NCBI GenBank assembly: GCA_009773455.1
Contig: WSXU01000012.1
Location: forward strand, 46,140-110,139
Reading direction: 5' to 3'
DNA from: Bacteroidota bacterium
GTDB taxonomy: Bacteria; Bacteroidota; Bacteroidia; Bacteroidales; Lentimicrobiaceae
DNA length: 64,000 nt
The position numbers and the translations under genes are program-made. Under the pieces are notes generated by a model. The model was not told the DNA's origin. It searched no databases and saw nothing but the letters and a program-made list of their open reading frames with translations. The stretch's first letter is position 1. Every line of letters starts with the position of its first letter. This document shows, one piece after another, positions 1-64,000 of the stretch.

Positions 1-1
1 C

Positions 2-553
2 GGCCACCCGACACTCAGAAAAATTGCCGCCGATATTGATAAGGATTATCCGGGGTTGGATCAGTTTATTGCCGATATGTTTGAAACCATGTATGCTTCA
101 AATGGTGTTGGGCTGGCTGCGCCACAGGTTAACCGGAGTATCCGCCTGTTTGTGATTGATGCTACGCCTTATGCTGATGATTTTCCCGGAGAAACTGATC
201 TGAAGAAGGTTTTCATCAATGCAAGGATTGTGGAAGAAACAGGCGAAGAGTGGGCTTTTAATGAAGGTTGTCTGAGCATTCCCGAAATAAGGGAAGATGT
301 GATGAGGAAGCCTGAGTTGCGAATACAGTATTACGATGAAAATTTTAATTTTCATGATGACCGGATCAAGGGCGTACTTGCAAGGGTCATTCAACACGAA
401 TACGATCATCTTGACGGGGTGCTTTTTGTTGACCTTATCAACCCACTGCGGAAAATGATGCTCAAACGGAAACTTAACGATATTGGCAAAGGGTTGATAA
501 AAACCGATTATAAAATGATCTATCCACTGGCTAAGAGAAAGCCGGTTATGTGA
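2..553 (+). CDS. def: Peptide deformylase, 5'-truncated by window edge
   Basis: Removes the N-formyl group from nascent proteins in the cytosol. The reading frame is open from the first bases, so the true start lies outside the window and about 183 codons are visible. The three metal-site motifs of the family are present in order: GVGLAAPQ, EGCLS (metal-ligand Cys) and HEYDHL (two His ligands and the catalytic Glu). The C-terminus reaches past the last helix, so only a few N-terminal residues are missing. It is followed after 34 bases by a TPR lipoprotein on the same strand, probably co-transcribed. Identification is from motifs and is secure. Confidence 0.96.
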   Translation, partial: GHPTLRKIAADIDKDYPGLDQFIADMFETMYASNGVGLAAPQVNRSIRLFVIDATPYADDFPGETDLKKVFINARIVEETGEEWAFNEGCLSIPEIREDVMRKPELRIQYYDENFNFHDDRIKGVLARVIQHEYDHLDGVLFVDLINPLRKMMLKRKLNDIGKGLIKTDYKMIYPLAKRKPVM

Positions 554-587
554 TTCTGTAACTTGTCTGATATACCAAGATAACCCG

Positions 588-1127
588 ATGAGAAATCTGA
601 TTAATACAGCGGCCCTGCTGCTGTTTGTTGCTTTCTTCGCTTCATGTTCATCGCAGCGCGATAAGGAAGTTAAAGCCATTGCGAACCTGGAAAAGTCGCT
701 TGAAAGCGAAGCCGCTCGTCCTGACCCTAAAAAGTTGACCCAACTGCTCGATTCCTACATTGCCTTTGTTGATAAAAATCCGGCAGATACTGCTGCCGAG
801 CATTATCTGTACAAAGCAATCAATCTTTGCATAGGGGTTAACAATGGAGCGAGGGCCATGCAGCTTATTGACAGGACATTAAATGAGTTCCCCGGGAGCA
901 GGTATATTTCAACCACCGTATTTCTGAAAGCCTATGTATATGAAAACCTGCTCAGTGATTTCGGACAGGCTTCGACAGTATACAACGATTTTCTGAAGAA
1001 ATACCCCAACCATGACCTGGCCGACGATGCTGAGGCTGCCCTCAAGTATCTTGGAAAATCACCCGAAGAGCTGGTAAAGCAGTTTGAGGCGCAAAAGGCT
1101 GCTAGTCAGGCTCAGACCGGGAAATAG
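588..1127 (+). CDS. TPR-type lipoprotein, periplasmic
   Basis: A 179-residue protein with a hydrophobic signal and a lipobox ending at Cys20 (FFASC), so it should be lipid-anchored. The rest is helical, with TPR-like pairs: a stretch around residues 55-75 (DTAAEHYLYKA) and one around 115-155 (VYENLLSDFGQASTVYNDFL, then YPNHDLADDAEAAL). The second matches the YfgM/BamD-like pattern of bounded helical repeats that bind partner proteins. Its partner cannot be told from sequence. It lies 34 bases after def in the same direction. I do not recognise a specific gene name. Confidence 0.8.
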   Translation: MRNLINTAALLLFVAFFASCSSQRDKEVKAIANLEKSLESEAARPDPKKLTQLLDSYIAFVDKNPADTAAEHYLYKAINLCIGVNNGARAMQLIDRTLNEFPGSRYISTTVFLKAYVYENLLSDFGQASTVYNDFLKKYPNHDLADDAEAALKYLGKSPEELVKQFEAQKAASQAQTGK

Positions 1128-1308
1128 AACCTGTCATTTAATTTCTTTATGCATTACCATAAGGATATCCACTGTTTGCAGAACTGCTAACGGAGCAGTT
1201 CGCCTTGATATAGAAGGGTATCTGAAGTACAACCAACTTTCCTGTAAAGGCTGTAAAGGCACATTGGGTTGTCAAAGCCTGTGTTTAGATAATATCCGGA
1301 TTCCTGTA

Positions 1309-2109
1309 TTATTTTTCCAGGTTGAACTCTTCTTCCAGCAGTGTTTTCAACCTTGAGGGTTGTATGTTCTGATTTAATTCCCCTCCCTTACTCCATGATA
1401 TTTTACCGGTTTGTTCCGATACGACGATGGCAATTGCATCTGATTTTTCAGTAATTCCTACTGCTGAGCGGTGCCTGAGGCCAACATGAACCGGGAGATT
1501 TTCGTTTTTGGAAACCGGAAGGATACAGCTGGCTGCCCTGATCTTATCATTCATGATGATCATAGCGCCGTCGTGCAGGGGAGAATTCTTATAAAAGATG
1601 TTCTCAATGAGTTGTTCCGAAATCCGGGCATCGAGAATCTCCCCGGTATTTATCTGTTCTTCAAGTTCATTCACTTTTCCAATGACAATCAGAGCGCCGG
1701 TTTTTGAGTTGGCCATTTTATGGCAGGCCTGTACGATAGGGTCAATGCTCAGGTTTTCATCGTTCGAATACCTGATCCGCCAGAAAAGGAAACGCCGGTG
1801 CTTTTTACGTATAAAGGTTGGTGTGCCGAGTAGTAACAGAAATTTCCTGATTTCAGGTTGAAATACTACAATCAATGCGATAAAGCCCACGCTGATAAAG
1901 GCTCCGAGAATTTCAGTAAGCAACTCCATTTCAAGTACCCTGACCAATCGCCATGCAAGGAATACAGCAATTATTCCAAGAAGGATATTGATGGCTGCGG
2001 TACCTTTCACAAGGTTGTACAATTCATAAAGCATCAGTGCAACCAACAGGATATCAATGATATCGAGCAGACGCAGGCCAATGAACAGGGGAATCAGAAG
2101 TTCCGGCAT
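1309..2109 (-). CDS. cdaA: Diadenylate cyclase (CdaA type), membrane-bound
   Basis: Makes cyclic di-AMP from two ATP at the inner membrane. The 266-residue protein has three hydrophobic segments in its first 85 residues (about 12-30, 37-55, 62-80), then a DAC/DisA_N catalytic domain. The hallmark motifs are visible: LHDGAMII (DGA, near residue 178) and RHRSAVG (RHR, near residue 211). This layout is the CdaA class, distinct from DisA or CdaS. It lies directly behind folP on the same strand with a 21-base gap, so the two are probably one transcript. No c-di-AMP phosphodiesterase is in the window. Confidence 0.95.
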   Translation of the reverse strand: MPELLIPLFIGLRLLDIIDILLVALMLYELYNLVKGTAAINILLGIIAVFLAWRLVRVLEMELLTEILGAFISVGFIALIVVFQPEIRKFLLLLGTPTFIRKKHRRFLFWRIRYSNDENLSIDPIVQACHKMANSKTGALIVIGKVNELEEQINTGEILDARISEQLIENIFYKNSPLHDGAMIIMNDKIRAASCILPVSKNENLPVHVGLRHRSAVGITEKSDAIAIVVSEQTGKISWSKGGELNQNIQPSRLKTLLEEEFNLEK

Positions 2110-2130
2110 CGGTAAGCAGTTTTTGCAAAT

Positions 2131-3039
2131 TTAGGGATTTAACCCCGATTGTTTCAGCGCTTTGGTCAATTTGATGGTTTCAAGGGCTTCTTTTACATCA
2201 TGGACCCTCAATATGGATGCTCCCCTGAGCAGGGCTATGGTATTGAGCACCGTGGTGCCATTCAGGGCATCAGCCGGTGATGAATTCAATATCCTGTTGA
2301 TCATCGATTTTCTTGAAAGCCCGGCCAGCAAAGGAAATCCATGATTAAGAAAACTGTTGAGGTTATCCAGAATGCGGTAGTTATCGCTGACCGATTTACC
2401 GAACCCGAATCCGGGATCAAGTATAATATTCTTTTTGTCTGCCAGTCCTGGTTTACGGAGTTGTTCTTCAAAGAAAGCGCCTACTTCAGCTACAACATCC
2501 GCATAAACAGGATTCAACTGCATTGTTTGAGGAGTACCTTTAATGTGCATCAGAACGTAAGCTGCCTGCTGATTACCGATCATTGTGTGCATGTTTTCAT
2601 CAAACTGACCGCCTGAAATATCGTTGATGATACCAACCCCCATGTCGCAGCATTCACGGGCAATATCTGAGCGCCAGGTGTCTACAGAAATAATGGTTTC
2701 CGGAAATGCTTCCAAAACAGCATCAAGCACCGGAAAGAGTCTTTTCTTTTCAACGTCAGCGGTCAGTTGCAACGCCCCGGGCTTTGATGATACCGCGCCA
2801 ATATCGATGATTTCAGCTCCCGCAACCATCATGTTCTCAGTATAGGATAATATCTCCTTGATTGAGTTGTATCTTCCACCGTCGTAGAATGAATCCGGGG
2901 TAATGTTCAGGATTCCCATCACCACACCGCCCGAAAGGTCGAGTTGCTTAGTTCCGCATTGCAGCATACATGTTTCGGAAAAAGATGTACCTTTATCCGG
3001 TGAACCGGCCTTCTGTGCCATGGATGTTAAATATTTCAA
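2131..3039 (-). CDS. folP: Dihydropteroate synthase
   Basis: Joins p-aminobenzoate to 7,8-dihydropterin pyrophosphate in folate synthesis. It is the target of sulfonamides. The TIM-barrel motifs are present: GILNITPDSFYDGG near residues 42-55 (pterin/phosphate loop), DIGAVSSKPG (here lacking the more common GGxSTRPG form), DPGFGFGKS near residue 207 and the C-terminal RVHDV. Start is uncertain: ATG at 3039, or a second ATG at 3021 giving MAQKAG. Length (296-302) suits the family. First gene of a folP-cdaA unit; divergent from the DUF1599 gene with only 21 bases between starts, so the two promoters must overlap the coding ends. Confidence 0.95.
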   Translation of the reverse strand: MKYLTSMAQKAGSPDKGTSFSETCMLQCGTKQLDLSGGVVMGILNITPDSFYDGGRYNSIKEILSYTENMMVAGAEIIDIGAVSSKPGALQLTADVEKKRLFPVLDAVLEAFPETIISVDTWRSDIARECCDMGVGIINDISGGQFDENMHTMIGNQQAAYVLMHIKGTPQTMQLNPVYADVVAEVGAFFEEQLRKPGLADKKNIILDPGFGFGKSVSDNYRILDNLNSFLNHGFPLLAGLSRKSMINRILNSSPADALNGTTVLNTIALLRGASILRVHDVKEALETIKLTKALKQSGLNP

Positions 3040-3060
3040 TCAATTAATATACAGTTTTTT

Positions 3061-3621
3061 ATGACAGCCGATACTTCCGGTCAGTTTGATTCAGCCATTA
3101 AAGCATGCAAAGATATATTTTTAGCCAAGATGAAGGATTATGGATCCGCATGGCGGGTTTTGCGTCCTGAATCACTGACAGACCAGATTTATATCAAAGC
3201 AAACAGGATACGCAGTATTCAGGGAAAAGGCACACACCTGGTTGTTGAAGATGAGTGGCCTGAATTTATTGGGATTATCAATTATGCCGTTATTGCCCTG
3301 ATTCAGCTTGAGCTTGGAAACAGCGATGAAATGAATATGAATCCTGGTGAAATAGAGGCTTATTACGACAAATATGTTAGCGCTGCCAAAAGCCTGATGA
3401 TGGACAAGAACCATGATTATGACGAAGCCTGGCGTAATATGAGGGTGAGTTCACTTACCGACATTATCCTTATGAAATTGCTCAGGGTCAAGCAGATAGA
3501 AGATAACAAAGGAAGAACCTTTATTTCTGAAGGCGTGGATGCCAACTATTTTGATATGATCAATTACGGTGTTTTCGCGCTGATTAAACTATCGGAGCAG
3601 AAGAATCCGGTTGCACAATAA
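3061..3621 (+). CDS. DUF1599 protein with internal duplication
   Basis: A 186-residue soluble protein made of two related halves. Residues about 15-50 (KMKDYGSAWRVLRPESLTDQ, then IYIKANRI) and 108-145 (KNHDYDEAWRNMRVSSLTDI, then ILMKLLRVKQIED) align closely, and each half ends in an (I/M)INY(A/G)V(I/F)ALI(Q/K)L segment. This matches the DUF1599 family of Bacteroidota. The biochemical role is not known to me. It starts 21 bases from folP in the opposite direction and is followed by a DoxX-family gene. The link to folate or nucleotide metabolism is only by neighbourhood. Confidence 0.8.
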   Translation: MTADTSGQFDSAIKACKDIFLAKMKDYGSAWRVLRPESLTDQIYIKANRIRSIQGKGTHLVVEDEWPEFIGIINYAVIALIQLELGNSDEMNMNPGEIEAYYDKYVSAAKSLMMDKNHDYDEAWRNMRVSSLTDIILMKLLRVKQIEDNKGRTFISEGVDANYFDMINYGVFALIKLSEQKNPVAQ

Positions 3622-3658
3622 ACACTCCATTTTCTGACACCTAACAAAACCTGTCTAT

Positions 3659-4780
3659 ATGAAAATCCTGCACTTCATTTCCCGGATCGTCGTTGGGGTT
3701 GTTTTTATCTTTTCCGGATTTGTCAAGGGCCTTGATCCCCTTGGGATGGCATACCGTATCGAAGATTATTTTATTGCCTGGGACGCCCAGTGGATGATGC
3801 CGTTCGCACTCACACTGTCGGTATTACTGTGTACAATGGAATTTGTCCTTGGGGTTGTTATCCTGCTGAACCTGAAGCCGAAAGTAGGTTCTGTACTCTT
3901 GCTGGCTGTGATGGCATTTTTCACCGGGCTTACCTTCTTTGATGCACTGTATAACCCGGTTCCTGATTGCGGCTGTTTCGGTGATGCGGTAAAACTAACC
4001 AACTGGCAAACCTTTTACAAGAATATAGTCCTGATGATCTTTACGATTGTTCTGGTGGTTTGGAGGAAGAAAACCAGGGAATTACTGAATAACCTGAAAT
4101 CTTACGGAATAGCAGGAATTACCCTGGTGTTCTTTATCAGTTTCAGCATATACTGTTATCGCCATCTTCCGGTTATCGACTTTATGGACTGGAAGGTGGG
4201 TAATAAAATGTATAACGACAATCCTTTGCCGGTCAAATACTTCCTTAAATACAGGAACAAGGAAACCGGTGAAGTCAAAGAATATCTGTCGCCTGAATAT
4301 CCTTACAATGATTCGGTCTGGATGTCGAAGTGGGAATTTGTCGAACAAAGGGTCGAAGATCCGAATGTTTTCAAGGGACACGATCTTCAGATAATGGATT
4401 CAACCGGAACTGACCTTACAGAATCAATCATCAGGAACCCCGATTATCAGTTTATACTGGTTGCCTGGGACCTTGAAAAGTCGGATCAGCAGGCATTATC
4501 GGAAGCCGGTAGTTTTGCAGAAAAGGCGATCGGGGCAGGTTGTGGTTTCATCGGTCTGACCAGTTCACTTCCATCGCTTATTGATTCAACGCGCAGCAAA
4601 CTGAAACTTGGTTATGAGTTCTACATGGCCGACGACATCACTTTGAAGGTTATGGTCAGGGCCAATCCGGGGATGTTGCTGATGAAAGACGGCATCATTG
4701 TCGATAAATGGCACTATAATGATTTTCCTGAATTCGGCGATTTTGAGAAAAGGTATCTGATTCAGGCCTCAGCTAAATAG
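3659..4780 (+). CDS. DoxX/MauE-like membrane protein with C-terminal extracytoplasmic domain
   Basis: A 373-residue inner-membrane protein. The first 150 residues carry about four hydrophobic helices (9-24, 48-70, 76-93, 118-136) with the family signature NPVPDCGCFGDAVKL near residue 100, whose Cys pair suggests thiol-disulfide chemistry. A further hydrophobic segment (about 148-165) is followed by a soluble domain of about 200 residues resembling the thioredoxin-like tail found on Bacteroidota DoxX proteins, but no CxxC motif is visible there (a GCGF occurs near residue 295). The function is probably redox-linked and unproven. Its stop is 7 bases before the downstream permease start. Confidence 0.8.
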   Translation: MKILHFISRIVVGVVFIFSGFVKGLDPLGMAYRIEDYFIAWDAQWMMPFALTLSVLLCTMEFVLGVVILLNLKPKVGSVLLLAVMAFFTGLTFFDALYNPVPDCGCFGDAVKLTNWQTFYKNIVLMIFTIVLVVWRKKTRELLNNLKSYGIAGITLVFFISFSIYCYRHLPVIDFMDWKVGNKMYNDNPLPVKYFLKYRNKETGEVKEYLSPEYPYNDSVWMSKWEFVEQRVEDPNVFKGHDLQIMDSTGTDLTESIIRNPDYQFILVAWDLEKSDQQALSEAGSFAEKAIGAGCGFIGLTSSLPSLIDSTRSKLKLGYEFYMADDITLKVMVRANPGMLLMKDGIIVDKWHYNDFPEFGDFEKRYLIQASAK

Positions 4781-4787
4781 TGCCGCT

Positions 4788-5867
4788 ATGCTCCGCTTTA
4801 TCCTGAAACGTATTTATTATGGGGTATTTGTACTTTTCGGGGTCATCACGCTTGTTTTCTTTCTTTTTAACATTCTTCCGGGCGATCCTGCACGTATGAT
4901 GCTTGGGCAGAGAGCTGACATTTCTTCGGTAGAAGCCATCAACCGGGAACTGGGCCGTAATCAGCCGCTACATTTACAATACCTGGGTTTTCTAAATGAT
5001 TTATCTCCGGTTTCCTATCATAATACATTAAACCACGAAAGCCTCTGGTATCCTGACAGCGTTAAATATGCCCCTTATCTTACCCTTATTAATGCCGGTA
5101 ATTCAAAAATAATCCTTAAAAAGCCTTACCTCCGGCGCTCTTATCAGAGTAAGCGTGAGGTTTCTGAGATTCTTGCCCAGGCTTTTCCAAATACTATGCT
5201 TCTGGCCACCGTTGCCATGGGTTTTGCCGTGATTATCGGTGTATTCATTGGAATTCTGACAGCGATTAAAAAGGATACTTTTTTTGACCGTTTATCACTG
5301 ATCATATCCGTTTTGGGAATGTCGCTGCCCTCATTTTTTGCCGCCATACTGATGGCCTGGCTTTTTGCTTTTGTCCTTGCCGGGTATACCGGGCTTAGTA
5401 TGTTTGGCTCGCTATATACAGTAGACGATTTTGGCAGGGGAGAGTTCCTCGATCTGAAAAACCTGATATTGCCTGCCATTACCCTCGGTATCCGTCCACT
5501 AGCAATCATCGTTGAGTTAACCCGTAGTTCAATGCTTGAAGTGCTATCACAGGATTATATCCGTACTGCAAGGGCAAAAGGGTTGTCAAATTTCAGAGTA
5601 GTTGGAAGGCACGCATTGCGTAATGCACTGAATCCTGTTGTAACAGCCGTTTCGGGCTGGTTTGCGTCACTGATGGCCGGTGCTGTTTTTGTTGAATATG
5701 TGTTCGACTGGAAGGGCGTAGGTGTTGTTATTGTTGACGGACTCGAAAAATATGATTTCCCTGTAGTGATGGGCGCTGTTCTTTTCATTGCTGTAATGTT
5801 GGTGATTATTAATATTTTTGTAGATATTATTTATGGGCTGCTGGATCCACGTGTAAGGCTGGCCTGA
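4788..5867 (+). CDS. ABC transporter permease, DppB/OppB type
   Basis: A 359-residue inner-membrane permease of peptide/nickel-type ABC importers. N-terminal helix followed by the family motif FNILPGDPARMMLGQRA. The EAA-loop equivalent that contacts the ATPase is QDYIRTARAKGLSNFRVVGR (about residues 250-270). About six hydrophobic helices are visible. Normally such a gene is followed by dppC, dppD/F and a binding protein; here tpiA follows at 30 bases and no partner gene occurs anywhere in the window. It sits 7 bases behind the DoxX gene, so it is likely co-transcribed with it. Partners may be encoded elsewhere. Confidence 0.88.
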   Translation: MLRFILKRIYYGVFVLFGVITLVFFLFNILPGDPARMMLGQRADISSVEAINRELGRNQPLHLQYLGFLNDLSPVSYHNTLNHESLWYPDSVKYAPYLTLINAGNSKIILKKPYLRRSYQSKREVSEILAQAFPNTMLLATVAMGFAVIIGVFIGILTAIKKDTFFDRLSLIISVLGMSLPSFFAAILMAWLFAFVLAGYTGLSMFGSLYTVDDFGRGEFLDLKNLILPAITLGIRPLAIIVELTRSSMLEVLSQDYIRTARAKGLSNFRVVGRHALRNALNPVVTAVSGWFASLMAGAVFVEYVFDWKGVGVVIVDGLEKYDFPVVMGAVLFIAVMLVIINIFVDIIYGLLDPRVRLA

Positions 5868-5897
5868 ATTCCCTAATACTTTAAAAATCAACTGTAA

Positions 5898-6653
5898 ATG
5901 AGAAAAAAAATTGTTGCCGGAAACTGGAAAATGAATAAGACCTTCAATGAAGCAGAAGACCTCCTGTTTAATATCTCTGATCTTTTAAAGGAAAATCCGG
6001 TCGCCGGAGCACAGGTGCTCGTTTGCCCGCCGGCACTTTACCTTGAGCTGGCAGCCGACATCGCCCATGAAAATGGTTTTGATTGCGGTGCACAGAATCT
6101 GAGTGAACATGAATCCGGTGCCTTTACCGGTGAAATCTCTGCAGCGATGATTGCTTCAACAGGTGCAAAATATGTAATTATCGGACATTCAGAACGCAGA
6201 ACTTATTTTGGTGAAAAGGACGACCTGCTTGCAGTCAAGGTATCACAGGCGTTGAAACACGGTTTGATCCCGGTGTACTGTTGTGGTGAAATTCTTGCAG
6301 AACGTGAAGAAAACAGGCATTTTGATGTTGTTGGCGGACAGATTTCACAAGCGCTGTTTCACCTTAGTCCGGACGATTTCGCTAAGGTTGTAGTTGCTTA
6401 TGAGCCGGTCTGGGCCATTGGAACCGGCCGTACTGCATCGCCGGAGCAGGCTCAGGAGATGCATGCCTATATCCGGAAGGTGCTTGCCGGTAAATTTGGT
6501 GACGCAGCAAAAGAGACAACCATTCTCTATGGTGGTAGTTGTAATGCAGCCAATGCCCGTGAACTTTTTGCCAAACCGGATGTGGATGGCGGACTGATCG
6601 GCGGAGCCTCGCTGAAAGCCGAAGACTTCGTAAAAATTGCCCATAGTTTCTGA
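5898..6653 (+). CDS. tpiA: Triose-phosphate isomerase
   Basis: Interconverts dihydroxyacetone phosphate and glyceraldehyde 3-phosphate in glycolysis. All catalytic landmarks are present in 251 residues: NWKMN (Lys), IIGHSERR (His), VVAYEPVWAIGTGRTAS (Glu and the mobile lid) and YGGSCNAANA (phosphate loop). Length is normal. The ATG at 5898 gives MRKKIVAGNWKMN, the standard N-terminus. The prmA gene starts 14 bases downstream, so the two are likely one operon. Confidence 0.98.
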   Translation: MRKKIVAGNWKMNKTFNEAEDLLFNISDLLKENPVAGAQVLVCPPALYLELAADIAHENGFDCGAQNLSEHESGAFTGEISAAMIASTGAKYVIIGHSERRTYFGEKDDLLAVKVSQALKHGLIPVYCCGEILAEREENRHFDVVGGQISQALFHLSPDDFAKVVVAYEPVWAIGTGRTASPEQAQEMHAYIRKVLAGKFGDAAKETTILYGGSCNAANARELFAKPDVDGGLIGGASLKAEDFVKIAHSF

Positions 6654-6667
6654 CCCCTCCCCATACA

Positions 6668-7501
6668 ATGGAATATACCGAACTGAAGTGCAGCCTCCCG
6701 GAAAGGGATGCTGCATTTGCTGAATTAATCATGGCCCGCCTGGGTGAGCTAGGCTTTGAAAGTTTTGAAGAAACCGGAGAGGGTCTCCTGGCTTATATTC
6801 CGTCTTCAGAATTTGATCCTGCAATTCTCAACAATCCTGATCTCTGGCCCGAAGGTGTTGAAGTTGAATATACGTGGGCTGTAATCCCTGAACAGAACTG
6901 GAATGCGGTATGGGAAGAAAACTTCGAACCCGTCACCCTTGCCGGAAGATGTCACATCAGGGCTCCTTTTCATCCTGTAATGCCCGGCATTGAATATGAG
7001 ATCATTATTGAACCCAAAATGTCGTTTGGTACAGCGCATCATGAAACCACCGCTTTAATGATAGAGTATATCCTTGAGGAACCTATTGAAGGCTTAACCG
7101 TTCTTGATATGGGTAGCGGGACCGGGGTACTGGCTATACTTGCAGCGATGCGCGGTGCCGCTGATGTTACTGCCATCGACAACGATGAATGGGCTTATCG
7201 CAATGCGGTTGAGAATGTTGAAAAGAATAAAACCAGTGGCATTTCCGTTTATCTTGGTGATGCCGGGTTACTCAGTAATGGAAAGAAGTTTGATTTCATC
7301 ATCGCCAATATTAACCGGAACATTCTTCTGAACGATATTGAAACTTACTGCGGGAGCCTGAACAAAGGAGGAACCTTACTGATGAGCGGGTTCTACATGG
7401 AGGATATAGCTGCAATTACGGAAGCGGCATCTTCCTTCGGGCTGGTTTGTCAGGGTTACAAGGATCGAAACAACTGGGTGGCTGTCCGGTATAAATCCTG
7501 A
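6668..7501 (+). CDS. prmA: Ribosomal protein L11 methyltransferase
   Basis: SAM-dependent trimethylation of ribosomal protein L11. The 277-residue protein has the N-terminal substrate-recognition part (about 1-100, including PEQNWNAVWEENFEPV), then FGTAHHETT and the SAM motif DMGSGTGVLAILAAMRGA (about 143-160), followed by DFIIANINRNIL, the NxN-type motif IV of the family. Located 14 bases after tpiA. The following large gene starts 53 bases later. Confidence 0.93.
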   Translation: MEYTELKCSLPERDAAFAELIMARLGELGFESFEETGEGLLAYIPSSEFDPAILNNPDLWPEGVEVEYTWAVIPEQNWNAVWEENFEPVTLAGRCHIRAPFHPVMPGIEYEIIIEPKMSFGTAHHETTALMIEYILEEPIEGLTVLDMGSGTGVLAILAAMRGAADVTAIDNDEWAYRNAVENVEKNKTSGISVYLGDAGLLSNGKKFDFIIANINRNILLNDIETYCGSLNKGGTLLMSGFYMEDIAAITEAASSFGLVCQGYKDRNNWVAVRYKS

Positions 7502-7554
7502 ATGGCTGAACTTTAAATTCTTAGTGCTGTTTTAAAAATAATCCTGACTCACTG

Positions 7555-10500
7555 ATGTCGCTGTTAAAATACAGTCTGTTCATATTGCTTTTCCTGTTGT
7601 TCACCGCTAAAACAGTCGTGAATGCTCAGGAGCCGAAGGTATTTTCGATGGACCCGGCTGCGTTTACAGGTGAGTTGTCCTCCTATATGCAGACGGCTCA
7701 GGACAGGGAATCCAAACAGGCTGTTCAGACATTTTCAGAAGAATGGGCCACAGGGAAATATGAAATTCCTGTGCAGGAGGAGATCATAAAGACCTGTAAC
7801 CTGATGCTTGCCCAGAGAATGCGACCTACGCCGGGTTTCCGCGACTACCTGGTCAGTTTAAATTCTTTTCCGGCCGGCACAAGCAATAAAAGTTACCTGG
7901 CCTGGCACCGTGGGCTGCTCCCTTTTGTGGACGGCAAAAGACTTCGCCAGATGAGTAGTTTTCTGGAAAGTACACTGGAACTCAACCGGAACAGGGTTTT
8001 ATTCCGCTCCAATGCCAATTCTTGGCAGTTCAGGAGAGGTAGCTACAGTTTCGATTTTGATACTACCATCATTGTTAAGTTTAAAGATATTGATCTTGTC
8101 TGTATTTCGGGGAAAGACAGCATCAAGATATTTGAAACATCGGGTACTGTATGGCCCCTGACAAACAGGTTTGCAGGAAGCCAGGGAAAGGTAAACTGGA
8201 ACGCATACGGATTTGATCCGGCCCGTGTTTATGCCTTGCTCGGAAATTATAAGCTGAACCTTAAGCAAACAACCTATGTTGCCGATACTGTAAATTTCTA
8301 CAACAAGGAGTTCTTTACTTTTCCTCTGACAGGTAAACTTGAAGACAGGGTACTGGCAGGCGTTCCACTGGAGAAAGCCACTTTTCCAAGGTTTATTTCC
8401 TATCAGACTGACATTGAAATCAGGCAAATATTCAAGGGAATTGACTATCGTGGTGGCTTCACCCTGGAAGGACCCCGCATTATAGGATCGGGATACGGTG
8501 ATCAGGATGCTGTTTTATGGATAAACAGAAAAGGTGCTCCTTTTATAAAACTGCTGTCACGTAATTTTGTGATAAGGCCGGATCGCCTGGTTTCGCAGCG
8601 TACTTCAGCTACCATCTACCTGGATGCCGATTCAGTATTTCATCCGGGACTGCAGTTAAGGTATATCGATGAAAACAGGGAGGTGTCGCTGATCAGGTCA
8701 AGCGAAGGTGCTTCGGCAAGTCCGTATTACAACTCCTATCATAAAGTTGATATGTATTTTGAGGCGGTTTACTACAGGATGGATGCCGACAGTATGAGTT
8801 TCGAAATGCTCAGGGGAATGAACAGGCTCAGTGATGCTATTTTTGAATCCTCCAACTTTTATTCTGAGGAGCGGTACTCCCGGCTTGAAGGGATTGATGA
8901 ATTAAATCCGATCAATGTACTTTACAATTATTGTGAAAAGAGGAAAATCCGTTCTTTCTTCATTTATGAGCTGGCAGAATACATGAAAAAACCGCCTGAA
9001 CAGGTAAAGGCGATGATCCTGAACCTGGCCAATGGCGGGTATATTACTTATAATATTGACAATGAGCGTATTGATGTACTTCCCCGGCTATTTGAGTATT
9101 TGAATGCCAGGAGTAAAAAGATTGATTACGATGTTATCCAGATAAAGTCACAGGTTAGCCGGAGCAGCAATGCGGTGCTGGACCTTAAATCATTCGACCT
9201 GAAAATAAGGGGTGTTCCTGAGGTTTCCATCAGCGATTCGCAGGCGGTATATATTTATCCCAGGGATAAGGAGATCCTGTTGCGTAAAAACCGCGATTTT
9301 GTTTTTACCGGGCTTGTAAAAGCAGGATATTTTGATTTTTATGCAAACAAGAGTTCATTTGAATATGACAAATTCAAACTCAGCATGCCACGCATCGATT
9401 CTATCTCGTTCAAAGTAGATACGATCGATCCAAAAACAAAGAAAATCGCCCAGGTTCCGGTGAGGAGTGTGATTGCCAACCTGAGCGGGGAATTGCTTAT
9501 AGATGACCCGGCCAACAAATCAGGCCTGAAGGAACTTCCCGTTTATCCTGTATTTGTAAGTAAAAATGACGCCTATGTCTATTATGACAACTACAGGATT
9601 GCCAGGGGGGCCTATAAACGTGATGAATTTTATTATAATGTTTACCCTTTCCGGCTCGACAGCCTTAACAGCTTCACTACAGAGGGCCTTAAGTTTGAGG
9701 GATTTTTATATTCGGGGAATATTATGCCTGATATTAAGGAACCCCTCAGGGTGATGAACGATTATTCTCTTGGATTCACCCGGAAACTCGGACCCGAAGG
9801 CATCGCCGTTTATGGTGATAAAGCGGAGTATTATTCCGATCTTAAACTCAGTAACCATGGATTACAAGGTGGTGGAAGCCTTAAATTTATGTCATCAACC
9901 TCCGAATCACCGGGCTTCATGTTCTACCCCGATTCCCTTGTTGCCGATCTGACAAAGTTCAGCATTGGTGAACAGGAAGGACCTCCTTCATTTCCGCAGG
10001 TATATGCTGAAGGCGTCCATCAGTTCTGGCTTCCTGAACTGGATGTCATGAGGCTGAGTACCCTTCCGGGTAAGGAATTCAGCATGTATGGCGGTAAGCT
10101 TTTCCACAGTGGCAGGCTTTCGCTTACTTCTGCGGGATTGCTGGGCAGAGGAAGCAGCAGGTTCGAAAATGCCGATATGGCCTCCAATACTTTTGTATTC
10201 AAGAGTCAGTCCTTCAATTCTGATACCACAGATTTCAGACTATACTACCCGGAACGTCCCACAGTATCCCTAATGACAAGGGTTTATCCGGGAAGGGTTG
10301 ATTTCCGGAAGAGGATAGGGGTCTTTGGTTCTCCCGGGCAAAGTGTGAAGATTGAATTGCCAATGAGCAAGTACATCTGTTACATGGACCGTATCGAGTG
10401 GCATATGAATGCCAATGAGCTGTATCTTACCAACTCCCTGGCACAGCGGGCTGCGCTTGCCGATACTGCCAATCTGAAGCAACTTGTCGATTTTGATTTT

Positions 10501-12033
10501 ACAGGTTCGGAATTTATATCCACCGATCCTAAACGTGATTCATTGCAATTCTTTGCCATGGAAGCTACTTATGCAATGAAGGATAACCAGATTGATGCCC
10601 GTGAAGTAAAGATGATCAGGGTAGCAGATGCTGCTGTTTTCCCGGGAGATGGAAGGGTTACCATCCTGTCCGATGGTGATATGGAGGCTCTGAAAGGCGC
10701 GACCATCATCGCAAACAGGAAACAAAAGCTTTACAGAATTTATGATGCATCGGTGAATGTTGAATCGAGAAAGAACTATATTGCCACGGGGTATTCAGAT
10801 TATATTGATGAAAATGGCAATGTAGAGCCTCTGTATTTTGATCCCGTTGTAGTAGATTCTTCAGATAATACCTTTGGTATTTCGGGAAACCACCGCAGGG
10901 AGAGGTTTGCGCTCAGCAGCCATTTTGAGTTTACAGGCAACATCGAACTCCATGCCGACAGGCCATTCCTGACTTTTGACGGTGGCTACCGGCTTACCAA
11001 CGAATGTCTGAAAGGAGAGGGCCCCTGGGTCAGCTTCAGATCAGAATTAAATCCGGCCGATATCAGGCTTCCGGTCCCCCGGCAGATGAAAGATACTCTT
11101 GGAGATCCGTTGCTGGCTGCCATCGTCTATTCCGATTTTTTTGGAAGTGTATATCCGGCCATGTTTGAAAAACCAAAGGCCTTCGGCGATACATTGATTG
11201 CCTCTGCCAGCGGAAATATCAGTTACAACAAAGCAAAAGGGGCTTATACAATCGGGTCGGATGAGCGGATAGACGGGATTTCAAAGTCGGGTAATATGCT
11301 GACACTCGATACAAGGCAATGCGTTATTACAAGTGAAGGCCAGGTTGAACTGGGTGCCGGTTTAGGTCAGGTTAAAATGCAGACTTTTGGTAAGGCGGTT
11401 CATTATACGGTCGTTGATTCTACCACTTTCCAACTGGCCATGGCACTCGATTTCTTTTTCTCTGATGCTGCCATGGGACGCCTGCGCGAAGCCCTTCAGC
11501 AGGCGAACCTGAAAGGGGTGGATGTTAACTCGGATATTTATTTAAGTATGCTGACAAACCTGGCAGGTGCCGGTTCAGCCAATGACCTGCTGAATGAGTT
11601 GAATACCACTGGCCAGCTAAAGCGTCTTCCATTACAGTTGAATAAGACCCTGTTGCTGAGTGATATCAGGATGAGCTGGAATCCTGACCTGAAATCATAC
11701 ATCAGCAGTGGGCCATTCGGTGTGGCCGGAATTCAGAAAGACATGATAAACAGGCAGGTTGATGGATTTGTAGAAATCGGTAAACGGCGCACGGGTGACA
11801 TACTTAATGTATACATTGAAATCAGTCCCCAGGAATGGTATTTCTTTACCTATGGTAATGGAATTATGCAGGCTGTTTCATCCAACAATGATTTTAACAA
11901 CATCCTGGCCGGGATTAAGGAGGATAAACGAACGGTGAAGGGCAAAAATGATGAAGATGGTTACCAGTTTATCATTTCCACCCCGGAGCGCAGAATCGCT
12001 TTTCTCAGAAAAATGCAGTCATTAACGGAATAA
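7555..12033 (+). CDS. Very large secreted protein of unknown function (1,492 aa)
   Basis: I do not recognise this family. An N-terminal signal peptide is clear (hydrophobic residues 7-20, likely cut after VNAQ near residue 25), so the protein is exported. No transmembrane segment, lipobox, T9SS tail or barrel pattern is obvious. The remainder is rich in aromatic and acidic residues with many short beta-like strands. Around residues 455-520 there is a helical stretch resembling a small winged-helix (INVLYNYCEKRKIRSFFIYE, then LAEYMKKPPEQVKAMILNLANGG). The frame is intact with normal codon use. It lies between prmA and plsY in the same direction, 9-18 bases before plsY, so it is likely translated with it. 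Confidence 0.85.
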   Translation: MSLLKYSLFILLFLLFTAKTVVNAQEPKVFSMDPAAFTGELSSYMQTAQDRESKQAVQTFSEEWATGKYEIPVQEEIIKTCNLMLAQRMRPTPGFRDYLVSLNSFPAGTSNKSYLAWHRGLLPFVDGKRLRQMSSFLESTLELNRNRVLFRSNANSWQFRRGSYSFDFDTTIIVKFKDIDLVCISGKDSIKIFETSGTVWPLTNRFAGSQGKVNWNAYGFDPARVYALLGNYKLNLKQTTYVADTVNFYNKEFFTFPLTGKLEDRVLAGVPLEKATFPRFISYQTDIEIRQIFKGIDYRGGFTLEGPRIIGSGYGDQDAVLWINRKGAPFIKLLSRNFVIRPDRLVSQRTSATIYLDADSVFHPGLQLRYIDENREVSLIRSSEGASASPYYNSYHKVDMYFEAVYYRMDADSMSFEMLRGMNRLSDAIFESSNFYSEERYSRLEGIDELNPINVLYNYCEKRKIRSFFIYELAEYMKKPPEQVKAMILNLANGGYITYNIDNERIDVLPRLFEYLNARSKKIDYDVIQIKSQVSRSSNAVLDLKSFDLKIRGVPEVSISDSQAVYIYPRDKEILLRKNRDFVFTGLVKAGYFDFYANKSSFEYDKFKLSMPRIDSISFKVDTIDPKTKKIAQVPVRSVIANLSGELLIDDPANKSGLKELPVYPVFVSKNDAYVYYDNYRIARGAYKRDEFYYNVYPFRLDSLNSFTTEGLKFEGFLYSGNIMPDIKEPLRVMNDYSLGFTRKLGPEGIAVYGDKAEYYSDLKLSNHGLQGGGSLKFMSSTSESPGFMFYPDSLVADLTKFSIGEQEGPPSFPQVYAEGVHQFWLPELDVMRLSTLPGKEFSMYGGKLFHSGRLSLTSAGLLGRGSSRFENADMASNTFVFKSQSFNSDTTDFRLYYPERPTVSLMTRVYPGRVDFRKRIGVFGSPGQSVKIELPMSKYICYMDRIEWHMNANELYLTNSLAQRAALADTANLKQLVDFDFTGSEFISTDPKRDSLQFFAMEATYAMKDNQIDAREVKMIRVADAAVFPGDGRVTILSDGDMEALKGATIIANRKQKLYRIYDASVNVESRKNYIATGYSDYIDENGNVEPLYFDPVVVDSSDNTFGISGNHRRERFALSSHFEFTGNIELHADRPFLTFDGGYRLTNECLKGEGPWVSFRSELNPADIRLPVPRQMKDTLGDPLLAAIVYSDFFGSVYPAMFEKPKAFGDTLIASASGNISYNKAKGAYTIGSDERIDGISKSGNMLTLDTRQCVITSEGQVELGAGLGQVKMQTFGKAVHYTVVDSTTFQLAMALDFFFSDAAMGRLREALQQANLKGVDVNSDIYLSMLTNLAGAGSANDLLNELNTTGQLKRLPLQLNKTLLLSDIRMSWNPDLKSYISSGPFGVAGIQKDMINRQVDGFVEIGKRRTGDILNVYIEISPQEWYFFTYGNGIMQAVSSNNDFNNILAGIKEDKRTVKGKNDEDGYQFIISTPERRIAFLRKMQSLTE

Positions 12034-12051
12034 CAAATACGGTTGCAGCAG

Positions 12052-12705
12052 ATGTTCACATACCAGGTAATTTTAGCTATTGTCCTTTCCTATCTGTTGG
12101 GTTCGATCCCAACTTCTGTCTGGGTCGGAAAATGGTTTTTCAACCTCGACATCAGGACTCAGGGGAGCGGTAATGCCGGTGCCACAAATACCATCAGGGT
12201 TTTTGGAATTAAGGCCGGCCTTCCTGTGCTGCTGTTTGATGTTTTCAAGGCATGGCTGGCTGTCCATCTGGGAACATGGTTTGCGAACCCTGAGTATTCA
12301 GCGAACCAGGAAGTGATTTACCGGATAATTCTTGGCGGTCTGGCAGTTCTTGGACATGTTTACCCCGTTTTCGCAGGATTCCGTGGCGGGAAAGGGGTAG
12401 CAACGCTTGTAGGTGTGATTATTGCATTATACCCGGCATCATTTTTTGTTATTCTGATTTGTTTTTCAACTTTGCTGGCTTCAACACGTATTGTCTCGGT
12501 ATCATCTATCATCAGTGCCTTTGTTTTTCCTTTTGTGGCAGTTTTCATGTTTGATGAACGCCGGATGCCATTGATAATCCTTGCCATTGCTGTTGCCGTG
12601 TTTGTCCCATATACGCACCGGGAGAATATAAAAAGATTGCTGAATGGCACCGAAAAGCGCTTTGATTTCGGTAAAAACCGGATAAAAAAGCAGGCAGGTG
12701 GTTAA
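12052..12705 (+). CDS. plsY: Glycerol-3-phosphate acyltransferase (acyl-phosphate dependent)
   Basis: Transfers an acyl group from acyl-phosphate to glycerol-3-phosphate, the first step of phospholipid synthesis, in the inner membrane. Family motifs: LLGSIPTSVWVGKWF (motif 1), GSGNAGATNTIRVFG (motif 2) and GFRGGKGVAT (motif 3), with five or so hydrophobic helices. An in-frame TTG at 12043 would add three residues, but the ATG at 12052 gives the usual MFTYQ-type N-terminus directly before the first helix, so I chose it. Follows the 1,492-residue secreted protein by 18 bases. Confidence 0.95.
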   Translation: MFTYQVILAIVLSYLLGSIPTSVWVGKWFFNLDIRTQGSGNAGATNTIRVFGIKAGLPVLLFDVFKAWLAVHLGTWFANPEYSANQEVIYRIILGGLAVLGHVYPVFAGFRGGKGVATLVGVIIALYPASFFVILICFSTLLASTRIVSVSSIISAFVFPFVAVFMFDERRMPLIILAIAVAVFVPYTHRENIKRLLNGTEKRFDFGKNRIKKQAGG

Positions 12706-12819
12706 AATATTGTTGATAATTTTCTGCTCAGGGCCAAAAGCTTTGTGATGGGATTGTCAATATATTTTCTAATTTAGCGGAAACATCGTACCAACGTTTT
12801 TATTGAAAAAATAAACAAT

Positions 12820-13941
12820 ATGAGATTTATAGTATCGAGTCAGAATTTGCTGAAAAGCCTCCAGTCTATCAGTGGTGTTTTAAACTCCAGCAACACGCTG
12901 CCCATTCTCGACGATTTTCTTGTAGAACTTACGGGTAGTTCACTTAAGGTAACGGCTTCTGACCTTGAAACAACCATGTCGGTGGTCGTTGAAGCCACCA
13001 TGGCCGAAGATGAAGGTTCAATTGCAATTCCGGCAAAGATTCTGCTTGAGCTGTTAAAAACATATGGTGATACACCACTCACTTTTACAATCGATAAGAA
13101 TCAGGGCATTGAAATAGCTGCCGATGAAGCCAAATTCCGTATTACCGGCCACAACGCAGATGAGTTTCCGCGTTCCCCGCAAATGGAGTCTACTACTTCA
13201 CTGGTACTTGCATCAGACCTGCTGCTCACTGCAATCAATAAAACCATCTTTGCTACAGGGAATGATGACCTCAGACCGGCAATGTCGGGGGTTTATTGCG
13301 ATCTTTCTCCCGATTCAGTAATTTTCGTGGCAACCGATGCCCACAAACTGGTCCGCTATAAAAGAACCGATGTCAGTGCTGCAGAAAGTACTTCGTTTAT
13401 TATGCCCAAAAAGCCGCTGAATCAGTTAAAAAGCATCCTGCCGGCTGATTCAACCGAAGTACAATTGATATACAATGAAACCAATGCCCGTTTTACTTTC
13501 AGAAATGTTGATCTTATCTGCCGCCTGATCGAAGGACGTTATCCCAATTATGAAGCTGTCATCCCTTCCGACAATCCCAATACACTTATTGTAGACAGGC
13601 AGTCTTTCATTACTACCCTCAGGCGTGCTTCTTTCTTTGCCAATAAATCGACCAATCAGATCCGCCTTACCATTACCGGGCAGGAATTGTTTGTTGATGC
13701 TGAAGATATTGATTTTGCTCACGAATCAAGGCAGCGGCTCAGTTGCAATTACTCGGGTGAGGATATGGAAATCGGTTTCAACTCAAGGTTTCTTGTTGAA
13801 ATGCTGGTGAATATACCCACCGAAAATATCAGGCTTGAAATGTCAGCGCCCAACAGGGCCGGGATTTTGCGGCCTGTTGATATTGAGAATCAGGCTGAAG
13901 ACCTGTTGATGCTGGTGATGCCGGTAATGTTGAATTCATAA
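12820..13941 (+). CDS. dnaN: DNA polymerase III beta subunit (sliding clamp)
   Basis: Forms the dimeric ring that tethers the replicative polymerase to DNA. At 373 residues it covers the three clamp domains (about 1-120, 128-245, 246-373). Recognisable segments include TLPILDDFLVEL, TGHNADEFPRSP, ATDAHKLVRYKR, LIEGRYPNYEAVIPSD and the C-terminal LMLVMPVML, the family ending. It stands alone: dnaA and recF are not adjacent. A 114-base leader with A+T-rich promoter-like sequence precedes the ATG. Confidence 0.97.
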   Translation: MRFIVSSQNLLKSLQSISGVLNSSNTLPILDDFLVELTGSSLKVTASDLETTMSVVVEATMAEDEGSIAIPAKILLELLKTYGDTPLTFTIDKNQGIEIAADEAKFRITGHNADEFPRSPQMESTTSLVLASDLLLTAINKTIFATGNDDLRPAMSGVYCDLSPDSVIFVATDAHKLVRYKRTDVSAAESTSFIMPKKPLNQLKSILPADSTEVQLIYNETNARFTFRNVDLICRLIEGRYPNYEAVIPSDNPNTLIVDRQSFITTLRRASFFANKSTNQIRLTITGQELFVDAEDIDFAHESRQRLSCNYSGEDMEIGFNSRFLVEMLVNIPTENIRLEMSAPNRAGILRPVDIENQAEDLLMLVMPVMLNS

Positions 13942-14064
13942 ACTTCCCCTGATTTTTCTGGAACCATTAAACATTGTTTCAGCTGAATTGTTATAGAAAA
14001 ATTGTAGAGCTATTCCCGCTGGTGCCAAAGCCTGCAGGATTTTTATTTATTTAAAACTACCAAT

Positions 14065-14622
14065 ATGAAAAAAATTAATCTTCTGAGAATTATTCCAATG
14101 ATGGTGGCAATGGCACTTGCTGTTGTGGTTGTTTCTTCCTGCGATAAGGTTAAAGACCTGGCTGAGTTTGATATCCCTTATACTTTGCCGGATGCGCATT
14201 TTTCCATTGATTCAGTGAATTACCTTCCCAAAACCGAGCAACTGCTGCTTCAGCAGACAATGACCCTGAATGTGGACAGCATCATTGATGCGAACAACCT
14301 TGATGGAATCGGTGAAACACAATTTGAGTATGTCAGACTCGAAATTGAAACCCCGACCTGGGTTAATTTCTCATGGCTTACTTCTGCAAGGGTTACCGTT
14401 AGTGCCCAGGGACTTGCTGAAACACAGGTAGCTGAGATTACTTCAGTTTCGCCGGATGGACGGACAGCAGAGCTTCAGTTGTCCAATACGGATGTATCAT
14501 CAACGATCTCAAACGGAAGTTTTGTAATCAAAGTCTATGGAAATGTTACACCTCCATTACCGGCAGGAACCATTAACCTTATGCTGAAATCAAAAATTAA
14601 AATGACTGTTCAGCCATTGTAG
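14065..14622 (+). CDS. Small exported lipoprotein, unknown function
   Basis: A 185-residue protein with a Lys-rich start, hydrophobic core and lipobox ending at Cys26 (VVSSC), so it is predicted to be lipid-anchored. The mature part is a beta-rich domain of about 155 residues without Cys or recognisable catalytic motifs, ending MLKSKIKMTVQPL. Such proteins are common in Bacteroidota, and I cannot assign a role. It ends 20 bases before a strong shared terminator and converges on the ABC-F gene. Confidence 0.75.
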   Translation: MKKINLLRIIPMMVAMALAVVVVSSCDKVKDLAEFDIPYTLPDAHFSIDSVNYLPKTEQLLLQQTMTLNVDSIIDANNLDGIGETQFEYVRLEIETPTWVNFSWLTSARVTVSAQGLAETQVAEITSVSPDGRTAELQLSNTDVSSTISNGSFVIKVYGNVTPPLPAGTINLMLKSKIKMTVQPL

Positions 14623-14641
14623 CACATTTAAAGAACCATTG

Positions 14642-14671
14642 AAGAAGCCCGGGAAACCGGGCTTCTTTGTT
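14642..14671. terminator. Bidirectional rho-independent terminator
   Basis: A perfect 11-bp stem (14642-14652 with 14657-14667) closes a GAAA tetraloop. It sits between the convergent lipoprotein and ABC-F genes, directly against the ABC-F stop codon. On the plus strand T-rich sequence follows, so it can serve both transcripts. Confidence 0.85.
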
Positions 14672-16557
14672 TATTCGAACAGGATGCTCAATTCGAGCCA
14701 ACGATCTGTTTTCTCACTGATCAGTTGTTCAATTTTGGAGAAGTTTCTGGCAACGTCCTCAAAATCGGAAGGAGAGCAGGTTCCACTGTTCATCCTCTGA
14801 AGCAATGCTTCTTTTTCCGTTTCAAGTGCAGCAATATCTGCTTCCAGTTTTTCAAATTCTGTCTTCTCCTTATAGGAAGGTTTTCTTGATTTATTGTCTG
14901 AAGTGACCTCTTTTACAGGTTTTGGAACAGTAACAGATTTTTGCCGGGCAGCTTTTGCCTCCTCAGCCAGTTTGATTCTGTAGTAATCCGTATAGTTTCC
15001 GTAATAGTCTTTGACCTTTCCGTTTCCTTCAAAAACAAAAACATGATCAACCAGTTTGTCCATGAAAAACCGGTCGTGTGAAACCACGAGCAGGCATCCG
15101 TTGAAATTGATGAGAAAATCCTCGAGGAGGTTCAACGTATGGATGTCAAGATCATTGGTTGGCTCATCCAGGATCAGGAAGTTTGGATTTTTCAATAGCT
15201 GCATCAGCAGAAATAGTCTTCTTTTCTCCCCGCCACTCAGGCTGGAGAAGTAATTGTACTGAAGTGTATGAGGGAAGTTGAAATGAGCCAGAAAGGCCGA
15301 TGCTGTAATCCTGCCTTTGCCAAGTGGCATCTCCTCGGCAATATCCTTGGCCAGATCAATCACCCGTTTGTCTTCTGTCGGCAGAAAGCCTTCCTGTGAA
15401 TAATATCCGAATACAATGGTCTGTCCTGCGCTGATTCTGCCCATATCCGGCGTAAGCCCTCCTGTAATCATATTCAGGAGGGTTGATTTACCCGATCCGT
15501 TCCGGCCAATCACCCCGACCCGTTCCCCCTTTTTGAATATATAGGAGAAGTTATCGATCAGTTTGTTTTCGCCGAATGATTTGAACACGTTGTTCATTTC
15601 AAGAACTTTTCCTCCGATTCTGGTCATTTTGACTTCCAGCGGACCGGTATCCTTTTCAATTCGTTTGGAAGCCTTTTCCTGAATATCATAGAAACTCTCT
15701 ATGCGGGCTTTCGATTTAGTCGTCCTTGCCTGCGGCATGCGGCGCATCCATTCCAGTTCCTTACGGAACATGCCTCTGGCCTTTTCGGTTTCCGTTTGCT
15801 CAATAACTTCTCTTTCTGCTTTTTTCTCGAGGAAATAGGTGTAATTGCCCTTGTATCGATAAAGCCTGTTGTTATCCAGCTCCAGTATTTCATTACACAC
15901 ATTGTCTAGAAAGTAGCGGTCGTGCGTTACTACAAGTAGACTGAGATTCTGACGTGAAAGATAATCTTCAAGCCATTCAATCATCTCTATATCCAGGTGA
16001 TTGGTAGGCTCATCAAGGATCAGCAGGTCTGTTTCCTCAATCAGGGCTTTGGCGAGTGAGAGCTTTTTTCGCTGGCCTCCCGAGAGTTCACCGGTTTTCT
16101 GTTCCAGATCGGTAATTTTGAAGCGGCTGAGTATTTCCCTGATCTTAACTTCATAATCCCATCCTCCGACCATTTCCATGGCGTTGGTACTTAGTTCAAG
16201 CTGATGATGGGCCTCCGGGGTATCCTCATGCCTTAATCTAACCAGGCTAAGCTCATAGTCGCGTATGGCCCTCATAAACTCATTATCGGCGTGGAACAAA
16301 ACTTCAAACACCGATTTATGATCATCCATCAATGGGTTCTGAGGAAGATATGACCAACGGATTCCTTTGCGGAAAGTAACCGCGCCGCTGTCGGGTAGAT
16401 CCTTTCCTGTAATTATATTGAGTAAACTGCTTTTCCCTGCGCCATTCCGGGCGATGAGTGCTACTTTACTTCCCTGGTCGATGCCAAATGTGATGTCGCT
16501 GAAAAGCTCCTTTTCACCGTAAGATTTGCTGAGTTGTTCTATGAGTAAATAGTTCAA
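14671..16557 (-). CDS. ABC-F family ATPase (Uup/EttA-like)
   Basis: A soluble tandem-ATPase of 628 residues without membrane segments. Two nucleotide-binding domains: Walker A ARNGAGKSS (about residue 37) with signature LSGGQRKKLS, and Walker A GRNGSGKST (about residue 350) with signature LSGGEKRR. Each has LILDEPTN(H/D)LD. The interdomain linker (about 240-300) is charged and helical, and a C-terminal coiled coil (about 565-620) resembles the DNA-binding tail of Uup. ABC-F proteins act on ribosomes or nucleic acids rather than in transport. The Uup-like assignment rests on the tail. No antibiotic-resistance role is implied. Confidence 0.9.
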   Translation of the reverse strand: MNYLLIEQLSKSYGEKELFSDITFGIDQGSKVALIARNGAGKSSLLNIITGKDLPDSGAVTFRKGIRWSYLPQNPLMDDHKSVFEVLFHADNEFMRAIRDYELSLVRLRHEDTPEAHHQLELSTNAMEMVGGWDYEVKIREILSRFKITDLEQKTGELSGGQRKKLSLAKALIEETDLLILDEPTNHLDIEMIEWLEDYLSRQNLSLLVVTHDRYFLDNVCNEILELDNNRLYRYKGNYTYFLEKKAEREVIEQTETEKARGMFRKELEWMRRMPQARTTKSKARIESFYDIQEKASKRIEKDTGPLEVKMTRIGGKVLEMNNVFKSFGENKLIDNFSYIFKKGERVGVIGRNGSGKSTLLNMITGGLTPDMGRISAGQTIVFGYYSQEGFLPTEDKRVIDLAKDIAEEMPLGKGRITASAFLAHFNFPHTLQYNYFSSLSGGEKRRLFLLMQLLKNPNFLILDEPTNDLDIHTLNLLEDFLINFNGCLLVVSHDRFFMDKLVDHVFVFEGNGKVKDYYGNYTDYYRIKLAEEAKAARQKSVTVPKPVKEVTSDNKSRKPSYKEKTEFEKLEADIAALETEKEALLQRMNSGTCSPSDFEDVARNFSKIEQLISEKTDRWLELSILFE

Positions 16558-16630
16558 TGCGCTGGGTTTTTACCCTGCAAAGGTAGTGTTTTGAACTATG
16601 CTATTGGATGGATGCAGGTTGCATATAACA

Positions 16631-16658
16631 GATAAGCCCGGTCTGATCCGGGCTTATC
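16631..16658 (-). terminator. Terminator hairpin downstream of cold-shock gene
   Basis: Perfect 11-bp stem (16631-16641 with 16648-16658) and 6-base loop, 22 bases beyond the cold-shock stop codon. The run of T on the minus strand is weak, so termination efficiency is uncertain. Confidence 0.65.
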
Positions 16659-16679
16659 AAAAGACCTGAAAAGGAAGCA

Positions 16680-16871
16680 CTATATCTTTTTTACTTCCAC
16701 AGCTTTCTTTCCTCTTTTGTCTTCCGCAATCTCAAAAGTAACGACATCATTTTCGTTGACTTTCTCTGTAAGGCCGGTAGCATGCACAAAAACATCATGC
16801 TGGGTTTCGTCATCAACGATGAATCCAAAACCTTTACGCTCATTGAAGAATTTAACTTTACCGGTAGGCAT
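16680..16871 (-). CDS. Cold-shock domain protein
   Basis: A 63-residue single-stranded nucleic-acid-binding protein (RNA chaperone). Both RNP motifs are present: KGFGFIVDD (RNP1) and DVFVHATGL (RNP2, with VFVH). The ending is Lys-rich (KRGKKAVEVKKI). Length is typical for CspA-type proteins. A strong promoter lies 29-59 bases upstream (TTTG-N19-TACATTTG) and a hairpin follows the gene, so it is a single-gene unit. Confidence 0.95.
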   Translation of the reverse strand: MPTGKVKFFNERKGFGFIVDDETQHDVFVHATGLTEKVNENDVVTFEIAEDKRGKKAVEVKKI

Positions 16872-16899
16872 AATAATTAATGATTAGAGATTAGTATCA

Positions 16900-16930
16900 C
16901 AAATGTAATACAAAAACTTGTGAAATCAAA
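16900..16930 (-). promoter_or_regulatory. Bacteroidota-type promoter of cold-shock gene
   Basis: Reading on the minus strand, TTTG (16930-16927) is followed after exactly 19 bases by TACATTTG (16907-16900). This matches the TTTG(-33)/TAnnTTTG(-7) consensus. Transcription would start about 20 bases ahead of the ATG at 16871. Confidence 0.75.
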
Positions 16931-17044
16931 TATTTAAATTGCTCTAAACCATAATGGTCTGAGCCGATACAATCATTCTTGCAGAAAAATATCAATTCGA
17001 TAAAAGAAAAATATGTCGGGAAGTGGATAAATAATCTGAATTAC

Positions 17045-17287
17045 TTATTGCAGAAGCCACCTGAAATTCTTCTCTGCTTCCTCGTTGTCATTCCCACAGA
17101 TTTCTATTTCCGGCATAAAGCCTGCGCATACACGGGGACGTTCCGGATGATTGAAAATGGCACACTTCAGATCATCGGTAAGATGGATGCACCGGATCAT
17201 TTCAGGTTTACCATCCGGCATCCCCGGTATAGGGGAACTGATGGACGGATAAATACAGCAGGCGCCACAACCGGACCGACATTCCAT
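17045..17287 (-). CDS. YkgJ-type Cys-cluster (zinc/iron-chelating) small protein
   Basis: An 80-residue protein with the N-terminal CRSGCGACC cluster and later Cys residues (IRCIHL, LKCAIF, RVCAGF, EICG) in the order seen in YkgJ/UPF0153 proteins, where the cysteines are thought to bind zinc or iron. The remaining motif IFNHPERPRVCAGF is the typical (Y/F)xxRPxxCxxF segment. Function is unproven. A larger family member lies at 28009-28539. Stand-alone gene between the cold-shock and pckA units. Confidence 0.82.
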   Translation of the reverse strand: MECRSGCGACCIYPSISSPIPGMPDGKPEMIRCIHLTDDLKCAIFNHPERPRVCAGFMPEIEICGNDNEEAEKNFRWLLQ

Positions 17288-17398
17288 GTTTCTGATTTCT
17301 TTATAGTTAATTTTTAATTAGAATGGATGATTTGATTGTTAAATCGTTATAACGTTGCTGACAATGGTAAAGTAATACATCATTCCAATCAGAAGATA

Positions 17399-17427
17399 AA
17401 AAAAGGGAGCAGATTGCTCCCTTTTTC
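17399..17427 (-). terminator. Rho-independent terminator of pckA
   Basis: An 11-bp stem (17401-17411 with 17415-17425) with a 3-base loop, followed on the minus strand by a run of seven T. It begins 15 bases after the pckA stop. Confidence 0.9.
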
Positions 17428-17441
17428 GAATTCAGCTTTAA

Positions 17442-19076
17442 TTAAATTCTCGGACCTGCCGCTACAAGGCTTTTACCTTCTTCGTTATCGGTATATTTAT
17501 CGAAATTGCTGATAAATCTCTGGGCGAGGTCTTTTGCCTTTTCATCCCATTCGGCCGGAGTGGCATAGGTATCGCGCGGATCCAGTACAGCAGGGTTGAC
17601 ACCATGTAGCTGAGTCGGAACTTCAAGGTTGAAGAACGGAATCATTTTGGTTGGCGCATGATCGATAGAACCATCCAGGATGGCATCAATAATGCCACGG
17701 GTATCTTTAATTGAGATGCGTTTCCCGGTGCCATTCCATCCGGTATTCACGAGGTAGGCCTTTGCCCCGGCTTTTTCCATGCGTTTTACCAGCTCAACGG
17801 CATATTTTGTCGGGTGCAGGGTGAGGAAGGCATTTCCGAAACAAGCTGAGAAAGTAGGTTGCGGACTGGTGACTCCACGCTCGGTACCGGCTAGTTTGGC
17901 AGTGAAACCTGAAAGAAAATGGTACTTGGTCTGATCGGCAGTAAGTTTTGAAACCGGAGGCAGTACACCAAAAGCGTCGGCTGTAAGGAAGATTACCTTG
18001 GTTGCATGACCACCTTTCGAAACCGGTTTAACAATGTTGTCGATGTGATAAATCGGGTAAGAAACGCGGGTATTTTCGGTTTTGGAAGCGTCGGCGAAAT
18101 CGATGGATCCATCGGCGCGGACCACCAGGTTTTCAAGTAATGCATCGCGGCGGATGGCGCGGTAGATATCCGGCTCATTTTCTTCGCTCAGGTTGATACA
18201 CTTGGCATAGCATCCTCCTTCAAAGTTAAAAACACCATCATCGTCCCAGCCATGCTCATCGTCTCCTATAAGCGCCCTTTTCGGATCGGCTGACAAAGTT
18301 GTCTTGCCTGTTCCTGAAAGCCCGAAGAAAACGGCTACATCACCTTCCTTGCCCATGTTGGCCGAACAGTGCATCGAAGCAATTCCTTTCAAAGGCAGGT
18401 AATAATTCATCATGGAGAAAATTCCCTTTTTCATTTCGCCGCCATACCAGGTGCCACCAATGACCTGCACCCGCTCGCTGAGGTTGAAGGCAACAAAGTT
18501 CTCGGAATTGAGCCCCTGCTCTTTCCATTGGGGGTTGGTGGTCTTGGAACCGTTCATAAGTACGAAGTCAGGCTTAAATGTCTTCAGTTCTTCTTCGGTC
18601 GGACGAATAAACATATTCTTTACAAAATGTGCCTGCCAGGCCACTTCCATAATAAAGCGGACATTCAGGCGGGTATCATTGTTGGCCCCGGCATAGGCAT
18701 CCACCACATATAGCTTTTTCCCTGACAATTGTTTTACAACCAGTTGTTTCAGATGATTCCAGATTTCAGGACTGACAGGCTTGTTGTCATTTTTGCCGAT
18801 GGTTGACCACCAGACTGTGTTTTCACTCACAGAGTCATGCACAATGTACTTATCCTTGGGAGAACGTCCGGTGAAGATTCCGGTATCAACCGAAACTGCT
18901 CCTGAGTTGGTGAGTATTCCACGCTCAAAACCTTCAAGTGAAGGATTCATTTCATGCTCAAACAATACCTCAAACGATGGATTGTAATAGATCTCTTCAA
19001 CATTGGATATTCCATACTGAGAAAGATCGATGATGTTTCCGTTTACTTCAAACATGCTGTTGGGATGATTTGCCAT
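17442..19076 (-). CDS. pckA: Phosphoenolpyruvate carboxykinase (ATP)
   Basis: Interconverts oxaloacetate + ATP with PEP + CO2. In anaerobic Bacteroidota it usually fixes CO2 toward succinate. Motifs: [11 protein letters not shown] (substrate loop), [16 protein letters not shown] (P-loop), [20 protein letters not shown] (kinase-2 and metal site) and the C-terminal [12 protein letters not shown] place the start at 19076 (MANHPNS...); an upstream in-frame start at 19112 would add 12 residues not typical of the family. Length 544. Own terminator downstream; a TACATTTG -7-like box lies at 19170-19163. Confidence 0.97.
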
Positions 19077-19162
19077 ATGATTTTTAGTTTGGATGTTGGT
19101 CAGACGGATCAATAAATCTAAATATGAACAAGTAAGCCCTATGGGCTGATTTCAAACGATTG

Positions 19163-19170
19163 CAAATGTA
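19163..19170 (-). promoter_or_regulatory. Possible -7 element for pckA
   Basis: TACATTTG on the minus strand matches the Bacteroidota -7 consensus. No TTTG stands at the ideal spacing, and the element lies close behind the ppdK terminator. It would give a leader of roughly 80 bases for pckA. Confidence 0.4.
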
Positions 19171-19181
19171 AAAATTAAATG

Positions 19182-19215
19182 CAAATGAGGCAGTCTTTTT
19201 GAACTGCCTCATTTG
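19182..19215 (-). terminator. Terminator of ppdK
   Basis: Perfect 13-bp stem (19182-19194 with 19203-19215) around an 8-base loop, 22 bases past the ppdK stop, followed by T-rich sequence on the minus strand. It separates ppdK from pckA. Confidence 0.85.
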
Positions 19216-19237
19216 AAACTTTAATTAACAGAAGGAA

Positions 19238-22066
<2,829 letters not shown>

Positions 22067-22146
22067 TTTACTTAGGTTTTATCTGATTATAGTTAGTGAT
22101 TATCCGGTCTGATTCTTTGCAGGTTAGGCCTGATTTAACAAGGGCG

Positions 22147-22154
22147 CAAAGGTA
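22147..22154 (-). promoter_or_regulatory. Possible -7 element for ppdK
   Basis: TACCTTTG on the minus strand, about 80 bases ahead of the ppdK ATG, matches TAnnTTTG. The -33 partner is not convincing. Confidence 0.45.
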
Positions 22155-22233
22155 CAAAAAAATAATTTCTTCCCGAAGGGAAAAACCATGCATCATTTCT
22201 GATTTTCTGAGCAATCCGCCTGACCTTAATAAA

Positions 22234-22260
22234 AAAGCCGGAATATTGAATTCCGGCTTC
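22234..22260 (-). terminator. Terminator of the DUF4476 gene
   Basis: A 9-10 bp stem (22235-22244 with 22250-22259) followed on the minus strand by six T. It starts 23 bases past the stop codon at 22283. Confidence 0.85.
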
Positions 22261-22282
22261 CTTCAAACACCAATTGGTTCCT

Positions 22283-23260
22283 TTATCGTCGGTAAGCATT
22301 CATATAATCATTCAGCTCCTCAATGCTTGATTCAAATGTAAATGCATCGTTGAGCCTGTAATAATTGCCTATGTCATAGGTATAACCGTAGGCATATTTC
22401 GCAAGTTCAAGTCGGGTGTCTTCAAAAGAGAAGAGCAGCATGATTTCCTTTACCTGGTCGCTGAGCAGACAATTGGAAGCAATCACCTGTTTGGCAATGG
22501 TGAGGCGGGTGTCGTCGAATGATTTGCTGGCAATGGATTGTTTAACTCCCTGGAAATCGCCCGGATGCATGGGATAGGGACATCCGACCGGACCGTTGTA
22601 ACCTGGCATAACGTAAGTTTCCTGTACAGGTTGAGGTACATTCTGCTGATATCCGCCTGTGGTTGTGGTGGTAGAATAAGATGTGGTGGTCTGGGTTGTG
22701 GTGACCTGGGTGCCACTGGTTACACCGCCACCATTGACATTCATATTGATATTGACACCCAGTTCAGGATCATTTACATTGATTCCCATTGAAACCGTTC
22801 CCTGCTGTGGTTCTCCATAGGTTTCGGTAACTGTGGTTGTGGTCTGGGTAACTGTTGCCGGAGCCGGAGCCTGTGTGGTGTATACAACCACCTGCTGCCC
22901 CTGTGCAGGAGGTAAGGCCTGCGCAATGGGAACTTCATTCATCCACCGGACTACATACTCATTTTTATTATTTTTTTTGATAACGAAGGTTGTCTCGTTT
23001 CCCTGACCAAACATCAGGTTTTTATCAATAACACCAAGGGCTGCATCTTCAAAAATAATTTTAAGTTTGTAACTGGGTGCAATCAGATCGGTCACCTTTA
23101 CATTGGTTTCCGGTGACGGATTCTGCCTGATGCCATTCAGAATTACAGTGAATCGTTCGCCCTGCTCGGTGAAAAAAACAAGATTGGATTTTACCTGGGC
23201 GAAACTTACCGATTGCAACAGGGCAATCAATAACAACAGTAAGGGTAGCTTTTTCTTCAT
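22283..23260 (-). CDS. Secreted DUF4476 protein
   Basis: A 325-residue exported protein if started at 23260, where MKKKLPLLLLLIALLQSVSF is an evident signal peptide. An upstream in-frame ATG at 23362 would bury it. An N-terminal beta domain (about 20-110) is followed by a low-complexity linker rich in Thr, Gln, Pro and Val (about 125-235). The C-terminal 95 residues form the helical DUF4476 domain, with repeated (S/F)(F/E)DTRL and AKQVIASNCLLSDQVKEIM. The linker suggests a surface or periplasmic spacer. Function unknown. It has its own terminator. Confidence 0.82.
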   Translation of the reverse strand: MKKKLPLLLLLIALLQSVSFAQVKSNLVFFTEQGERFTVILNGIRQNPSPETNVKVTDLIAPSYKLKIIFEDAALGVIDKNLMFGQGNETTFVIKKNNKNEYVVRWMNEVPIAQALPPAQGQQVVVYTTQAPAPATVTQTTTTVTETYGEPQQGTVSMGINVNDPELGVNINMNVNGGGVTSGTQVTTTQTTTSYSTTTTTGGYQQNVPQPVQETYVMPGYNGPVGCPYPMHPGDFQGVKQSIASKSFDDTRLTIAKQVIASNCLLSDQVKEIMLLFSFEDTRLELAKYAYGYTYDIGNYYRLNDAFTFESSIEELNDYMNAYRR

Positions 23261-23492
23261 AATGATTAATGTTGCTTTAACTGGTGATTTTTTGTTGATC
23301 TGTTTTATAGCCGGACTTTGCTGTTTCTGAAGTCCGATCGTATTCTGAGCAGAAGCAGGCATTACTCCCGGGAAGTTCGCCTGGCAACTGTCCTTTTTCC
23401 GGATTCAAATATAATGCCATCGTGAAACACTGTTGATGTCATGCATTAATTTGGAAACATTCTTAATGGAATGGAGGCTGCCGATAGGATCA

Positions 23493-24197
23493 TTAATTAT
23501 TAAAATCCACTTTTTCGATCCGGTTCATAGCCCGAATAATACGTTGCTGTTTCCGCTGAATGTAAGAGGTGGGCGCTGCCGGGCTCCAGCGGCGGGGGTT
23601 TGGCAATACAGCTGCAATCAGGGCGGCTTCACCCTTTGTGAGGCTGGATGCAGGTTTGCTGAAATAAAGCTGTGAAGCCATTTCAACCCCATAAATACCA
23701 TCTCCCATTTCTATCACATTCAGGTAAACCTCCATAATGCGGCGTTTCCCCCAGAAAATTTCAATCAATCCGGTAAAATAAACTTCCAGACCCTTACGTA
23801 ACCATGAACGGGAAGGCCAGAGAAAAACGTTTTTAGCGGTTTGCTGTGAAATGGTGCTGGCTCCCCGCAGCACCTTACTGCGTTTGTTTAATTCACGGGC
23901 TTTTTTAATCGCCTCAAAATCAATGCCGTAGTGATAAATAAAATTATTATCCTCTGAGGCAACCACTGCCTGGGCCATATTCGGGGAGATGTTTTTCAGC
24001 CTGACCCAGTCCTTGGCAAGTTTCATTTTCTCACCATGAACAGCATGTCCGCCGGCCCTGATCAGCATAAGCGGGGTCAGGGGCGGGGGTACAAAACGGT
24101 AAATAATGGTTACAGTAATTGTTGATATGAAAAAGAAAAATACAGCAAACCTCAACATTCTGAATGCCTTACGGATAAATGGCTTTTTTTCTGACAT
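23493..24197 (-). CDS. mtgA: Monofunctional peptidoglycan glycosyltransferase
   Basis: Polymerises lipid II into glycan strands at the inner membrane. The GT51 motifs are present: VVASEDNNFIYHYGID (motif 1, catalytic Glu), RGASTISQQTAKNVFLW (motif 2), RKGLEVYFTGLIE (motif 3) and RIMEVYLNVIEMGDGIYGVE (motifs 4-5). One hydrophobic anchor lies near residues 12-32. There is no penicillin-binding domain. I place the start at 24197 (MSEKKPF); an upstream start at 24302 would add 35 basic residues. Confidence 0.94.
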   Translation of the reverse strand: MSEKKPFIRKAFRMLRFAVFFFFISTITVTIIYRFVPPPLTPLMLIRAGGHAVHGEKMKLAKDWVRLKNISPNMAQAVVASEDNNFIYHYGIDFEAIKKARELNKRSKVLRGASTISQQTAKNVFLWPSRSWLRKGLEVYFTGLIEIFWGKRRIMEVYLNVIEMGDGIYGVEMASQLYFSKPASSLTKGEAALIAAVLPNPRRWSPAAPTSYIQRKQQRIIRAMNRIEKVDFNN

Positions 24198-24345
24198 GAG
24201 TTGTCCGGGCTGGGATTTTTCAGCTGCAAACCTAATAAAATTTCTTTTTATTCCTGTTTTTATCGCCTTTTGAAAGGCTTTTTTGTTCACCCGGTATCTC
24301 AAAAAATAATCCCTGATATTGTAATATATAATGGACTAATTTTTT

Positions 24346-24353
24346 TAAGTTTG
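24346..24353 (+). promoter_or_regulatory. Possible -7 element for the lysine-saccharopine operon
   Basis: TAAGTTTG matches the Bacteroidota -7 consensus 45 bases ahead of the first gene. A TTG at 24319 would be the -33 element, but the 24-base spacing is long. Confidence 0.4.
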
Positions 24354-24397
24354 CCCCCTCATCAGCAAGGCTGAACAACTCTCAAAACTTACATTCA

Positions 24398-25720
24398 ATG
24401 AGTAAATTTATCGGTATCCGGCACGAAGACAAATATGTGATGGAACGGCGTGCCCCGCTTACCCCCCGTCATGTTGAACGCCTTATTAAAGGTAAGCAAC
24501 TCGATATCGTGGTTCAGACCTCTGCCAAAAGGGTTTTTACGGATCAGGAATTTATTGATGCAGGTGCTACAATTGCCGATAATCTTGACAATTGCAGTGT
24601 AATACTCGGTGTGAAGGAAATGCCGCTTTCATTTTTTCAACCCGGTAAAACCTATGTATTTTTCTCCCATGTAATCAAAGGTCAGCCATACAATATGCCC
24701 ATGCTCCGTAAAATGATGGAGCAGGGATGCAACCTGATTGATTATGAGAAAATTGTTGATGAACAGGGGAAACGCCTGATTTTCTTCGGACGTTATGCCG
24801 GTCTGGCCGGGATGATCAATTCGCTGTGGTCGCTGGGGCTGAGGTTAAGGGAATATGGTTATGATACCCCATTCCTGAAGATTAAACAGGCCCACAAATA
24901 TGCCTCACTTGAAGAAGCCAGGCAAATCATATCCGAAGTAGGGCAGGAGATCGCTGAAAAAGGAATGCCAGAGGAATTAAGGCCATTCACAGTTGGATTT
25001 ACCGGTTACGGCAATGTATCACAGGGTGCCCAGGAAATTCTCGGGTTGCTTCCGGTGAAGGAAATTTCACCGGAGAAACTGATGAATCTGAAAAGAAGGA
25101 AATTGTTGCCCAATAATCTGATATATAAGATCGTTTTCAAGGAAGAACACCTCTCTGAACATAATGATGGCGTGGGTTTTGACCTTCAGGACTATTATAC
25201 GAACCCAGGAAATTACCACAGCATATTTGAGAAGTACATTCCTCATTTGTCGCTGCTGATGAACTGCATGTACTGGGATACCAGATACCCGAGGATCGTG
25301 ACGAAGGATTATCTCGAAAAGGCATTCAAAGCCGGAAGACCGAAGCTGACGGTGATTGGCGATGTTACCTGCGATCCAGACGGAAGCATTGAAATTACTC
25401 ACCATGGAACCGAAATTGAAGATCCTGTTTTTGTTTACAATCCTTTTACCGGGAATCCTTTAATGGGGCACAAGGGTGAAGGCATGATGGTGATGGCAGT
25501 AGACATCCTGCCAAGTGAACTGCCACGCGATTCGTCGGCCGGATTTGCCGATGCCCTGATTAACTTCATCAAACCCATCGCTGATTGTGATTTCAACGAA
25601 CCTTTCGAGGATCTGGATATCCCCCGTGCCATCAAAAAGGCACTGATCCTGCACAATGGTGAACTGACACCCGATTTCAGGTACCTGTCATCCTTCGTCG
25701 AAAACGTGCCGGTGGCCTGA
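24398..25720 (+). CDS. Lysine 2-oxoglutarate reductase (saccharopine-forming) subunit
   Basis: Predicted to condense lysine with 2-oxoglutarate to saccharopine using NADPH. The 440-residue sequence follows the N-terminal half of animal/plant LKR-SDH (AASS): IGIRHEDKYVMERRAPLTPR at the start, ILGVKEMP, YVFFSHVIKGQPYN, LIDYEKIVDEQGKRLIFFG and AGLAGMI, with a nucleotide-binding part TVGFTGYGNVSQGAQEIL (about 200-220). In eukaryotes this is fused to saccharopine dehydrogenase; here the dehydrogenase is the next gene, 48 bases downstream. The direction of flux (lysine breakdown) is inferred from the family. Confidence 0.88.
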   Translation: MSKFIGIRHEDKYVMERRAPLTPRHVERLIKGKQLDIVVQTSAKRVFTDQEFIDAGATIADNLDNCSVILGVKEMPLSFFQPGKTYVFFSHVIKGQPYNMPMLRKMMEQGCNLIDYEKIVDEQGKRLIFFGRYAGLAGMINSLWSLGLRLREYGYDTPFLKIKQAHKYASLEEARQIISEVGQEIAEKGMPEELRPFTVGFTGYGNVSQGAQEILGLLPVKEISPEKLMNLKRRKLLPNNLIYKIVFKEEHLSEHNDGVGFDLQDYYTNPGNYHSIFEKYIPHLSLLMNCMYWDTRYPRIVTKDYLEKAFKAGRPKLTVIGDVTCDPDGSIEITHHGTEIEDPVFVYNPFTGNPLMGHKGEGMMVMAVDILPSELPRDSSAGFADALINFIKPIADCDFNEPFEDLDIPRAIKKALILHNGELTPDFRYLSSFVENVPVA

Positions 25721-25768
25721 AAAAACAACGAACACTGCTTCCCAGAACAAAAAAACTGATTCCGTATT

Positions 25769-27106
25769 ATGAAAAAGATTCTGATCCTCGGAGCCGGCCT
25801 GGTTGCAAGGCCCATTGTAAAACATCTGCTTGCCAGCGGTTACAGGCTGACTGTCGCCGATATTGTGCAGTCAAAAGCCGCTGAACTTACTGGCAGCCAT
25901 CCACATTCTGAAGCCGTAGCCCTGAATGTCGAGGATGAAGCTGCACTGGGAAATCTTATAGCAGGGCATGATCTGACAGTTAGTCTGTTACCCTATGTTT
26001 TTCACGTTCAGGTTGCAAAGCATTGCATCCGTTATCGCAAGAATATGGTTACTACCTCCTATGTAAAGCCAGAGATGGAAGCGCTGGATGCTATGGCTAA
26101 GGAGGCTGGTATCATAATCCTGAATGAAATGGGGCTCGATCCCGGCATTGACCATATGTCGGCCATGCGTATCATCGATCATGTGCATCATCAGAACGGA
26201 AAAGTGCTGGAATTTTATAGTATCTGCGGCGCTTTACCGGCTCCCGAAGCAGTTGACAATCCCTTTAAATATAAATTCTCCTGGAGCCCAAAGGGTGTGG
26301 TAATGGCAGGAAACAACGATGCCCGCTACCTGAAGAATGGTTCGGAGGTGTTTGTTCCGACGGCGGAACTGTTCAGGCATCCTGCATCGGTTGAATTCAA
26401 AGGGGTGGGTAAGCTCGACATCTACCCGAACCGTGATTCAATCTCTTATATTGATATTTATGGTATACCGGAAGTTCAGACCATGATGCGCGGCACTTTC
26501 AGGTATCCCGGCTGGTGTGAAACACTGGATGCCATCAAACAGCTGAACCTGATCTCATACGATAAATCTGATATGAGCGGGATGAGCTATGCTCAGCTTG
26601 TCATGCACCAGATCGGTGCTGACTCTACTGATCGCCTGAGGGACAAAGTCGCCGCTTATCTGGGCGTAGATGTAAAAGCTCATGCCCTTGATGCCCTGGA
26701 ATGGCTGGGTCTGTTCGAAAACAAACCGATGAACAGGGGTACAGATTCGCCTTACGAAGTTACCAGTGATCTGATGATCGCCAAAATGGAACTTGGCTTT
26801 GAAGAACGCGATATGGTTGCCATGCAGCATACCTTCCTGGCCGGGTATCCCGATGGCCGGAAGGAGATTATCCGTTCGCGGATGCTCGATTTCGGTTCGC
26901 CGTCGACCGATACTTCCATTGCCCGCACGGTTGCTTTGCCGGCGGCTATCGGTGTAGAAATGATCATGAAAGGGGAAATTACGGTGAAAGGAGTCTTCAG
27001 ACCGGTGATCCCCGAGATTTATAATCCTGTCCTGGATGCCCTGGAGAAACTTGATATCCGGATGGTAGAAGAATACGGGCTTCCGCTGAGCGAAAATATC
27101 GCCTGA
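25769..27106 (+). CDS. Saccharopine dehydrogenase (glutamate-forming)
   Basis: Predicted to split saccharopine into glutamate and 2-aminoadipate semialdehyde with NAD(P). The 445-residue protein begins with a Rossmann fold KKILILGAGLVARPIVKHLL, then DLTVSLLPYVFH and the family motif NEMGLDPGIDHMSAMRIID (about 115-133). FSWSPKGVVMAGNNDARYL matches the substrate region of the C-terminal part of LKR-SDH. It directly follows the LKR gene in the same direction, forming a split version of the eukaryotic bifunctional enzyme. The semialdehyde dehydrogenase needed next is not in the window. Confidence 0.9.
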   Translation: MKKILILGAGLVARPIVKHLLASGYRLTVADIVQSKAAELTGSHPHSEAVALNVEDEAALGNLIAGHDLTVSLLPYVFHVQVAKHCIRYRKNMVTTSYVKPEMEALDAMAKEAGIIILNEMGLDPGIDHMSAMRIIDHVHHQNGKVLEFYSICGALPAPEAVDNPFKYKFSWSPKGVVMAGNNDARYLKNGSEVFVPTAELFRHPASVEFKGVGKLDIYPNRDSISYIDIYGIPEVQTMMRGTFRYPGWCETLDAIKQLNLISYDKSDMSGMSYAQLVMHQIGADSTDRLRDKVAAYLGVDVKAHALDALEWLGLFENKPMNRGTDSPYEVTSDLMIAKMELGFEERDMVAMQHTFLAGYPDGRKEIIRSRMLDFGSPSTDTSIARTVALPAAIGVEMIMKGEITVKGVFRPVIPEIYNPVLDALEKLDIRMVEEYGLPLSENIA

Positions 27107-27261
27107 CGATCAACATTCTTTAATATTTTTGCAGTCCGGCAGTAGTTTCCTTGTCAGGAGATACTGCCGGGTGTTTTTAAGGATAAGGCCGTCTTGTTTA
27201 TGGTTTGACTTTCCTTCAGAACATCTTTTACCCATGACCACTCAGTACTAGCGTTCACTTC

Positions 27262-27301
27262 TTACTTTATACTTTAGACTTTTTACTTTTTACTTTAAAC
27301 T
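27262..27301 (+). repeat. Short A+T-rich tandem repeat (ACTTT-type)
   Basis: About 40 bases built from repeated (T)TACTTTnnACTTT units of 7-9 bases, directly ahead of the TerB/J-domain gene. It may be slippage-prone simple sequence; no function is evident. Confidence 0.6.
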
Positions 27302-27308
27302 TGACCTT

Positions 27309-28040
27309 ATGGCTTTTACCAAATTCGGCAAATGGATAGGCGGGGGGCTCGGTTGGGCACTCGGAGGTCCCATCGGAGGGATTCTCGGTTTTGTGTTCGG
27401 TTCGATGTTCGACAGCATGCAGAGTGGCGAATATGAAAAAAAGGGATTTACACCCACACAGGAAGGAGACTTCAAGGTCAGTCTGCTGGTGATGATGGCC
27501 GCCATTATGAAAGCTGACGGAAAAATCCTCAAATCAGAGCTGAGCTATGTAAAACAGTTTTTAGTGAGACAATTCGGTGATCAGGAAGCGGAACGTTTAT
27601 TGTTGCTGTTGCGTGAGATCCTCCGGCAGGAGCTGAATGTAGATGAAATCTGCGAGCAGATTCAGGAGTATATGGAGTATCCTTCCCGCCTTCAGCTCGT
27701 ACATTTCCTTTTTGGTGTGGCATCTGCCGATGGTGAGGCCCATGCTGCTGAAGCTGAGGTGTTGCACCGTATGTGTCAGCATATGGGGATCAGGCAGAGC
27801 GATTTTGAGTCAATCAAGGCCATGTTTATCAGGGATACAGGTAGTGCATACCGTATTCTTGAGATTTCTCCCGACGTAACCGATGAGGAAGTAAAGAAGG
27901 CTTACAGGAAGATGGCGCTTAAGTATCACCCCGATAAAGTAGCCCATCTCGGTGACGAAGTTCAGCATGCAGCCAAAGAGAAGTTTCAGCAGCTCAATGC
28001 AGCCTATAATGAAATCAAACAGCAAAGGGGATTTAACTGA
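27309..28040 (+). CDS. TerB/DjlA-like co-chaperone with C-terminal J domain
   Basis: A 243-residue protein. A glycine-rich hydrophobic N-terminus ([20 protein letters not shown], about 11-30) probably inserts in or touches the membrane, as in DjlA. A helical TerB-like domain follows (about 55-170), with the repeated [10 protein letters not shown] and [10 protein letters not shown] metal-loop-like motifs. The J domain is C-terminal ([20 protein letters not shown], then KYHPDKV with the HPD triad), so it should stimulate a DnaK. The architecture equals E. coli DjlA with a Gly-rich anchor. The 3' end overlaps the following YkgJ gene by 32 bases. Confidence 0.88.
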
Positions 28041-28539
28041 TCTGCTGATCTGCAGTGAGGATCTACCTCATCCGGGTGATTTAAAAGCATTGTTCAAAGC
28101 CAACCGGAGTTTTCTCGGCAAAACAGTTCAAATGCTCTCTAAGTTCAATCCACGCGAACTCGACAGGCTGGTTCACGACCTTCATGATCAGGCCTTCAGC
28201 CGGTATGACTGCCTCACCTGCGCCAACTGCTGCCGGAACATCAGCCCGGCCATCAGCCACAATGATGTGGAGCAATTGTCGAAGAAAATAAAAGTCAGAC
28301 CTTCAGAGATTGTTACCAGATACCTTAAAATGGATGAAGAGGGCGACTTTGTATTCACCTCGGCGCCATGTCCCTTTATTGATGGTGAGAATTATTGTTC
28401 AGTTTACTCCCATCGCCCCAAAGCATGCCGCGAATATCCTCATACCGACCGGAGCCGGTTTTACCAGTTGTTGAAACTTTCACTGAAGAATGCGGAAATA
28501 TGTCCGGTGGTTTATGCGATATTGATGAAGCTGGGGTGA
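28009..28539 (+). CDS. YkgJ-family Cys-cluster protein
   Basis: A 176-residue protein with the metal-site pattern CLTCANCC near residue 70, then [26 protein letters not shown], and a late Cys in EICPVV, all as in YkgJ/zinc- or iron-chelating domain proteins. I chose the ATG at 28009 (MKSNSKG); the frame opens earlier at 27952, but that would lie deeper inside the J-domain gene. The 32-base overlap suggests translational coupling with the co-chaperone. Function unknown. Confidence 0.83.
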
Positions 28540-28807
28540 AAAATACTTAACACATCATTACATATAAATGAGTCTACCTTAACTGGAAGTTCCATATAGT
28601 TGATTCCTGATTTGTCCTGGATAGTAATCCGGTTGAGTGTTATTAAATTTATCGTGGGGGCAGAATTGTTAACCAATTCTATGATACTTCAATGAATCTC
28701 TGTAAAACATTTTTAATATTACACAGTGAACCACCGGAAAAGCGCTGAGGGCCATTGAGATAACAATCAAGGGTTGGCTTTACTCAAAGTTTTCCTGGAT
28801 GAATCAA

Positions 28808-29689
28808 TCATTTAAGGAACCTGACAATCGTTCCCAGTGGAAGTTTTTTCTCAAAGTTATCGTTCAGAAACAACTCTCCAGATTCAAGTGAATCATTGTT
28901 TCCAAAAGCTGATCTGACCAGGTTTTCCCCGATGAGGGAAGAGAAGCCCATGGAATAGAGGCTGAGGATAAAAAAGTGCTCCTTTTCATCAACCAGTTCG
29001 CTGCAAACCTTGATCATTTCATTGATGTTTTCCTCAAGCACCCATTTTTCACCATCCGCCCCCCGGCCATAAGCAGGCGGGTCGAGGATAATACCCTGAT
29101 ATTTAGTTCCCCTGCGGGCTTCACGTTTTACAAACTTAAGGGCATCTTCAACAATCCAGCGGATGCCGTCGAGGCTGCTGATTTCCATATTTTCGCGTGC
29201 CCAGGTAATCACAGGTTTTACCGAATCCACATGAACAACTTCTGCCCCGGCAGCGCAGGCTGCCAGGGAAGCTCCTCCGGTATAAGCGAAAAGGTTGAGT
29301 ACTTTAGGCCTGGTGGTTTGCATCTCTTTTACCCTGTCAAAGATAAAATCCCAGTTGTTGCCCTGTTCAGGGAAAACACCGATGTGCCTGAAACTGGTAA
29401 GTCCCAGCCTCATTTTCAGATGCATCCCTTTAAAATCGTAGCCGATCTGCCATTGTTCATGGCAGCCCTTGTTCAATATCCATTTACCTTTCTCAGGATC
29501 GTTTTTTTCCTTGCGGAAAATAGCCTGTGACCTTTTCAACCACTCTGACTCTGGTAGTGATTTATCCCAGACTGCCTGGGGTTCGGGACGGGTGAGAACC
29601 TGATTGCCGAACCGCTCCAGTTTTTCAAAGTTTCCGGAGTCAATCAGTTCATAATCTTTCCAGTGGGAGGGGGTCAGCAGTTTGATCAT
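28808..29689 (-). CDS. Class I SAM-dependent RNA methyltransferase (RlmI/RlmK-like)
   Basis: A 293-residue predicted 23S rRNA cytosine- or guanine-type methyltransferase. The SAM-binding segment is VLNLFAYTGGASLAACAAGA (about 137-155), then VVHVDSVKPVITWARENMEI, and the catalytic/substrate motif is ILDPPAYGRGADGEKW (about 203-218). It aligns with the catalytic half of RlmI/RlmK-type enzymes but lacks the N-terminal PUA domain. The substrate base is not predictable. Divergent from the SpoU gene. Confidence 0.85.
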   Translation of the reverse strand: MIKLLTPSHWKDYELIDSGNFEKLERFGNQVLTRPEPQAVWDKSLPESEWLKRSQAIFRKEKNDPEKGKWILNKGCHEQWQIGYDFKGMHLKMRLGLTSFRHIGVFPEQGNNWDFIFDRVKEMQTTRPKVLNLFAYTGGASLAACAAGAEVVHVDSVKPVITWARENMEISSLDGIRWIVEDALKFVKREARRGTKYQGIILDPPAYGRGADGEKWVLEENINEMIKVCSELVDEKEHFFILSLYSMGFSSLIGENLVRSAFGNNDSLESGELFLNDNFEKKLPLGTIVRFLK

Positions 29690-29728
29690 ATCTCAGGAGT
29701 TACCGGTTACAAAGATGCGAAATTTCTC

Positions 29729-29736
29729 TAATTTTG
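29729..29736 (+). promoter_or_regulatory. Possible -7 element for the SpoU methyltransferase gene
   Basis: TAATTTTG matches TAnnTTTG 31 bases ahead of the ATG at 29767. It overlaps an alternative TTG start at 29734, which argues against that start. No clear -33 partner. Confidence 0.45.
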
Positions 29737-29766
29737 CTTTTATCCCAGCAACCAATCATTCGTTCC

Positions 29767-30555
29767 ATGTCTGAACCGATCAGCAGTACCCAGAACCCAC
29801 GCATTAAAAATCTTGTCCTGCTTCAGCAGAAATCGCGTGAACGCCGCAAACAGAACAGGATAGTGGTGGAAGGTCTGCGTGAAACGGGTATTGCCGCTTC
29901 AAACGGATTCAGAATTACAGAATTGTTTGTATGTCCTGATCTGGCAGACGAAATTGTTTACAAGTCTATTTCGGGTGATGCACCGGTTACCCTTGTCAGC
30001 AGGTCGGTATTTGAGAAACTTGCTTACCGTGAGGGTTCTGATGGTTGTATTGCACTGCTGGAACCAAGCTGGCTGCGGATTACAGATGTAAAACTCAGGC
30101 CTGACCCTTTGGTCATTGTGCTGGAAGCCGTCGAAAAACCCGGCAACCTGGGTGCCATCCTGCGCACTGCAGATGCCGTAAATGCCGATGCAGTGGTTGT
30201 TTGTGATCCTTTGACCGATATTTATAATCCGAATGTAATACGATCGGGCATTGGCTGTGTGTTTTCGCGACAGGTGGCAGCCTGTTCCACAGAAGAAGCA
30301 CAGCAATGGCTGAAGAAGAATGGCATCAGGAGCTATGCCGCTGAACTCAAGGCTTCGTCACACTATTGTTCACACGATTATACAGGCCCGACTGCCTTTG
30401 TTATGGGCACAGAAGCCGATGGACTGACCGGTAAATGGATCGATTTCTGCGACGAAAGGATCATTATCCCCATGCTCGGAAGTATTGATTCACTGAATGT
30501 TTCGGTTTCAACCGCAGTGTTGGTATTTGAAGCAATGCGACAAAGGGGGTTTTAG
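29767..30555 (+). CDS. TrmH/SpoU-family RNA 2'-O-methyltransferase
   Basis: A 262-residue SPOUT enzyme that methylates ribose 2'-OH of tRNA or rRNA. An N-terminal substrate-binding part (SSTQNPRIKNLVLLQQKSRE, then RRKQNRIVVEG) precedes the knot: VLEAVEKPGNLGAILRTADA (motif 1, N and R), VMGTEADGLTGKW (motif 2) and IPMLGSIDSLNVSVSTAVLV (motif 3). The N-terminal KNLVLLQQKSRERRKQNRIV segment resembles RlmB/TsnR-like members. The target cannot be told from sequence. Confidence 0.92.
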   Translation: MSEPISSTQNPRIKNLVLLQQKSRERRKQNRIVVEGLRETGIAASNGFRITELFVCPDLADEIVYKSISGDAPVTLVSRSVFEKLAYREGSDGCIALLEPSWLRITDVKLRPDPLVIVLEAVEKPGNLGAILRTADAVNADAVVVCDPLTDIYNPNVIRSGIGCVFSRQVAACSTEEAQQWLKKNGIRSYAAELKASSHYCSHDYTGPTAFVMGTEADGLTGKWIDFCDERIIIPMLGSIDSLNVSVSTAVLVFEAMRQRGF

Positions 30556-30626
30556 CCCTGTTCCCTTACCCCTGATCTCCCATTTTCCGTATCTCCAACC
30601 TGTAGATTCTTCCCTTTTTCATCTGC

Positions 30627-31859
30627 TCAGAAGCCATAAACCACCCCAAGTCCGATCCTGATATTGCCGGTTTCTTCGCTGCCGGTTACCCTGAAATTGG
30701 CGTCATTTCTGCCATAGGCTGCGGCAGTATATTCCACTTCCGCGATCAGGCTGAACTTTCCGTTTACATATGTAATCATGGGTGCAATTCTGTAAACATA
30801 ATCGATATCGGCATCGCGGGCGTAAACAGGACCTTTGATTTTCTCAGTGGATCCGCAGTTTTTCGTGAATCCCAGAAACATTGAGGGTTGCCATTTTCCG
30901 AATGTCAATGCAGCATTCAGCCAGGCAAAATGATAATTCAGCGGACTGTATTCCCTTTGGTTGGTGAGGCTGTCGGTAAAAGAAACACCGAAACCACCCA
31001 TCATCAGATGGTCGTTTAATGCCTGCCCGTAAGTGTACTGCCCTTTGATGGAAAAGTTCCCTGTATTATAATTAATAAATCCGGACCAGGACAGACAGTT
31101 CAGGCTTTCATCAGCAACATACAGACTGTCGGTAGAGATTCTTGGCGTGAGCATTTTGTAGTCTGCCGCAAGGCCTGCAAACAACTTCTCATTCTTGTAT
31201 TGGACCTGTCCGTGCAGATTAGGTACAACGCTGTTACGGATGTAAATCGAGCTGTTTTCTTTCGGTCCATTGTTTACATAATCGCGTTGTGACGACGCTG
31301 CCAGCACAAGATTAAACTTACCTGCTTTCCTGTCCAGCCTGATCTGTGGCTGGCGGCTGAAGGCGTGAAACGGAGCGCCGGTATTAAGCGAAAGTACATT
31401 GGGAATCATTTCTGGCAGGTCGATGGGATGCCAGTATTGTCCGATTAATAGCCTGGTTTTGGTCCATTGGAGTGAAATGTAGGCATGACGCAGACGGAGA
31501 CTGTTGTTTTCACTGTTTGAAGCACCGGTGAAATCGCTTTCGATCAAAGCCATAACCCTGGCGCCGAGAACATCCGGTCCAGTAGCCCTGGCAGTAAGCC
31601 GTGTAGTCATGGCATACTGGTTGAACGTAGGCCTGGCATTGATGTCTTCGCCATTAATATCGTACAGTGGTTTTTTAGGATAGAAAAGAAGAAATCCCTC
31701 CCTTGCCTCAACTACCTGGCGACTGTCGAAGATGGCGTCGGCCCGCACAAAACCACTCACGGAAAGCTTGTAATCTGATTTTTCTGGTTGGGCATTTGCC
31801 CTGGTTAAGGAAAAAAAGATCAGTGAAAGGACAAGGATCAGAAAATGTAAAACCCGCAT
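30627..31859 (-). CDS. Outer-membrane porin-like protein
   Basis: A 410-residue exported protein with a signal peptide cut near residue 23 (RANAQ). The mature chain shows alternating hydrophobic strands and ends in an aromatic residue (GLGVVYGF), the pattern of an outer-membrane beta-barrel. KLSVSGFVRADAIFDSRQVV at the start and LRLRHAYISLQWTKTRLLIG in the middle resemble DcaP/phosphate-porin-like barrels. The substrate is unknown. Single gene, converging with the SpoU gene. Confidence 0.75.
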   Translation of the reverse strand: MRVLHFLILVLSLIFFSLTRANAQPEKSDYKLSVSGFVRADAIFDSRQVVEAREGFLLFYPKKPLYDINGEDINARPTFNQYAMTTRLTARATGPDVLGARVMALIESDFTGASNSENNSLRLRHAYISLQWTKTRLLIGQYWHPIDLPEMIPNVLSLNTGAPFHAFSRQPQIRLDRKAGKFNLVLAASSQRDYVNNGPKENSSIYIRNSVVPNLHGQVQYKNEKLFAGLAADYKMLTPRISTDSLYVADESLNCLSWSGFINYNTGNFSIKGQYTYGQALNDHLMMGGFGVSFTDSLTNQREYSPLNYHFAWLNAALTFGKWQPSMFLGFTKNCGSTEKIKGPVYARDADIDYVYRIAPMITYVNGKFSLIAEVEYTAAAYGRNDANFRVTGSEETGNIRIGLGVVYGF

Positions 31860-32103
31860 GTTTTTTCGGGCAAAGTAAGGGAAAATGGGTGAAAGAATGA
31901 AGGAAAGTGAGAAAGAATCCGATGGTGTGACGGCGAGATGGAGCGAAAGAGAGATGAGAGCAATTTTAGTGGGCTGTCATCGTTGGTAATTTCAGGTTGA
32001 GCGTCTAAAAAGTAAGATTGGGGCTCTGAATTTAAAATATGAGCCTTTGAGTCAGTTCAGAAATAGCTTCATAGGTTCATTCCGAATGCTTAAAGTAGCT
32101 CAC

Positions 32104-32466
32104 CTATTCATCACGATGGACGGTGAATGGCGAAAAAGCCGGTAAACACACAGCAATATATTCGGCTCCTCCGGCAAACGGAGTGCTGTAACGGATCCAT
32201 TCTCCGGCTTCAGTTACAAGAGCCTGACCGGATTCTAGGATGAATTCATCGTCACGGGTTGATACTTTCAACCGGCCTTTCAGAACCACAGTATATTCAT
32301 TGAATTCAGGACACTGGCCTGGCTCTTCCCAGCCTTCCTCACTGATCATTCGGGCAATACTGACTTCGCTGGTGTTGCTGCTGATCCTTCCGAAAAATTC
32401 TTCAATGCGTTTTTCTTTGTTGCCAGATGCCTGGATAAGTGAGGGTGCTGAAATGATCTTTACCAT
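32104..32466 (-). CDS. Small cupin-domain protein
   Basis: A 120-residue single-domain cupin. The fold signature is seen as EEPGQCPEFNEYTVVLKGRL and later ESGQALVTEAGEWIRYSTP, but the usual His ligands of cupin motif 1 are missing (PGQCPEFNE in place of HxH), so metal binding is doubtful. I place the start at 32466 (MVKIIS); an upstream start at 32517 adds 17 residues. It lies 26 bases or more downstream of the carbonic anhydrase on the same strand, probably co-transcribed. Confidence 0.8.
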   Translation of the reverse strand: MVKIISAPSLIQASGNKEKRIEEFFGRISSNTSEVSIARMISEEGWEEPGQCPEFNEYTVVLKGRLKVSTRDDEFILESGQALVTEAGEWIRYSTPFAGGAEYIAVCLPAFSPFTVHRDE

Positions 32467-32543
32467 TATTCTTGTATTTAAAGCAATTTTTGAAAGCCTT
32501 TTATACGACACATTCACCTTTACGATAATAAGGTTCTTCTCAA

Positions 32544-33170
32544 CTATCCTCCGATGGGTTCAAATTCCCCTGTTTCGTGATGATATTCATAGATATTTCC
32601 TGTGTGGATCATATAGTGCCATCCGATCAGTTTCATTGTGCCGTTATTCACACGCTCTTTGATGTATGGATAGGTCATCAGGTGTCTGAGTTGTTCTGCC
32701 ACATTCATTTGTTCTGTGAGCCATTCCCGGGCAGCAAGGTCAGTATTGTCGACCATTTTCAGCACTTTCTCTTTAACCGGCATTGCCAGTTCGAGCCAGT
32801 GTCGTGTATGGGGAATCAAAGCCATTTTTTCGGGTGATTCATACAGGGCCGCACATCCTCCGCAATTGGAGTGGCCGCAAACAATGATGTTTTTCACATT
32901 TAACACCAGTACCGCATATTCTATGGCGGAAGTTGTAGCCAGGTATTCGCCGGATTCGCGGTACATGGGAACCAGGTTGGCGATGTTCCTGATTATAAAC
33001 AATTCGCCGGGCATGGTCTGGGTAATCAGTGAAGGAACCACCCGTGAATCGGAGCATCCGATAAAGAGGGTATGCGGGTTCTGTACTCTCCCCAGGTTTT
33101 CAAAGTGCAGGCGGTTGGCTTCAAAATCGTTCTGACGGAAACGGATCACTCCTTCATTAAAATCGGGCAT
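32544..33170 (-). CDS. Beta-class carbonic anhydrase
   Basis: Hydrates CO2 to bicarbonate in the cytosol using zinc. The zinc ligands are visible: CSDSRVVP (Cys, with the Asp-Arg dyad) and CGHSNCGGC (His and Cys). Length 208 is typical. Supplying bicarbonate to carboxylating enzymes such as the PEP carboxykinase encoded upstream is a plausible role, but that link is inference. Followed by a cupin gene on the same strand. Confidence 0.95.
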   Translation of the reverse strand: MPDFNEGVIRFRQNDFEANRLHFENLGRVQNPHTLFIGCSDSRVVPSLITQTMPGELFIIRNIANLVPMYRESGEYLATTSAIEYAVLVLNVKNIIVCGHSNCGGCAALYESPEKMALIPHTRHWLELAMPVKEKVLKMVDNTDLAAREWLTEQMNVAEQLRHLMTYPYIKERVNNGTMKLIGWHYMIHTGNIYEYHHETGEFEPIGG

Positions 33171-33325
33171 ACACAGAATAATTTCTAAATAAACAGATTA
33201 CCGGTCATCTTGTTAAAATACAGTTTCATTTTGTTAACAACCTAAGATTTTCAGTCCTGAAATATAATCATTTTCAGTATATTTACGAGATTAACCATTC
33301 ATGTTCCATCTTAAAACATATTCCC

Positions 33326-34222
33326 ATGGTATTCATAGTAATTGGAATTATTGTCCTTTTGGCCGGAGTCGTTCTTGCCAGAACTGATTCACCTGTTCAG
33401 CGGTTTACAGGAACAATCAGGATCGCCGGAATCATTTTACTGGTACTTGGCGTTGTATTTTCAGCGGTTTACCAGATTGAGCCAGGGCAGGTGGGTGTGC
33501 AGAAACTCTTCGGGAAAGTTAACAGCAATACACTCGAGAGTGGCTTAAACATCATCAATCCATTGGTTAAAGTTGTAACCTTCGATATCCGTACGCAGAA
33601 TTATACCATGTCGGGCGTACACGATGAAGGTGACAAGGCCGGCGATGATGCCATCAGGGTGCTTTCCGCCGACGGGCTGGAGGTGATTGTTGATCTTACA
33701 GTGTTATATAAAGTGATTCCTTCTGAGGCTCCCCGCATCCTTCAGGAACTGGGAACCGATTACCGGAACACCATCGTAAGGCCGATCTGCCGGACAAAAA
33801 TCAGGGACAATGCGGTTTATTACGATGCTGTTGCACTGTACTCTTCAAAAAGGGATGAATTCCAGAACAGGATATTCAAGACCATTGAAAGTGATTTCAA
33901 ACAGCGGGGCCTTATCCTCGAGCAATTACTGGTCCGGAATATCACCTTGCCGGAATCTGTAAAGACCACCATTGAATCGAAAATCAATGCCGAGCAGGAA
34001 GCGCAGAAGATGACCTTTGTGTTGCAAAAGGAAAAACAGGAAGCCGAACGCAAACGTGTGGAAGCCCAGGGTATTGCTGATTACCAGAAGATTCTGAGCA
34101 CCGGTCTGAGCGACAAACAACTTCAGTATGAGATGATCAAGGCCATTGCCACTTCTCCGAATGCCAAGCTGATCTTTATGGACAGCAAGAAGCCGGCTTC
34201 GATTATTGTGGATGGGAAGTAA
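33326..34222 (+). CDS. Prohibitin/SPFH-family membrane protein
   Basis: A 298-residue protein with two N-terminal hydrophobic segments (about 1-18 and 31-50), then an SPFH/Band 7 domain (VYQIEPGQVGVQKLFGKV, then FDIRTQNYTMSG, about 50-225) and a helical, Glu/Lys-rich coiled coil (about 215-260: SKINAEQEAQKMTFVLQKEK). Such proteins form large ring assemblies on the membrane and protect or regulate proteases. No FtsH or partner gene is adjacent. The gene ends 68 bases before the first element of the tRNA-Asp island and is probably the left chromosomal neighbour. Confidence 0.9.
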   Translation: MVFIVIGIIVLLAGVVLARTDSPVQRFTGTIRIAGIILLVLGVVFSAVYQIEPGQVGVQKLFGKVNSNTLESGLNIINPLVKVVTFDIRTQNYTMSGVHDEGDKAGDDAIRVLSADGLEVIVDLTVLYKVIPSEAPRILQELGTDYRNTIVRPICRTKIRDNAVYYDAVALYSSKRDEFQNRIFKTIESDFKQRGLILEQLLVRNITLPESVKTTIESKINAEQEAQKMTFVLQKEKQEAERKRVEAQGIADYQKILSTGLSDKQLQYEMIKAIATSPNAKLIFMDSKKPASIIVDGK

Positions 34223-34289
34223 TGAGAAAATTTATTAAAACCTTAACCTGGGAAGGCAGTGTAAATTCTTGAAGTGTTGTGATGAAAAA

Positions 34290-34312
34290 AAAGCCCTCTA
34301 AAAGAGGGCTTT
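34290..34312 (-). terminator. Terminator hairpin of tRNA-remnant unit A
   Basis: A 10-bp stem (34290-34299 with 34303-34312), 3-base loop, and a T run on the minus strand. It follows a decayed tRNA-Asp 3' end read on the minus strand, in the same position as the terminator of the intact tRNA at 43.1 kb. Confidence 0.85.
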
Positions 34313-34314
34313 AA

Positions 34315-34397
34315 GCGGTCTCGTCACCTCGCAGGTGCGACGGGACTCGAACCCGTCTCGTCACCAGTGACGAGATGTCAGGCACGTATTCTGCCAA
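34315..34397 (-). pseudogene. Degenerate tRNA-Asp fragment (unit A)
   Basis: Seventeen bases at 34339-34355 (T arm) are identical to the intact tRNA-Asp at 43143-43159, and 34376-34392 match 43172-43188 at 16 of 17 positions (anticodon 3' flank to D loop). The stretch between them is 20 rather than 12 bases. A CTCGTCACC-containing insert also interrupts the acceptor side, and the 5' acceptor half is absent. It is not a working tRNA. It abuts the stop codon of the GIY-YIG gene. Confidence 0.8.
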
Positions 34398-34658
34398 TTA
34401 TAAATTCATTTGGACTTCGCTTTTCTTGATCATTAGTTCCAGTGATCTTCTGTTCAGACCTTTTATACGCCTTTCTTCAATCAGGGCTTGCTTTTTTGTT
34501 TCAAAGCCCTTGGTGTAAACCAAAACCCATGGTCCTTTACCAGCGGTAAACCTGCTCTTGTCATTATTGTGCTCCCATAAACGGTGCAATGGGTCTTCAG
34601 AAATTCCTTTGTAGTAAACGTCAGATTTAGCGGAATAGATAATATAGGTGTTGTACAT
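34398..34658 (-). CDS. Small GIY-YIG nuclease-domain protein
   Basis: An 86-residue single GIY-YIG domain: YIIYS (5-9) and YYKGIS (15-20) replace the name motif, followed by Arg26 (HRL), His30 (EHN), and the metal-ligand Glu in ALIEERRIKGL (61-62). Family members of this size are predicted DNA nucleases of the UvrC/YhbQ fold; activity is untested. The gene is bracketed by tRNA-Asp 3'-end/terminator units on both sides, and its start codon lies in a GTTGTACAT box like the repeat boxes elsewhere in the island. Confidence 0.9.
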   Translation of the reverse strand: MYNTYIIYSAKSDVYYKGISEDPLHRLWEHNNDKSRFTAGKGPWVLVYTKGFETKKQALIEERRIKGLNRRSLELMIKKSEVQMNL

Positions 34659-34663
34659 AATGA

Positions 34664-34690
34664 AAAAAGCTCCCTCTGGGGGAGCTTTTT
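34664..34690 (-). terminator. Terminator hairpin of tRNA-remnant unit B
   Basis: An 11-bp stem (34664-34674 with 34680-34690) directly after the 16-base tRNA-Asp 3' end. It ends 6 bases ahead of the GIY-YIG start codon, so transcripts entering from the tRNA side would be stopped there. Confidence 0.85.
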
Positions 34691-34706
34691 GCGGTCCGGA
34701 CGGGAC
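34691..34706 (-). other. tRNA-Asp 3'-end copy (attachment-site remnant B)
   Basis: Sixteen bases identical to the 3' end of the intact tRNA-Asp (43135-43150), ending abruptly in unrelated sequence. This is the pattern left when an element inserts in a tRNA 3' end and displaces the original end. Confidence 0.8.
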
Positions 34707-34817
34707 CAGTAAATCAGCATTTGATTGCTTCCATTTTCATCTATATGATTAATAAACAGTTATATAGTAAATATTGCTAAGCAAAAAAAAGCAAACAAAA
34801 GCAGTCAAATGAACTAA

Positions 34818-34839
34818 ATGTTGTACCTAATGTTGTACC
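34818..34839 (+). repeat. Tandem ATGTTGTACC boxes (unit C)
   Basis: Two copies of ATGTTGTACC at 34818-34827 and 34830-34839, 12 bases apart. The same tandem pair occurs at 43058-43078 next to the intact tRNA-Asp. Their place beside each hairpin suggests a protein-binding site of the inserting element. Confidence 0.75.
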
Positions 34840-34848
34840 CATAAAAAG

Positions 34849-34883
34849 AAAACGCCTGTAATTCATTGAATTACAGGCGTTTT
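34849..34883 (-). terminator. Terminator hairpin of tRNA-remnant unit C
   Basis: Perfect 17-bp inverted repeat (34849-34865 with 34867-34883). The core CCTGTAATTCATTGAATTACAGG is shared with the hairpin at 41.7 kb and nearly with that of the intact tRNA-Asp. Confidence 0.8.
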
Positions 34884-34915
34884 ATCTTCTCGGCTGCGAC
34901 CTGAACACGACTTGA
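34884..34915 (-). pseudogene. Decayed tRNA-Asp 3' end (unit C)
   Basis: About 18 of 32 bases match the intact tRNA 3' end, and about 20 of 28 match the copy at 41.7 kb. Most differences are transitions, as expected of an old, unselected copy. Confidence 0.6.
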
Positions 34916-35277
34916 TACTCCAAAGGATATGATTCTTGGCTATCTGATATACTAAAAGCAGTGCTTAAGGACGATTATTTGCAGTTTTGGATGATCTTGA
35001 AAAAGGAAATATTCAAATCTCCGCAGGTGATATGAAACATTGTAAGTTATAAAGAACTATGTGTAAGAATATTTCAGAAAATAAAATGGATCTCTGGAGA
35101 ACAATTCCAATCATCATATCGTATATTTGATTCCAAATCATTAAAGAAGTACTCACATAGGCTTATAAGTCTAAAATGCAATAACTTATATTTACAATAG
35201 GTCAATTCTGAGTAGAAATTCTCTTAATTGTAAACAATAGTATAGCTAATAGATCTGTATGGCAAGTAATTATTAAT

Positions 35278-36261
35278 ATGGATTTTAAATTATTCATTTT
35301 ATCATTAGTCATCAGTCAAACTGTCTTTTCTCAAAACGGTTCGCTTACTATAACTTCTGTCTCACAACGTGCAGATGGAAGCGGAATTGTAGATGTATAT
35401 TTTGACCTGAGTGGACCGGAAAACAATTATTATATTTCTCTGGAAGCCAGTTTTGATGCCGGAAGCACCTACACACCTATAGATCATTCCGGAACAAGCG
35501 GAGATTTAGGGCCAATCAGCGCGGGATCCAACAAGCATCTGATCTGGAATGGGTTCCAAAGCACTCCGAATATGTATAGCACTCAAACGAAGTTAAAAGT
35601 AACTGCGGGCACGATTCCTACTTACATTACTGATATTGATGGTAATGTTTATCAAACAGTCATGATTGGACAGCAATTATGGATGAAAGAAAACCTGAAA
35701 ACCACCAGATACCGGAATGGGACTAGCCTTGTTTATCCGGGTAATAATAACACAACCTGGCAAAATAATACAACTGGAGCCTATGCCTGGTATAATAATG
35801 ACATTTCCTGGAAAAGTTCCTATGGTGCATTATACAATTGGTTTGCGGCAACCAATTCAAACGGATTATGTCCGACGGGATGGCATGTCCCAAGTAGTAG
35901 TGAATGGGTTCAATTAATCAATTATATAGGTGGTTCCAGCGGGGGTGGCAACAAACTCAAGTCTTGCAGACAAGATAATTCACCTTTAGGAGGAAATTGT
36001 AATACATCAATTCATCCTTACTGGACTTCCAATTTAACTCATTTCGGAACTGATGATTACGGGTTTTCTGCATTTCCTGGAGGCGAAAGGATGGGGACAG
36101 GAAGTTTCATTTATTTTGGGTTATCCGGAATATGGTGGACTTCAACTCAAAACAATTCTTCAACAGCATGGTACCGTGACTTGGGATATAATTATGGTGT
36201 AGTAGGCTCTTATTACTATATTAAATCTGCTGGTCACAGTGTTCGGTGCGTCAAGGATTGA
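35278..36261 (+). CDS. Secreted FISUMP-domain protein
   Basis: A 327-residue exported protein (signal peptide about 1-18, cut near VFSQ). Residues about 22-112 form a beta-sandwich-like module (GSLTITSVSQRADGSGIVDV, ending NKHLIWNGF). Residues about 118-327 form the FISUMP (Fibrobacter major paralogous) domain with its signatures IGQQLWMKENLKTTRYRNGT, GALYNWFA, LCPTGWHVPSSSEW and a final SVRCVKD. The same two-module tail recurs in the gene at 40066. There is no sorting tail and no lipobox. The base composition is A+T-richer than the flanking core genes. Confidence 0.88.
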   Translation: MDFKLFILSLVISQTVFSQNGSLTITSVSQRADGSGIVDVYFDLSGPENNYYISLEASFDAGSTYTPIDHSGTSGDLGPISAGSNKHLIWNGFQSTPNMYSTQTKLKVTAGTIPTYITDIDGNVYQTVMIGQQLWMKENLKTTRYRNGTSLVYPGNNNTTWQNNTTGAYAWYNNDISWKSSYGALYNWFAATNSNGLCPTGWHVPSSSEWVQLINYIGGSSGGGNKLKSCRQDNSPLGGNCNTSIHPYWTSNLTHFGTDDYGFSAFPGGERMGTGSFIYFGLSGIWWTSTQNNSSTAWYRDLGYNYGVVGSYYYIKSAGHSVRCVKD

Positions 36262-36298
36262 GCTATTACATTTTAAATAGTTTGAAAATCAACTAATT

Positions 36299-39200
36299 AT
36301 GAAGGTAAATCAATTTAGTATTTCGTTACTGGTGTTTGTCTTGTTCTTGCAGCCATTAAAAGCTCAACAGATCATTGGATATTCGGGGTTGTTTACATTT
36401 AACACTAAGTATCGGATTACCGGGACAATCACAAATGCCAACACAGGCTTACCCATTCAGGGGGCACAGGTAACGACTATTAATTATACCTCATTACCAA
36501 GCACATCAACAGGGTATTACAATCTTTTTGTGCCGTATGGATATGGTTATCAAATTAACATTGTGGCGGCAGGTTATGTCACCAAACAGGTGACAAATGT
36601 TAACGTCAGTATAAGTAACCCGGTCACCATCCTCAATATATCACTCCTGCCTTCTTCAGGTACATGTGGAATTACAACAATTAATCCCAACCCTAATCCT
36701 GCTTTATCGAAAGTGCAACAAGGCGGCGTATTTCACCGGTATTATAAGATCTTTGATGAATTGACAGGTAATCCGCTACCTCTTATACCAGTAAGTGTTA
36801 CAGGCGTTGGGTTTTCACTTACATATTATTCTGATTCGAAAGGAATCGTAGATATCTCTATCAACAGCAGTAATGTCAGCGGTGGTCAGCCAGGTAATCA
36901 GGCTAGCTTTTCGGTTGTATCAGTAAATAATGTAAGTATAGCTAATCCAATAGTTTTTTCATGTGTTGTTGAAAACCAGGAGTATGGAAAGTACTGGGAC
37001 ACTTATACGTTTGGCAAAATCGGTTTGTCATTTGTGGAAGTATCTAAACGATATGGCTCGTCGTTATCACTTATCGGCTATAACCCTGTAAATTCAACTG
37101 CTGAAAGTTTTGAAATAAAGCGACAGAAAGAAGATGATGCAGGATTCGAGTTTTCAGTTGGAGTTGCTGCAGGAGTACAATGTGGGAATGCTATCGCAGG
37201 TGGAGAGGCAAAAACGGGTTTTGGTGGAAATGTAGCAGTGAAAACTGAAGACCAGTATCGTTTCAACAGGAGCCAGTCAGCTACTGATTATGAAGCAATA
37301 GGAAGATATATTGTTGTGACTGATGGTATATTTGATTTCATGGATGAAACACTGTATCGAGTGCTTCAAAAATGTGAGTCAGTTTTTGCCGGCCAAAATA
37401 ATCTTCAATTGGCGTACCAAGGCGATAAGAAATCATTTGAAGTGGGCGTATTTGGTACCGCCGAGGCGGGCATTGGTATTGGCGACTCTCAGGATATAGG
37501 AATTGCTGTTGCCGGGAAATTAGGCCCCGAGGCCAATATTGCATTTGAAAGATACTATAATAAAGCTGCAAATGAGAAGGAAAGATCTATTGAATTTAGT
37601 GGAAAATTTGCTGCTTCTGGAAATGCAGGATTGAATTTTGGGATGTCGCCTGATGATCTGATAAATGGTGAACTTGGAGCTAATGTGATGTTCTGGAACA
37701 GGGAATATGAAAGAGGAATTAGGCTTGCTTATATTCATGATATGACTCAACCCTGGTACACAATCAAAGAGATTCGATTTACAATAATAAAACGAAATGT
37801 GCATTCACGGACAGGCTGGGAAGAAGAATTAACCTATTTCATCTCCGGAGCCGATCTACTTGATGCTATTCGAAATATTTCTTCAATCAACATGGTTTCG
37901 CAATTGGACAATTTACCTGATGGTACTGTAATGGAAGTAACAACCAGTGTATTCAAAGAAATTACCGAAGCAATTTTTAATACTGCATATTACATGCAAA
38001 CAGATGCTCAAGGTGAGGCCTCAATTAATTATAAAACAGAACGAACCGATATTCAGAATCAAGGCAGTTTTGAAATAAGCATTGATGGGCAATTTCTTGC
38101 TAGCGGATTTAAAGCAACTATAGGAGGTGGTTCAGGTTTTGAACAAGGTTCATTTTATACTAAGGAAAATGGAAAATGGATTTGGGGAAAGCATTTCAAA
38201 TTACAGGAGAATAGTGCCATGGGTACTTTTAATGATAGTTACCAGATTTTTATGCAGGATTTGACAAATGATCTACCCGCATGGCTGAAAGCTGCAATAG
38301 GCTTTGTAGATTATATTACTTTCTGGAACAAAAATACAACTACTCATTACATTGGAGATGGGGGATCTTATATTGAAATTGATGAGAATGCAATTCCAGA
38401 AGGTCTTGATAGCATCAATTGCTTATCATGGAGCTGGTACGGTGATTCTCCTGCAAGAACACGCAGTATGTTGCCACTGAATCAGAAGTCTGTAAACGAT
38501 ATTTTCAGAAGCCGTGCACAAAAAAGTTTTGCGATGGAATACGGGTACGGGGGATTTTATCAGCTTGAGCCACTTGGCGCCCAGTTGAACGATACATGCT
38601 GGATGACAATAGTTTACAATGATGCTGACGTTGTTGATATTGATGAATCTACTTTGGGAATGTACCGTGAAGACAAAGAAAATCATAAATGGGTATACAT
38701 TGGTGGAATAATAGATACTTTGAATAATAAAGTGACGGCACCGTTTACAAAACTGGATTTATTTACATTGGCACCAGCAGCACCTTATGGAGAGTTTAGC
38801 TTGCATGCCAATCCTGATAGTTTATATTCTGATGGGATTTCGACCACTATAATAACCAGTGACACAATCTTCAAAAACAACCATGCTCCAGTTGAAGATG
38901 GTGAGCTTTATACCGTTGTTAGTACTTCTGGAGAAATAACTACTACTGATGCAGATCCGATTCTCGAAGGAAAACAAGTGTTAACACAAAATCACATGAT
39001 TGAGTTTATTCTTAAATCTGATGATGTAAGTGGGAATGCCATTGTTTCAGCATTTAGTGTCCATGGAAGTTCAAAGGCACGAATTGAAATATTATTTTAC
39101 GACACCCTGGCTCCGGCCCCACCGGTAATAACTGATGTAATACCAGGTGACGCAAATGCAGAGCTGATCTGGCAGCAAAGTTCCGAACCGGACATTGCCG

Positions 39201-39991
39201 GTTACACAATTTATTACGACACCGATACTATACTGCCTTTGGAAGGTATCCATACGGTTTATGGTGAACCATCTCCTATCAATGTCGGAGTATCCACATT
39301 GAGGCAAGTGAATGGTCTGCTCAATGATTCAACGTATTATTTTGCTTTATCAGCTATTGATCTTTCAGGCAATGAAAGTGAGCTTTCTGAGTTTTTACCT
39401 GTAATTCCTATTGAGAATAAGAAAATCCAGATTACCTTATTTTTCGAGGGGTTGTTTAATCAAACAATGAATACTATGAATAAAGTGTCTAATGAATATG
39501 GTCCGATCTTCTCCGACAGCATTGCCGATGTCTATAAGCTGGAATTACGTGATCCATTAAACATAGATAGTATTGTATTTACATCTAATAACAGGGTAAG
39601 TGTCAATGGGATATCCAATTTTGAAGTGCCCGGAAGGTATACAGGCAGTTATTATCTTGTTGTTAAACATCGTAATAGCATTGAAACCTGGAGTTCAATG
39701 CCAGTTTCTTTAGATGCTGACATGATTTATTATGATCTCACTGATGAGATTACCAAAGCATACGGAAATAATCTGAAACCGTCTGGCAGCAGATATTTGA
39801 TTTTTGGAGGTGATGTCAACCAGGATGGTTTTGTTGACACTGGTGATATGAGCCCGGTTGATAATGATGTATTATTATTCTCAACAGGATACCTTGTTAC
39901 TGACATTAACGGTGATGGGACTGTAGATACTGCAGATATTTCTATTCTTGATAACAATTCATTTGGATTTGTGTCTAAGATAACGCCGTAA
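36299..39991 (+). CDS. Large secreted multidomain protein with dockerin-like tail
   Basis: A 1,230-residue exported protein (signal peptide cut near LKAQQ, residue 22). Residues about 38-115 are a carboxypeptidase-regulatory-like repeat (YRITGTITNANTGLPIQGAQ). A second similar domain lies near 148-215. Residues 280-700 show no recognised fold. A fibronectin type III domain lies at about 935-1040 (PAPPVITDVIPGDANAELIW). The end carries two dockerin type I/EF-hand-like loops (GDVNQDGFVDTGDMS and DINGDGTVDTADIS). Probably a cell-surface or secreted calcium-binding protein; the partner is unknown. It sits between the two FISUMP genes, 37 bases after the first. Confidence 0.82.
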   Translation: MKVNQFSISLLVFVLFLQPLKAQQIIGYSGLFTFNTKYRITGTITNANTGLPIQGAQVTTINYTSLPSTSTGYYNLFVPYGYGYQINIVAAGYVTKQVTNVNVSISNPVTILNISLLPSSGTCGITTINPNPNPALSKVQQGGVFHRYYKIFDELTGNPLPLIPVSVTGVGFSLTYYSDSKGIVDISINSSNVSGGQPGNQASFSVVSVNNVSIANPIVFSCVVENQEYGKYWDTYTFGKIGLSFVEVSKRYGSSLSLIGYNPVNSTAESFEIKRQKEDDAGFEFSVGVAAGVQCGNAIAGGEAKTGFGGNVAVKTEDQYRFNRSQSATDYEAIGRYIVVTDGIFDFMDETLYRVLQKCESVFAGQNNLQLAYQGDKKSFEVGVFGTAEAGIGIGDSQDIGIAVAGKLGPEANIAFERYYNKAANEKERSIEFSGKFAASGNAGLNFGMSPDDLINGELGANVMFWNREYERGIRLAYIHDMTQPWYTIKEIRFTIIKRNVHSRTGWEEELTYFISGADLLDAIRNISSINMVSQLDNLPDGTVMEVTTSVFKEITEAIFNTAYYMQTDAQGEASINYKTERTDIQNQGSFEISIDGQFLASGFKATIGGGSGFEQGSFYTKENGKWIWGKHFKLQENSAMGTFNDSYQIFMQDLTNDLPAWLKAAIGFVDYITFWNKNTTTHYIGDGGSYIEIDENAIPEGLDSINCLSWSWYGDSPARTRSMLPLNQKSVNDIFRSRAQKSFAMEYGYGGFYQLEPLGAQLNDTCWMTIVYNDADVVDIDESTLGMYREDKENHKWVYIGGIIDTLNNKVTAPFTKLDLFTLAPAAPYGEFSLHANPDSLYSDGISTTIITSDTIFKNNHAPVEDGELYTVVSTSGEITTTDADPILEGKQVLTQNHMIEFILKSDDVSGNAIVSAFSVHGSSKARIEILFYDTLAPAPPVITDVIPGDANAELIWQQSSEPDIAGYTIYYDTDTILPLEGIHTVYGEPSPINVGVSTLRQVNGLLNDSTYYFALSAIDLSGNESELSEFLPVIPIENKKIQITLFFEGLFNQTMNTMNKVSNEYGPIFSDSIADVYKLELRDPLNIDSIVFTSNNRVSVNGISNFEVPGRYTGSYYLVVKHRNSIETWSSMPVSLDADMIYYDLTDEITKAYGNNLKPSGSRYLIFGGDVNQDGFVDTGDMSPVDNDVLLFSTGYLVTDINGDGTVDTADISILDNNSFGFVSKITP

Positions 39992-40065
39992 GATGGTTGA
40001 AAATCACCAAAAAGTCAATTGACTTTAGAACCTTTTTGAGTTAACAATAGCCTTAATTATAAAAA

Positions 40066-41625
40066 ATGAGAATATTAGTTTTACTTGCCTTTATCCAGTG
40101 TACTGGTATAGTATTTTGTCAGATACCAACAAATGGATTGGTAGCATACTATCCTTTTAACGGAAATGCTGCCGATGAAAGTGGAAATGGGGTAAATGGC
40201 ACTGTTAATGGAGCCACAATTTCAAGTGACAGATTTGGTAATAGTTCGAGTGCCTACTCCTTTAATGGCATTGACAATAACATCCTTTTCAATTCATTTC
40301 CGATGTCAATTACAGACAATTGGACTATTTCAGCCTGGATTTCTCCTGAAATGATGACACAAACACATATGGCCATTGAATTGGGTTACGATCCGGGTTA
40401 TATGCCGGCAGATGGATATGGAATTTGCATTCAGGAAGGTTGTTTATTTGCTTTGTATTGCGGAATCAGTTTATACAATTGGAATTATTGTTTACAAATA
40501 AACAGCTGGCACCACATTGTAATGAGGCGGGATAATGGGATTCTAACATATACAGTTGATAATATCCTTCTTGGTATGACTATCAATACATCGCCAACCC
40601 CTCCAACCGCCTTTTACATTGGTTCTGGAACCGGTATCCGATTTTTTAAAGGGAAGATAGATGATGTGCGGATTTATAACCGGGCTTTGATGCTGGATGA
40701 AATCGAATTACTTTACTATGAAGCGCTACCTGCCGGAGAACTGACAATAACGCATGTGCAGCAACGAACTGATGGAAGTGGATTGGTTGATATTTATTAT
40801 AATCTAAGCGGCCAGGGTATCTATTTTGTAAACATGGAGGCATCATTTAATGAAGGGGAAACATTTTTTCCGGTCAATTCATCATTTATTACCGGTGAGG
40901 TAGGGCCGATCTATCCAGGAAACAATAAGCATATTATATGGGATGGTAAAATGAGTAACCCTGGTATTTATAGTAGTCAATCGAAACTATTGTTAAGTGC
41001 GGTCAGGGACCCGTCGCCGGTTATGGATATTGATGGGAATATTTACCAAACCGTCCTGATTGGTCAACAGCTATGGATGGCTGAGAATTTAAAAACAACC
41101 AGATACAGTAATGGTATAAATATTGAATATCCCGGAGCTGATAATTCGGCATGGTCGAATAATTTGACTGGGGCTTATGCCTGGTATGACAATGATATTT
41201 CCTGGAAGGATTCCTATGGTGCTTTATATAATTGGTACGCTGTAAACAATTCCAACAGTATCTGTCCAAGTGGCTGGCATGTTCCAACTGAAGCCGAATG
41301 GAACTCCTTATCAAATTATCTTGGTGGTGTTGATATTGCTGGTGGAAAGTTGAAAAGCACGCAAACATATCCTGATTTTCATCCGAGATGGGATTCGCCT
41401 AATACTGATGCAACAAATGAAAGTGGCTTTTCATCACTTCCAGGAGGTAATCGAGATGCTGGAGGAACATATGGTAGCATTGGTCAGACAAGTCATTATT
41501 GGTCTTCTACCGAAGAAAGAAATGCAAATGCATGGCTTTGGGATTTAGGCTATATATATGGCTATTTCTATAATACTTTTTATGATAAGCGAGGTGGATT
41601 ATCGGTGCGGTGCCTCAAGGATTAG
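40066..41625 (+). CDS. Secreted LamG + FISUMP protein
   Basis: A 519-residue exported protein (signal peptide about 1-19, IVFCQ). Residues about 22-215 are a concanavalin-like LamG domain (GLVAYYPFNGNAADESGNGV, and GKIDDVRIYNRALMLDEIE), a carbohydrate- or protein-binding fold. Residues about 222-312 repeat the module of the 35.3 kb protein (GELTITHVQQRTDGSGLVDI). Residues about 318-519 are the FISUMP domain (IGQQLWMAENLKTTRYSNGI, GALYNWYA, ICPSGWHVPTEAEW). The two FISUMP proteins are clearly paralogues that gained or lost the LamG part. Confidence 0.88.
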   Translation: MRILVLLAFIQCTGIVFCQIPTNGLVAYYPFNGNAADESGNGVNGTVNGATISSDRFGNSSSAYSFNGIDNNILFNSFPMSITDNWTISAWISPEMMTQTHMAIELGYDPGYMPADGYGICIQEGCLFALYCGISLYNWNYCLQINSWHHIVMRRDNGILTYTVDNILLGMTINTSPTPPTAFYIGSGTGIRFFKGKIDDVRIYNRALMLDEIELLYYEALPAGELTITHVQQRTDGSGLVDIYYNLSGQGIYFVNMEASFNEGETFFPVNSSFITGEVGPIYPGNNKHIIWDGKMSNPGIYSSQSKLLLSAVRDPSPVMDIDGNIYQTVLIGQQLWMAENLKTTRYSNGINIEYPGADNSAWSNNLTGAYAWYDNDISWKDSYGALYNWYAVNNSNSICPSGWHVPTEAEWNSLSNYLGGVDIAGGKLKSTQTYPDFHPRWDSPNTDATNESGFSSLPGGNRDAGGTYGSIGQTSHYWSSTEERNANAWLWDLGYIYGYFYNTFYDKRGGLSVRCLKD

Positions 41626-41664
41626 GCGTTTCAGTTATAAGAAAACGATAAGAAAGCCGGATCA

Positions 41665-41674
41665 ATGTTTTACC
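41665..41674 (+). repeat. Single degenerate ATGTTGTACC-like box (unit D)
   Basis: ATGTTTTACC matches the repeat box at 9 of 10 positions and stands in the same place relative to its hairpin as the boxes of unit C and of the intact tRNA. Confidence 0.5.
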
Positions 41675-41680
41675 AGTCAA

Positions 41681-41721
41681 AAGAAAGCACCTGTAATTCA
41701 TTGAATTACAGGTGCTTTCTT
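41681..41721 (-). terminator. Terminator hairpin of tRNA-remnant unit D
   Basis: Perfect 20-bp inverted repeat (41681-41700 with 41702-41721). Its core is identical to unit C. Confidence 0.8.
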
Positions 41722-41755
41722 TTCTCAGTTGCGGTCTGGACATGGCTTTGGTGCG
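41720..41755 (-). pseudogene. Decayed tRNA-Asp 3' end (unit D)
   Basis: Aligned with the intact tRNA 3' flank, 16 of the first 20 and about 22 of 35 bases agree, with GCGGTCTGGAC for GCGGTCCGGAC. Too short and altered to form a tRNA. Confidence 0.7.
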
Positions 41756-41883
41756 CACAACGCCCGCTTTATAGCCTTAATGGATCACTATCTGCCGGAG
41801 TGGAAGCTGCTGAAAAGGGAATTGAATAAATTGCCGGTAAGTCATGTGGAGTGGGGGTATTGAATTGTTAACTTTTAGTAATT

Positions 41884-42432
41884 ATGGATATTAGAAATTT
41901 TATCAACCTAAAATCAGATGAGCTAATAAAGTTATCTAATGATTTAAAATCAGTAACTACAGAGTGGCAGGTGCCAATTATTATTGATTGTTCAAATATT
42001 AGTCAACAAAACATTCCAGCTTTATTGGCTAAGCATCCAAACTTAGTTGCTGGAAGGAAATACCCTGGAATTTACTATTTTAAAATTCTTAATGACAAAA
42101 TTGATAACAATAATGTTATTGAAGCATTAAAACATTATAAAAAACTTAGGGAACGGTTATGTCCTAAAATTGAAAATAAAAGGAGCAAGGACTCAAAATT
42201 TCTATATTGTGGTAGTAAGAGGGTTGATTTATTTAGTCGATTTCTTCAGCATTTGGGCTTGGGTCACAAATATACTTATTCGTTACAATTATTACATTGG
42301 GCAAAAGACCTTGGCCTCCTGATTGAATTTAATTACTGTTTCCTGGAAAAGGAGCAAATGCACTTAACAGAGTTGATTGAAGCATCTTTGACTATGGCAA
42401 TCAAACCTTTAGTCGGAAAATTAGTAAAGTAA
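41884..42432 (+). CDS. Divergent GIY-YIG nuclease-like protein with N-terminal extension
   Basis: A 182-residue protein that I assign to the GIY-YIG fold by motif order: PGIYYF (61-66), FLYCGS (106-111, YCG for YIG), Arg119 and His123 in SRFLQHLG, and a late Glu with KPLVGK (about 166-179), where families usually show a Glu then a Pro-Asn. About 40 residues separate the first two motifs, much more than in the small GIY-YIG gene of this island. The first 55 residues are a separate N-terminal part. It lies between tRNA remnant D and the intact tRNA-Asp. Activity and partner are unknown. Confidence 0.6.
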   Translation: MDIRNFINLKSDELIKLSNDLKSVTTEWQVPIIIDCSNISQQNIPALLAKHPNLVAGRKYPGIYYFKILNDKIDNNNVIEALKHYKKLRERLCPKIENKRSKDSKFLYCGSKRVDLFSRFLQHLGLGHKYTYSLQLLHWAKDLGLLIEFNYCFLEKEQMHLTELIEASLTMAIKPLVGKLVK

Positions 42433-42581
42433 TACAGATCACTGCTTTATATCATTAATGGACTGGCTATCTGCCGGAATTGAAGTATTTATTTAAAGCG
42501 GTAAAAGTTTTAATCGCTGGTGAGTTATTCTGATTAGGTATTATTTGACTCTGATTGCTCCAGTTCTGTCCTTTTATCGGC

Positions 42582-42932
42582 TCATTTTCTTTTTCTATCC
42601 CTTAGAATATATTTATCAGCTTGTTGACTTATTTCATAAGTAGTCATGCGCCGGCTGCCTGCAATCCATTTCAATAAATCATCTTTGCGAAAGTACAATC
42701 GTTTTCCTCGTTTGTAATAAGGGATGGAACGCTTACTAACTAAACCGTAAATAGTTGGAACCGACAAAAAGAGAATTTCTGCAGTTTTCTTAATATCCAA
42801 TAATTCGTTTTGATCAGATTGCGGTGCGGAGGTTACTGAATAATGTCGTTCAATCGCTTTATCAACTGCTTCATTGATGATGGGGGTCAACATTTCGCGT
42901 AACAAGGTTTCAAGTGAATTGGTTACTTCCAT
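42582..42932 (-). CDS. Excisionase-like helix-turn-helix protein
   Basis: A 116-residue DNA-binding protein. The C-terminal half is a MerR/Xis-type winged helix of the HTH_17 kind: LLDIKKTAEILFLSVPTIYG, then RSIPYYKRGKRLYFRKDDLL, where the wing ends in the usual LxxW (LLKWIAG). The N-terminal 40 residues are helical and acidic, perhaps for oligomerisation. It is the first gene downstream of the intact tRNA-Asp and its ATGTTGTACC boxes, which is where an excisionase or directionality factor would be. The matching integrase is absent. Confidence 0.85.
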   Translation of the reverse strand: MEVTNSLETLLREMLTPIINEAVDKAIERHYSVTSAPQSDQNELLDIKKTAEILFLSVPTIYGLVSKRSIPYYKRGKRLYFRKDDLLKWIAGSRRMTTYEISQQADKYILRDRKRK

Positions 42933-43057
42933 AGCAAATATTATTTCCTGGAAATGGATAAATTATATAAGTAATAATAACGAATTACCTAATAATTCTA
43001 TTTTAACTTATCAGACTATTAAATGCCTGATACTAAAAAAATGAAGTGATTTTGTAA

Positions 43058-43078
43058 ATGTTGTACCTATGTTGTACC
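43058..43078 (+). repeat. Tandem ATGTTGTACC boxes beside tRNA-Asp
   Basis: ATGTTGTACC at 43058-43067 and again at 43069-43078, 11 bases apart. Together with the adjacent hairpin and tRNA 3' end it forms a direct repeat of about 90 bases with 34816-34905. Confidence 0.75.
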
Positions 43079-43088
43079 TGTAAAAAGG

Positions 43089-43121
43089 AAAAGCCTGTAA
43101 TTGGTTAAATTACAGGCTTTT
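43089..43121 (-). terminator. Terminator of tRNA-Asp
   Basis: Perfect 14-bp stem (43089-43102 with 43108-43121) with a 5-base loop and T-rich sequence after it on the minus strand, 12 bases beyond the encoded CCA end of the tRNA. Confidence 0.88.
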
Positions 43122-43132
43122 ATTTTCCTCAT

Positions 43133-43209
43133 TGGCGGTCCGGACGGGACTCGAACCCGCGACCCCGTGCGTGACAGGCACGTATTCTAACCAACTGAAC
43201 TACCGGACC
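43133..43209 (-). tRNA. tRNA-Asp (anticodon GTC)
   Basis: Complete 77-base cloverleaf including an encoded CCA end. Acceptor stem GGTCCGG/CCGGACC; D arm GTTCAGTTGGTTAGAAT; anticodon loop CTGTCAC with anticodon GTC; T arm CGGGTTCGAGTCCCG. Preceded by an excellent promoter and followed by a hairpin terminator, so it is transcribed alone. Four partial copies of its 3' end lie downstream in the island, showing that it is an insertion target. Confidence 0.97.
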
Positions 43210-43241
43210 AAATTTCGAAGAACTATTTCCGAACGAGGCTG

Positions 43242-43272
43242 CAAAGATAAGCACTTTTCTTAATTCTGCAAA
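43242..43272 (-). promoter_or_regulatory. Bacteroidota-type promoter of tRNA-Asp
   Basis: On the minus strand TTTG (43272-43269), then exactly 19 bases, then TATCTTTG (43249-43242). This fits the TTTG/TAnnTTTG consensus with ideal spacing, 33 bases ahead of the mature 5' end. Confidence 0.8.
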
Positions 43273-43343
43273 TCGGGTTGAATTTTTTTTATTTTATTTA
43301 ATTTCTGCTCTTATTGAGATGAGAATGGTGAGTTTTCAATTGA

Positions 43344-46208
43344 TCACCACGCCTTCTTTTCCACCGTTTTGTGGCAAATGTTTTTAAACGGGCAAAGGCT
43401 GCAGTGTTCCTCATACTCAGTTTGTGTAAAAGGCATCTCCTTGTTAAAAATCTCTGTAAGAAGATTTCTAAGGCTGTTTTCAAAAGCAATAATGGCTGTT
43501 TTCGGGTTGTTGTCTGGTAATATCAATGGCATAAATCCATCCTTCAGCGATCTGAAACTGATGATGCCTGCACTTGCCTCGTCTGACAGCCCGGGAATCC
43601 TGGTGTTCCGGGAGGCAAGCAATAGGTAGAACATCAACTGAAAGGCTTTTTCTTTTGGCCTTGCTGAAGGTTGGAAAAGGGCTTCCACCGATTTTGGCTT
43701 CAGGTCAGCGGCTTCCACCTTACCGGTCTTGTAGTCGATGATCCTGACAAGTCCGTCGGTACGGTCGATCCGGTCGGCAAATCCCTTCAACTTTACTTCC
43801 CTGATTTCAGCACCTGCAAGATCAAAGGGAAGAAGCATATCAAGCGATTCTTCCAGCCCTATAATACTGTTTCCGGAGGTGGAATTCTCTTCCGCTTCCT
43901 GTGCGAGGAAACGACTGATCCAAACATTCGCTACCCTTACAATAAGCAGGTTTCTTCCATGTTCAACCTCTCCACCCGGGAAGTGTTTTCTCAGGGAAGA
44001 CCTGATTGCTTCCGTTGCTTCCTGCTGCATCTTTTGGTAACCGGCCTGATCCGGGAATGTCCCTTTGAATGGTTCATAGAACTTCTGAAGTACTTCGTGG
44101 ATGACCAACCCGAGGGTACGGTGATCGATGGTTTCGTCGGTATCTTCAGGTTCACCGAGGTTCAGGATCCGGGTGAAATAGAATTTGAGCGGACAGGTCA
44201 GGTAAGTGTTCAGCGAGGTTGGTGAAAAGCCCTTCTCCGCCAGGAGTCTCAGTTTTTCAAGGATATCAGGGGTCTTTTCTATAACAATGGCATCCGGTTC
44301 CCGAAGAACTGCCGTAGCAGAGGGCTTTATTTCCGTTATATTGATTCCACTGTTATACTGTGGCATCTCCGTGATAATCTGGCTGAGAAACCTGCTTTTT
44401 TCTCCACCACCGAGTTCGTCGGCCTCAGAATTGTATATGAGCCAGGCCTTACTGCTGCGCTGGAGGAGGTGGTAGAAATGATAGGCAAACACAGCCTGCT
44501 GGTCATGGTGGGTTGGCAGGCCGAACGATTGCCTGATTTCGAACGGTATAAAGCTGTTGTAGGATTTTTTTGAGGGGAGGGTATCTTCGTTAGCCGAAAC
44601 CAGGATCACATTATCGAAATCAAGTGTACGGGTCTCCAGCATTCCCATGACCTGGATTCCTTCAAGGGGTTCTCCATAGAATGGAACGGGCATGGCAGCT
44701 GCGGCTTCGCGAAAAAGACTGTGCAGGGTGCGGAGTTCACCGATCAGGCTACTTTCGCTGACCAGTGTGTGCAGCCGGTTGGCAATCATTGCCAGACTGA
44801 ACAGTATTTCCCCGTCGGTACTGTATTCTTCTTTATCTTGATTATCAGCTGCCGTGCCGGAGTTTCTGAAGATATCGATGGCACGGATGATCAGTCCGGT
44901 GAGGCCGGACGGGGATTCTACTTTTGAAAACAGGGTTTTGAATTGTTTTATCCCCGGATCTTCCTTATCCTGATCCCGGAAAATGGTGCTGACGTCAGGG
45001 AAGGAGGTCCTTACCGACTTCATAACTGTGATCAGTTTATTGATCTGTATGCCATTTATTAACAGAGAGGTATAAGGGTGCTGAATGAGTGAAAGCACAT
45101 CTTTGTAATAAAAGTAAGACAGTGATTCTTCTTTTCCTTCAGATGCATTGATGTGCATCCCTATCAGTGTATCGAAAAATCCGTAAAGCGGGGATTGCTG
45201 CAGCGGATATCCCATGGTTATGTTAAACTGTCCGGCTTCGGCCGGGATGGCATTCAGCAGTGGCAACAGCAGTGATTCATCAGCAAGTACTACTGCGGTG
45301 CGGTTTAATACCTCAGGTTCGTTGTTATCAATGATACTCTTCAGGATATTGCCGGCCAGACGGGCCTGTCCGATGTTTCGGGGAACACCGGCTATGTGAA
45401 TGTCTTTCTGTCCTTTTTCAAAGAAACGACTTGGGTCAGCAGGCTTACCCAGCGTTTTGTCTTTGAGGTAATTCCGCAGGAACCGGCCGGCTTCCTGCGC
45501 CGGATTTTCAATGTAATAGCTGTCGGCATCCCACACGATTTCTGCAATATCCTGTGCAATCAGATGGCGGATGATGGTAAGCTGGGCGGGGGTGATGGCA
45601 TTGAATCCGGCAAAGATCACATAATCCCATGGCAATGGATTCAGAAACCGTTCAGGATTCCCGGCTACCTGTCTGCAGGCGAGTCCATGGTATGCCCTTC
45701 CGCTTTTAAGCAGATTTTCAGAGAAAAATTTATAATATAGGGGGAGGGCATTGAAAAAGCGCAGGTATTGTTGTTCAAAGTCTGTAAGAGGCTGACCATC
45801 CATATTCCAGATGTTCATTGCCTTGGTTTCGCTCAGGAATCCGAAGAGGGCGGCAGGATCGGCTAGATACTGATCTATTTCATCGAAATCGCGGATAAGG
45901 CCTTTGCTCCATCCGGTGAAATCGTCGAAAATAACTGCATTTTCCTTCTCCACAAAGCAGTGTGCTTCATACAGGCCAAACATCAGCGAAAGGGGATCAG
46001 GAATGCCCAGGTGGCTGATTCCGGCGATAAAATCCTCGACCGAGAAAACGGACGGCGCCCACACAGGCACTTCCGATCCGGCGACAAGGTAGCGTTTCAG
46101 GAACAATCCGGCACGACGATTGGGCATCACGACGCACAAGCGGTTGCCCAGCCCGGCATGCTCCGATCTGATTTTACCGGCTAATTTACTGAGGAATGGT
46201 TGTTCCAT
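43344..46208 (-). CDS. AddB/RecB-like PD-(D/E)XK nuclease
   Basis: A 954-residue protein with the organisation of AddB-type subunits: a degenerate helicase-like N-terminal part (NRLCVVMPNRRAGLFLKRYL, about 22-42; MGMLETRTLDFDNVILVSAN, about 520-540) and a C-terminal RecB nuclease domain. The nuclease has GFADRIDRTDGLVRIIDYKT (about 815-835; catalytic D and DYK). Cysteines that could hold a 4Fe-4S cluster are TCPLKF (about 668) and CSLCPFKNIC (about 938-948). Normally it works with AddA in double-strand-break resection. No addA gene is in the window. Confidence 0.85.
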   Translation of the reverse strand: MEQPFLSKLAGKIRSEHAGLGNRLCVVMPNRRAGLFLKRYLVAGSEVPVWAPSVFSVEDFIAGISHLGIPDPLSLMFGLYEAHCFVEKENAVIFDDFTGWSKGLIRDFDEIDQYLADPAALFGFLSETKAMNIWNMDGQPLTDFEQQYLRFFNALPLYYKFFSENLLKSGRAYHGLACRQVAGNPERFLNPLPWDYVIFAGFNAITPAQLTIIRHLIAQDIAEIVWDADSYYIENPAQEAGRFLRNYLKDKTLGKPADPSRFFEKGQKDIHIAGVPRNIGQARLAGNILKSIIDNNEPEVLNRTAVVLADESLLLPLLNAIPAEAGQFNITMGYPLQQSPLYGFFDTLIGMHINASEGKEESLSYFYYKDVLSLIQHPYTSLLINGIQINKLITVMKSVRTSFPDVSTIFRDQDKEDPGIKQFKTLFSKVESPSGLTGLIIRAIDIFRNSGTAADNQDKEEYSTDGEILFSLAMIANRLHTLVSESSLIGELRTLHSLFREAAAAMPVPFYGEPLEGIQVMGMLETRTLDFDNVILVSANEDTLPSKKSYNSFIPFEIRQSFGLPTHHDQQAVFAYHFYHLLQRSSKAWLIYNSEADELGGGEKSRFLSQIITEMPQYNSGINITEIKPSATAVLREPDAIVIEKTPDILEKLRLLAEKGFSPTSLNTYLTCPLKFYFTRILNLGEPEDTDETIDHRTLGLVIHEVLQKFYEPFKGTFPDQAGYQKMQQEATEAIRSSLRKHFPGGEVEHGRNLLIVRVANVWISRFLAQEAEENSTSGNSIIGLEESLDMLLPFDLAGAEIREVKLKGFADRIDRTDGLVRIIDYKTGKVEAADLKPKSVEALFQPSARPKEKAFQLMFYLLLASRNTRIPGLSDEASAGIISFRSLKDGFMPLILPDNNPKTAIIAFENSLRNLLTEIFNKEMPFTQTEYEEHCSLCPFKNICHKTVEKKAW

Positions 46209-46500
46209 TTTAAATTTTAATGCCTGATCTTTTGAGCGAAGTTAAGGATTCATTGGTATATTTAAGAAATCAATTCCTTAAAAGTATTTCAACCACAATA
46301 GACACAATAGGTCACAATAGTATTTTGAAAAATAAAAATAAAATGATGATTATGGTATATAGTATTGAAAAACAACAGAATAATATTTTACAGTATGTTA
46401 TTGCCGGCAAAATGGACGGGACAGGTTGCGCATGTTTGGCACGGTGTAATCACATAAAGTAAGTACTTTATCTGACCTGAATCCGGCATACTTGTTTGTT
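46209..46500. other. Intergenic stretch without a supported gene
   Basis: About 290 A+T-rich bases between the AddB-like gene and the MurU-like gene. It contains three close CACAATAG repeats around 46295-46320. No gene, RNA or terminator is supported. It probably carries the promoter of the AddB-like gene. Confidence 0.5.
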
Positions 46501-47235
46501 TTACCGGAAACTAATCTCAGCCGCTATTTTTCCTGCTTCAGCCAGGCTGTCAGGCTTACCTGCATCGGCCCAGAGCAGGCTTTCATCGGGATATCCACCC
46601 ACCGGATCCGTAGCCGCCACCCTGAGATAAGTGTCGATGATTGAAAAGCGGTCCTGAGTTTCCATCACACCGAAGATTTCAGGACTGATCACATGAATGC
46701 CGCTGAAAGCATATGGGTTCAACGGTTCGGTAGTCATCTGTACAATCCTTTTTTCTCCTGTCGAAACATTTTCCCAGGCTTTCAGATTCATAAATTCATC
46801 GAACAGCAGGTATCGGGAAGTTTTGCGCCGCCTCACCACCAGGGTTGCCAGGTTCCGGCTTTCGCAATGGTAACGGTAAAGTGCTGCCAGATCCAGGTCG
46901 GTCACAATATCCACATTGTAAACAAGGAAGGGGCTGCCATCGTTAAAAAACCAGGATGCTTTTCTGATTCCGCCTCCGGTATCGAGCAACCTGTCCCTTT
47001 CATCTGAAATGGAAATATTACAACCGAAATTGCTGTGATCAGCCAGGTATTTTATCACCGCATCGGCATGATGATGCACATTAACAATCAGGTCGCTGAA
47101 TCCTGCGCCTTTCAGTTTCAGCACGGCAAATTCAAGCAGGGTATAAGGGCCGGCCTGAAGCAGGGCTTTGGGTGTATGGTCGGTCAGGGGCTTCAACCGT
47201 GTGCCGAGACCGGCTGCCAGAATCATAGCTTTCAT
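46501..47235 (-). CDS. MurU-like sugar-1-phosphate nucleotidyltransferase
   Basis: A 244-residue nucleotidyltransferase with the signature ILAAGLGTRLKPLTDHTPKA (residues 5-24), VYNVDIVTDLDL (metal Asp) and PYAFSGIHVISPEIF. This is the pattern of MurU, which makes UDP-MurNAc from MurNAc-1-phosphate, and of short mannose-1-phosphate guanylyltransferases. I favour the MurU type because an AmgK-like kinase gene lies upstream in the same strand unit. Its start overlaps the stop of the preceding gene by 4 bases, so translation is coupled. Confidence 0.8.
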   Translation of the reverse strand: MKAMILAAGLGTRLKPLTDHTPKALLQAGPYTLLEFAVLKLKGAGFSDLIVNVHHHADAVIKYLADHSNFGCNISISDERDRLLDTGGGIRKASWFFNDGSPFLVYNVDIVTDLDLAALYRYHCESRNLATLVVRRRKTSRYLLFDEFMNLKAWENVSTGEKRIVQMTTEPLNPYAFSGIHVISPEIFGVMETQDRFSIIDTYLRVAATDPVGGYPDESLLWADAGKPDSLAEAGKIAAEISFR

Positions 47236-47633
47236 TCTTCTGGCAGGTCTTTGAGTTTGTAATTTTTATAATAACTCCTGAAAAGTACTTTCTTCAGTTC
47301 CCTGTAAATGATCAATTCAGCGATCACCTGGGAATGGGTATATTCCGGGTGTTCTTCCCAGGCATTTACGATGGTTTGTTCATTCAGGTCAATCTGATAC
47401 AGAAGCGCTGATAGCTTCTGAACATTCCGGGCGAGCATATCAGAAATATGATACTCCAGTTCCCTGAAAAGGTCATGATAAACCATTTCCATAGCAACCG
47501 GAAAATCAACATCCATGCCGAACATCCCGAAATCCTTTTTAATCTGCTGAATGGTAAGCCTGATCACCTCCTGTTCAGCCTTGAAAGGTTCAATATCAAA
47601 CGGCTCTTTCATGGGTTTGCCGGAACTCAACAT
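47232..47633 (-). CDS. Small all-helical protein, unknown function
   Basis: A 133-residue soluble protein predicted to be almost all helical (LTIQQIKKDFGMFG; YHDLFRELEYHISDMLARNV; AELIIYRELKKVLFRSYYKN). No Cys cluster or catalytic motif. A second start at 47612 (MKEPFDIE) is possible. It overlaps the MurU-like gene by 4 bases and follows the Cys-rich microprotein by one base, so it belongs to the same operon. I do not recognise the family. Confidence 0.72.
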   Translation of the reverse strand: MLSSGKPMKEPFDIEPFKAEQEVIRLTIQQIKKDFGMFGMDVDFPVAMEMVYHDLFRELEYHISDMLARNVQKLSALLYQIDLNEQTIVNAWEEHPEYTHSQVIAELIIYRELKKVLFRSYYKNYKLKDLPEE

Positions 47634-47634
47634 A

Positions 47635-47763
47635 TTAAATTTCTTTTGGCTTACAGACCTGCTTCTCTTTCTTTACCAGTGCTCCGCATTTTTTGCATTT
47701 GAACCTGGGATTTTCGCAATCCTGCTCTCCCTTCTTCCCTTTTTCACACATTGTCTTGCTCAT
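47635..47763 (-). CDS. 42-residue Cys-rich microprotein
   Basis: Starts at an ATG at 47763 (MSKTMCEKGK) and ends one base before the next gene. Five Cys in 42 residues (MCEKG, DCENP, KCKKCGA, VCKPK) with a CKKC knuckle suggest a zinc ribbon; about a third of residues are Lys. The frame extends upstream into the end of the kinase gene, but the short form is the better call. Function unknown. Similar basic Cys-rich mini-proteins are often missed in annotation. Confidence 0.65.
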   Translation of the reverse strand: MSKTMCEKGKKGEQDCENPRFKCKKCGALVKKEKQVCKPKEI

Positions 47764-47866
47764 ATTTTTTTCTTTTGCGGACGATTGACCCCCGTTATCA
47801 GTATTTATAATTTTTTCCGTACGACCGGCAACACGACATTTTCTACCTGGTCTTGTTTCCGGGCAA

Positions 47867-49291
47867 TCAAGGCTGCCTGGCCGGCCATTTATTCTTCTGC
47901 GTATGTTCAGGCTCAATGTTCATCCTGAAACGTTTGTTCAGGTGCTGAGATAGCTGTCCGGCGAAATAGACAGACCTGTGTTGCCCGCCTGTACAGCCAA
48001 AACTCACCATCAGATGCTGGAATCCCCGGCTTAGGTAGTTTTCAACAGCCTGATCAACGATGTTGCAGATATTTACAAAGAAGATCCCGGTTTCGGGCTG
48101 GGCGGCAAGGTATGAAATCACCGGTTTGTCGAGACCAGTGAGCGAACGGAACTCCTCCTCCCTTCCGGGATTAGGCAATGCCCTGCAATCGAACACAAAT
48201 CCACCACCGTTTCCGGTAACATCGGCAGGAATGCCTTCCTTGTAAGAGAAACTGCAGACCCTGACTTTCAGGGCCGGTTTTGCATAATTACGCAGGGTTT
48301 CACTGGTTATGTAACTTCTTAGTAATTTCTCCAGTGTGGGAAACTCAAAATCAGGATGCCGGTGGTTCAGCAGGTAAGCGAGGTTATCGAGGGCGTAGGG
48401 GATGCTCTGAAGGAAATGTTCCTTTTTCTGGTAGAAGCCCCTGAATCCATAGGCTCCCATGGCCTGCAATATCCTGATGAGGACAAAACCATAGTAAAGT
48501 CGCAGGAACTGTTCCCGGTCGATGTTAGTATATTTTGAGGCTTCTTCGATATACAGATTCAGCAATTCCTCCCTGAAATCGTTGGGCAGATTTGCTTTTG
48601 CATCGAAGAGAATGGAAGCAATATCATAGTGAAGCGGACCAAGACGTCCACCCTGGTAATCGATGAAGAAAGGGCGGTTTCCGGCAATCATCACATTCCG
48701 TGACTGAAAATCTCGGTACATAAAGAATTCTGGCGCTGCTCCGGACAGGAAAGCAATCAGTTTTTCGAAATCATCCTCCAGTGCCTGTTCGTCAAAGCCC
48801 AGTCCTGAAAGCCTTACAAAGTAGTATTTGAAATAATTGAGATCCCACATCATCGACTGGCGGTCGAATGCTTTGCGGGGATGACAAAGTTCCAGATTCA
48901 GATTGATGACCCCCCTTGTCTGAAACTGAGGCAACCAGGATATCACCTGCCTGTAGAGGTCTTTTACCCTGTTCGATAATCCTTCTTCGGTAAGCAGGCT
49001 GAAAAGCGTTTCGTTTCCGAGATCGGACTGAATATAGGCCTGTTTGTTGTCGTGAAATGCAAATACTTCGGGAACCGGTAGGCCGGTTTCGCCGAAATGT
49101 CCGGTAAATGAGACGAAGGCTATGTTTTCCTTTTCATCAGGGTTCCAGGCACCGATGGCATCGGTTTCAGCACCTGAAATTCTGAAATACCTGCGGTCAG
49201 ATCCTGAAGCGGGCAATTCTGTAATCAACCGGACCTCTTCACCGCTCCATTGTGAAAAAAGTTCACCCAGGATTTTTTTCTGATCTGTCAT
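47867..49291 (-). CDS. AmgK-like sugar kinase fused to RapZ C-terminal domain
   Basis: A 474-residue fusion. Residues about 1-330 are an aminoglycoside-phosphotransferase-fold kinase: MYRDFQSRNVMI (about 190-201, catalytic Asp) and FFIDYQGGRLGPLHYDIASI (about 205-225, metal DYQ), the AmgK-type pattern. Residues about 340-460 match the C-terminal domain of RapZ: SYKEGIP, FDCRALPNPG, LTGLDKPVISYL and the hallmark GCTGGQHRSVYFAGQL (about 430-445). The RapZ P-loop domain is replaced by the kinase. AmgK makes MurNAc-1-phosphate for MurU; the RapZ domain binds an amino-sugar phosphate. A role in amino-sugar sensing and recycling is therefore inferred. Confidence 0.85.
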   Translation of the reverse strand: MTDQKKILGELFSQWSGEEVRLITELPASGSDRRYFRISGAETDAIGAWNPDEKENIAFVSFTGHFGETGLPVPEVFAFHDNKQAYIQSDLGNETLFSLLTEEGLSNRVKDLYRQVISWLPQFQTRGVINLNLELCHPRKAFDRQSMMWDLNYFKYYFVRLSGLGFDEQALEDDFEKLIAFLSGAAPEFFMYRDFQSRNVMIAGNRPFFIDYQGGRLGPLHYDIASILFDAKANLPNDFREELLNLYIEEASKYTNIDREQFLRLYYGFVLIRILQAMGAYGFRGFYQKKEHFLQSIPYALDNLAYLLNHRHPDFEFPTLEKLLRSYITSETLRNYAKPALKVRVCSFSYKEGIPADVTGNGGGFVFDCRALPNPGREEEFRSLTGLDKPVISYLAAQPETGIFFVNICNIVDQAVENYLSRGFQHLMVSFGCTGGQHRSVYFAGQLSQHLNKRFRMNIEPEHTQKNKWPARQP

Positions 49292-49450
49292 GAATTCGAT
49301 TTGATGGAATTTTCAGGCTTGCAGCCTGTTTAACGGAATACAAATTTAGTGAATTCACCTCTTTCTTTGTCATAGAAGAAAAAGCAATACCGGCAGTTAT
49401 TTAGTTAATGACCATAAACAGGATTCCACCGCAGTTGTTTTCTTTTTTAG

Positions 49451-49458
49451 TATGTTTG
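49451..49458 (+). promoter_or_regulatory. Possible -7 element for the ferritin-like gene
   Basis: TATGTTTG matches TAnnTTTG 38 bases ahead of the ATG. A TTG at 49435 is the nearest -33 candidate, but the spacing is short. Confidence 0.5.
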
Positions 49459-49496
49459 CGGTACTATAGCGTGTAATATCAGAAACCAATTATATT

Positions 49497-49991
49497 ATGG
49501 AAAACAGATCAACAGAAATTCTCAAGACCGCTATTCTCATGGAGAAACGCGGAAAGGCCTTTTATGAAAAAGTTGCCGAGCAGACTGCCAGTGCCGAAGT
49601 TAAAAAGATATTTACCATGATGGCCGAAGAGGAGCAGACTCATGTTGAATTCCTTTCGAAGCAATTTGCCAGCTACAGCAGGGATAAGAAATTCGCCAAG
49701 GTTGAATTGAAATTCGATGCCGGAGTTGCCGATGCCATACTTTCGGGTGATATTAAAAAACAGATCACAGCCGCCAGTTTTGAGGCTGCGGCCATTTCAG
49801 CCGCCATTGATATGGAAACCAAGGCCATTGAAGTTTATTCAAAGCAGGCCGAAGTTGCGACCGACCCCAACGAGAAAGAGCTTTTCCTGTGGCTGGCCGA
49901 TTGGGAAAGGGGTCATCACAAGGTGCTTCACGAACTGAACGAAGACCTGAAGGAGAGTATCTGGTATGATAACCAGTTCTGGCCTTTCTAA
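49497..49991 (+). CDS. Ferritin-like/rubrerythrin-type diiron protein
   Basis: A 164-residue four-helix bundle with paired Glu/His metal-ligand motifs: ILMEKRGKAFYEKVAE and MAEEEQTHVEFL in the first half, and AIDMETKAIEVYSKQAE and LADWERGHHKVL in the second. This is the rubrerythrin-type diiron site. The C-terminal rubredoxin (CxxC) domain is missing, so it is the short ferritin-like form. Likely role: peroxide or iron handling in an anaerobe. Single-gene unit with its own terminator. Confidence 0.9.
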   Translation: MENRSTEILKTAILMEKRGKAFYEKVAEQTASAEVKKIFTMMAEEEQTHVEFLSKQFASYSRDKKFAKVELKFDAGVADAILSGDIKKQITAASFEAAAISAAIDMETKAIEVYSKQAEVATDPNEKELFLWLADWERGHHKVLHELNEDLKESIWYDNQFWPF

Positions 49992-50007
49992 ATAAGATAA
50001 AGTGAGT

Positions 50008-50035
50008 AAAACAGCCCGGAATTCCGGGCTGTTTT
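50008..50035 (+). terminator. Terminator of the ferritin-like gene
   Basis: A 12-bp stem (50008-50019 with 50024-50035) and 4-base loop, 16 bases after the stop, followed by T-rich sequence. It is symmetric and may also serve the convergent macroglobulin gene. Confidence 0.88.
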
Positions 50036-50081
50036 GATTTAACCTTGCTCTGAACAGGAAATTTGCGATGCCTGAAACGCT

Positions 50082-53000
50082 TTATCTTACAGTTATCTTT
50101 CCTGCTCCTGAATAGGAGTAATACTGGCCGTTATACATTGCATCAGCCCCTACCGGTCCCTGTCTGAAAGTGCCGCGGCCGACAGCCCTCACCATATAAT
50201 AGAATGTTCTTGACACTCCTGAGGCAGTAGTAAAGAAACTGATGCGGTCATCGCGGACGTCCTGGTAATCGGGTGTTGCCTTGTCTTTTATCCAGCTCAT
50301 TTCGCGTTCAGCATTCAACCTGGGGTTCTCAATTTCAAAGCCGGCCGGGAGAATATCGGTAATGGCAACATTTTCAATAGTACTGTTGTCGTTGGTTGAG
50401 ATCGAAATGGCTACTACAATCAGGTCGTTCTGCGCAATGTTTCCGGTGTTTACAGGGCTTCCGGTCCGGGTCAGCATTGTCCGCCTGACTTTCAATACCC
50501 TGTCTTCATCCCGCGCTTTACCTGATGAAGGAATGCCTTCCGATTCAAGGTAATAGAACAGATTGCCTTTGCCTGCCGCGGCAACGGTGGCTTTTGTTCC
50601 GGTGAGGTTGGTGATAAGGTCTTCCCCGTTAAAGGAAGCTGTTTTTCTTCCGCTGACCTCTACAGTTGCAGTTACCTGGTCACTATTGCTGATACCCGCC
50701 AGTTTTCCAAGAGCCAGAAATGAAAATGCCCTTTCCTGGGTTGACATCCATCCGGCACTGTTGATCATTTCACCAACCTGACGGGCAAGCATGGCTACCT
50801 GGGGATTTTCGGGGTCAGCTGTTACCAGGGTGTAGAGTGCAACAGCCTTGTCGCGGATCGGTGAACTATAGCAGCCGCCAGTCATCCAGCCGGGAACATC
50901 AGCGTTATCCCAGGATTTGGGCAGGACAGTTTCAAAACTGCGGTTATCACCGGTGAGGGCATAAGCACAGGCAAGCATGTAACGACTGTCGTTACTCAGT
51001 TCACTCATTCTGGCCTTGTAGTAATTCATGGTTGGAAGGTGCTGTTTACCGGAGAGCGCCAGTACATAAAGCGAATAGAAAATCTCACGGTGAGGCTGTA
51101 CTTTTTGTTGCCATGTGCCTGTTTCATTGTTACGGTAGAAGTATTCGGTTGATTTTTTCTGCTTAACCATTTCGGTCAGATAACGGTTTACATTCTCCAG
51201 TACTTTTGGATTAACAGAATAGCCGGCCTTTCCGGCTTCATAAAGAAAATTACCGGCATAGGCTGTTGCCCACCAGTTAATTTCAGAATAACCTTCAGGC
51301 CAGTAGGCGAGGCCACCGTTGTATTGCTGTAATCCTTCAATTTTCAGGATGGCTTCCCTGACATTGTCGGAAGCATTATATAACTGATACTTCTCTTTTT
51401 GCCGGAGCATTTTTGCGAGGTCGCTGAAATAAAGCTGGGGGAATGCAGCTGAAACCGTTTGTTCAAGACAGCCATAAGGGTAGTTGATCAGTTCGCTGAG
51501 GTCCCTGGCATAACGTCCGGCCGGTGAACGGGTAAGCAGTAGCTTTGACGATGCGGTTCCAGACATATATTCATCCCTGGCGGACAAAATTTTCGTATCA
51601 CCTGCCCTGATTTGTCCGGAGATTCCTGATTTTTCAAGGGTAACTGCCGGCCTTACCGGGAGATCGGTTTCCTCAGTAAAAGATTCACCCGCTGCATAAG
51701 CGGTAAGTTTTATGTTTGCATATCCGGTTTTATTCGCGGCATCAATCAGATAACTGGTAACTTTCTCACTGTTTGCAGGAACTTCAACCGGGTTCACGGA
51801 AAATTCACCGCAACTGACAGGTCCGGTGGATTTTACATTCAGCTTTACGGTCATTGGCTTTGGCGTGGTATTCGTCAGGGTAACGGCAACGAAAGCCTGA
51901 TCGCCGGGGCTAAGAAAACGCGGCAGTGAACTGCTGATAACCAGTGGATCTGCAACTTTCATTTGTTTCTCTCCACTGCCGAATTCATTGCCTTTGTAGG
52001 CAACTGCCATAACCCTGACGGCACCAGAGAATTGCGGAATAGCCAGGTTAAAGGTAACCATACCGCTGGCATCCGCCTTGCGGGTACCGCTCCAGCGGGC
52101 AAGCAGTTTCACCCTTTTTGAAGTGAGCGGATTCAGCCTTTTACCGATGTCGAAGCCACGGTCACCACCGGAAGATGAATTACCGGAAGCCAGTTCAGGG
52201 AAAAGTTCATCAAACAGATCGTAGGCATTGACCTCAAGCGCCCTTTTCTGGTAGAAATAGGAATATGGATCGGGACTCGCAAAGCCCGTTATCTGAAGTA
52301 TACCTTCATCAACAGCGGCGATGGTCACTTCAGCTCCGGGGCTTGTTCTGACTTTGATCAGCTGATTCCGCTTTGATCGTTGTTTTTCCGGAATATCGAT
52401 ACTAACATTTAACCTGCGTTCGGGTTTTTCAACCTTCAGCCCGGCAAAACCATGGGCAACAGTGAGCGGCAGACCGGTATTATCAATTTTTCTGATAAGG
52501 GTAGCACCTATATAGATATTGGGCATAAATGCTTCCTTTACTTTCAGTTCAAGACTTGCACCCCCGGCTGTTGCCGGAACGGAATAATACTCGAGGATTT
52601 TATCCTGCTCGATGGTTACCAGCAATTCACCTGCAAACGGGGTTTTAAACAATATTTTTGCTGTTTCACCGGGTTTGTACATTGGCTTATCCGTCTCAAT
52701 GCCGATTTCACCTTCTCGGTTCACCTGAAAGGATGACATGCCGGCATCTGCCCATCCATAGGCATAGAAGGATTGTTTTACATAGTTTGATGCTGTTGCC
52801 TGACTGATCCGTATTTCATATTCTCCGGAAACCGGCGGTGAAAACTGCAATACATATCCTCCGGCCCCAATGCTTACTTCGCGCGACATGACGACTTTTT
52901 CCTTCCTTTGAGAGCGGTATTGGGTATTGCCGTAGTTCCTTTCAAGCACCGTTTCCCAGCGGATATGTATGATTTCAAGCCGGGCTCTGTTTGTAACCGG

Positions 53001-55490
53001 TTTTCCGGCCCTGCTGAGGGCGATGGCATTTACTGAAAGCGGCCTGTTGGTGGCCACCCAGCCCGATACCGGACCCAGTCCGAGAAAGGATTGCTGGGTC
53101 TGGATTTCAATTTCTGTATACCTGTTCACCGGTCTGCCCGTTTCATCAAAAACAGTGGTAAAAAGCCTCCCGGTCAGCAATCCGATGTCGGTGAATCCGG
53201 GCAGGCTGAATGTTTGTTCAACCTTACCCTTGGCATCGGTCAGTCCTTCACTGATCGTATTCTCAAAGTAGATATCAGCAGGGGTGGTTATGCTGAAATT
53301 ATAGTTATCATATCCCCTGGCAGTAAATGATTTTCGGCTGATGCGCAGTTCATTTTCTGTCTTCCGGTTGGCGGCCGGTGGCCCGAACAGGTTAAGTGCC
53401 GTAATTCCTGCCCTGAGTATCTCGGCATTTTTGTAGCTGCTTTTATCGGTTTTTACATCAACCTTTATGCGGTCGGGCATGAATTCCTCTACGCCGATCC
53501 TGTAATTACCCATCAGTACATCATTTGATGAAAGCACTTCAACTACGTATCCTCCTGTAAGGGCGGATTCGGGCAGTCGGAAGGCAAGTCCGGAAGCTCC
53601 TTCTTTTCCAAGTGTTGAACGTCTGACAATAAAATCCTTACCATCCGGTGATATAACCCTGAATTTGACCGGAATACCTGGAATGGTCTCCCATTTGAAA
53701 TTTCGCACAATGGCATTGCAAAAGACGGAATCACCGGGCCGGTATAGATTGCGGTCGCCATAGATAAATACATCGTATTGCTGACCTCCGGTGCGTTTAC
53801 CTCCTACTTCGAACCTCGATGTTTCAACCTGTGAGCGGTTGAAAAGCAGCACATTGAAGTCGTTTCCCCTCTGGGCGGAAATCATGGTAATTTTTGTGCC
53901 CTGTACGGTTTTACCGGTATTTTTAAATACTGCAATTCCATCACTGTTGGTGGTGGTCTGGTAAACCTGCTGGTTGCTTTTGCTGATAAACCTGACATTG
54001 ACGCCCGACAATGGTTTTGCCGTGGATATCGATCTCGCGGCAACAAAAATTTCGTCAATGCCTTCTTTGGCGATAAGTCCGATGTCAGATACCGAAACAA
54101 GCTGTACATCCGAAAGCCATTTTTTATCGGGCGATTCAACCCTGACCAGGAAGATCCCTTTTACGCCTGATGATAATTGTAATTCATCCGTTTTCAGGTT
54201 CAGCAGGCGGAAGTTCCCCTTTCGTGGCAGAGAGCGCGTGTCAAGTTCACGGGTGCTGATCATCTGACCATAGTCCTCATCCAGGGTGTAGGCAAAGATG
54301 TCATGGTACTCATCGTTTTCGTAGCTCCAGTCCCATTGTTTTCCTATGCGCAAATAATGCTGGATGTTGTTTTCGAACACCTTGAAAACAGATATTTTCA
54401 CTTTAGGGACATTGATAATGTTGATTCCGAGGTTTTTAGAACCTTCAGGAGTCAGATACATACCCGATTGGTCGGTAAAGGCAATGTATGGCTGAAGAGC
54501 GCCGAATGAAACCGTTTGCTGGAAGTCACTCCCAAGTTCCGGACCGAAAATTCCTTTCAGTTTTCCAGAAATATTCAGTTCGTAAGACTGACCATCGGCA
54601 AAATTACCTTTAAGCTTAAAGCCGTTTCCAACGGTAGTAGCCTCAAATGTTGTCTCAGGTGCTACCCTGATCAGTCCCCTGAGACCTTGTTCAAATACCG
54701 GTTGTGTTGTAAAAACATAAATCACGCCTTCTCCTTCTTCGAAATCGGCAAGTACATCGGTAATCTCGAGACGATTACGCTCAGGCATGGTTAATTCAAT
54801 GGTTTCATCAGTTGGATTCTGCCTTGGGGAACCGAGACAGGTCATGCCTTTCCCGATGGTAACAGTCAATTTCTTACCAATCTGGTCATCGGCAGGAGCT
54901 GCAATCCAATAATCAAGCTCTTTTCCGTTTTCGCGGGTGAGCAGACTTGCATTAACAGGTCTTCCATCGAGTTTAACAGAAATACTTTTTCTTGAGGTAT
55001 TCAGGTCTACTGCATGGTTAAAATGGAGCAATATTCTGAGTTGAACAAGATTATGGTTGTTCTCATCAACAGCCCAGAAGGTCTGGCTTCTTTCTACAGC
55101 AAGATAAGGAGTGTGGAACACAATCTCTTTTTCATCCTGATTTTTTCTGATTGCCAGATATTTTGAGATTTCAGGTCTGATTTTCAGGCTGTAACCGGTA
55201 TTCGGGGCAAAGGGAACAGCCGGTGAGAAAACCAGTGTATTCCTTTTCGTCCATTGATACCGACCCTGGATTTCGGGGCGGAAATCCAGATATCGTGTTG
55301 TATCCCATTTGCTTAATAACGAACCGGGGACAATGTCCCTGTCAAACTGAAATTCCAGGTTCTGGAACATATCAATCTGTTCATCGAAGTTCATCGATTC
55401 AATACTGATCCTGTCGGGTGAAGAACAGGAAGCAATAAAAAACAGAGGCAACCACCAGCCGAGGCGCAGCAATCCTGATTTTCCTGACAT
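50082..55490 (-). CDS. Alpha-2-macroglobulin family lipoprotein with thioester
   Basis: A 1,802-residue exported lipoprotein: lipobox FFIASC with Cys22. Successive MG beta-domains follow (about 30-1,100), including a YRPGDSVFCNAIVRNF segment of MG domains and the SYKNAEILRAGITALNLFGP region; then the thioester motif YPYGCLEQTVSAAFPQ (Cys near residue 1336) with helical TED repeats, and a final beta domain. The thioester traps attacking proteases covalently. The E. coli relative works beside a penicillin-binding protein (PbpC); none is adjacent here. Bacterial inhibitors of this kind sit in the periplasm. The family assignment is secure. Confidence 0.93.
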   Translation of the reverse strand: MSGKSGLLRLGWWLPLFFIASCSSPDRISIESMNFDEQIDMFQNLEFQFDRDIVPGSLLSKWDTTRYLDFRPEIQGRYQWTKRNTLVFSPAVPFAPNTGYSLKIRPEISKYLAIRKNQDEKEIVFHTPYLAVERSQTFWAVDENNHNLVQLRILLHFNHAVDLNTSRKSISVKLDGRPVNASLLTRENGKELDYWIAAPADDQIGKKLTVTIGKGMTCLGSPRQNPTDETIELTMPERNRLEITDVLADFEEGEGVIYVFTTQPVFEQGLRGLIRVAPETTFEATTVGNGFKLKGNFADGQSYELNISGKLKGIFGPELGSDFQQTVSFGALQPYIAFTDQSGMYLTPEGSKNLGINIINVPKVKISVFKVFENNIQHYLRIGKQWDWSYENDEYHDIFAYTLDEDYGQMISTRELDTRSLPRKGNFRLLNLKTDELQLSSGVKGIFLVRVESPDKKWLSDVQLVSVSDIGLIAKEGIDEIFVAARSISTAKPLSGVNVRFISKSNQQVYQTTTNSDGIAVFKNTGKTVQGTKITMISAQRGNDFNVLLFNRSQVETSRFEVGGKRTGGQQYDVFIYGDRNLYRPGDSVFCNAIVRNFKWETIPGIPVKFRVISPDGKDFIVRRSTLGKEGASGLAFRLPESALTGGYVVEVLSSNDVLMGNYRIGVEEFMPDRIKVDVKTDKSSYKNAEILRAGITALNLFGPPAANRKTENELRISRKSFTARGYDNYNFSITTPADIYFENTISEGLTDAKGKVEQTFSLPGFTDIGLLTGRLFTTVFDETGRPVNRYTEIEIQTQQSFLGLGPVSGWVATNRPLSVNAIALSRAGKPVTNRARLEIIHIRWETVLERNYGNTQYRSQRKEKVVMSREVSIGAGGYVLQFSPPVSGEYEIRISQATASNYVKQSFYAYGWADAGMSSFQVNREGEIGIETDKPMYKPGETAKILFKTPFAGELLVTIEQDKILEYYSVPATAGGASLELKVKEAFMPNIYIGATLIRKIDNTGLPLTVAHGFAGLKVEKPERRLNVSIDIPEKQRSKRNQLIKVRTSPGAEVTIAAVDEGILQITGFASPDPYSYFYQKRALEVNAYDLFDELFPELASGNSSSGGDRGFDIGKRLNPLTSKRVKLLARWSGTRKADASGMVTFNLAIPQFSGAVRVMAVAYKGNEFGSGEKQMKVADPLVISSSLPRFLSPGDQAFVAVTLTNTTPKPMTVKLNVKSTGPVSCGEFSVNPVEVPANSEKVTSYLIDAANKTGYANIKLTAYAAGESFTEETDLPVRPAVTLEKSGISGQIRAGDTKILSARDEYMSGTASSKLLLTRSPAGRYARDLSELINYPYGCLEQTVSAAFPQLYFSDLAKMLRQKEKYQLYNASDNVREAILKIEGLQQYNGGLAYWPEGYSEINWWATAYAGNFLYEAGKAGYSVNPKVLENVNRYLTEMVKQKKSTEYFYRNNETGTWQQKVQPHREIFYSLYVLALSGKQHLPTMNYYKARMSELSNDSRYMLACAYALTGDNRSFETVLPKSWDNADVPGWMTGGCYSSPIRDKAVALYTLVTADPENPQVAMLARQVGEMINSAGWMSTQERAFSFLALGKLAGISNSDQVTATVEVSGRKTASFNGEDLITNLTGTKATVAAAGKGNLFYYLESEGIPSSGKARDEDRVLKVRRTMLTRTGSPVNTGNIAQNDLIVVAISISTNDNSTIENVAITDILPAGFEIENPRLNAEREMSWIKDKATPDYQDVRDDRISFFTTASGVSRTFYYMVRAVGRGTFRQGPVGADAMYNGQYYSYSGAGKITVR

Positions 55491-55829
55491 AATTTGAAGT
55501 TTAAGGTAAAAGATGAAAAGGGATACCTGATAATAACATAAACGGGACCTGAATATTGGACTAATATAGGAATTATTTCCGGCCTGAATGCGGGCGATGT
55601 GATGAATTGGAATACCTGTGGCAACAGGTTGTCTGGAATGCTTGTCTGAGGAGTGAGATGCAGCCCTGTCAGAAGCAACTCAGCCTCCTGAAAGGACCGG
55701 ATTCTATGTTATAGTTCAGACTGAATTTTTTAGGTGGATTCTCAACTTATTCAGGTTGAGAAGGCTCTCATCCTGCTAAATTATTTATGATCTCCGGATA
55801 ATCGATTGTTAATTGCTGAATACTAACTG
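55491..55829. other. Intergenic stretch, nothing recognised
   Basis: 339 bases between the macroglobulin and acetyltransferase genes. A weak 8-bp inverted repeat lies at 55739-55762, but it lacks a T run. No gene, RNA or strong promoter was seen. Confidence 0.6.
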
Positions 55830-56384
55830 CTAGCTGGTTAATTCTTCCCTGAAGATTCCATAATAAACGAGGTCTTTATATTCGTTCCAGTGCATCATAT
55901 GCGATCTGAGGGTTCCTTCATAATGCATACCGGCTTTCTCCATTACATGGCCGGAGGCAGGATTGTTTCCGAAGTGGCTCGCGGTGACCTTGTGGAGATT
56001 CATCCGTTTCAGACCAAAATCCAGTACCTTTTTAACTGCTTCTGTACAATAACCCTGGTTCCAGTGTTCTTTTCCGATCCAGTATCCCATCTCAGCCAGC
56101 AGGTATTGAAGTTGCAGGCTCAGGCCGATGGCACCGATCAGTTGACACGAATCCTTCAGGGTTATTGCCCAGATGGCTGATTTCCCATCATTGAAATCAT
56201 TGATGTGTGTCCCAATCCAGGCTTCTGCCATTCCTTCAAGGTATGGAAAAGGCATGGCCAGTGTATTACGTGCAACATCCTCTTCTCCGGCAAGTTTCTG
56301 AACTATTGGAGCATCATTCTCAACAAAAGGCCTGAGTAATAAACGGGTGGTCTCCAGGGTTGGGATGGGGTTTTCAGACATCAT
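55830..56384 (-). CDS. GNAT acetyltransferase (RimJ/RimL-like)
   Basis: A 184-residue acetyl-CoA-dependent N-acetyltransferase of the RimJ/RimL type. Characteristic segments: TTRLLLRPFVENDAPIVQKL at the start, IGAIGLSLQLQYLLAEMGYW, QGYCTEAVKKVLDFGLKRM (acetyl-CoA loop) and NNPASGHVMEKAGMHYEGTL near the end. The substrate is not predictable. It lies 32 bases downstream of the usher-like gene on the same strand but is probably functionally separate. Confidence 0.88.
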   Translation of the reverse strand: MMSENPIPTLETTRLLLRPFVENDAPIVQKLAGEEDVARNTLAMPFPYLEGMAEAWIGTHINDFNDGKSAIWAITLKDSCQLIGAIGLSLQLQYLLAEMGYWIGKEHWNQGYCTEAVKKVLDFGLKRMNLHKVTASHFGNNPASGHVMEKAGMHYEGTLRSHMMHWNEYKDLVYYGIFREELTS

Positions 56385-56416
56385 CTTATAAAAATAGAAA
56401 TATTATCTTCAGAAAA

Positions 56417-59416
56417 TCAATAATCAACTATTCCGATAAATACATGGTAACCTTCAGCACTGATCAATCCGGCACATTTCCTTGCATCTGTTTCTGTCAT
56501 GAAGTAACCGAACCGGACTTTATAAAGCTTCTCTTCGTATACAACACCGCATTTTTCGTTGACCAGAGGGCACAATTTATCAGCCAGTTTCATGGCATTG
56601 CCGGGATCTTCAAAAGCTCCCGCCTGAACAAAACAATTACCCGAAGTGGTGCTGACCACTCCACTGATTACTTTTACCGGGAGGTCAGGCAGTTTCTGAA
56701 TTTCGATAACCTGATTTTCTGAAGTCTTGTCCTTCCTGATTGATTTTGTGGAACCTTCATTTTTTACCGGTGGTTCTCCGGCCGGTTCCTTCTCATTTTT
56801 GTCCGTATTGCTTTTGATAACCGGAACATCTGCTTTTTTGGGATGTATAAACGACATTGTAAACATAAGATCATCCACAATATCACCTATTTCCATAGGG
56901 TGAATCTCAAAGTCATAGAATTCAGGATCGGCAGTTACTCCCAACCTGTGCATCTGTGCTGAATCAGGACGGGCAGTGTATTTGCCGGGAGCAAAGCCCA
57001 GGTAGTTGAAATAACCATCCGGTTCAGTGAGTGTTTTGCTGACAATTTTACCGGTGCTGTCGTAAAAATTTATCAGCATCCTGCCTTGACCGCGTAAAGC
57101 TTTGCCGGTATTTATATATACAAGTCCATTGGCTTCACCCATAACCTTGATGGGAATGGGGATTATTTTAAACTGGTTCGGGTCGGTGTATACATTCAAA
57201 ATTTTTGCATCAATCTGCCAGGAAATATTTTCGAATCCATTGTCATCAATTTCAAGGTAATAGTTGGTAAACGGTTCAAGTTCCATGATCCTGATCAGGG
57301 TGTCCCGGTCACGGGCAATCACCCGTCCTCCGTTCATCTGGATGTTTAATCCGGAAGCCAGCCGTTCATTGCTGTCACGATTTCCGTTGTGGTTCAGGTC
57401 GAGAAATGGTTCAAGCATAAAGCCGGCACGTCCGGTAACTGAGCGGTTGTCGGTATGTACATATCCATTGCCGCTGCCAAAAGCAAGACTACCCCTTGCG
57501 GACTCAGTTGCCACAAAGTCTTTGTTGATCATCCGGGTTGAGGCACTTGTCTGGGCAAAAGGCAGGTCATACCTGAAGGTCAGTTCAAGACTGCGGAAAT
57601 CGGAACGTCTGTTTTCTTCATATCCAAGAGCAAGATAGGCCTTCTGCATAAAGCTCTTTTCGAGCTCAGCCTTGTAGGAAATGATCTGCTGATTCGAGAA
57701 GTCATACTGTATCTGTGGCCTGAAGGTTGCTCCCCGCCCCAGTTTAAATCCAAGGGTAAGATTGGAATATATATAAGGTTTTCCATCGCCAAGCCAGTTG
57801 GCATATCCTGAAAAATTGGCGCTGACTCCCTTGAAATAGGTAGAAAACAAGATTTCTGTTGTTGAATAGGTGACTTCAGGAAGCACATTCTGTTTGTACG
57901 ACAACCTTGAATACAACCTGAACGAGTTGATGCGTAAAGGGATCGAGAGGCTTGCTTTTCGTTCTTCCAGGTAATTGAAACTAATGGCTTTCTGTCCTTT
58001 TTCGTATTTTGTATAATCTATTTCAATGGTTAGATTGGAAGGTAGTCTGTAACTTAGTAAGGCTTTGGTTCTTACGCCATAGGTGTATTCGGCATTGGCC
58101 AGGAAATACTTCAGAAATCTGGCCGACCCGGTTATAAACGGCATTGCTTCACCTGTTGTTACGGATGAAAGATATTCAACCCCACCACCAATGGTAATAT
58201 TCCGGTGAAGGCCATAATAGGTCTCACCTTTCATGTAGGTACTATTGGAACTGTCGCGCACGACACCCCCGGTAAGGGTGTATTCTGTCTTTCCGACAGG
58301 AAGGAAATTATAGGGAATGTTAATGGTTTGTTCTTTGATGCGCTCTTCTCCCCATGGACCATAAAAGCGCAGGGTTACAGCCGAAGATCCGTAAACAAGC
58401 GGAACCTCGAAGCTGAAAAATCCGGAAGGGTCAGCGGTGGTATAATCCACAATCACGTTGTTGATATAGAGCTCCACTGTCCAGCCCGGTTCAGTATAGT
58501 CACTCAGGGTATACGAACCGAATGTTTTTCTGTAAGTTGTCGGGGTGTTTGAAACGGTTGCCCCAACAAGGGGTGCATAGATTGATGAAATGGCCCTGGA
58601 CGGAATCTTTCCGGCACTGACCTGCTTTACAATTTTCTTGTCATTGTTGGCCCACCGCCAGCGGTATTGCTGTTGCTTGCCGTCAAAGCCCTGCTTGTTG
58701 GAATAATTGAGCAACACATTGGCTTCACCTCCGAATATTTCGCTGCCGAAACCAAGGCTCGCCCTGGTATCGGTAATGGTTCCCGGACTTTGGGTTGAAA
58801 TCAGCGACCAGTCAATCATTGTTCCCCGATACAGGTGATATTGCCGTTTGAGGGTCGTATCGGCTTCCGCTATTCCACTGATTCTGTTTATGTTTTTTCG
58901 CATTTGTTCCAGCCGGAGCTCTCTCAGGACAGGAAGCTCATGGATGGTTTCCAGCTCAAGTTCCAGGTTTCTGAAATTGAAATTCAGGTTGAGCCCAAAG
59001 GCTTTTCCATAAACATCGGTACGCAGATAAAGTCCGGTTTCATCCCTGAAGATATCTTCTTTCCCAAAACTGAACAACTGGGATCCCATTGTAATGGTTT
59101 TGTTCCCCGCATCAATCAGGTATAAATTGTTTTCGTTCAGGAAGAAACCGCTGACTGAATCATAGTTCAAAGAGGGTTTATTGCTGATTTTAAGAAACTG
59201 AAATAGTTCGGCAACAGATACATAAACCTGATCTTCGGCAAACACAGCATTGATTTCATAACCCTGCAAACCTTCAATGGAGAGCAGTACAGTAATCTCT
59301 TCGTAATTTTCGGGATTATTCTGAGCTGATAATCCGGCAGGGAATAAAAAACCAATGGATAAAACCACGGCAACTGCCCATCCTGCAAGCGTCAACCCTT
59401 TGTTGTGCAGGTTCAT
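56417..59416 (-). CDS. Usher-like outer-membrane protein with C-terminal SPOR domain
   Basis: A 999-residue exported protein (start at 59416, MNLHNKG; signal peptide cut near LSAQ; an upstream GTG start at 59458 is less likely). Middle residues resemble fimbrial ushers: SDYTEPGWTVELYINNVIVD, YGSSAVTLRFYGPWGEERIK and NFLPVGKTEYTLTGGVVRD, followed by many alternating barrel strands. Then comes a DLNHNGNRDSNE EF-hand-like loop and carboxypeptidase-like repeats (about 680-840). The last 75 residues form a SPOR domain (GNCFVQAGAFEDPGNAMKLA; KVRFGYFMTETDARKCAGLI) that binds denuded peptidoglycan. Operon partner of the DUF4402 gene, 49 bases before it. Confidence 0.75.
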   Translation of the reverse strand: MNLHNKGLTLAGWAVAVVLSIGFLFPAGLSAQNNPENYEEITVLLSIEGLQGYEINAVFAEDQVYVSVAELFQFLKISNKPSLNYDSVSGFFLNENNLYLIDAGNKTITMGSQLFSFGKEDIFRDETGLYLRTDVYGKAFGLNLNFNFRNLELELETIHELPVLRELRLEQMRKNINRISGIAEADTTLKRQYHLYRGTMIDWSLISTQSPGTITDTRASLGFGSEIFGGEANVLLNYSNKQGFDGKQQQYRWRWANNDKKIVKQVSAGKIPSRAISSIYAPLVGATVSNTPTTYRKTFGSYTLSDYTEPGWTVELYINNVIVDYTTADPSGFFSFEVPLVYGSSAVTLRFYGPWGEERIKEQTINIPYNFLPVGKTEYTLTGGVVRDSSNSTYMKGETYYGLHRNITIGGGVEYLSSVTTGEAMPFITGSARFLKYFLANAEYTYGVRTKALLSYRLPSNLTIEIDYTKYEKGQKAISFNYLEERKASLSIPLRINSFRLYSRLSYKQNVLPEVTYSTTEILFSTYFKGVSANFSGYANWLGDGKPYIYSNLTLGFKLGRGATFRPQIQYDFSNQQIISYKAELEKSFMQKAYLALGYEENRRSDFRSLELTFRYDLPFAQTSASTRMINKDFVATESARGSLAFGSGNGYVHTDNRSVTGRAGFMLEPFLDLNHNGNRDSNERLASGLNIQMNGGRVIARDRDTLIRIMELEPFTNYYLEIDDNGFENISWQIDAKILNVYTDPNQFKIIPIPIKVMGEANGLVYINTGKALRGQGRMLINFYDSTGKIVSKTLTEPDGYFNYLGFAPGKYTARPDSAQMHRLGVTADPEFYDFEIHPMEIGDIVDDLMFTMSFIHPKKADVPVIKSNTDKNEKEPAGEPPVKNEGSTKSIRKDKTSENQVIEIQKLPDLPVKVISGVVSTTSGNCFVQAGAFEDPGNAMKLADKLCPLVNEKCGVVYEEKLYKVRFGYFMTETDARKCAGLISAEGYHVFIGIVDY

Positions 59417-59465
59417 TTGTATGCCGGTTGTTCCCTTCATCGATGCCATAACCATCACTTTCAGG

Positions 59466-59987
59466 TTATTCCTGTATGAAGGTGACAGAGAACGTTCCGC
59501 TGTATTCCCCTGCTGGATTATCCAGCATATTGCCTACGATCAGGGTGCCTCCGATTCTTACCTGGGTTCTGAAAGGGGGTCTTAACGTATTGACGAAAGG
59601 AGATTCAGGTATGGAACCGCCCAGGTGCAGGGTAAGTGTTCCGCCGTTACTCCCGTTTAACGTGATGTCAGGTCCGTTCATGATGGAAATCACTACGCCA
59701 GGGTTGGCTTCAACTTCGAATATTGCCGGATGGTGCTGATAGCCCTGGAAAACGGTAATGATATCACCGGTAACGGAACGGGTGCCATCAGGATAAATAA
59801 TAACAGTGCCACCCATGTAGCCAGTAATGAATGCTCCGAAACTCAGATCCTGAAATGTGCTGAGGCTCATCGGACGCGGGGGCTCCTCCTGCGCGCAAAG
59901 CCGGGTTTGAAGCACAAAGAAGCACAAAGAAACACTGACGATGAGTGCTGTCCTTAAACGCGATGATATGTTGTTCGCTGGATTCAT
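59466..59987 (-). CDS. DUF4402 secreted pilin-like protein
   Basis: A 173-residue exported protein (signal peptide about 15-32, cut near CAQEE). The mature part is a DUF4402-type beta-sandwich: FGAFITGYMGGTVIIYPDGT, PAIFEVEANPGVVISI, and the ending GGTLIVGNMLDNPAGEYSGT. DUF4402 proteins are pilus-subunit-like domains in chaperone-usher-type systems of Bacteroidota. Its ATG lies 2 bases after the stop codon of the giant T9SS protein, which implies translational coupling. The usher-like gene follows. Confidence 0.83.
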   Translation of the reverse strand: MNPANNISSRLRTALIVSVSLCFFVLQTRLCAQEEPPRPMSLSTFQDLSFGAFITGYMGGTVIIYPDGTRSVTGDIITVFQGYQHHPAIFEVEANPGVVISIMNGPDITLNGSNGGTLTLHLGGSIPESPFVNTLRPPFRTQVRIGGTLIVGNMLDNPAGEYSGTFSVTFIQE

Positions 59988-59989
59988 GG

Positions 59990-62900
59990 TCAGTTGGATA
60001 TATAGATTTTTTGTGACCTTACACCTTTCTGCGAAGTTAAGGTTAATATATAAATTCCTGATGGGTAGGCCGGGTGAATCTCAATTTGTCCGGTTTCGGG
60101 AACTGCTGAGCGGTATAATACCTGTCCCAAAAGATTGCTGATGGTCAGGTTTCTGTTTTTATCCGGTGAGACTCCATCATTGATGACTAGTATTCCATTT
60201 GAAAATATGGCAATAAAGTTGTCTTCAGTTTGATCAGAAATGTAATTCGTTTTGCTGAAAATCAAAGCATACCTGTTTTCAAAGGTTCCTTCACCGGTTT
60301 TTACCCTGTATTCCGGGTTACTGTTCAGGTCGGAAATATCTCCTGTTAACTCATCATACAGGTAGGCGTGAAGATTCAATGGCAGGTTCTCAATGGCAGT
60401 TGATCTGAAAGTCAGCCAGCCTTCTTTTTCTGTTCTTATTCCCAGAGGAATGCGGGTAGTGAGATTTTCAGGTTCCGGCAGGGCGCTGATCGACAGTTTC
60501 TGATTTGATTCCGTAAGGATATACAGATTCGGAACTTCCTTGTCGGTATTGAATAATTTCAGTGCATCCAGATTTTTATCGAATCCTGCAGAAGCTTCAT
60601 CAGTAAAATAGACAACCACCGGATCTGCAGCCTGGGTTTCGTCTTCAAATCCGGCCGATACCCTGATCATAGGATAATTCTTGTCATTGGATGACTTGTG
60701 GTAGGCCGGTGACAGGTTATTCACCCTGACCCTGTTGTCCATGCCGAAAGATCCGTTCACAGGGAAAGTCCCGTCGCTCACATGAACAAAGAACCCCTGC
60801 ATCGACGGAATGATATTGTTTGCTGTGCCGTCACTGGATACTCCATTGATATAAGTACAATAGGTTCCTCCGTACTCATCGGTTGTTCCGGCTTTAAAAT
60901 AGTACAGGGCATTGTCAATGTTAGACTTGGTCCAACCCGTAGCTGAATTCCAGTCAATGGGCGAAGGATAGGGGTTGCCCACAAGGTTGAAGCCGAGGGT
61001 ATAGGTTTTGTCGTGGTTAAAAAGAGCCACCGGCCCAATGGTATTGTTATTGACTGTTCCTGTCAGGTCTGCGGTGACCGGATCCGAAGAAGTGCCGAAG
61101 TGCAGGCAGTAACCGGCAAGCGGGTCAAGAATACCGGCATCATCGGTATAGGCTGTCCAGCCGCTGGCATCCTTAGCCTCGTCATATTTGAACAGGGACG
61201 GGAAAGGGGCAGAGAGATTGATGTCATCAGAAAATCCGGAAACAGTGGCTGACTGGAATGGCGATGAGAAATATCTGTATCCGAAGCCGGATGAAAGATA
61301 GCGTTGCATGTTAACATTCCCGGAGACTGATCCGTTCCCGCTTCCGCTGATGAGGGCGGTTTGTGCGGCAGTTGAAATCAACGTCAGGTATCCGCCGGTA
61401 TTCAGGGTTCCCGACTGGGGTGTGACTATACCCGTGATATTCAGAGGGCCTCCAAGTGTTATGCCGGAGGCATTATTGACGATGAGGTTGGCAATGGTAT
61501 TTCCGGCAAATTGACCGGCCGCAATGGTCTGAGGCGAACTTCCTTTCAGTTCAATACTTCCGCCGGGTGAGTTGAAAGTCCCATTGTTGTTAACATTCCC
61601 GGCAATCTGAAGGGTATTACCGGTAACAGTGAGTGAAGCGCCGTTCTGTATGGTCAGGTTATTAACCGTTCCAACAGCCCCAGAACCCAATATCGGGTAG
61701 TTTGTGAGGCTTCCCGGTATCACCACATTGGTGGTAATGACCGGAATGGAATTGCACGCCCAGTTGCCTGCGGTGTTCCAGTCGGTATTTGTTGTGCCTG
61801 TCCATAACCCGTCGGTACGAATGATGATGGATGCAGCGGTGGTAACAATTCCGCAACCTCCGGCAGCAGCAATGGTGTAGGTTACCGTATAGCTTCCGGG
61901 TGAGCTGGTTCCGGTATTGACTGATCCGTCAGCTCCATTCAGCGAAAGTCCGGCAGGGGCAGAGCTGTATGTTCCACCTGAAGTGCCTGTTTGTGTGACT
62001 GAAACGGTTCCTTCGCTGGAGCAATAGGGCGAGCCTGCATAGCCAATGGTTGCAACCGGTAAAGGGGTTACAGTAATCTGGACAGCAGATGAAACATCAG
62101 AGCATCCTCCCGAAATGACAGTTCTCCGGAACCATGTGGTTGCAAGGAGCGCAGCCGGTGAATAGCTGATGCCTGTGTTGGTACCTGATGCGGCTGAGAA
62201 TCCGGTTCCTGATCCGGTTGTGCTGCTTTCCCAAAGATAGCTGAATGATCCGTTCCCGCCTCCGGGGGTTGAACCGTTAAGCGCCGAAGGTGTTGAGCCT
62301 TCGCAGATGGTCTGGATTGAACCAATGGTGTTTCCGGTAATCGTTGGAGTAACGGTAATCCTTATTACCCTCGATGTATTGTTGCACCCGCCCGATATAA
62401 CCGTTCTCCTGAACCAGGTGGTCTGTGACAGGTTGCCGGGTGTGTAGTTTTGTTGATTATTTGTTCCCGTTGCAGCGACGAACCCGGCAGTTGCACTGGT
62501 GGTGCTGCTTTCCCACAGGTATGTAAATGAACCATTCCCTCCGGTCGGGACCGATCCGTTGATCTGTCCGGGTGAACTTCCTGCACACACAGGCTCACCA
62601 TAAACAGCCTCAACATATAACCTCTTCAATGTGCCAACACATGGATCAGTAAAGACTCCGTTTGTTGCAGGGATGGCACCTGAATTGTTTCCCAGCAGGT
62701 AGTTTTCCACAACGTTGAAACTTGTGGCTGCATTACAGGCGCCATAGGTAAATGCCCCGCATGTTCCGTTGGGTGTGCCGTAACTTGCAAATAATACATG
62801 TACAATCACTTTCCCGGCAGGGGCTGTTACTGTGGCCGTGGCATTTTCTGTCGCTGTGGCACAGGTCGTCCCATGAACGCCTGAACTCAGATCAAGTGAA

Positions 62901-64000
62901 TTATTTCCGATGACTGAGCCCACTTCCATAGTTATTGTATTCGAACTGGCAGGGCTGCCCGAAGCACAGGTGGCATTTGAAGTCAGCGTGCAGGAGACCG
63001 TATTCCCGTTGGTTAATGAAGAATTGGTATAAACCGGATTATTTGTCCCTGCATTGACACCGTTAAGCTTCCACTGATATGAGGGCGAGGACCCGCCGTA
63101 TACAGGTGTAGCTGTAAAAGAAACACTGGTTCCGGTACAAACCGGGTTGTCAGATGCAATAATGGATACACTTACCGGTAATACCGGATTTACGGTCATG
63201 GTAATTGTATTTGAGGTTGCCGGACTGCCGGTAACGCAGGTTGCATTGGATGTCATCACACAGGTGATTGTATTTCCGCTGCTTAGTGATGAATTTGTAT
63301 AAACCGGGTTGTTCGATCCCACATTGACTCCGTTCAGTTTCCACTGATAGGAGGGCGTTGTACCTCCGTTGACCGGTGTGGCTGTAAATGTAACGCTTGT
63401 TCCGGCACATACCGGGTTTTCAGAGGCTGCTATGCTGATACTGGCCGTCAATATGGGGTTGACCGTCATGGTGACTGTATTGGAGGTAGGCGGGCTTCCG
63501 GTAACACATCCTGCATTTGACGTCATCACACAATAAACGGTATTTCCACTTGTGAGTGATGAGTTGGTATATGTCGGACTGTTTGTTCCCACATTCGATC
63601 CGTTCAGTTTCCACTGGTATGCAGGTGTAGTTCCTCCGTTGACCGGAGTAGCGGTAAAGGTCACACTGGTGCCTGCGCAGATCGGATTTTCTGATGCAGC
63701 AATACTTAAGCTGGCGACAACAACCGTGTTAACCGTCATGGTTATTGTATTCGAAGTAGCCGGACTTCCGGTTACGCAGGGGGCATTCGAAGTCATTACA
63801 CAGGAAACCGTATTTCCATTCACCATCGAGGCGTTGGAGTAAGTCGGACTGTTGGTCCCGACATTAACACCATTCAGTTTCCATTGATAGGTGGGTGTTG
63901 ATCCTCCATTAACCGGAGTCGCGGTGAAAGTTACATTGGTGCCGGCGCACACAGGGTTTTCTGATGCAGCAATACTTACGCTGGCGGCAACAATCGGGTT
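59990..64000 (-). CDS. Giant T9SS-sorted repeat/lectin surface protein, N-terminus outside window
   Basis: 1,336 residues are visible; the frame is open to the window end. Order from the N-terminal side: at least four 90-residue Ig-like repeats (SIAASENPVCAGTSVTFTAT); a SUEL/galactose-binding lectin-like domain near residues 350-455 (HVLFASYGTPNGTCGAFTYG ... DPCVGTLKRLYVEAVYG); two 88-residue Cys-bearing repeats; several beta domains; and a type A T9SS sorting tail at the end (NLLGQVLYRSAVPETGQIEI, KIYISN). The protein is therefore secreted and attached at the surface. Directly coupled to the DUF4402 gene. Confidence 0.88.
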   Translation of the reverse strand, partial: NPIVAASVSIAASENPVCAGTNVTFTATPVNGGSTPTYQWKLNGVNVGTNSPTYSNASMVNGNTVSCVMTSNAPCVTGSPATSNTITMTVNTVVVASLSIAASENPICAGTSVTFTATPVNGGTTPAYQWKLNGSNVGTNSPTYTNSSLTSGNTVYCVMTSNAGCVTGSPPTSNTVTMTVNPILTASISIAASENPVCAGTSVTFTATPVNGGTTPSYQWKLNGVNVGSNNPVYTNSSLSSGNTITCVMTSNATCVTGSPATSNTITMTVNPVLPVSVSIIASDNPVCTGTSVSFTATPVYGGSSPSYQWKLNGVNAGTNNPVYTNSSLTNGNTVSCTLTSNATCASGSPASSNTITMEVGSVIGNNSLDLSSGVHGTTCATATENATATVTAPAGKVIVHVLFASYGTPNGTCGAFTYGACNAATSFNVVENYLLGNNSGAIPATNGVFTDPCVGTLKRLYVEAVYGEPVCAGSSPGQINGSVPTGGNGSFTYLWESSTTSATAGFVAATGTNNQQNYTPGNLSQTTWFRRTVISGGCNNTSRVIRITVTPTITGNTIGSIQTICEGSTPSALNGSTPGGGNGSFSYLWESSTTGSGTGFSAASGTNTGISYSPAALLATTWFRRTVISGGCSDVSSAVQITVTPLPVATIGYAGSPYCSSEGTVSVTQTGTSGGTYSSAPAGLSLNGADGSVNTGTSSPGSYTVTYTIAAAGGCGIVTTAASIIIRTDGLWTGTTNTDWNTAGNWACNSIPVITTNVVIPGSLTNYPILGSGAVGTVNNLTIQNGASLTVTGNTLQIAGNVNNNGTFNSPGGSIELKGSSPQTIAAGQFAGNTIANLIVNNASGITLGGPLNITGIVTPQSGTLNTGGYLTLISTAAQTALISGSGNGSVSGNVNMQRYLSSGFGYRYFSSPFQSATVSGFSDDINLSAPFPSLFKYDEAKDASGWTAYTDDAGILDPLAGYCLHFGTSSDPVTADLTGTVNNNTIGPVALFNHDKTYTLGFNLVGNPYPSPIDWNSATGWTKSNIDNALYYFKAGTTDEYGGTYCTYINGVSSDGTANNIIPSMQGFFVHVSDGTFPVNGSFGMDNRVRVNNLSPAYHKSSNDKNYPMIRVSAGFEDETQAADPVVVYFTDEASAGFDKNLDALKLFNTDKEVPNLYILTESNQKLSISALPEPENLTTRIPLGIRTEKEGWLTFRSTAIENLPLNLHAYLYDELTGDISDLNSNPEYRVKTGEGTFENRYALIFSKTNYISDQTEDNFIAIFSNGILVINDGVSPDKNRNLTISNLLGQVLYRSAVPETGQIEIHPAYPSGIYILTLTSQKGVRSQKIYISN
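62920..64000 (-). repeat. Tandem 270-bp repeats in the giant protein
   Basis: Equivalent positions recur every 270 bases exactly: 63961, 63691, 63421 and 63151 all carry the CTGATGCAGC-like segment. Four or more copies encode Ig-like domains. The repeat continues beyond the window edge. Confidence 0.85.

Follow-up and report, generated by a model that had tools for sequence, protein, structure and literature searches.

In the window, i.e. the whole stretch of 64,000 nucleotides of Bacteroidota DNA that was analysed, two layers of insertion have probably accumulated at one tRNA-Asp gene: an older, seemingly selfish unit built around a stand-alone GIY-YIG nuclease gene and a younger integrative island (Table 1). 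Units with the architecture of the older layer, including a duplicated terminator, recur at tRNA genes across Bacteroidota and are present in some relatives and absent from others.

Table 1. Features of the tRNA-Asp locus (positions in the window) and the basis of their assignment.
Feature	Position	Strand	Basis
tRNA-Asp(GTC), intact, target gene	43133..43209	-	ARAGORN; Rfam RF00005 67.9 bits
Proximal core repeat inside intact tRNA-Asp, island boundary	43135..43150	-	repeat family D3; alignment vs shuffles
Island module 1: hairpin (arms 43084-43102/43108-43126) and two ATGTTGTACC direct repeats	43056..43128	-	repeat search; sequence reading
HTH_17 excisionase-type protein	42582..42932	-	PF12728 1.3e-12; TIGR01764 'excise' 2.9e-7; phrog_66 2e-7
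182-aa protein (phrog_19050)	41884..42432	+	phrog match; no meaningful Pfam match
Island module 2, decayed	41664..41748	-	80% identity to 34829 copy; 0/500 shuffles for whole module
Cargo: LamG and Fib_succ_major secreted protein	40066..41625	+	Pfam
Cargo: 1230-aa CarboxypepD_reg/dockerin protein	36299..39991	+	Pfam
Cargo: Fib_succ_major secreted protein	35278..36261	+	Pfam
Island module 3, decayed	34829..34913	-	repeat search; 0/500 shuffles for whole module
Distal core repeat, 16-bp tRNA-Asp 3' end	34691..34706	-	16/16 identity, 0/500 shuffles as high
Terminator ahead of GIY-YIG gene	34664..34690	-	comparison with relatives; fold
Stand-alone GIY-YIG nuclease gene, 86 aa	34398..34658	-	PF01541 E 6.5e-14; AF2 pLDDT 96.1; Foldseek UPF0213 E 1.7e-4, Slx1 E 2e-3
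Palindrome TCTCGTCACCAGTGACGAGA, replacing anticodon arm of pseudo-tRNA	34356..34375	.	pattern search of own genome
Pseudo-tRNA-Asp, D-arm to 3' end, abutting GIY-YIG stop codon	34315..34397	-	local alignment
Distal terminator hairpin of GIY-YIG unit	34286..34313	-	read from sequence; hairpin in fold of 34283-34402

The intact tRNA-Asp described in an earlier note on this DNA was confirmed by ARAGORN and Rfam. The A+T-richer content of the adjoining block was likewise borne out, with a G+C content of 34-40% at 35-43 kb compared to 41-52% in the remaining 1-kb steps of the window. The same note reported four copies of the tRNA 3'-end, each followed by a hairpin. Two of these, 34315-34397 and 34691-34706, are beyond chance: the stretches 34283-34402 and 34663-34712 align to tRNA-Asp above all 500 shuffles, and the latter copy matches the tRNA-Asp 3'-end in 16/16 positions, this 16-mer occurring twice in the window, the tRNA itself counted. 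The tRNA parts of 34884-34915 and 41720-41755 are not beyond chance, as 79/500 and 61/500 shuffles, respectively, score as high. These stretches are parts of longer copies of an island module consisting of a direct repeat, a hairpin and a short tRNA end (72-80% identity over 85 nt at 34829, 41664 and 43068), which as a whole is beyond chance (0/500 shuffles). Moreover, the hairpins are not of one sort but of two unrelated kinds, the AAGCTCCC/AAGCCCTC-type around the GIY-YIG gene and CCTGTAATT..AATTACAGG in the island module. Repeated insertion at one tRNA gene was rightly proposed, but two mechanisms, that of the older GIY-YIG unit and that of the island proper, were merged.

The older insertion (34.28-34.71 kb) comprises the GIY-YIG gene, followed by the pseudo-tRNA-Asp and a second terminator. 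Local alignment of the pseudo-tRNA (34283-34402) scored 54.8, the best of 500 shuffles reaching 30.1; Rfam makes no tRNA call at 34315-34397. This copy had been described as decayed mainly by transitions, but a palindrome stands where the anticodon arm was. The terminator ahead of the nuclease gene resembles that behind tRNA-Asp in the related genomes G001, G007, G011 and G013, and is read as the original tRNA-Asp terminator. The genome of the window contains seven short GIY-YIG genes, four of which are located at most 260 bp behind a same-strand tRNA (Pro, Arg, Val, Pro(GGG)); a fifth, the window copy, has been displaced from its tRNA, and two are without a tRNA. A group I intron harboring a GIY-YIG gene was rejected, as the intact tRNA is kept and no intron family matched up to E 10 in 34200-43300.

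The 86-aa protein scores 52.4 bits with PF01541 (cut-off 22.6) and thus belongs to the GIY-YIG superfamily. Its GIY-YIG domain covers residues 1-71, and the AF2 model consists of one compact domain; a separate DNA-binding domain as in the homing endonucleases I-TevI and Seg is absent. Among 47 aligned proteins Y5, Y16, R26 and H30 are invariant, and G18 and E62 are conserved in at least 90%. The PDB sequence search at E 0.1 returned 1zg2 and 1ywl as the only matches, and the fold search placed 1zg2 first (E 1.7e-4), followed by Slx1 chains (E 2e-3 to 8e-3), with UvrC and I-TevI at E about 2. By its dN/dS ratios the nuclease is under purifying selection: ten of 17 pairs compared over the first 225 nt had a finite dS (near 2 in two of them) and gave ratios of 0.05-0.13 in nine pairs and 0.27 in one, the other seven being saturated and yielding no ratio. 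For the window's own gene, dS was saturated in both pairs tried.

The younger island spans ~8.4 kb (34707-43134) and is bounded by two 16-base copies of the tRNA-Asp 3'-end, the same repeat (16/16 bp) standing at both ends as expected of an integrative element. Recombination would have taken place at the final 16 bp of the tRNA-Asp gene, and the arrival of the island would have pushed the GIY-YIG unit 8.4 kb away from the tRNA. The island carries stacked hairpin/direct-repeat modules, an excisionase-type gene and secreted-protein cargo, and now shows no integrase of its own: a Pfam search with five of its proteins revealed none, and the integrases of loci L227 and L228, used as queries, had no match in the window at E 1e-4. 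A tyrosine integrase is encoded within 1.5 kb in 12 of the 30 loci of the excisionase-type protein family. A GIY...YxG-like appearance of the 182-aa protein, noted by eye, is not backed by any meaningful Pfam match. The island hairpin is read as an element-borne module, since the tRNA-Asp of G014 is followed by the same module, on a contig ending before any integrase could show. The hairpin that had been thought to travel with the tRNA end is of two origins, being probably the host's own terminator, duplicated, in the GIY-YIG unit and a module of the element in the island. Two kinds of element can accordingly stack on one tRNA and pass for one.

The gene order of the older layer was found at about 15 tRNA isotypes; two of the ARAGORN calls, Phe (L160) and Gln (L184), are doubtful. 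Relatives were collected with a query made from five proteins only (Asp and Lys types); of the 112 that were confirmed, the best 80 make up the named loci. Sixty-seven of them have at least 600 bp upstream; a same-strand tRNA is located within 600 bp upstream in 57, downstream only in three, and is lacking in seven, a count that describes the subgroup found by this query and not all GIY-YIG genes. In these 57/67 loci the nuclease gene stands at its presumed target, as expected of a homing endonuclease. A tRNA facing the gene on the opposite strand was seen in 0/80 relatives, and the distant flanks of GIY loci contain 8 tRNAs in 172 kb (0.028 per 600 bp). When loci were sampled across the phylum by PF01541 score only (L068-L097), 9/30 adjoined a tRNA (eight upstream, one downstream). 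The pooled set, which omits ten long UvrC/exonuclease-type loci, L056 and L078 (the place of L114) and re-finds L118, L142 and L172, gave 86/138 (81 upstream, five downstream). Behind the gene, the tRNA 3' part is clearly duplicated in 65 of the 74 testable loci, usually beside a palindrome; in a comparison with shuffles, 8/54 testable loci were without a remnant above the shuffles. As to possible carriers, tblastn with the window protein (E 1e-3) retrieved nothing from 50,697 phage records, and only two distant matches were obtained among 72,556 plasmid records.

In 38 alignments, picked among loci with a clear remnant, the palindrome cleanly replaces the anticodon arm in 23 and is located in the T-arm region in seven. 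An inverted repeat (stem of at least 6) is present just ahead of the duplicate in 58/65 loci compared to 12/60 control stretches 400 bp on. In this comparison the duplicate search query starts at tRNA position 44, so that earlier starts would be missed, and the arm palindrome does not in every locus rank as the best inverted repeat. Tested singly, the inverted repeat outscores every one of 60 shuffles of the stretch in which it lies in no more than 23/65 loci. The type TCCCGA..TCGGGA yielded 65 matches in 152 kb around GIY loci versus 6 in 326 kb of flanks, a ~24-fold higher density; four control palindromes combined gave four and three matches, respectively. Palindrome type is tied more tightly to the nuclease clade than tRNA identity is: on a nuclease tree of 58 rows it requires six changes (minimum 4, shuffled mean 20.9), and tRNA isotype 24. 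These rows were labelled by eye and represent 56 of the 65 clear-duplicate loci together with L004 and L114; nine loci without a clear palindrome were left out (L045, L061, L063, L076, L084, L090, L112, L115, L131), and a crude check pattern failed to re-find five labels (L005, L129, L140, L195, L114). The isotype is also clustered (35 changes versus a shuffled mean of 62.7; 0/200 as low) on a quick-method tree of 86 rows and 75 columns with many open forks, which could in part reflect vertical inheritance.

These observations render it highly improbable that REP-like palindromes, unrelated to the nuclease, were inserted by chance in a dead tRNA copy. Some GIY-YIG arrays of another subgroup (L116) are indeed located among REP-like palindromes, but palindromes of the TCCCGA type concentrate near GIY loci, the type follows the nuclease clade, and the pattern TCTCGTCA-N(1-14)-TGACGAGA was found at a single place in the 4.8-Mb genome of the window. 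A REP/RAYT system was rejected on the same scan, limited to the window's own palindrome in its own genome, as the palindrome is not dispersed there. The association with the nuclease likewise bears on the view that integrase-driven islands account for everything, all repeats being attachment-site scars of tyrosine recombinases and the GIY-YIG gene incidental cargo. The island layer itself fits this view with its 16-bp core, its excisionase-type gene and the integrase neighbours of its relatives, and the genus has tyrosine integrases at tRNA-Val (G005, G013). We nevertheless deem it quite unlikely, given the tRNA ahead of the GIY-YIG gene in 57/67 relatives, the clade-bound palindromes, and duplicates whose start follows an anticodon- or T-arm palindrome and lacks a clean integrase core.

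The terminators behind the tRNA and behind the pseudo-tRNA, compared in the 32 loci where both ends could be placed, are at least 0.9 identical in 15 and less than 0.6 identical in 10; between loci of the same isotype the mean identity is 0.47. The pairs below 0.6 fit age but also other origins, and gene conversion between the repeats could be a source of the within-locus identity. Among the matches listed, tandem arrays of near-identical units occur in G190 (317-bp spacing) and G134 (345-bp spacing). Such arrays would be expected if the tRNA 3' part was amplified via slippage or RecA-mediated tandem duplication and the arrays by unequal crossing-over, the nuclease being kept for another job, e.g. 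Slx1-like repair of branched DNA. The nearest folds, UPF0213 and Slx1 instead of I-TevI, agree with this scenario, and the available part of a report on phage T6 provides a precedent, as tRNA+segB units were amplified there through homologous recombination (PMC13096335). Still, it appears unlikely, because duplication by itself yields neither a palindrome nor a nuclease gene and one order is maintained at about 15 isotypes with clade-specific palindromes.

Related genomes without the 34-43 kb block, which the earlier note had called for, exist. In G001, the order is carbonic anhydrase-like gene, GIY-YIG gene, tRNA-Asp and AddB-like gene, without the island and without a prohibitin-like gene at this place; the GIY-YIG unit is in the window order, directly behind tRNA-Asp. 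In G007, tRNA-Asp is followed by a terminator and the carbonic anhydrase-like gene, and this 'empty' site could reflect loss of the unit instead of its never having been gained. The carbonic anhydrase-like gene is presumed to be such from the look of its sequence; the names prohibitin-like and AddB-like are based on PF01145 and PF12705 as well as on the earlier note. The empty site predicted there (prohibitin-like gene, tRNA-Asp, AddB-like gene) has its order in G017, but there the prohibitin-like gene is cut and an assembly gap (NN) directly follows the tRNA. In G006, G012 and G013 the tRNA+GIY-YIG piece is present and inverted relative to its neighbours.

The comparison of tRNA alleles also speaks to a natural cleave-and-rescue system, in which the unit brings a recoded, cut-resistant tRNA and a nuclease destroying the old allele. 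This idea was prompted by tRNA-Pro(TGG), of which the genus has two very different alleles, the unit-bearing G000, G006, G011 and G018 all sharing one type. However, G012 carries that type without the unit, and pseudo-tRNA scars, read by eye, are located beside the other type in G001, G005 and G013. Moreover, tRNA-Val has the same allele whether the unit is present or not, and tRNA-Asp is identical in G001 (with the unit) and G016 (without). With tRNA-Pro ambiguous and no recoded copy at Val and Asp, we rejected this explanation as very unlikely.

Taken together, we read the GIY-YIG unit as a site-specific selfish nuclease unit that invades tRNA genes by cut-and-repair in a homing-like manner. 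The minimal unit would consist of the stand-alone nuclease gene and the clade-specific palindrome, ~400 bases in total, and would have entered the tRNA gene leaving it whole. Beyond the nuclease gene, the insertion would leave the tRNA 3' duplicate with a host-like terminator, joined to the palindrome in the place of the anticodon arm or T-arm. The nuclease would break the tRNA gene near the site equivalent to the palindrome, and the unit would be copied in by repair; in the dead copy, the palindrome would mark where the break occurred, and may block renewed cutting or use. DNA-level recognition is favoured over a guide RNA, because some palindromes are complementary to the very centre (e.g. 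TCCCGATGCATCGGGA) and L114 shows a mirror arrangement.

tRNA genes are preferred insertion sites for mobile DNA, which generally enters them through integrases or retroelements. We tentatively raise the possibility that the units constitute an unrecognised class of autonomous mobile element which, at ~400 bp, would be among the smallest known: a bare GIY-YIG domain of 80-100 aa, devoid of a DNA-binding domain or recombinase, that invades tRNA genes yet leaves them working. The specificity of such an element might then depend on the carried palindrome/pseudo-tRNA as well as on the protein: either a cruciform formed in the DNA would be recognised by its structure, in the manner of Slx1, or the palindrome/pseudo-tRNA would encode a structured RNA next to the nuclease gene. 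A search of the open-licence literature returned no report of a tRNA-splitting GIY-YIG unit. If true, a phylum-wide, nuclease-only unit that keeps the tRNA functional and marks its junction by a palindrome would represent a further route into tRNA genes, explain the tRNA-adjacent subgroup of stand-alone GIY-YIG genes in Bacteroidota, and offer a small, testable system for the spread of selfish nucleases through essential genes.

Among known systems, SegB of T-even phages is a larger protein than the window's nuclease. Like the latter, it is encoded by a free-standing GIY-YIG gene, that of a homing endonuclease, beside tRNA genes of many isotypes; it cuts inside tRNA genes, and recombination of the 5' part of the tRNA with the 3'-end of segB produces tandem tRNA+segB repeats (PMC13096335, PMC2988022). 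Unlike the window unit, SegB belongs to a phage setting, and the available parts of both reports mention no pseudo-tRNA with a clade-specific palindrome (PMC13096335, PMC2988022). The younger layer resembles tRNA-integrating tyrosine-recombinase islands and IMEs in its core repeat of the tRNA 3'-end, excisionase-type gene, cargo and stacking, but differs from them in its three hairpin/direct-repeat modules and in that no integrase was found in 34707-43134. UPF0213 (BH0048, PDB 1zg2) and Slx1, the eukaryotic branched-DNA nuclease with its partner Slx4, are nearest to the window nuclease by fold, 1zg2 and 1ywl being the only PDB matches by sequence at E 0.1; we know of no tRNA-splitting arrangement for either. 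Fungal mitochondrial endonuclease units (e.g. in atp6 of Allomyces) supply the host gene with a replacement 3'-end and displace the old one downstream, to our knowledge without a junction palindrome. These units share with that of the window the order of a nuclease gene followed by the displaced old host 3'-end, although their hosts are protein-coding genes.

The earlier note had placed an intact tRNA-Asp in the window, which lies in a genome assembly of 4.8 Mb, and this gene was borne out. Of the four partial copies of the tRNA that had been claimed as well, two exceed chance, namely the pseudo-tRNA match, which scores 54.8 versus 30.1 for the best of 500 shuffles, and the 16-mer that matches the tRNA-Asp 3′-end beyond chance in a shuffle test. 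The other two turned out to be parts of a repeated 85-nt module comprising a direct repeat, a hairpin and a short tRNA end; in 500 shuffles each, their tRNA portion alone was equalled 79 and 61 times, respectively, and the whole module never.

Features at the tRNA-Asp locus of the window
Feature	Position	Strand	Remark
Pseudo-tRNA match	34283-34402		matches tRNA-Asp
GIY-YIG gene	34398-34658	minus	encodes an 86-aa GIY-YIG domain
16-mer (tRNA-Asp 3′-end)	34691-34706		
Island	34707-43134		between two 16-bp repeats; lower G+C
85-nt module, three copies	34829; 41664; 43068		
Stretches common to two Fib_succ_major genes	35627-35926; 41021-41320		300 nt, 71% identity
YgjP-like stretches	41749-41863; 42460-42490		
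Intact tRNA-Asp	43133-43209		

The older of two insertion layers is a GIY-YIG unit. Read on the minus strand, the window carries the 16-bp tRNA 3′-end, a terminator, the GIY-YIG gene, a pseudo-tRNA-Asp that begins near the D-arm, and a second terminator. We observed the identical order in the relative G001 directly behind the intact tRNA-Asp, there without the island and flanked by an AddB-like gene on one side and a carbonic anhydrase-like gene on the other. A GIY-YIG gene is likewise present at tRNA-Asp in G006, G011, G012, G013 and G018, and in G006, G012 and G013 the piece comprising tRNA-Asp and the nuclease gene is inverted relative to the neighbouring genes. In G005, what follows the tRNA is a terminator plus a few bases similar to the beginning of the gene, with nothing more of the unit, and in G014 the island module takes the place of the GIY-YIG gene. 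The gene is absent from the 430 nt inspected behind tRNA-Asp in G007, G009 and G016, and the locus is broken by contig ends or a gap in G003, G010 and G017. Behind the tRNA-Asp of G007 lies AAAGCTCCTCAAAAGGGAGCTTTTTT, the same stretch that is found in both terminators around the G001 unit; G007 could be a never-occupied site or a site that lost the unit. From these comparisons, the best reading of the 16-mer of the window is that it formed the end of the original tRNA and is still joined to its terminator and the GIY-YIG gene; the arrival of the island in between would have severed it from the rest of tRNA-Asp.

This younger layer is an integrative island that contains an excisionase-type gene, secreted-protein cargo and the three modules. 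No integrase was found in it, and the island is therefore a relic or dependent on the integrase of another element. Among the 30 HTH_17-family loci fetched, including the window's own, which has none, a tyrosine integrase is located within 1.5 kb in 12 (tblastn, E 1e-4). In G014 (G014:C60, L314), the same module follows tRNA-Asp with its own HTH_17 gene between it and a second module 1262 bp away, and the contig stops within the second unit. Tyrosine integrases also lie beside tRNA-Val in G005 and G013 (L227, L228), where a gene with Arm-DNA-bind_5 and SAM_5 domains is located directly downstream of the tRNA, preceded by a direct repeat, GTAAACCAGG, that is analogous to ATGTTGTACC in the window's island. 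A stretch is common to both Fib_succ_major genes within the island, and by eye two further short stretches resemble the end of a YgjP-type metalloprotease gene, perhaps the remains of a lost gene.

The linkage to tRNA genes is a trait of one GIY-YIG subgroup. The window's own genome contains nine GIY-YIG matches, seven of them short genes: four behind tRNA-Pro, tRNA-Arg, tRNA-Val and tRNA-Pro(GGG), one being the window copy, and two without a tRNA. A second copy of the 3′-part of the same tRNA follows the gene in all three of the four tRNA-linked loci that no contig end interrupts. At the start of contig G000:C62 (L008), the GIY-YIG gene behind tRNA-Pro(GGG) is truncated by the contig end, and such duplications may break assemblies. 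A search of genome contigs with five unit-type proteins confirmed 112 relatives, of which the 80 best, mostly from Bacteroidota, were used; a few host MAG records are titled Melioribacter, Ignavibacteria, Neomarinimicrobiota, Jacksonbacteria or Syntrophobacterales. For 67 of these 80, the sequence upstream of the gene extends over at least 600 bp; a same-strand tRNA lies within 600 bp upstream in 57 of them, only downstream in three and not at all in seven, compared with a background of 0.028 tRNA per 600 bp in far flanks; an opposite-strand tRNA within 600 bp occurs in none of the 80. Behind the gene, the remnant of the upstream tRNA scores above 200 shuffles in 46 of the 54 loci that could be tested. 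A neighbouring tRNA was found in 9 of 30 phylum-sample GIY loci, in 86 of the 138 pooled loci, and in none of ten control loci of the long UvrC/exonuclease type (2.2-3.2 kb each). A second stand-alone GIY-YIG group lies between REP-like palindromes of the GGATTCCTGCC.. type with no tRNA in the locus (L116 in G124:C86, also L001).

Inspection by eye of 38 alignments, all from loci with a clear remnant, revealed that the decay of the tRNA copy behind the nuclease gene is not random. Often the nuclease gene extends into the 5′-part of this copy and has its stop codon in the copied D-arm. A palindrome cleanly replaces the anticodon arm in 23 of the 38 (TCCCG...CGGGA in many clades, TCTCGTC..GACGAGA in the Asp clade) and lies in the T-arm region in seven, in most of these as ATGCTGAC..GTCAGCAT; in six it has another position between the D-arm and the anticodon arm or the alignment shows a mixed picture, and two are unclear. 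A clear 3′-duplicate of the tRNA exists in 65 of 74 loci, its similarity beginning at tRNA position 44-46 in 25 of the 65, with a query that itself started at 44. An inverted repeat with a stem of at least 6 directly precedes this duplicate in 58 of the 65 loci (mean stem 7.2, shuffled mean 4.4), as against 12 of 60 control stretches taken 400 bp beyond; at single loci, it exceeds all 60 shuffles of its own stretch in only 23 of 65. In the 152 kb surrounding the 138 GIY loci, the pattern TCCCGA..TCGGGA has 65 matches, versus 6 in 326 kb of flanks, and four control palindromes together yielded 4 and 3 matches, respectively. The pattern of the window's palindrome occurs at a single place in its genome and is therefore no dispersed repeat there. 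In L114 the arrangement is mirrored: three units of 5′-tRNA part, palindrome and gene lie ahead of an intact tRNA-Pro.

Nuclease, palindrome and target are associated with one another. When 86 nuclease sequences were trimmed to 74 residues, that is, before most of the tRNA overlap, the tRNA isotype required 35 changes on their tree versus a shuffled mean of 62.7 (0 of 200 shuffles as low). On a 58-sequence tree, palindrome type requires 6 changes, where 4 is the minimum and 20.9 the shuffled mean; isotype requires 24. The sequences with the Asp-type palindrome and those with the T-arm type (eight of each) are both set apart from the rest by a single branch, with support of 91 and 94, respectively. 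The T-arm group was found at Met, Gly, His, Ser, Pro and Asp tRNAs, a range to be expected if the T-loop, which is common to all tRNAs, is recognised.

In 15 of 32 loci, the 32 nt behind the tRNA share an identity of at least 0.9 with those behind the pseudo-tRNA; in 10 the identity is below 0.6, and between different loci of one isotype it averages 0.47. At Asp and Val, relatives without the GIY gene have terminators of the respective local kind. On these grounds, the duplicated terminator piece looks like the host's own. We infer that the tRNA gene would be broken near the anticodon arm or the T-loop, and that repair would use a sister copy as template for the tRNA end before copying the unit, giving the observed arrangement. 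Against this route counts that the presence of the unit makes no difference to the sequence of the intact tRNA-Val, and thus the unit does not protect the tRNA through a sequence change. Arrays of units, spaced by 317 bp and 345 bp, can arise from repeated entry or unequal recombination. At the tRNA-Ser/tRNA-Pro locus of the genus (L198-L214), tRNA-Pro(TGG) occurs in two alleles, of 74 and 76 nt, that differ strongly, with scars of GIY-YIG units beside both; in G007 (L208), it is shortly followed by a regular array with a repeat of about 46 nt and differing spacers, CRISPR-like by eye.

Codon comparisons indicate that the GIY-YIG protein is kept functional. Among 17 pairs, dS was finite in 10 and saturated in seven; dN/dS was 0.05-0.13 in nine of the 10 and 0.27 in one, and both pairs with the window's gene were saturated (pN 0.19-0.20 versus pS 0.82-0.95). 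Catalytic-type residues are invariant or almost so among the aligned proteins. Among the open-licence papers listed by the literature searches, preprints excluded, none reports this arrangement in bacteria judging by title and start of abstract, and an earlier report may exist elsewhere. The predicted structure (pLDDT 96.1), which has no DNA-binding domain outside the GIY-YIG fold, is closest in fold to the UPF0213 protein BH0048 (E 1.7e-4), followed by Slx1 (E 2e-3 to 8e-3), with UvrC and I-TevI far behind (E about 2). A comparable system is the free-standing GIY-YIG endonuclease SegB of T-even phages (PMC2988022, PMC13096335); according to PMC13096335, the phage T6 enzyme cleaves within tRNA genes and has a motif, RAWTSGAAC, that in our reading corresponds to the T-loop in reverse complement.
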